Positions 1 through 16,545 of a stretch of DNA of 16,545 bases are shown in pieces. Location of the stretch: assembly GCA_902767065.1 (NCBI GenBank), contig CACXFW010000137.1, positions 1 through 16,545 on the forward strand. The letters run 5' to 3'. Made by a program: the position numbers and the translations under genes. The notes beneath the pieces were generated by a model, which was given only the letters and a program-made list of their open reading frames with translations, ran no database searches and was not told the origin of the DNA. Within the stretch, counting starts at the first letter, position 1, and each line of letters begins with the position of its first letter. This DNA is from an uncultured Lachnospiraceae bacterium (GTDB taxonomy: Bacteria; Bacillota; Clostridia; Lachnospirales; Lachnospiraceae).

Positions 1-1
1 A

Positions 2-829
2 CTGAAGTTCACAGTGGAAATGAAAAGCGTCAACCACAGGTATCTTGACTCCAATGTCCGGATTCCGAAGGAATACGCGTATCTGGACACGTCAATCCGC
101 TCCGAACTGAAGCAATTCCTCGGCAGAGGCAAGGTGGATGTATTTATCACATACGAAATCATCGGTGAAGCCGAATACAATCTTCAGTTCAATGAGCATC
201 TCGCCCAGGAATATGTGGATGCCTACGCAAGAATGGCAGAGCGCTTTCATCTGGAGAATGACCTCACCGCCGCAAGGCTCGGCGCGCAGCCGGAGATCTT
301 CCGCCTGAGAGAAGATTCCATGGACGAGGAAGAAGTCTGGTCTGTCCTGAAGATGGCGCTGGATCAGGCTCTTGCCATGCTCGTCGAAGCAAGGAAGCGG
401 GAGGGGAATAACCTGAAGGCGGATCTGATGCAGAAGCTGGAGCGTATGGGAGAGCTCGTGGAAGGGATCGAGAAGCGGTATCCGGAGATCATTTCCGCAT
501 ACGAAGACCGCCTGAAAGAGAAGATCAGGACGCTTCTGGAAGACAGCCAGATCGATGAGAGCCGCCTCGCCGCCGAGGTCGTGCTCTTTGCTGACAAGCT
601 TGCGACGGATGAAGAGACGGTGCGGCTGAAGAGCCACATCGATACCATGAAGAAAGAGCTGGAAAAGGGCGATGACATCGGACGGAAGCTGGATTTCATC
701 GCGCAGGAGATGAACCGGGAGGCGAACACGATCCTGTCCAAGGCAAATGACCTTGAGACAAGCAACCTCGCGATCGACCTCAAGACCATCATCGAGAAGA
801 TCCGGGAACAGGTACAGAACATTGAATAG
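2..829 (+). CDS. yicC: YicC family endoribonuclease/RNA regulator, 5' end cut by the window
   Basis: The frame is already open at base 2 (LKFTVEMKSVNHRYLD...), so the true start lies upstream. About 275 residues are visible of a family normally near 290. The N-terminal block with V-N-H-R-Y-L-D and the C-terminal domain ending IREQVQNIE are diagnostic of YicC/YloC (YicC_N plus DUF1732). The C-terminal half has the conserved run around IGRKLDFIAQEMNREANTI. Family members act in RNA metabolism; E. coli YicC has been linked to small-RNA turnover and has endoribonuclease activity, so a cytoplasmic RNA-processing role is inferred. It is the first visible gene of the remA-gmk-rpoZ operon, the usual Firmicutes context. 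A GTG at 14 encodes an internal Val of the family motif and is not the start. The stop overlaps the remA start by 8 nt. Confidence 0.95.
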   Translation: MKFTVEMKSVNHRYLDSNVRIPKEYAYLDTSIRSELKQFLGRGKVDVFITYEIIGEAEYNLQFNEHLAQEYVDAYARMAERFHLENDLTAARLGAQPEIFRLREDSMDEEEVWSVLKMALDQALAMLVEARKREGNNLKADLMQKLERMGELVEGIEKRYPEIISAYEDRLKEKIRTLLEDSQIDESRLAAEVVLFADKLATDEETVRLKSHIDTMKKELEKGDDIGRKLDFIAQEMNREANTILSKANDLETSNLAIDLKTIIEKIREQVQNIE

Positions 830-1088
830 TCAGTTTATCAATGTCGGGTTTGGCAATCTGGTGAATGCGGAAAAGATTATCTCCATCGTAAGCCCGGACG
901 CGGCGCCGATCAAGCGCCTGGTCCAAAGGGCGAAGGAACAGGATAAGGTCATTGACGCTACGGCCGGCCGGAAGACAAAGGCTGTAATTGTATGTGAAAA
1001 CGACAGAATCGTACTCTCAAGCCTCGTCCCTGATACGATCGGAAGAAGGCTTGTCGGAGCGCCCGCACTGATCGGGCAGGGAGGCTGA
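822..1088 (+). CDS. remA: RemA-like regulatory protein (DUF370), TTG start
   Basis: An 88-residue protein, MNSQFINVGFGNLVNAEKII..., matches the RemA/YlzA family over its whole length: FINVGFGN, SIVSPDAAPIKR, D-A-T-x-G-R-(K/R)-T-(K/R)-A-V, and S-S-L-V-P-D-T-I-G-R-R-L. In Bacillus subtilis RemA is a DNA-binding activator of biofilm matrix and osmoprotection genes. The role here is inferred from the family. The best start is TTG at 822, because no ATG or GTG in this frame precedes the conserved core. That start lies inside the yicC end (8-nt overlap) and has only a weak purine-rich stretch upstream, so translation may be coupled to yicC. The C-terminus runs a few residues past the typical end (GAPALIGQGG). 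gmk begins 4 nt after the stop. Confidence 0.9.
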   Translation: MNSQFINVGFGNLVNAEKIISIVSPDAAPIKRLVQRAKEQDKVIDATAGRKTKAVIVCENDRIVLSSLVPDTIGRRLVGAPALIGQGG

Positions 1089-1092
1089 AAGC

Positions 1093-1725
1093 ATGAAGAC
1101 AAGAGGAAACCTGATCGTTCTTTCCGGCTTTGCCGGTGTTGGCAAGGGTACCGTACTGAGATCTTTGTTCGAGACGCGGGAAGGCTACGCCTACTCGGTA
1201 TCCGCTACGACCCGCTCACCCCGGCCCGGGGAGGTGGATGGCGTCCACTACTTTTTCGTTACAAAGGAAAGGTTCGAGGAGATGATCGAAAACGACGAGC
1301 TGCTCGAGCACGCCAGCTATGTCGGAAACTATTACGGAACGCCGCGTGATTATGTGGAGAAGAAGCTGGACGAAGGCTTTGACGTGATCCTTGAGATTGA
1401 AGTGCAGGGGGCGTTGAACATTAAGAAGAAGGTTCCTGATGCCATTTTAATCTATATGCTTCCGCCCGCAGCGAAAGTCCTGTATGAAAGGCTCAGGCAC
1501 AGGGGAACCGAGACCGATGAAGTGATCGCTAAACGCATGAAGCGTGCCGCGGAGGAAGCACAGAGCGTTTCGAAGTACGATTATATCATTGTGAATCGTG
1601 ACGCAGATGAATGCGCCGCGCAGCTTGACACGCTGATCCGCGCCCAGCGCCAGAGCGTGAGGAGCAATCTCCCGTTTATCGAAAAGCTGCAGGAAGAATT
1701 CAGAGAATTATCAGAAAAGGAGTAA
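1093..1725 (+). CDS. gmk: Guanylate kinase
   Basis: The protein has 210 residues and phosphorylates GMP to GDP with ATP in the cytoplasm. The P-loop is GFAGVGKGT (residues 12-20), where most family members have GPSGVGKGT. The GMP-binding segment TTRSPRPGEVDGVHYFFV follows at about residues 39-56, then the lid and the typical E-V-Q-G-A block (IEVQGALNIKKKVPDAILIYMLPP). Length is normal for bacterial Gmk. ATG at 1093 is preceded by GGGAGG at 1079-1084, which overlaps the remA end. rpoZ starts 9 nt downstream. The remA-gmk-rpoZ order is conserved in Firmicutes, and the tight spacing indicates one operon. The P-to-F and S-to-A changes in the P-loop keep the catalytic Lys18 and glycines, so activity is expected. 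Confidence 0.97.
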   Translation: MKTRGNLIVLSGFAGVGKGTVLRSLFETREGYAYSVSATTRSPRPGEVDGVHYFFVTKERFEEMIENDELLEHASYVGNYYGTPRDYVEKKLDEGFDVILEIEVQGALNIKKKVPDAILIYMLPPAAKVLYERLRHRGTETDEVIAKRMKRAAEEAQSVSKYDYIIVNRDADECAAQLDTLIRAQRQSVRSNLPFIEKLQEEFRELSEKE

Positions 1726-1733
1726 TAACCATT

Positions 1734-2084
1734 ATGCTGCATCCGTCTTATACCGAACTTATGAAGATCATCAATCAGGATTCCGAGGATGATACCCCGG
1801 TAATCAACTCCCGCTATTCGATTGTCATGGCGACGGCAAAGCGTGCCAGGCAGATCATTGCGGAGGAGGGCGGAGCCCTTCCCGGAGGAAAGAAGCCGCT
1901 CTCTGAAGCGGTCAGTGAACTGGAGGACGGCCTGATCCGGATCGTATCCAAGGATGAAAGTCTTGAGGACGCAAAAGAGATCTGCGAGATGGCGGACCGC
2001 TTTGTCGCGGAAAATGTACCGACAGCCCGGCAGGCCAGGGAAATCCTTGACGAAAGAGCCCAGGAGGCGGAAGGGGATCAGTGA
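1734..2084 (+). CDS. rpoZ: DNA-directed RNA polymerase omega subunit
   Basis: A 116-residue protein with the omega signature at residues 24-42 (INSRYSIVMATAKRARQII), which helps the beta-prime subunit fold and RNA polymerase assemble. The N-terminal 20 residues (MLHPSYTELMKIINQDSEDD) and the acidic C-terminal tail beyond residue about 60 are less conserved. The tail is longer than in the shortest omegas and rich in Glu and Asp. ATG at 1734 follows a good AAAAGGAG (SD) 10 nt upstream. Its TGA overlaps the rimO GTG in a GTGA arrangement, so the two genes are probably translationally coupled. Position directly after gmk supports the call. Confidence 0.93.
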   Translation: MLHPSYTELMKIINQDSEDDTPVINSRYSIVMATAKRARQIIAEEGGALPGGKKPLSEAVSELEDGLIRIVSKDESLEDAKEICEMADRFVAENVPTARQAREILDERAQEAEGDQ

Positions 2085-3424
2085 TACAGCCAAAGACAAA
2101 GATCCTGTTTGTTTCTCTGGGCTGTGATAAAAACCGCGTGGATGCGGAAAAGATGCTCGGGCTCATCAGCCAGGGAGATTATGACCTGACGGACGATGAA
2201 GAGCAGGCAGATGTGATCATCGTGAATACCTGCTGCTTTATCACCGAAGCGAAGCAGGAGTCCATCGACAGCCTTCTTGAGATGGCTGCATATAAAAAGG
2301 AAGGACGCTGCAGGGCATTGATTGCCTGCGGCTGTATGGCCCAGCGCTACGCGGATGAGATCCGAAAGGCCCTTCCGGAGGTGGACGCGGTTGTCGGAAC
2401 CACAGCCTATGATGCAATCCGCGAAGTGATCGAAAAAACACTCTCCGGAGAGCGCATTCAAAAACTTGACGATCTGAGAAAGATCGCGCTTGCGGATGGG
2501 AGCAGAGTCCTCACGACAGGCGGTCATTACGCCTATCTGAAGATCGCCGAAGGATGTGACAAGCATTGTACTTACTGTGCGATTCCTTCGATGCGGGGAC
2601 CCTTTCGATCCGTTCCGATGGAAAACCTGATCCTGGAGGCACAAAGGCTGATCTCAGGAGGAGTGAAGGAGCTGATCCTCGTCGCCCAGGAGACTACTTT
2701 GTACGGAACGGACCTGTATGGAAGAAAATGCCTTCCCGATCTGATCCGGGAGCTTGCAAAGATCGATTCCCTTCGATGGATCCGGGTCATGTACTGCTAT
2801 CCGGAAGAGATCGATGACAGCCTGATCCGTTGCATGAAGAAAGAGCCAAAGTTCGTTCATTATCTGGATCTCCCGATCCAGCACAGCTGCGATGCCATCC
2901 TCAGAAGAATGGGAAGGCGTACCAGCGAGGCGGATCTGAGGAGGATTCTTCATACGCTCCGGAAGGAGATTCCGGATATCATGATACGCACCACCCTGAT
3001 CACCGGCTTTCCCGGTGAAACACGGGAGATGTTTGAGGATCTGTGCCGCTTTATCAACGAGATGGAATTCAACCGCCTCGGCGTGTTTCCCTATTCACAG
3101 GAGGAAGGGACACCTGCTGCCGGTATGAAGGATCAGGTCGATGAGGAGACGAAGCTTTCCAGAAGGGATGAACTGATGGAGCTTCAGCAGGAAATCTCGC
3201 TGGACCTGAATGAACGGATGAAGGGCCGGCGGATGGAAGTTCTCATCGAGGGATATGTTCCGGGGGAAAATGTTTACATCGGCCGTGGATACGGTGACGC
3301 CCCCGAGGTGGATGGCTATGTCTTTGTGTCGTCAGGCAAGACTCTTGAGACAGGTGATTTCGTGAACGTGAAGATCACAGGATCCTCCGAATATGATCTC
3401 ACGGCGGAGAGTGAAAGTGAATAA
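2081..3424 (+). CDS. rimO: Ribosomal protein uS12 methylthiotransferase (radical SAM)
   Basis: This 447-residue enzyme adds a methylthio group to the conserved Asp of ribosomal protein uS12. The N-terminal MTTase domain holds the three cluster Cys: C15 (SLGCDKN), C51 (VNTC) and C85 (CGCMAQRY). The radical SAM motif C-x3-C-x2-C is C159, C163, C166 (EGCDKHCTYCAIPSMRG). A C-terminal TRAM domain starts near residue 380 (MKGRRMEVLIEGY) and includes the GRGYGDAPEVDG segment typical of RimO; GDAPEVDG, with I-R-T-T-L-I-T-G-F-P-G-E earlier, separates it from MiaB and MtaB. The start is GTG at 2081, overlapping the rpoZ stop by 4 nt, with AAGGGG just upstream. pgsA follows after 120 nt. Confidence 0.96.
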   Translation: MIQPKTKILFVSLGCDKNRVDAEKMLGLISQGDYDLTDDEEQADVIIVNTCCFITEAKQESIDSLLEMAAYKKEGRCRALIACGCMAQRYADEIRKALPEVDAVVGTTAYDAIREVIEKTLSGERIQKLDDLRKIALADGSRVLTTGGHYAYLKIAEGCDKHCTYCAIPSMRGPFRSVPMENLILEAQRLISGGVKELILVAQETTLYGTDLYGRKCLPDLIRELAKIDSLRWIRVMYCYPEEIDDSLIRCMKKEPKFVHYLDLPIQHSCDAILRRMGRRTSEADLRRILHTLRKEIPDIMIRTTLITGFPGETREMFEDLCRFINEMEFNRLGVFPYSQEEGTPAAGMKDQVDEETKLSRRDELMELQQEISLDLNERMKGRRMEVLIEGYVPGENVYIGRGYGDAPEVDGYVFVSSGKTLETGDFVNVKITGSSEYDLTAESESE

Positions 3425-3544
3425 AACATGAGCCGGATACCGTTCAAAAGGACAAGGGCAGAGCGGTTTCGATTACGGAATCGGCATCCGAACGGATCTT
3501 GTCAGAAATAAACGACTGTTGTTTATAGAGGAGAGGAGAATACC
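3425..3544. repeat. rimO-pgsA intergenic region with dispersed repeat 'A' and small hairpins
   Basis: The 120-nt gap carries a segment (3485-3515) starting CATCCGAACGGAT that recurs at 10845-10875 with 27 of 31 bases identical. Both copies then run, after a short divergent stretch, into AGAGGAG (3527-3533 and 10884-10890). Here that purine run lies just upstream of the pgsA SD. Small inverted repeats are visible: CGATT/AATCG around 3470-3482, ATCC-GAAC-GGAT at 3486-3497, and ATAAAC/GTTTAT at 3508-3526. No clear promoter or terminator with a T-run was found, so pgsA may be read from the upstream operon or from an undetected promoter. Confidence 0.5.
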
Positions 3545-4309
3545 ATGGCAGAAAACAATGATGTGTTTGAGAACCAGGTCCCGGAAGAGACAAAAGATGC
3601 GTTCCATCCGGAACAGACGGAAGATGGATTCCCCCCGGAACAGGCGGAAGACAGATTCCCTCCGGAGAGTCATCCCTTCCCGGAAGAAGATAAAGACACT
3701 CCCCTGGAAGCGTCCGCTCCGGTCAGGGAGCCATCGAAGGAGCGCTCCTCCCTGAAGAACTGGACGCCCGGTCCCAAGTTTCCCAATCAGCTGACAATCG
3801 CCAGAATCTGTATGATTCCGCTCTTTGTGATCCTGCTGCTCTGGGTGCCGAAGCCGGCCGGAAACATTCTTTCGATGATCGTGTTCATCGTTGCAAGCCT
3901 GACCGACACCCTGGACGGCCATATCGCCCGCAAGTACCATTATGTGACCACTTTCGGAAAGTTCATGGATCCTCTGGCGGATAAGCTGCTGGTGTGTTCC
4001 GCCCTGATCTGCCTGGTAGACCTCGGAAGGATTGAGAGTTGGATTGTGATCATCATTATCGCAAGGGAATTCATCATTTCCGGATTCCGTCTCGTCGCCG
4101 TGGAAAAAGGCGTCGTGATAGCGGCCAATTACTGGGGAAAGGTCAAGACAGTTCTCCAGATGCTCATGGTCATCTTAATGACTGCCAACTTCGGCGGATT
4201 CTTGGGAGTTATGACACAGATTCTGAAGTGGCTCGCGCTTGCGTTTACAGTTATTTCCCTTGTCTCGTATCTGCTCCAGAACCGCAGCGTCCTGAAGGAT
4301 GAAACATGA
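3545..4309 (+). CDS. pgsA: CDP-diacylglycerol-glycerol-3-phosphate 3-phosphatidyltransferase with acidic N-terminal extension
   Basis: The protein has 254 residues. It transfers phosphatidyl from CDP-diacylglycerol to glycerol-3-phosphate, the committed step of phosphatidylglycerol synthesis, in the membrane. The CDP-alcohol phosphatidyltransferase motif D-x2-DG-x2-AR-x8-G-x3-D-x3-D is complete: D121, D124-G125, A128-R129, G138, D142, D146. Transmembrane segments are near residues 84-100, 107-119, 160-180 and 195-245. PNQLTIARI at 80-88 is where ordinary PgsA proteins begin, so residues 1-79 are an extra cytosolic-looking, acidic, Pro-rich region with imperfect 9-residue repeats starting at F20, F29 and F38 (FHPEQTEDG, FPPEQAEDR, FPPESHP). 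ATG at 3545 has a strong SD (GAGGAGAGGAG), so the extension is probably real. It ends the housekeeping cluster. Confidence 0.93.
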   Translation: MAENNDVFENQVPEETKDAFHPEQTEDGFPPEQAEDRFPPESHPFPEEDKDTPLEASAPVREPSKERSSLKNWTPGPKFPNQLTIARICMIPLFVILLLWVPKPAGNILSMIVFIVASLTDTLDGHIARKYHYVTTFGKFMDPLADKLLVCSALICLVDLGRIESWIVIIIIAREFIISGFRLVAVEKGVVIAANYWGKVKTVLQMLMVILMTANFGGFLGVMTQILKWLALAFTVISLVSYLLQNRSVLKDET

Positions 4310-4311
4310 CA

Positions 4312-4417
4312 GCCTGTTACGATTCACAGGCAGACAAGGCCTGCGAAGCAGGAACCTCCCCCACAACCTCAGACAGGAGCGTCGTAAGACGCGGCATACG
4401 TGCGAAGCACGGATGCC
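4312..4417. repeat. Chain of GC-rich hairpins between convergent genes, possible element remnant and terminator
   Basis: Four short stem-loops follow the pgsA stop: GCCTG/CAGGC (4312-4331); CCTGC-GAA-GCAGG (4340-4352); GCGTC-GTAA-GACGC (4379-4392); and GGCAT-a-CGTGC-GAA-GCACG-g-ATGCC (4393-4417), the last followed by TTT. The last could end pgsA transcription. The GAA triloops resemble hairpins in the MITE at 9808-9972. On the minus strand TCTGAG-x3-TGGGGG-like spacing and a GTGAATCGTAAC end (4316-4327) also loosely recall that element's right end. No right-hand terminus or target duplication is visible, so this is a hairpin-rich repeat candidate rather than a proven mobile element. Confidence 0.45.
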
Positions 4418-4427
4418 TTTCTGCCAT

Positions 4428-4991
4428 TTACCGATGCCTGATTCTGCTTAAGGTGACAGGCGAAATATTCAGAAACGAAGCAATATCCTTATGCGGAACA
4501 CAGTCGATCAATCCGGGGTAATGCTGCAAAAACCATTCATACCGCTCCTGGCCGGTTTTCAGATATAACATCTTTCTGCAGTCCCAGTGATAAAGTGATG
4601 CCTGCGCAAGCATGTGCATCTGGAGATCCATCAGCTCCGGGAACTGGGTTCTTCGCTTCAGGACGGTTTCAACAGGGATACTGAAAATCTCGGCGTCCTG
4701 GATGACGATGAATCCGATCTCCGAAGGACCGCCATCCAGCATTCTTGATCCCGCGATAATGTCTCCCGGATGGATCATAAATGACGTTGTCGTCTCATTT
4801 CCCTTATGATCGACAATATAGCCTCTTACAGCCCCGGTGATCAGGAACCTGACATAAGAGTCTGTCTTTCCGATCTCATTGATTGCATCACCGCGTCTGA
4901 AGGTTTCCGTCAGGCATTCCTTTTCCAGAATCCTTCTGAGTTTTTCGTTCTGGACTGGAATGATCTCGGATAAAAATGTCAGAGTGTCCAT
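4428..4991 (-). CDS. Crp/Fnr-family transcriptional regulator
   Basis: A 187-residue cytoplasmic regulator. The N-terminal two thirds is a cyclic-nucleotide-binding-like cupin: FRRGDAINEIGKTDSYVRFLITGAVRGY, then FMIHPGDIIAGSRMLDGG and the AEIFSIPVETV segment. The C-terminal helix-turn-helix is PHKDIASFLNISPVTLSRIR, ending RHR, typical of the short members of this superfamily that lack the extra winged C-terminus. There is no N-terminal Cys cluster, so it is not an oxygen-sensing FNR. The ligand is unknown. ATG at 4991 is chosen over an in-frame GTG at 5003 because AGGA lies 5 nt before the ATG; the GTG would sit on top of the SD. It is convergent with pgsA and divergent from the stefin-like gene, which it might control; the dyad at 5047-5058 is a candidate site. 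Confidence 0.88.
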   Translation of the reverse strand: MDTLTFLSEIIPVQNEKLRRILEKECLTETFRRGDAINEIGKTDSYVRFLITGAVRGYIVDHKGNETTTSFMIHPGDIIAGSRMLDGGPSEIGFIVIQDAEIFSIPVETVLKRRTQFPELMDLQMHMLAQASLYHWDCRKMLYLKTGQERYEWFLQHYPGLIDCVPHKDIASFLNISPVTLSRIRHR

Positions 4992-5046
4992 TTTATTCCT
5001 CACAAGTATTCACAGATATCAATTATTAATACAATAATGCAACCTG

Positions 5047-5073
5047 TGACACTTGTCATTATCGTATGATAAT
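5047..5073. promoter_or_regulatory. Two adjacent dyads in the divergent regulator/stefin-like region
   Basis: A perfect dyad TGACA-ct-TGTCA (5047-5058) abuts a second dyad ATTATC-gtat-GATAAT (5058-5073). They lie about 55-80 bp upstream of the Crp/Fnr-like start on its promoter side and far upstream of the divergent secreted-protein gene. Dyads of this size fit binding by a dimeric helix-turn-helix protein, for example autoregulation by the neighbouring regulator. That is inference from position and symmetry only. The second dyad could instead be part of a promoter, since TATGATAAT resembles an extended -10. Confidence 0.3.
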
Positions 5074-5121
5074 CAGCACCAGTGCTTTTAGGAGAATAAC
5101 AACCCTTTTGTTACAGGCACA

Positions 5122-5148
5122 GGGCTGGCCGGGGTGTGACCTGCAACA
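5122..5148 (+). repeat. Intergenic repeat 'C', copy 1
   Basis: Bases 5122-5148 (GGGCTGGCCGGG ... GTGACCTGCAACA) recur at 8818-8844 in the same orientation with 26 of 27 identical. The preceding TACAGGC (5112-5118) is shared too, with a shorter spacer here. In this copy TTACAGG-CACA (5111-5121) can pair with TGTG-a-CCTGCAA (5135-5146), giving a hairpin capped by the GGCTGGCC segment, followed by CTTTTTATT. Both copies lie between divergent genes. Confidence 0.55.
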
Positions 5149-5162
5149 TCTTTTTATTCGGC

Positions 5163-5184
5163 AATGAATTTCGTTCGCGAGTAT
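5163..5184 (+). repeat. Intergenic repeat 'B', copy 1
   Basis: A 22-base segment beginning AATGAATTTCGTTCG and ending GAGTAT recurs at 10968-10989 with a single difference (C versus T at the 16th base). It lies directly upstream of the proposed promoter of the stefin-like gene. Its function is unknown. The surrounding sequence is not shared with the other copy. Confidence 0.5.
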
Positions 5185-5187
5185 CGA

Positions 5188-5215
5188 TTGATTTAGAATG
5201 TTTCTATGGTATCAT
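5188..5215 (+). promoter_or_regulatory. Candidate sigma-A promoter of the stefin-like gene
   Basis: TTGATT (5188-5193) and TATCAT (5210-5215) are separated by 16 bp, a reasonable vegetative promoter match. It would give a leader of about 90 nt before the ATG at 5310. It sits just after the repeat at 5163-5184. Called from consensus only. Confidence 0.4.
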
Positions 5216-5309
5216 GGAGTTAAAGCTCCTGCGCGCAGACATCCGGGAAGCAGTGCAGGCAGCCGGGGCAACCCTTTACAGTTCTCAATCACAGAAAGGA
5301 AAGAAGGAT

Positions 5310-5987
5310 ATGAAGAAAAGAGTATTACCGATTCTGACAGTTGTAATTGCGATGCTTCTTTGCTGCTCTGTCTTTGCTGCCGGAGGCTGGAAGATCAATA
5401 AAAAGGCTCCCTCCTACCTGACAGCGGGCGAGAAGGCTGACTTCAACAAGGCAAAGAAGGACTTCACCGGTGCAAACTATACCCCCGTTTTCAAAATAGC
5501 GGACCAGGAGGTTGCGGGAACAAATACCGCATTCTTCTGTAAGGGAGAAACCGTGACCCTGAAACCAAAGACCTCGTGGAAGATCGTGATCGTCAGCAAG
5601 GACCTGAACGGGAATGCTTCCTTCACGAAGATCGTTGATTTCGACTTCAGGAATGTGAAGACGCGAAACAGCCAGTATGAGACAAAACCGATCCCGGGCG
5701 GCTGGACATACAACCGGAATGCCTATTCCTCCAAGGTACTCCCCGCATCCGCAAAAAAGATCTTCAAAAAAGCGAAAAGCAAGTATGTGGGAGTGGATCT
5801 GACCGCGCTTGCCCTGCTCGGCACGCAGGTGGTGAACGGAACAAAATACAGGTATCTTTGCCAGGGGAAGATCATGGACGCGGAAGGCAGCGTGAATCTC
5901 TACGTGGTGGACGTCTGGAAGAAGGCTGGCGGGAAGTGCCGCATCACAGACTGCGATGTGATTGACATCCCCGCATATCTCGGGTAA
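5310..5987 (+). CDS. Secreted protein with two tandem cystatin/stefin-like repeats
   Basis: The protein has 225 residues with an N-terminal signal peptide (MKKRVLPILTVVIAMLLCCSVFA), cleavage likely after A23 or A24. The mature part is two repeats of about 100 residues. Each begins GGW (25-27; 130-132), has an amphipathic helix-like stretch (AGEKADFNKAKKDF; ASAKKIFKKAKSKY), then a Q-x-V-x-G-T motif (QEVAGT 66-71; QVVNGT 173-178) followed by beta-rich sequence. This order (N-terminal Gly pair, helix, QxVxG hairpin, strands) is that of stefins/cystatins, inhibitors of papain-like cysteine proteases. Inhibition is inferred, not shown. ATG at 5310 has GGAAAGAAGGAT upstream; an in-frame GTG at 5136 would bury the signal peptide. 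glpK begins 60 nt later with no terminator seen between, so co-transcription is possible. Similar GGW...QVVAGTN hypotheticals occur in gut Firmicutes as I recall. Confidence 0.75.
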   Translation: MKKRVLPILTVVIAMLLCCSVFAAGGWKINKKAPSYLTAGEKADFNKAKKDFTGANYTPVFKIADQEVAGTNTAFFCKGETVTLKPKTSWKIVIVSKDLNGNASFTKIVDFDFRNVKTRNSQYETKPIPGGWTYNRNAYSSKVLPASAKKIFKKAKSKYVGVDLTALALLGTQVVNGTKYRYLCQGKIMDAEGSVNLYVVDVWKKAGGKCRITDCDVIDIPAYLG

Positions 5988-7550
<1,563 letters not shown>

Positions 7551-7589
7551 GCCGTTTGCCCCGGATTGATGCAGCCATCGCATAGATTC

Positions 7590-7638
7590 AACGCCCCTCT
7601 TCAATGGATCATGATCCATGTGAAGAGGGGCGTTTCCT
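7590..7638 (+). terminator. Strong intrinsic terminator after glpK
   Basis: A 14-bp perfect stem (AACGCCCCTCTTCA, 7590-7603, with TGAAGAGGGGCGTT, 7621-7634) encloses a perfect 16-bp palindrome ATGGATCATGATCCAT (7604-7619). The stem runs into TTTCC, and TATTTTT follows at about 7650. The minus-strand flank lacks a T-run directly after the hairpin, so it acts mainly on glpK transcripts. Confidence 0.85.
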
Positions 7639-7681
7639 CGCTGTATTTTTCCGGATCAATTCGCGGCACTCTCTGAGAAAG

Positions 7682-7699
7682 GGAGCTCTTTTGAGTTCC
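7682..7699 (-). terminator. Weak candidate terminator of the C39-like peptidase gene
   Basis: Read on the minus strand, GGAACTC-AAAA-GAGCTCC forms a 7-bp stem with one mismatch and is followed by CTTTCTC. It lies about 65 nt beyond the stop at 7765. The tail is only moderately T-rich, so the call is tentative. Nothing else is recognised between 7640 and 7764. Confidence 0.3.
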
Positions 7700-7764
7700 T
7701 GCCCCGCGTGCGCACAAAAATGCGGATGGAAGCTGTCACCGGCAAACAGCTGCGCCTGAACATG

Positions 7765-8712
7765 TTACTCTGTCTCCGGTACAGGCATCAGCAGGGAACG
7801 GGATTCCGGCTTCGCACGGTAATACGCGGGACGGGTCCATTTTTCATGGATTCCGGAATACTTCCAGGTGTTTTTCTCCTCATCATAGGAATGGATGAGC
7901 AGATACTGCCATGCGCTGTCGGCGGCCAGCGCGTCATAGATATAGCGCAGCGGGATCCACTGACGGTTGTGCTTCGGGTTTCCGGAATCTCCCAGGAATA
8001 CCTGATCCGTTTCAGGATGATAATGCCAGATATTGACGTAGTGCCCGGGAGTATCCTGCCAGTACGTGTCATCGTCCTCGCTTGAAATCAGAACGATCGC
8101 TCCAGGGCAATCTGCGATTGCCTTCTGGAAGGCTTTATAGCTTCGGTCCTTGTTTTTGAGCGTTGCAAAAATGCCTGTTCTCTCCAGCGTTTCCACCATA
8201 TAAGGCCAGTCGATGGCACCTGCGCCGTCACCCGGCGCATAATCTGATACCTTGCGCGCAAGCGCGTACATGTCAAGCGGAGAGCATTCATAGGGAGTGA
8301 GAGAGCTGTAGACCCCTGCAAGATCGCACAGGCCGCAGCCAAACACGCTGAACAGTCCTCCGTCAAGCTCTGATTCACACCAGATTCCGGACCAGGGGGC
8401 TTTGCTCTCCCAGGCAACAGGCCCCTGAAGAAAGGTATAGATCCCATCTTCTGCGTGAAGAGCAGGGTCTTCTGTCTGAGGTGCCTGCGATTCTGATTCT
8501 GAATCCGGTTCTGATTCTGCCACAGGCCTCTTCCCGGGTTTCGTCATGCCCTCCGGGGATTCGGTTTCATGGATGGTTTGCTGACTGGTGGTGAGCTCTT
8601 CTGTCATCATCAGCAGACGGTCTGCTTTTTCCCTGTATCGGTACAGGAGAACAAAACTGACTGCGACAAGTGCCAGGATACAGGAGAGAGAGATCGCGAT
8701 CATCCGCCGCAT
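7765..8712 (-). CDS. Membrane-anchored C39-like (papain-fold) cysteine peptidase
   Basis: The protein has 315 residues: a short Arg-rich cytoplasmic start, one transmembrane segment (about 5-24), an acidic Ser/Glu/Pro-rich linker (40-90), then an extracellular domain. That domain has the peptidase C39_2-like layout: FLQ with Q96 as oxyanion residue, GCG with Cys126 as nucleophile (VFGCGLCDLAGVYSSLT), GHYVNIW with His224, and GDSGNP with Asp242. The usual GCGPT is GCGLC here. A conserved middle part (PLDMYALARKVSDYAPGDGAGAIDW) supports a known surface-protein group rather than a bacteriocin-processing ABC transporter domain. The substrate is unknown; peptide or cell-wall-protein cleavage is inferred. 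ATG at 8712 has GGAAGGAG 6 nt upstream. It is divergent from the comEA-like gene. Confidence 0.8.
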   Translation of the reverse strand: MRRMIAISLSCILALVAVSFVLLYRYREKADRLLMMTEELTTSQQTIHETESPEGMTKPGKRPVAESEPDSESESQAPQTEDPALHAEDGIYTFLQGPVAWESKAPWSGIWCESELDGGLFSVFGCGLCDLAGVYSSLTPYECSPLDMYALARKVSDYAPGDGAGAIDWPYMVETLERTGIFATLKNKDRSYKAFQKAIADCPGAIVLISSEDDDTYWQDTPGHYVNIWHYHPETDQVFLGDSGNPKHNRQWIPLRYIYDALAADSAWQYLLIHSYDEEKNTWKYSGIHEKWTRPAYYRAKPESRSLLMPVPETE

Positions 8713-8753
8713 GGGATACTCCTTCCGAAAGAAATAAATGGTATATCCTCGAA

Positions 8754-8783
8754 ACTATAACACTGTTTGCGGGATGATTTCAA
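8754..8783 (-). promoter_or_regulatory. Candidate promoter of the C39-like peptidase gene
   Basis: On the minus strand TTGAAA (plus positions 8778-8783) is followed after 17 bp by TTATAG (8755-8760), or after 18 bp by TATAGT (8754-8759). The start codon is about 42 nt downstream. The -35 box sits in GGGTTGAAATCATCCCGC, nearly repeated at the divergent comEA promoter. Confidence 0.5.
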
Positions 8784-8817
8784 CCCGGCTGCCAGATCCA
8801 TACAGGCCCGGGCGGTG

Positions 8818-8844
8818 GGGCTGGCCGGGATGTGACCTGCAACA
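8818..8844 (+). repeat. Intergenic repeat 'C', copy 2
   Basis: This is the second copy of the 27-base repeat at 5122-5148, with one difference (A for G at the 13th base). It lies in the middle of the 252-nt divergent region between the C39-like peptidase and the comEA-like gene. TACAGGC (8801-8807) precedes it, as in copy 1, but with a longer GC-rich spacer (CCGGGCGGTG). TTGACA follows at 8849-8854 but has no matching -10. Confidence 0.55.
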
Positions 8845-8883
8845 ACCGTTGACATGAATTGTAATAGCGCAAGAGGGAAAGGA

Positions 8884-8913
8884 TTGAAATCCCGCCTCAT
8901 CGTATGTTAAAAT
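8884..8913 (+). promoter_or_regulatory. Candidate promoter of the comEA-like gene
   Basis: TTGAAA (8884-8889) and TAAAAT (8908-8913) are 18 bp apart, with an extended -10 TG at 8905-8906. Transcription would start about 45 nt before the GTG at 8965. The -35 region GGATTGAAATCCCGC closely matches, in opposite orientation, the -35 region of the divergent C39-like promoter. Confidence 0.5.
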
Positions 8914-8964
8914 CAGAAAACGCATGACGGGGCAGACCTGACGCGGACAGTCAGGAGTTGTGCA

Positions 8965-9789
8965 GTGAGAAGATGGAAAAAGATGATTGTGGCCGGTGTA
9001 TGCGCCATGTCAGCTCTTGTGATGGCTGGCTGCGGCAGATCCTCAACGATTCAGGTGACGGGGATCAAACCGGTGCAAAAGGAGACGAAGTCCCAGTCCG
9101 GTCCGGTATGGTCCGGTCCGCAGTCTGAACAGATGCCGGTGCAAAATGGCGAACAGCCCAAAGACCAGGATCCCTCCAGGGATTTATTTCTGGCCGGAAG
9201 CTCTTCAGAAACCGGAACGAATCAGACAGACGAGGCCCGGGATGCTGTCACAAACCAGACCGGTCAGATCGCGGTGTATGTCTGCGGCGCGGTTCAAAAA
9301 CCGGGAGTCTATTATCTTCCGGCAGGATCACGGGTCTGTGATGCGCTTCAGGCGGCACAGGGATTTACACAGCAGGCAGACAGCGAGTGGCTGAATCAGG
9401 CGCAGATTGTTTCCGACGGACAGATGCTGGTCGCTTACACAAAGGATGAGACAGACGCAATGCGGCAGTCATCCGGAAAGATGTCTCTCCAGGATGTATC
9501 CGGATCGGGAAGCGCTCCTGCGATGAATGGAAGTCCCCCTTCCGGAAATACTGCCGGGATGGACAGTGCAGCTTCCGCAGAAGGTGCGGATGCAGGCGGT
9601 CTGGTAAACCTGAATACCGCTTCGAAGGAACAGCTGATGACGCTTCCCGGGATCGGGGAAGCGAAGGCAGATGCGATCATCCGCTACCGTACTGAGTCAG
9701 GATGCTTTGCCTCAACAGAAGATGTGATGAACATCAGTGGAATCAAGAACAGTACTTATGAAAAGATCCGTGACAGACTCACGGTTTAG
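8965..9789 (+). CDS. comEA: ComEA-like DNA-binding lipoprotein (SLBB plus helix-hairpin-helix)
   Basis: The protein has 274 residues. An N-terminal signal ends in a lipobox-like VMAGC (Cys23), suggesting a lipid anchor on the outer face of the membrane instead of the usual uncleaved ComEA helix. A low-complexity Gln/Ser/Pro region (24-100) leads to an SLBB domain (102-158, IAVYVCGAVQKPGVYYLPAG...). A Ser/Gly/Ala linker precedes the C-terminal ComEA-type helix-hairpin-helix domain (213-274): VNLNTASKEQLMTLPGIGEAKADAII and the second hairpin NISGIKNSTYEKI. ComEA binds incoming double-stranded DNA for uptake via ComEC, which lies 4.1 kb downstream. GTG at 8965 follows CAGGAG by 7 nt; an internal ATG at residue 7 has no better SD. 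The function assumes the competence pathway is intact. Confidence 0.9.
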   Translation: MRRWKKMIVAGVCAMSALVMAGCGRSSTIQVTGIKPVQKETKSQSGPVWSGPQSEQMPVQNGEQPKDQDPSRDLFLAGSSSETGTNQTDEARDAVTNQTGQIAVYVCGAVQKPGVYYLPAGSRVCDALQAAQGFTQQADSEWLNQAQIVSDGQMLVAYTKDETDAMRQSSGKMSLQDVSGSGSAPAMNGSPPSGNTAGMDSAASAEGADAGGLVNLNTASKEQLMTLPGIGEAKADAIIRYRTESGCFASTEDVMNISGIKNSTYEKIRDRLTV

Positions 9790-9807
9790 CTGCAAAGATT
9801 ACGATTT

Positions 9808-9972
9808 GTAATTATTCAGCACCTCCTGGAATTGCTCATGATCCAGTCAGATAAGTTTGCTTATCTGACGGATCTGAGCGGTTCCAGGTGGCGGACAAGC
9901 GGTGAAACCGCTCTGTCCGCCCACAGCGAAGAACACGAAGTGTTCTGAGCAATGGGGGTGCTGAATAGTTAC
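9808..9972. mobile_element. 165-bp MITE with GTAA ends and 8-bp target duplication (IS66-like)
   Basis: Terminal inverted repeats GTAATTATTCAGCACC (9808-9823) and GGTGCTGAATAGTTAC (9957-9972) match in 15 of 16 bases, the exception being a T:G pair. They are flanked by perfect direct repeats TACGATTT (9800-9807 and 9973-9980). GTAA termini plus 8-bp duplications are the hallmark of IS66-family elements; no transposase is present, so this is a non-autonomous derivative. Inside are a long hairpin (GATCC-a-GTCAGATAAG-TTTG-CTTATCTGAC-GGATC, 9840-9874), a second (GCGGACA-AGCGGT-GAA-ACCGCT-c-TGTCCGC, 9891-9920) and a third (GAACAC-GAA-GTGTTC, 9931-9945). It separates comEA from the response-regulator gene and could terminate comEA transcription. 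Confidence 0.85.
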
Positions 9973-9980
9973 TACGATTT

Positions 9981-10066
9981 CTTAATTGTACCGTGGAGGA
10001 GATGGCGGGAGTACGGTTTTCTGTTCGCTCCTTTGCCTGGGAGCATTTGGATTATAGAGGGATATC
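9981..10066 (+). other. Leader between the MITE and the response-regulator gene
   Basis: This short region holds a 5-bp stem GCTCC/GGAGC around 10025-10045 and the SD AGAGGG 7 nt before the ATG at 10067. No convincing -35/-10 pair was found, so the response-regulator promoter is not assigned. It may lie in or before the MITE. Confidence 0.3.
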
Positions 10067-10756
10067 ATGCCGAAGAGAGTACTTGTAGTCGACGACGAAA
10101 AACTGATCGTAAAGGGAATCCGCTTCAGTCTGGAGCAGGACGACATGGAGGTTGACACTGCCGGGGACGGAGAGGAAGCAGTGGAGAAAGCCAGGGAAGG
10201 AAATTATGATATCATTCTCCTGGACCTGATGCTTCCAAAACTGGATGGTCTTTCCGCATGTCAGCAGATCCGTGAGTTTTCGGATGTTCCGATCGTCATG
10301 CTGACCGCTAAAGGGGAGGATATGGATAAGATCCTTGGCCTTGAATACGGAGCGGACGATTATATCACGAAGCCGTTCAATATCCTTGAGGTGAAAGCCC
10401 GGATTAAGGCAATCATGCGGAGAACACAAAGCAGGGGACAGCAGGAGATAAGGGGGAGGATCATCGAAGTCGGGGATCTTGTTCTGGACTGTGATGCCAG
10501 AAGAGTGCAGGTATCAGGGCACGAAGTGAATCTGACCGCGAAGGAATTCGATGTCCTGGAGCTGCTTGTCATGAATCCCAATAAAGTATACAGCCGTGAG
10601 AACCTCCTGAACCTTGTCTGGGGCTATGAGTATCCGGGAGATGTGCGGACGGTGGACGTCCATATCAGAAGGCTGCGTGAGAAGATCGAGGCCAATCCTT
10701 CTGATCCGAAGTACGTACATACAAAGTGGGGCGTCGGATACTATTTCCAGCATTAG
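10067..10756 (+). CDS. OmpR/PhoB-family response regulator
   Basis: The protein has 229 residues. The receiver domain (1-118) has acidic pocket D9-D10, phosphoacceptor D53 (DIILLDLMLP), the VMLTAKGED Thr switch and TKPFN with the conserved Lys. The C-terminal winged helix-turn-helix DNA-binding domain (about 130-228) shows LTAKEFDVLELLVMNPNKVYSRENLLNLVWGYEYPGDVRTVDVHIRRLREKIE and ends KWGVGYYFQH. This is the WalR/PhoP/MtrA-like subgroup, so control of envelope genes is plausible but unproven. The SD AGAGGG precedes the ATG. Its kinase partner is the next gene, but the two are separated by an unusually long 331-nt spacer full of repeats. Confidence 0.95.
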   Translation: MPKRVLVVDDEKLIVKGIRFSLEQDDMEVDTAGDGEEAVEKAREGNYDIILLDLMLPKLDGLSACQQIREFSDVPIVMLTAKGEDMDKILGLEYGADDYITKPFNILEVKARIKAIMRRTQSRGQQEIRGRIIEVGDLVLDCDARRVQVSGHEVNLTAKEFDVLELLVMNPNKVYSRENLLNLVWGYEYPGDVRTVDVHIRRLREKIEANPSDPKYVHTKWGVGYYFQH

Positions 10757-11087
10757 GCTCTGCAGCGTTTCTCAGAAACTGCTGAGAATTCGTGATTCTC
10801 TTTGATCCGGCGCCGCCCAAGTCTTTCCTGCTCTGTCAGACCGTCATCCGAACGGATGTTGTCAGGAATCAATGATCGTTTGCAGAGGAGATGAAGATCC
10901 GTTTTATACTGGTTAACGTTAGCACTTTCCAGACGCCAGCGCCGGAAAGCGCTTAGGTTAACCGTAGAATGAATTTCGTTCGTGAGTATAAGATCCGGCC
11001 TGGGCCGGATCTTTCATAATACCTGTATCTGCATGTCCGGTTCCGGAACTGATGATAGACTGTGTGAAAAGACGAGGAGAGCAACGG
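10757..11087. repeat. Repeat- and hairpin-rich spacer between response regulator and kinase
   Basis: Visible parts in order: overlapping hairpins TTCTCAG/CTGAGAA (10769-10788) and GAGAAT/ATTCTC (10784-10800), which share bases and cannot form together; repeat 'A' copy 2 (10845-10875, CATCC-GAAC-GGATG, then AGAGGAG at 10884-10890); a 20-bp imperfect inverted repeat (GGTTAACG...CTTTCC, 10911-10930, with GGAAAGCG...GTTAACC, 10944-10963, 17 of 20 paired); repeat 'B' copy 2 (10968-10989); and a perfect stem AAGATCCGGCC/GGCCGGATCTT (10990-11013) followed by TTTCAT, which may act as an attenuator or terminator. No gene is recognised here. Confidence 0.6.
10990..11016 (+). terminator. Possible attenuator/terminator upstream of the kinase gene
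   Basis: AAGATCCGGCC (10990-11000) and GGCCGGATCTT (11003-11013) are perfect complements separated by TG; the innermost pairs would open to form a loop. The following tail is TTTCAT, shorter than an ideal T-run, so termination may be partial. The kinase gene starts 75 nt downstream. Confidence 0.4.
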
Positions 11088-12542
11088 ATGAATCAGGGAA
11101 GATCCTTAAAAAAGGTTTTTGGAAGCATGCATTTCCGCTTGCTGATCGTTCTGCTTCTGATCGGACTTGTCCCTGTCTTTTTTATGAAAAACGGAATTCT
11201 GAACGGTTTTGAGGACCAGACAGTCTCCATGCGTGCTTCCATGATCCGGGACCAGTGCAGCCGGCTCAGCGCGGATATCATGGACGCGGGATATCTTGCA
11301 GACTTCAGTTCAGATGTCGTGGACAAGGAGCTGAGGCAGATCGCGGAACTGTACAGTGGAAGGGTGATTCTGGTAAACAGCCAGTTTGAGATTATTCTGG
11401 ACACTTATCTTCTGGATGAAGGGAAAACCATCATAGCCCGTGAACTGATTGAGTGCTTCAAGGGAGAGGATACCGATTATTATAACGCGGAGAATGACTT
11501 TATCGAGGTCGTATGTCCGATTAAGGAGGACACGACAAAAGCAGTGGTCGGCGCGTTTATCGTGTCGATCCCGACGACGGATATTATTGTCGCGAGGAGA
11601 AATCTGTCACGAAACGTCCTGATCCTGGAGGTGCTGCTCATCATCCTGATCATCGGCGTATCGTTCTATGCGTCCAGGCTGCTCGTGCGCCCCTTCCGCA
11701 AGGTAACCGCGATGATGAACTCGGGAGGGACAGATTTCCTGACGGACGACATCTCCATGCCGGATTACACGGAGACGGAGCTGTTGTCCGAGGCGTACAA
11801 CCAGATGCGGCACAGACTTCAGGCACAGGAGGAATCCCGGCAGATGTTTGTCTCAAACGTCTCCCATGAACTGAAGACGCCGATGACTTCCATGAAGGTT
11901 CTGTCGGATTCGCTGATCCAGCAGGCTGAATTCGGTGAGGTTCCAAATGAGCTGTACCGGGAGTTTATGGTCGATATCGGGCAGGAGATCGACCGGGAGA
12001 ACAAGATCATTACCGATCTTCTGGATCTGGTGAAGATGGACCGGAATTCCCCCGATCTTCAGATAGAGGAGACGAATATCAATGACCTGATTGCCCTGAT
12101 CCTGAAGAGGCTTCGTCCGATTGCGGCAAAGAGGGGGATTGAGATCGCCCTGGAGAGCTATAAGCCGATCATCGCGCAGGTGGACCAGACGAAATTCACG
12201 CTGGCCATCTCCAACCTGGTGGAGAACGGGATCAAGTATAACAAGGAGAACGGCTGGGTGCACATTTCCCTGAATGTGGATAATACCTACTTCTTTGTTA
12301 AGGTGCAGGATTCCGGAATCGGGATTCCGGAAGCGGATCAGGAGCAGATCTTTGAGCGGTTCTACCGCGTGGACAAGTCACATTCCAGGGAGATCGGAGG
12401 AACGGGGCTTGGGCTTGCGATCACAAAGCAGGCAGTTCTGGTGCATCATGGCGCGATCCGCGTCTACTCCAGGGAAGGAGAGGGAACAACCTTCACGGTG
12501 AGGATTCCTCTGCGCTACTTGGAACAGGGACAGACAGAATGA
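11088..12542 (+). CDS. Membrane sensor histidine kinase (HAMP-HisKA-HATPase)
   Basis: The protein has 484 residues. TM1 is at about 16-33 (RLLIVLLLIGLVPVFF), an extracytoplasmic sensor domain spans about 34-170, and TM2 is at about 175-196 (NVLILEVLLIILIIGVSFYA), followed by HAMP. The HisKA motif is FVSNVSHELKTPMTSMK with phosphoacceptor His260. The ATPase domain has the N box (NLVENGIKYN), G1 (DSGIGIP), F box (FERFYRVD) and G2 (GGTGLGLAI). It pairs with the upstream OmpR-type regulator. ATG at 11088 is preferred to ATG at 11052 because GAGGAG lies 8 nt before it and TM1 then starts near the N-terminus. The layout resembles WalK/MtrB/PhoR-type envelope sensors; the signal is unknown. The lipoprotein gene follows after 30 nt. 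Confidence 0.93.
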   Translation: MNQGRSLKKVFGSMHFRLLIVLLLIGLVPVFFMKNGILNGFEDQTVSMRASMIRDQCSRLSADIMDAGYLADFSSDVVDKELRQIAELYSGRVILVNSQFEIILDTYLLDEGKTIIARELIECFKGEDTDYYNAENDFIEVVCPIKEDTTKAVVGAFIVSIPTTDIIVARRNLSRNVLILEVLLIILIIGVSFYASRLLVRPFRKVTAMMNSGGTDFLTDDISMPDYTETELLSEAYNQMRHRLQAQEESRQMFVSNVSHELKTPMTSMKVLSDSLIQQAEFGEVPNELYREFMVDIGQEIDRENKIITDLLDLVKMDRNSPDLQIEETNINDLIALILKRLRPIAAKRGIEIALESYKPIIAQVDQTKFTLAISNLVENGIKYNKENGWVHISLNVDNTYFFVKVQDSGIGIPEADQEQIFERFYRVDKSHSREIGGTGLGLAITKQAVLVHHGAIRVYSREGEGTTFTVRIPLRYLEQGQTE

Positions 12543-12572
12543 GACACACTCTTTCGTGAGAAAGGATGAAGT

Positions 12573-13598
12573 ATGATCAAAGGAGGCAGAATCCTGATGC
12601 CGGCCAAAAGGGCGGCGCAGCGCGCTTTGAAAGGCAGGGGAGGAATACCTGCCGTGTATCTTCCTGCAATGATTGCGCTGTGCATTCTGCTTCCTGTCTG
12701 CCTTTCCGGATGCAGCAGGCAGGAAGAAGAGCTGACCGATAAACAAAGCTCCGCGAAGGGGGTCTATCGGATCTATTACTCCAATCCGGAGGGAACGGCT
12801 CTGGTCCGCCGTGAATACAAACCGAAAAGTGAAGACTTTGAAGGAATCCTTCATGAGGTGCTGGATGCATTCCGGACTCCTGATACCCCTGACGTCAGGT
12901 CTGCGCTTCCCGGACAGATTACGATTAATTCGACCGTAACCGGCGTCAGCGGGATTGATGTGGATTTTAACGCGGAGTATCTGAGCCTGGATACCATCAC
13001 GGAGCTTCTTCTGCGCGGAGCGCTTGTCAGAACGCTTCTCCAGATGCCGGGTGTGGATACGATCAGGTTTACTGTCGAATCACAAAGCCTGATGATCGGC
13101 GAAGAGGAGATCGGGCCGATGACGGAGGATACCTTCGTGATCCCGACCGGAGCCGGGATCAATTCGTACCGCAATGCCCAGCTGACGCTGTATTTCCCTG
13201 CATCGGACGGGAACTCTGTCTCCAGAGAAAACCGGACGGTATACTATTCTTCCAATCTGAACAAAGAGCGTCTTGTGATTGAGCAGATGTTGAAGGGACC
13301 GCGTACGGAAGGTCTGACTGCGGTGGCGGTCGATGGTACGCTGGTGAAGGATGTCTCGGTCAGCAATGGATTCTGCATCGTTGATTTCAGCGAGGAGATC
13401 AACAGCTCACCGGCTGCAGAGACAGCCGTGAATCCGGAGACAGTGCTTTACGCGTTTACGAACGCAATCATTGATTCGTGCCCTGAGGATCAGATTACGG
13501 GCGTCCGGTTCCGGATTGAGGGATCTTCGGATGTCCGTTTCCGGGATCAGGTGAATCTGGATCAGATTTTCGCACGAGATGCGGAGCTGATCCTGTAG
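12573..13598 (+). CDS. GerMN-domain lipoprotein of the two-component operon
   Basis: The protein has 341 residues and a lipoprotein signal ending LSGC (Cys47). It has two related regions: 66-172 (YRIYYSNPEGTALVRREY...GIDVDFNAEYLSL...VDTIRFTVESQSL) and a clear GerMN domain at 203-318 (LTLYFPASDGN, ERLVIEQMLKGPRTEGLTAVAVDGTLVKDVSVSNGFCIVDFSEEI...ITGVRFRIEG). GerMN domains occur in spore GerM and in actinobacterial LpqB, which acts with the MtrAB two-component system. The same regulator-kinase-GerMN lipoprotein order here suggests an accessory to the kinase on the outer membrane face (inference). ATG at 12573 has AAAGGA 6 nt upstream; ATG at 12597 has a better SD (AAAGGAGG) but with a 10-nt spacer, so the start is uncertain by 8 residues. 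A terminator follows. Confidence 0.85.
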   Translation: MIKGGRILMPAKRAAQRALKGRGGIPAVYLPAMIALCILLPVCLSGCSRQEEELTDKQSSAKGVYRIYYSNPEGTALVRREYKPKSEDFEGILHEVLDAFRTPDTPDVRSALPGQITINSTVTGVSGIDVDFNAEYLSLDTITELLLRGALVRTLLQMPGVDTIRFTVESQSLMIGEEEIGPMTEDTFVIPTGAGINSYRNAQLTLYFPASDGNSVSRENRTVYYSSNLNKERLVIEQMLKGPRTEGLTAVAVDGTLVKDVSVSNGFCIVDFSEEINSSPAAETAVNPETVLYAFTNAIIDSCPEDQITGVRFRIEGSSDVRFRDQVNLDQIFARDAELIL

Positions 13599-13641
13599 TT
13601 GTGTTGCAGATTACAGAATCATAACGAAGAAAAGCCGCAGA

Positions 13642-13697
13642 CCGGCGGACAGGATTCATTGAGATTGCTGAAAATGAAACTGTCCGCCGGCCTTTTT
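13642..13697 (+). terminator. Intrinsic terminator after the GerMN lipoprotein gene
   Basis: CCGGCGGACAG (13642-13652) pairs with CTGTCCGCCGG (13680-13690). An inner TTCATT/AATGAA stem extends the hairpin, and CCTTTTT follows directly. It separates the two-component operon from comEC. Confidence 0.85.
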
Positions 13698-13897
13698 GTA
13701 CCCGGGAAGAATGCCTGTGATATAAAGGAGGCATGAATCATCACATCCTGAATTCTTCTGCCGCTTTGTTGCCGGCCGCCTCAGCCTGGAGCGCAAGGGA
13801 GGGAAGCGAAAGCTGCCGCTTCCAGGCACAGCCTTCTCAGCGGCGGAACTGACTGGGTAAAAGGGATCCGGAACCGGTCCCGGACGGGAGGCAGGCT
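13698..13897 (+). other. Structured leader upstream of comEC
   Basis: About 200 nt without a convincing gene. GCCTGGAGCG (13784-13793) pairs with CGCTTCCAGGC (13817-13827), leaving one bulged base, and encloses AGC-GAAA-GCT (13805-13814), a GNRA-type tetraloop stem. An alternative 7-bp stem GGAAGCG/CGCTTCC (13802-13823) uses the same bases. GGGA-t-CC/GGTCCC lies at about 13863-13881. An ATG at 13733, one base after AAAGGAGG, opens 39 codons in the comEC frame and ends at TGA 13850-13852; the SD is too close for efficient use. No clear promoter was identified. Confidence 0.4.
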
Positions 13898-13918
13898 ATT
13901 CGTTCCTTTATCTATCGT

Positions 13919-16450
13919 GTGTTTGTAAGACGTCCTTTCTTTCCGGCAGCACTGATCGTGATCTGCGTGATCCTCTCCGGAGATTTCCCGGGATATGTGG
14001 ATCCGGATGACCTGGCATACAAGGAAGCGGACGGGAGAAGAATGACGGTATCCGGAATCGTAGAAGACCGGTCCCTGACCGTATATGGCTACCGGCTGAT
14101 CCTGGATCATCTGACCTTCTGCCCATCCGGAGACAGTGCGCTTCAGAGCCGGATTGCCAGGTCCCTGAACCAGGCCATCAACCGGCAAGACCGCCTGCAG
14201 GTGTTTCTGTCGGACGGATCCGGGCTGAACTGGCAGATGTATGGAGAGGGTAAAAACAAGACACTCCTGTGGCCGGATTCAGACAAGAGGGAAGATCAGT
14301 CTGAGCTGTTTGAGTCGGTTCGGATCGGTGACAGGATCCTCCTTCATGGAAAGTGCACTCTGCCTGAGCGGGCGACAAATCCCGGGCAGTTTGACAAAAG
14401 GCTCTACTGCCTAGCCCGCAGGATCGTTCTGAAGATGAGCGAGGCGGACCTGGTGACGACGGATTGCCTTACGCGGTGCAGTCCGCTTTTCAATCCGGTA
14501 TATGGATACCGGAACTTTCTTGCAGATCTGAGGATCGGGATGCAGAAAGGACTGAAGTCTGTCTTCGGACCGGAGGACGCATCCCAGGCTGCGGCATTTT
14601 TGCTGGGGGAAGTCTCCGGGATGGAAGAGGATCAGAAGCAGCTGTTTCTAAACGGCGGTTTTTCGTATCTTGTGTGTGTATCAAGCCTTCCGGTTTCTTT
14701 CCTTGGCATGATACTCTTCCGGCTGCTGAGAAAAAAGGGGATATCCATTCTGCTGTCAGCCGCGGTATCCTTCGCTGCCGCGGGAAGCTACGCGGTGCTG
14801 ACGGGATTCTCCCTGTCTGCGCAGAGGGCATTCTTTACGTTTGCACTCTTTCTCGGGGCACAGCTTGCAGGGCGTACCAAGGATACGCTGAACGCGCTTT
14901 GTGCCGCTGCCATCCTGATCCTGCTCCGGCAGCCGAATGCGCTTCGTGACAGTTCCTTTCTCCTGTCCTGCGTCTGCCCCCTCTCACTGGAGTACCTGGC
15001 TCCTGCGGTTTCGCGGATCTTCCGGCCGCAGATGTCGTGGCAGAAGAAGCTTTGCGGGTCTTTCTGCCTTTACCTGGGGTCCCTGCCGGCGGCTTTGTGG
15101 TTTTTTTACCAGACGACTCCGCTGACATTTCTTCTGTGTCCGGTCACCCTGCCGCTGATGGGTGTGATCCTGATCTTCGGGCTCTTCGGAAGTCTTGGAG
15201 GATATCTTTTTCTTCTGACAGGCCTGCCGGCTGTGTCTTCTGCGGGAAGGATCCTGGCATGGCCTGTAAGGATTCTGGTGGGCGTATTCCGGTATCTGTG
15301 CATGGCGCAAAGGAAGATTCCTTTCAGCGTCCTGATTCTTGGACGGCCTGAGCTGTGGCAGGTTCTGGCTTATTATGGCGCCTTGCTGCTCTTCGTGGTC
15401 CTGACAGGCCCAAAAGGCGGCACAAACCGCTGCGCCCCAGGACAGTTCTTTCTTTCAGCAAACATCAGCATCCCGGGAGAAGGGCTGCCTGCGAAGAGGA
15501 TTCAGCCATCCGTCAGCCGGCTTTCCACAATTCCGGGAAGGAAAAGAATCCGGTTAAAACGAATGGCTGTGATCTGTCTTTTTGGATGCCTGATATGGAT
15601 GGTCAGTCTGAGACGGAAACCGGAGTTCCGGTATACCTGTCTGGATATCGGCCAGGGAAGCTGTAATCTGATTGAATATGATGGCTGTGCGTATCTGTTC
15701 GACGCGGGATCTTCCTCCGTGGAAAATGTATGGAGATACCGGATTGACAGCACCTTAAAGTATTACGGGATCCGCAGGCTGGACATGGTGTTTGTGTCCC
15801 ACGGCGACATGGACCATCTCAACGGACTGATGCAGATGCTCTCGGGGTATGAGAAGGACCTGGCAGGCTTTCATGCAGGAGATGTCACGATCGGGAAGAT
15901 CCTGCTGCAGGATCTTCCCTCTGAGGATGCGCGGCTGGAATCAGTCAGGACGGCTGCAAAAGAAAACGGAATCGGGACGTTCAACGTCATGGAGGGAAGC
16001 AGGGTGTCCCAGGGGGACATGAAGCTTGAGATCCTGAATCCGTCACCGGAGAGGATCACAGGAGATGCGAATGAAGACTGTATCGTGATGCTGCTTACCC
16101 TGAAGGATCTGCGGATTCTGTTTACCGGTGATCTTGAGAAAGAAGGAGAAGCCCTGTTCGTGAAGCATTATCGGAAGAGCCCTTTCTTCAGGAAGGATCC
16201 GGGAAAAAACCATCTTCCGGAGGATGAGAACAAAACGATGATCCTGATTGCCGGCCATCACGGAAGCAAAAACGCAACGTCAGAAGAACTTCTGGAGCTG
16301 GTCAGTCCGGATCTTGTACTGATCTCCTGCGGAAAGAACAACCGTTACGGACATCCCGCGCTTGACATGCTGCGGCGCGTGGAAGAGGCGGGCGCGGCAT
16401 ACAGAAGAACCGATCTGGATGGGGCGGTTGTCGTGACATATTATGATTAA
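13919..16450 (+). CDS. comEC: ComEC/Rec2 DNA-uptake channel protein with C-terminal metallo-beta-lactamase domain
   Basis: The protein has 843 residues from GTG 13919. An N-terminal hydrophobic helix (FFPAALIVICVILSG) leads into a DUF4131/OB-type extracellular region (about 20-150), then the Competence domain with many membrane helices (about 200-500: LNGGFSYLVCVSSLPVSFLGM, LTGFSLSAQRAFFTFALFL). The C-terminal metallo-beta-lactamase-like nuclease domain has CLDIGQGSCNLIEYDG, SHGDMDHLNG (His628, Asp630, Asp632, His633), LFTGDLE (Asp738) and AGHHGSKN (His780). ComEC moves single-stranded DNA into the cell and the C-terminal domain probably degrades the other strand. The GTG has no SD. An in-frame ATT at 13898 has GGGAGG 6 nt upstream and would add MRSFIYR, so the true start may be that rare codon. 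It is separated from comEA by the two-component operon. Confidence 0.93.
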   Translation: MFVRRPFFPAALIVICVILSGDFPGYVDPDDLAYKEADGRRMTVSGIVEDRSLTVYGYRLILDHLTFCPSGDSALQSRIARSLNQAINRQDRLQVFLSDGSGLNWQMYGEGKNKTLLWPDSDKREDQSELFESVRIGDRILLHGKCTLPERATNPGQFDKRLYCLARRIVLKMSEADLVTTDCLTRCSPLFNPVYGYRNFLADLRIGMQKGLKSVFGPEDASQAAAFLLGEVSGMEEDQKQLFLNGGFSYLVCVSSLPVSFLGMILFRLLRKKGISILLSAAVSFAAAGSYAVLTGFSLSAQRAFFTFALFLGAQLAGRTKDTLNALCAAAILILLRQPNALRDSSFLLSCVCPLSLEYLAPAVSRIFRPQMSWQKKLCGSFCLYLGSLPAALWFFYQTTPLTFLLCPVTLPLMGVILIFGLFGSLGGYLFLLTGLPAVSSAGRILAWPVRILVGVFRYLCMAQRKIPFSVLILGRPELWQVLAYYGALLLFVVLTGPKGGTNRCAPGQFFLSANISIPGEGLPAKRIQPSVSRLSTIPGRKRIRLKRMAVICLFGCLIWMVSLRRKPEFRYTCLDIGQGSCNLIEYDGCAYLFDAGSSSVENVWRYRIDSTLKYYGIRRLDMVFVSHGDMDHLNGLMQMLSGYEKDLAGFHAGDVTIGKILLQDLPSEDARLESVRTAAKENGIGTFNVMEGSRVSQGDMKLEILNPSPERITGDANEDCIVMLLTLKDLRILFTGDLEKEGEALFVKHYRKSPFFRKDPGKNHLPEDENKTMILIAGHHGSKNATSEELLELVSPDLVLISCGKNNRYGHPALDMLRRVEEAGAAYRRTDLDGAVVVTYYD

Positions 16451-16545
16451 CCTAAGCGCTTAGGAGCTGTTCAGAAATAACTTGTACATATGACGCAGGA
16501 CAAACGTTCATATGCAAGGAGGAAAACGCAGCCGTAGCGGGCTAC
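16447..16545. repeat. Structured intergenic repeat starting at the comEC stop, cut by the window end
   Basis: A perfect palindrome CCTAAGCGCTTAGG (16451-16464) follows the comEC TAA directly. The 15-base segment TTAACCTAAGCGCTT (16447-16461) is the exact reverse complement of 10947-10961 in the response regulator/kinase spacer. Further on, CATATGA-CG pairs with CG-TTCATATG (about 16488-16514), then AAGGAGG and GTAGC/GCTAC at the very end. I recall similar CAGCCGTAGCGGGCTAC intergenic segments from Lachnospiraceae, but this is unchecked. No gene is visible in the remaining bases. Confidence 0.4.

Follow-up and report, generated by a model that had tools for sequence, protein, structure and literature searches.

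A two-domain cystatin-like protein with an export-type N-terminus, a putative inhibitor of papain-type proteases, in an uncultured Lachnospiraceae bacterium

Cystatin domains block papain-like proteases in animals and plants, and the locus described here raises the question of what a bacterium might do with a protein that appears to carry two of them behind an export signal. The window, that is the whole stretch of 16,545 nucleotides analysed, is a 16.5-kb contig of an uncultured Lachnospiraceae bacterium whose genome is available in 516 contigs and is about 70% complete. Translation of positions 5310-5987 on the forward strand yields 225 amino acids followed directly by a stop codon; the antisense strand is broken by a stop in the frame that was inspected. 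The reading favoured by us, and considered reasonably probable in its full form, is that this protein is an exported two-headed inhibitor of papain-type (C1A) cysteine proteases with a target outside the cell. The features of the locus are as follows.

5298..5307, forward strand: ribosome-binding-like GGAAAGAAGG ahead of ATG 5310 (putative; read from the sequence)
5310..5987, forward strand: coding sequence of the two-domain cystatin-like protein, 225 amino acids (translation; two-domain relatives)
5310..5378, forward strand: predicted signal peptide, residues 1-23, with a possible lipoprotein alternative at Cys19 (hydrophobicity and lipobox rules)
5379..5663, forward strand: cystatin-like domain 1, residues 24-118 (tandem model; profile match)
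5382..5387, forward strand: N-terminal Gly25-Gly26 of domain 1 (sequence; conserved column 3 in relatives)
5505..5519, forward strand: QEVAG loop of domain 1, residues 66-70 (sequence)
5691..5984, forward strand: cystatin-like domain 2, residues 128-225 (models; fold matches)
5697..5702, forward strand: N-terminal Gly130-Gly131 of domain 2 (sequence)
5826..5840, forward strand: QVVNG loop of domain 2, residues 173-177 (sequence)

The ribosome-binding-like sequence favours ATG 5310 over GTG 5136 as the likely start. The two-domain cystatin is probably exported, as suggested by its N-terminus. The cut at A23/A24 proposed in the initial annotation agrees by eye with signal peptidase I (VFA23|A24) but is uncertain, since Cys18-Cys19 lie just ahead of it and a permissive lipobox rule fires at Cys19 as well. 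The accompanying proposal that the cut leaves the first Gly pair directly at the mature N-terminus holds for this protein and some relatives and is not a general trait of the family: among the 83 relatives whose start is signal-like, 67 have their first domain starting at least 40 residues past the Met.

Each domain contains Gly-Gly-Trp, a helix and QxVxG, and the motif positions first annotated proved exact, with Gly-to-Gln spacings of 41 and 43 residues; a third Gly pair at 207-208 lies outside the cystatin pattern. A single comparison showed the two halves to be homologous, at 30% identity over 94 columns and E 3e-6. Their second loops read DLNGN and KAGGK, PW being absent in both, and Cys residues occur once in domain 1 (77) and three times in domain 2 (184, 210 and 215). 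When the mature sequence was shuffled 200,000 times, a single GG-spacer-QxVxG unit appeared in 194 shuffles and two such units in 15. This pattern had been chosen after the sequence was seen, and the conservation in relatives therefore constitutes the stronger evidence.

The window protein by itself retrieved nothing meaningful from Pfam, NCBIfam, PHROGs and PDB, with no Pfam match and no PDB cystatin among the results. The family profile compared with PDB sequences, on the other hand, matched cystatins in 23 of 24 cases (best E 2.5e-4). AlphaFold2 models of the tandem and of domain 2 predicted a cystatin fold with high confidence, each half being composed of a strand, a helix and four strands with QxVxG at the turn between strands 2 and 3; the arrangement anticipated by the initial annotation, in which a sheet wraps a helix and QxVxG lies in a hairpin, is thus what the predicted models display. 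Cystatins were the top VIA structural rows for the predicted models, with potato multicystatin at the head of those for the tandem model, while Foldseek gave no match for the models at E<=0.001. Taken together, membership in the cystatin superfamily is very likely.

Many structural alignments of the tandem model (window 5379-5984) include about 80 residues between a start at model residues 1-3 and an end near residue 197. Domain 2 of the model would thus seem to be completed by the N-terminal strand of domain 1, which may represent strand exchange or an AlphaFold repeat artefact.

A protein search with the window protein found 13 relatives, and one genome scan using their alignment revealed 202 genome loci, the best 80 of which underlie the family description. 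By title, these 80 comprise 26 ruminant loci, 1 horse locus, 23 RUG-type and 2 RUI-type loci (labels which we take to denote rumen genomes), 5 from Ruminococcus albus and 23 unplaced ones, a tally that is descriptive and carries no background rate. The family is seen mainly in gut and rumen bacteria, including sequenced strains of R. albus. The labels of relatives include Clostridia, Erysipelotrichaceae and Coriobacteriia, and one listed protein is named from a Spirochaetales bin. The initial remark that bacterial stefins are rare fails for this niche in view of the 202 loci, though the spread is patchy: with the window's own genome counted each time, carriers made up 13 of 150 genomes of its bacterial family, 14 of 391 genomes of its class and 3 of 299 genomes in another scan. 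Pfam Cystatin gave zero matches over the 391 genomes of the class and zero in 14 controls as well, so that this zero does not indicate absence.

A single-domain profile search retrieved 202 proteins, and none of the 120 that were listed bears a Pfam label. The 92 loci used for domain counts (the best 80 of 202 plus 12 from the 150-genome scan, the window and its duplicate L095 being left out) encode 93 family proteins with 197 domains: 78 proteins have two domains, six have four, five have one and four have three. The database list contains many single-domain proteins, which the length limits set for it favoured. For the database proteins, a count of 102 of 116 comes from the analysis that applied the hydrophobicity and lipobox rules; 116 of the 120 listed had qualified, some being fragments. 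In the domain tree second domains mostly group together; the best split has 19 misplacements among 134 and a support of 0.11, and the age of the duplication is for this reason not fixed by the tree. Among the best 80 of 202 loci, the one labelled Eggerthellaceae (L003) is closer (45%) than all clostridial loci except L002, a likeness that suggests exchange between phyla, with a binning error as a possible cause. Compared with P0001, the relative P0004 is close to the window protein over domain 1 and roughly half of domain 2, and after QVV it continues into a different C-terminus resembling that of P0015; either recombination between family members or mis-assembly would account for the switch.

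Phage records contained no match, and plasmid records contained a single weak partial match, from Persicobacter, covering 34% of the query. The sole family find in the viral scan was a 92-amino-acid single cystatin-like domain without a signal peptide on the viral contig IMGVR_UViG_3300012983_002170 (L101:4004-4282), where the gene sits behind phage DNA primase and HNH endonuclease genes. A phage-borne cytoplasmic stefin-like protein would be unusual.

The cystatin wedge, as known from stefin B and papain, has three elements. Across the 197 domains conservation is highest at the QxVxG Gly (193) and Gln (189), at the Asn that comes after the loop (186) and at the N-terminal Gly (185), followed by the second-loop Gly (182), the QxVxG Val (180) and the Trp after Gly-Gly (180). 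The loci had been found by a QxVxG-like pattern, and to control for this bias the columns were recounted on 113 unselected domains, which either did not match the pattern or came from the profile search. QxVxG was kept in 100 of the 113, and the order was again headed by its Gly (109) and Gln (105), with the N-terminal Gly and second-loop Gly next (103 each); these positions represent the three elements of the wedge. Overall QxVxG was lost in 13 of 197 domains, and among the 78 two-domain proteins it was lost in 2 first and 6 second domains. That wedge residues stay the most conserved, also in domains not selected by motif, argues for retained inhibition, and from the sequences an active inhibitor of papain-type proteases is likely.

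According to the mechanism we propose, once the protein is exported each domain would offer a protease its wedge, consisting of the N-terminal Gly-Gly-Trp, the QxVxG hairpin and the second hairpin, which would face the cleft of the active site. With two domains, one inhibitor could block a pair of enzyme molecules or span two specificities. The likeliest targets would be extracellular, namely proteases in the lumen of the gut or rumen that stem from ciliates, from the animal host or from ingested plants.

The gene neighbourhood was compared for partners of the cystatin. To its left lie yicC, remA-type, gmk, rimO-type and pgsA-type genes and an rpoZ-sized ORF between gmk and rimO, named from its position only; a cyclic-nucleotide-binding-type regulator on the opposite strand separates the pgsA-type gene from the cystatin. 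To its right follow an FGGY (glycerol-kinase-like) gene, a papain-fold membrane protein gene on the other strand, and further on comEA-type, response regulator, histidine kinase, Germane-domain and comEC-type genes. Phytochelatin synthase has a papain fold, and the membrane-anchored protein encoded at 7765-8712 on the reverse strand, two genes downstream of the cystatin, matches its model weakly (25 bits, cut-off 24.9). Comparison of ORFs across loci (blastp E<=1e-8, one incomplete ORF set per locus) found no clear operon partner for the cystatin and no relative of the 7765-8712 protein near other family members; at loci other than the window's own, relatives of window ORFs were seen for rimO at 1 locus, for the response regulator at 6, for the histidine kinase at 2, and for the FGGY kinase at L076 and L078, where it lies some 1.2 kb behind the cystatin. 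The tRNA scan was empty, and the promoter and terminator scan was not informative.

The cystatin was not found in G069, the sole genome of the same genus among the 150. There a different gene follows pgsA, and the FGGY kinase is on another contig, some 80 bases away from comEA. The regulator and cystatin (window 4428-5987) thus sit at a synteny break, the two corresponding blocks of G069 being on separate contigs. Neither the regulator, the cystatin nor the papain-fold gene has a match in the pgsA and FGGY kinase-comEA stretches of G069, and the three genes are thus additions or rearrangements at this place.

At five other loci, two of them from R. albus, a gene for a sigma-70-type (ECF-like) factor lies 13-64 bases behind the cystatin gene, and one for an anti-sigma-type membrane protein comes next:

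L042:4272-5547, cystatin, sigma factor and anti-sigma-type genes
L052:7405-8836, the same arrangement
L068:9123-10401, the same arrangement
L077:9096-10374, the same arrangement
L083:2560-3582, the same arrangement

Pfam confirmed the sigma domains in all 4 loci tested, and matches to DUF4367 below its curated cut-off came from the membrane protein of L068 and the cystatin of L083. The arrangement suggests that some family members may be under envelope-stress control. In the cystatins of L068, L077 and L083, a C-terminal portion resembles the anti-sigma-type membrane proteins.

Several other explanations were weighed against an exported inhibitor. An unrelated exported protein could bear two short motif matches by chance, as the empty single-sequence searches of Pfam, NCBIfam and PDB might suggest; the family profiles nevertheless match cystatins almost exclusively, the predicted fold agrees with them and relatives labelled Bacillota and Coriobacteriia retain the motif, which leaves a chance likeness with next to no probability. 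The cystatin fold may also serve another use without inhibition of cysteine proteases, be it against another protease class, as a surface ligand or in envelope stress. SQAPI, the squash aspartic protease inhibitor, employs the fold on another protease class, and its model was touched as well as Cystatin by 29 of 58 aligned proteins; the sigma and anti-sigma-type genes behind five cystatins and the domains devoid of QxVxG fit this explanation too. A reused scaffold would, however, not be expected to keep the wedge residues as its most conserved columns, even in motif-unselected domains, and such a use appears unlikely.

The inhibitor might instead control papain-fold enzymes of its own cell or of neighbouring bacteria, for example the 7765-8712 product, whose gene, like that of the cystatin, has no counterpart at the equivalent position in the congener. 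Some Peptidase_C1 gene occurs in 77 of 150 genomes of the bacterial family, and G069 has one in a genome where the cystatin was not found. Against this, the 7765-8712 product lacks relatives at other loci in the comparison above, and Peptidase_C1 was not found in the window's own genome, a result weakened by its 70% completeness. The domain was present in 5 of 13 cystatin carriers and 72 of 137 other genomes (p 0.39), and the cystatin does not seem to follow its carriers' own papain-family enzymes, 13 carriers being a weak test. Own C1 proteases as targets are thus unsupported, and control of bacterial papain-fold enzymes is judged quite improbable. Among the targets listed in the initial annotation, the cell's own papain-family enzymes become a weak candidate, while host proteases stay among the outside ones that we would favour.

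An outside target is the best remaining reading for the exported inhibitor. Abundant transcripts of cathepsins B and F, tied by the authors to the digestion of engulfed microbes in the available part of the report on one rumen ciliate (PMC6925433), make ciliates attractive as targets; animal and plant proteases fit as well. For Entodinium caudatum a transcript resembling cystatin B is also reported (PMC6925433). A broader and more tentative proposal, doubtful at present, is that widespread exported multi-headed cystatins of gut and rumen bacteria from at least two phyla, with a copy on a phage contig, shield the cell surface from eukaryotic cysteine proteases, especially those of predatory ciliates and ingested plants, so that a eukaryotic-type inhibitor would have become a trait of anti-predation or niche defence. 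If ciliate cathepsins are the targets, the family would offer a molecular handle on rumen predation.

Bacterial stefins and cystatins with conserved motifs, patchy and thought to be gene-transferred, were reported by Kordis and Turk in 2009 from taxa including Clostridium, Eggerthella and Oribacterium, and action on the cysteine proteases of eukaryotic hosts was proposed in the portion of that paper available to us (PMC2784779). The same portion describes no tandem stefin and names a triplicated cystatin of Polaribacter, whereas here 88 of 93 locus proteins have at least two domains, with an export-type look. The available part of a 2012 review on cystatins states that further experiments are needed (PMC3594739). 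Among the papers listed from the open-licence PMC literature, with two of the listings covering 20 of 193 and 15 of 158 papers, none by its title or abstract assayed a gut-bacterial cystatin, and for plant proteases in the rumen the listing gave a single review off the topic; the accessible parts of PMC10380794 and PMC5911377 hold nothing on the subject, those of the latter being without mention of cysteine. The present family is large, exported-looking, mostly duplicated in the loci fetched, Pfam-unlabelled among the listed proteins and present in R. albus strains, and the role of a eukaryotic-type protease inhibitor in bacteria thereby becomes directly testable.

Type 1 cystatins (stefins A and B) bear the MEROPS label I25. 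They are cytosolic single-domain proteins devoid of a signal peptide, as given in the part of the 2012 review available (PMC3594739). The window protein differs from stefins A and B in its export-type N-terminus, its duplication, the Trp after Gly-Gly and a DLxGN-like second loop; being duplicated and exported-looking, it is no textbook stefin. Type 2 cystatins have a Pro-Trp second loop and two disulfides per domain, and the window protein does not belong to this type, since it lacks the Pro-Trp loop and its domain 1 is short of Cys residues. Chagasin-type inhibitors (I42) are likewise bacterial inhibitors of the papain family and are set apart by a fold and motifs different from those of cystatins. 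Several cystatin domains per chain are shared with potato multicystatin and the kininogens, as far as the available part of the review describes them (PMC3594739); these are eukaryotic, and the potato chains have 13-17% identity to the window models. Bacterial stefins were predicted in 2009, and the tandem exported form is new.
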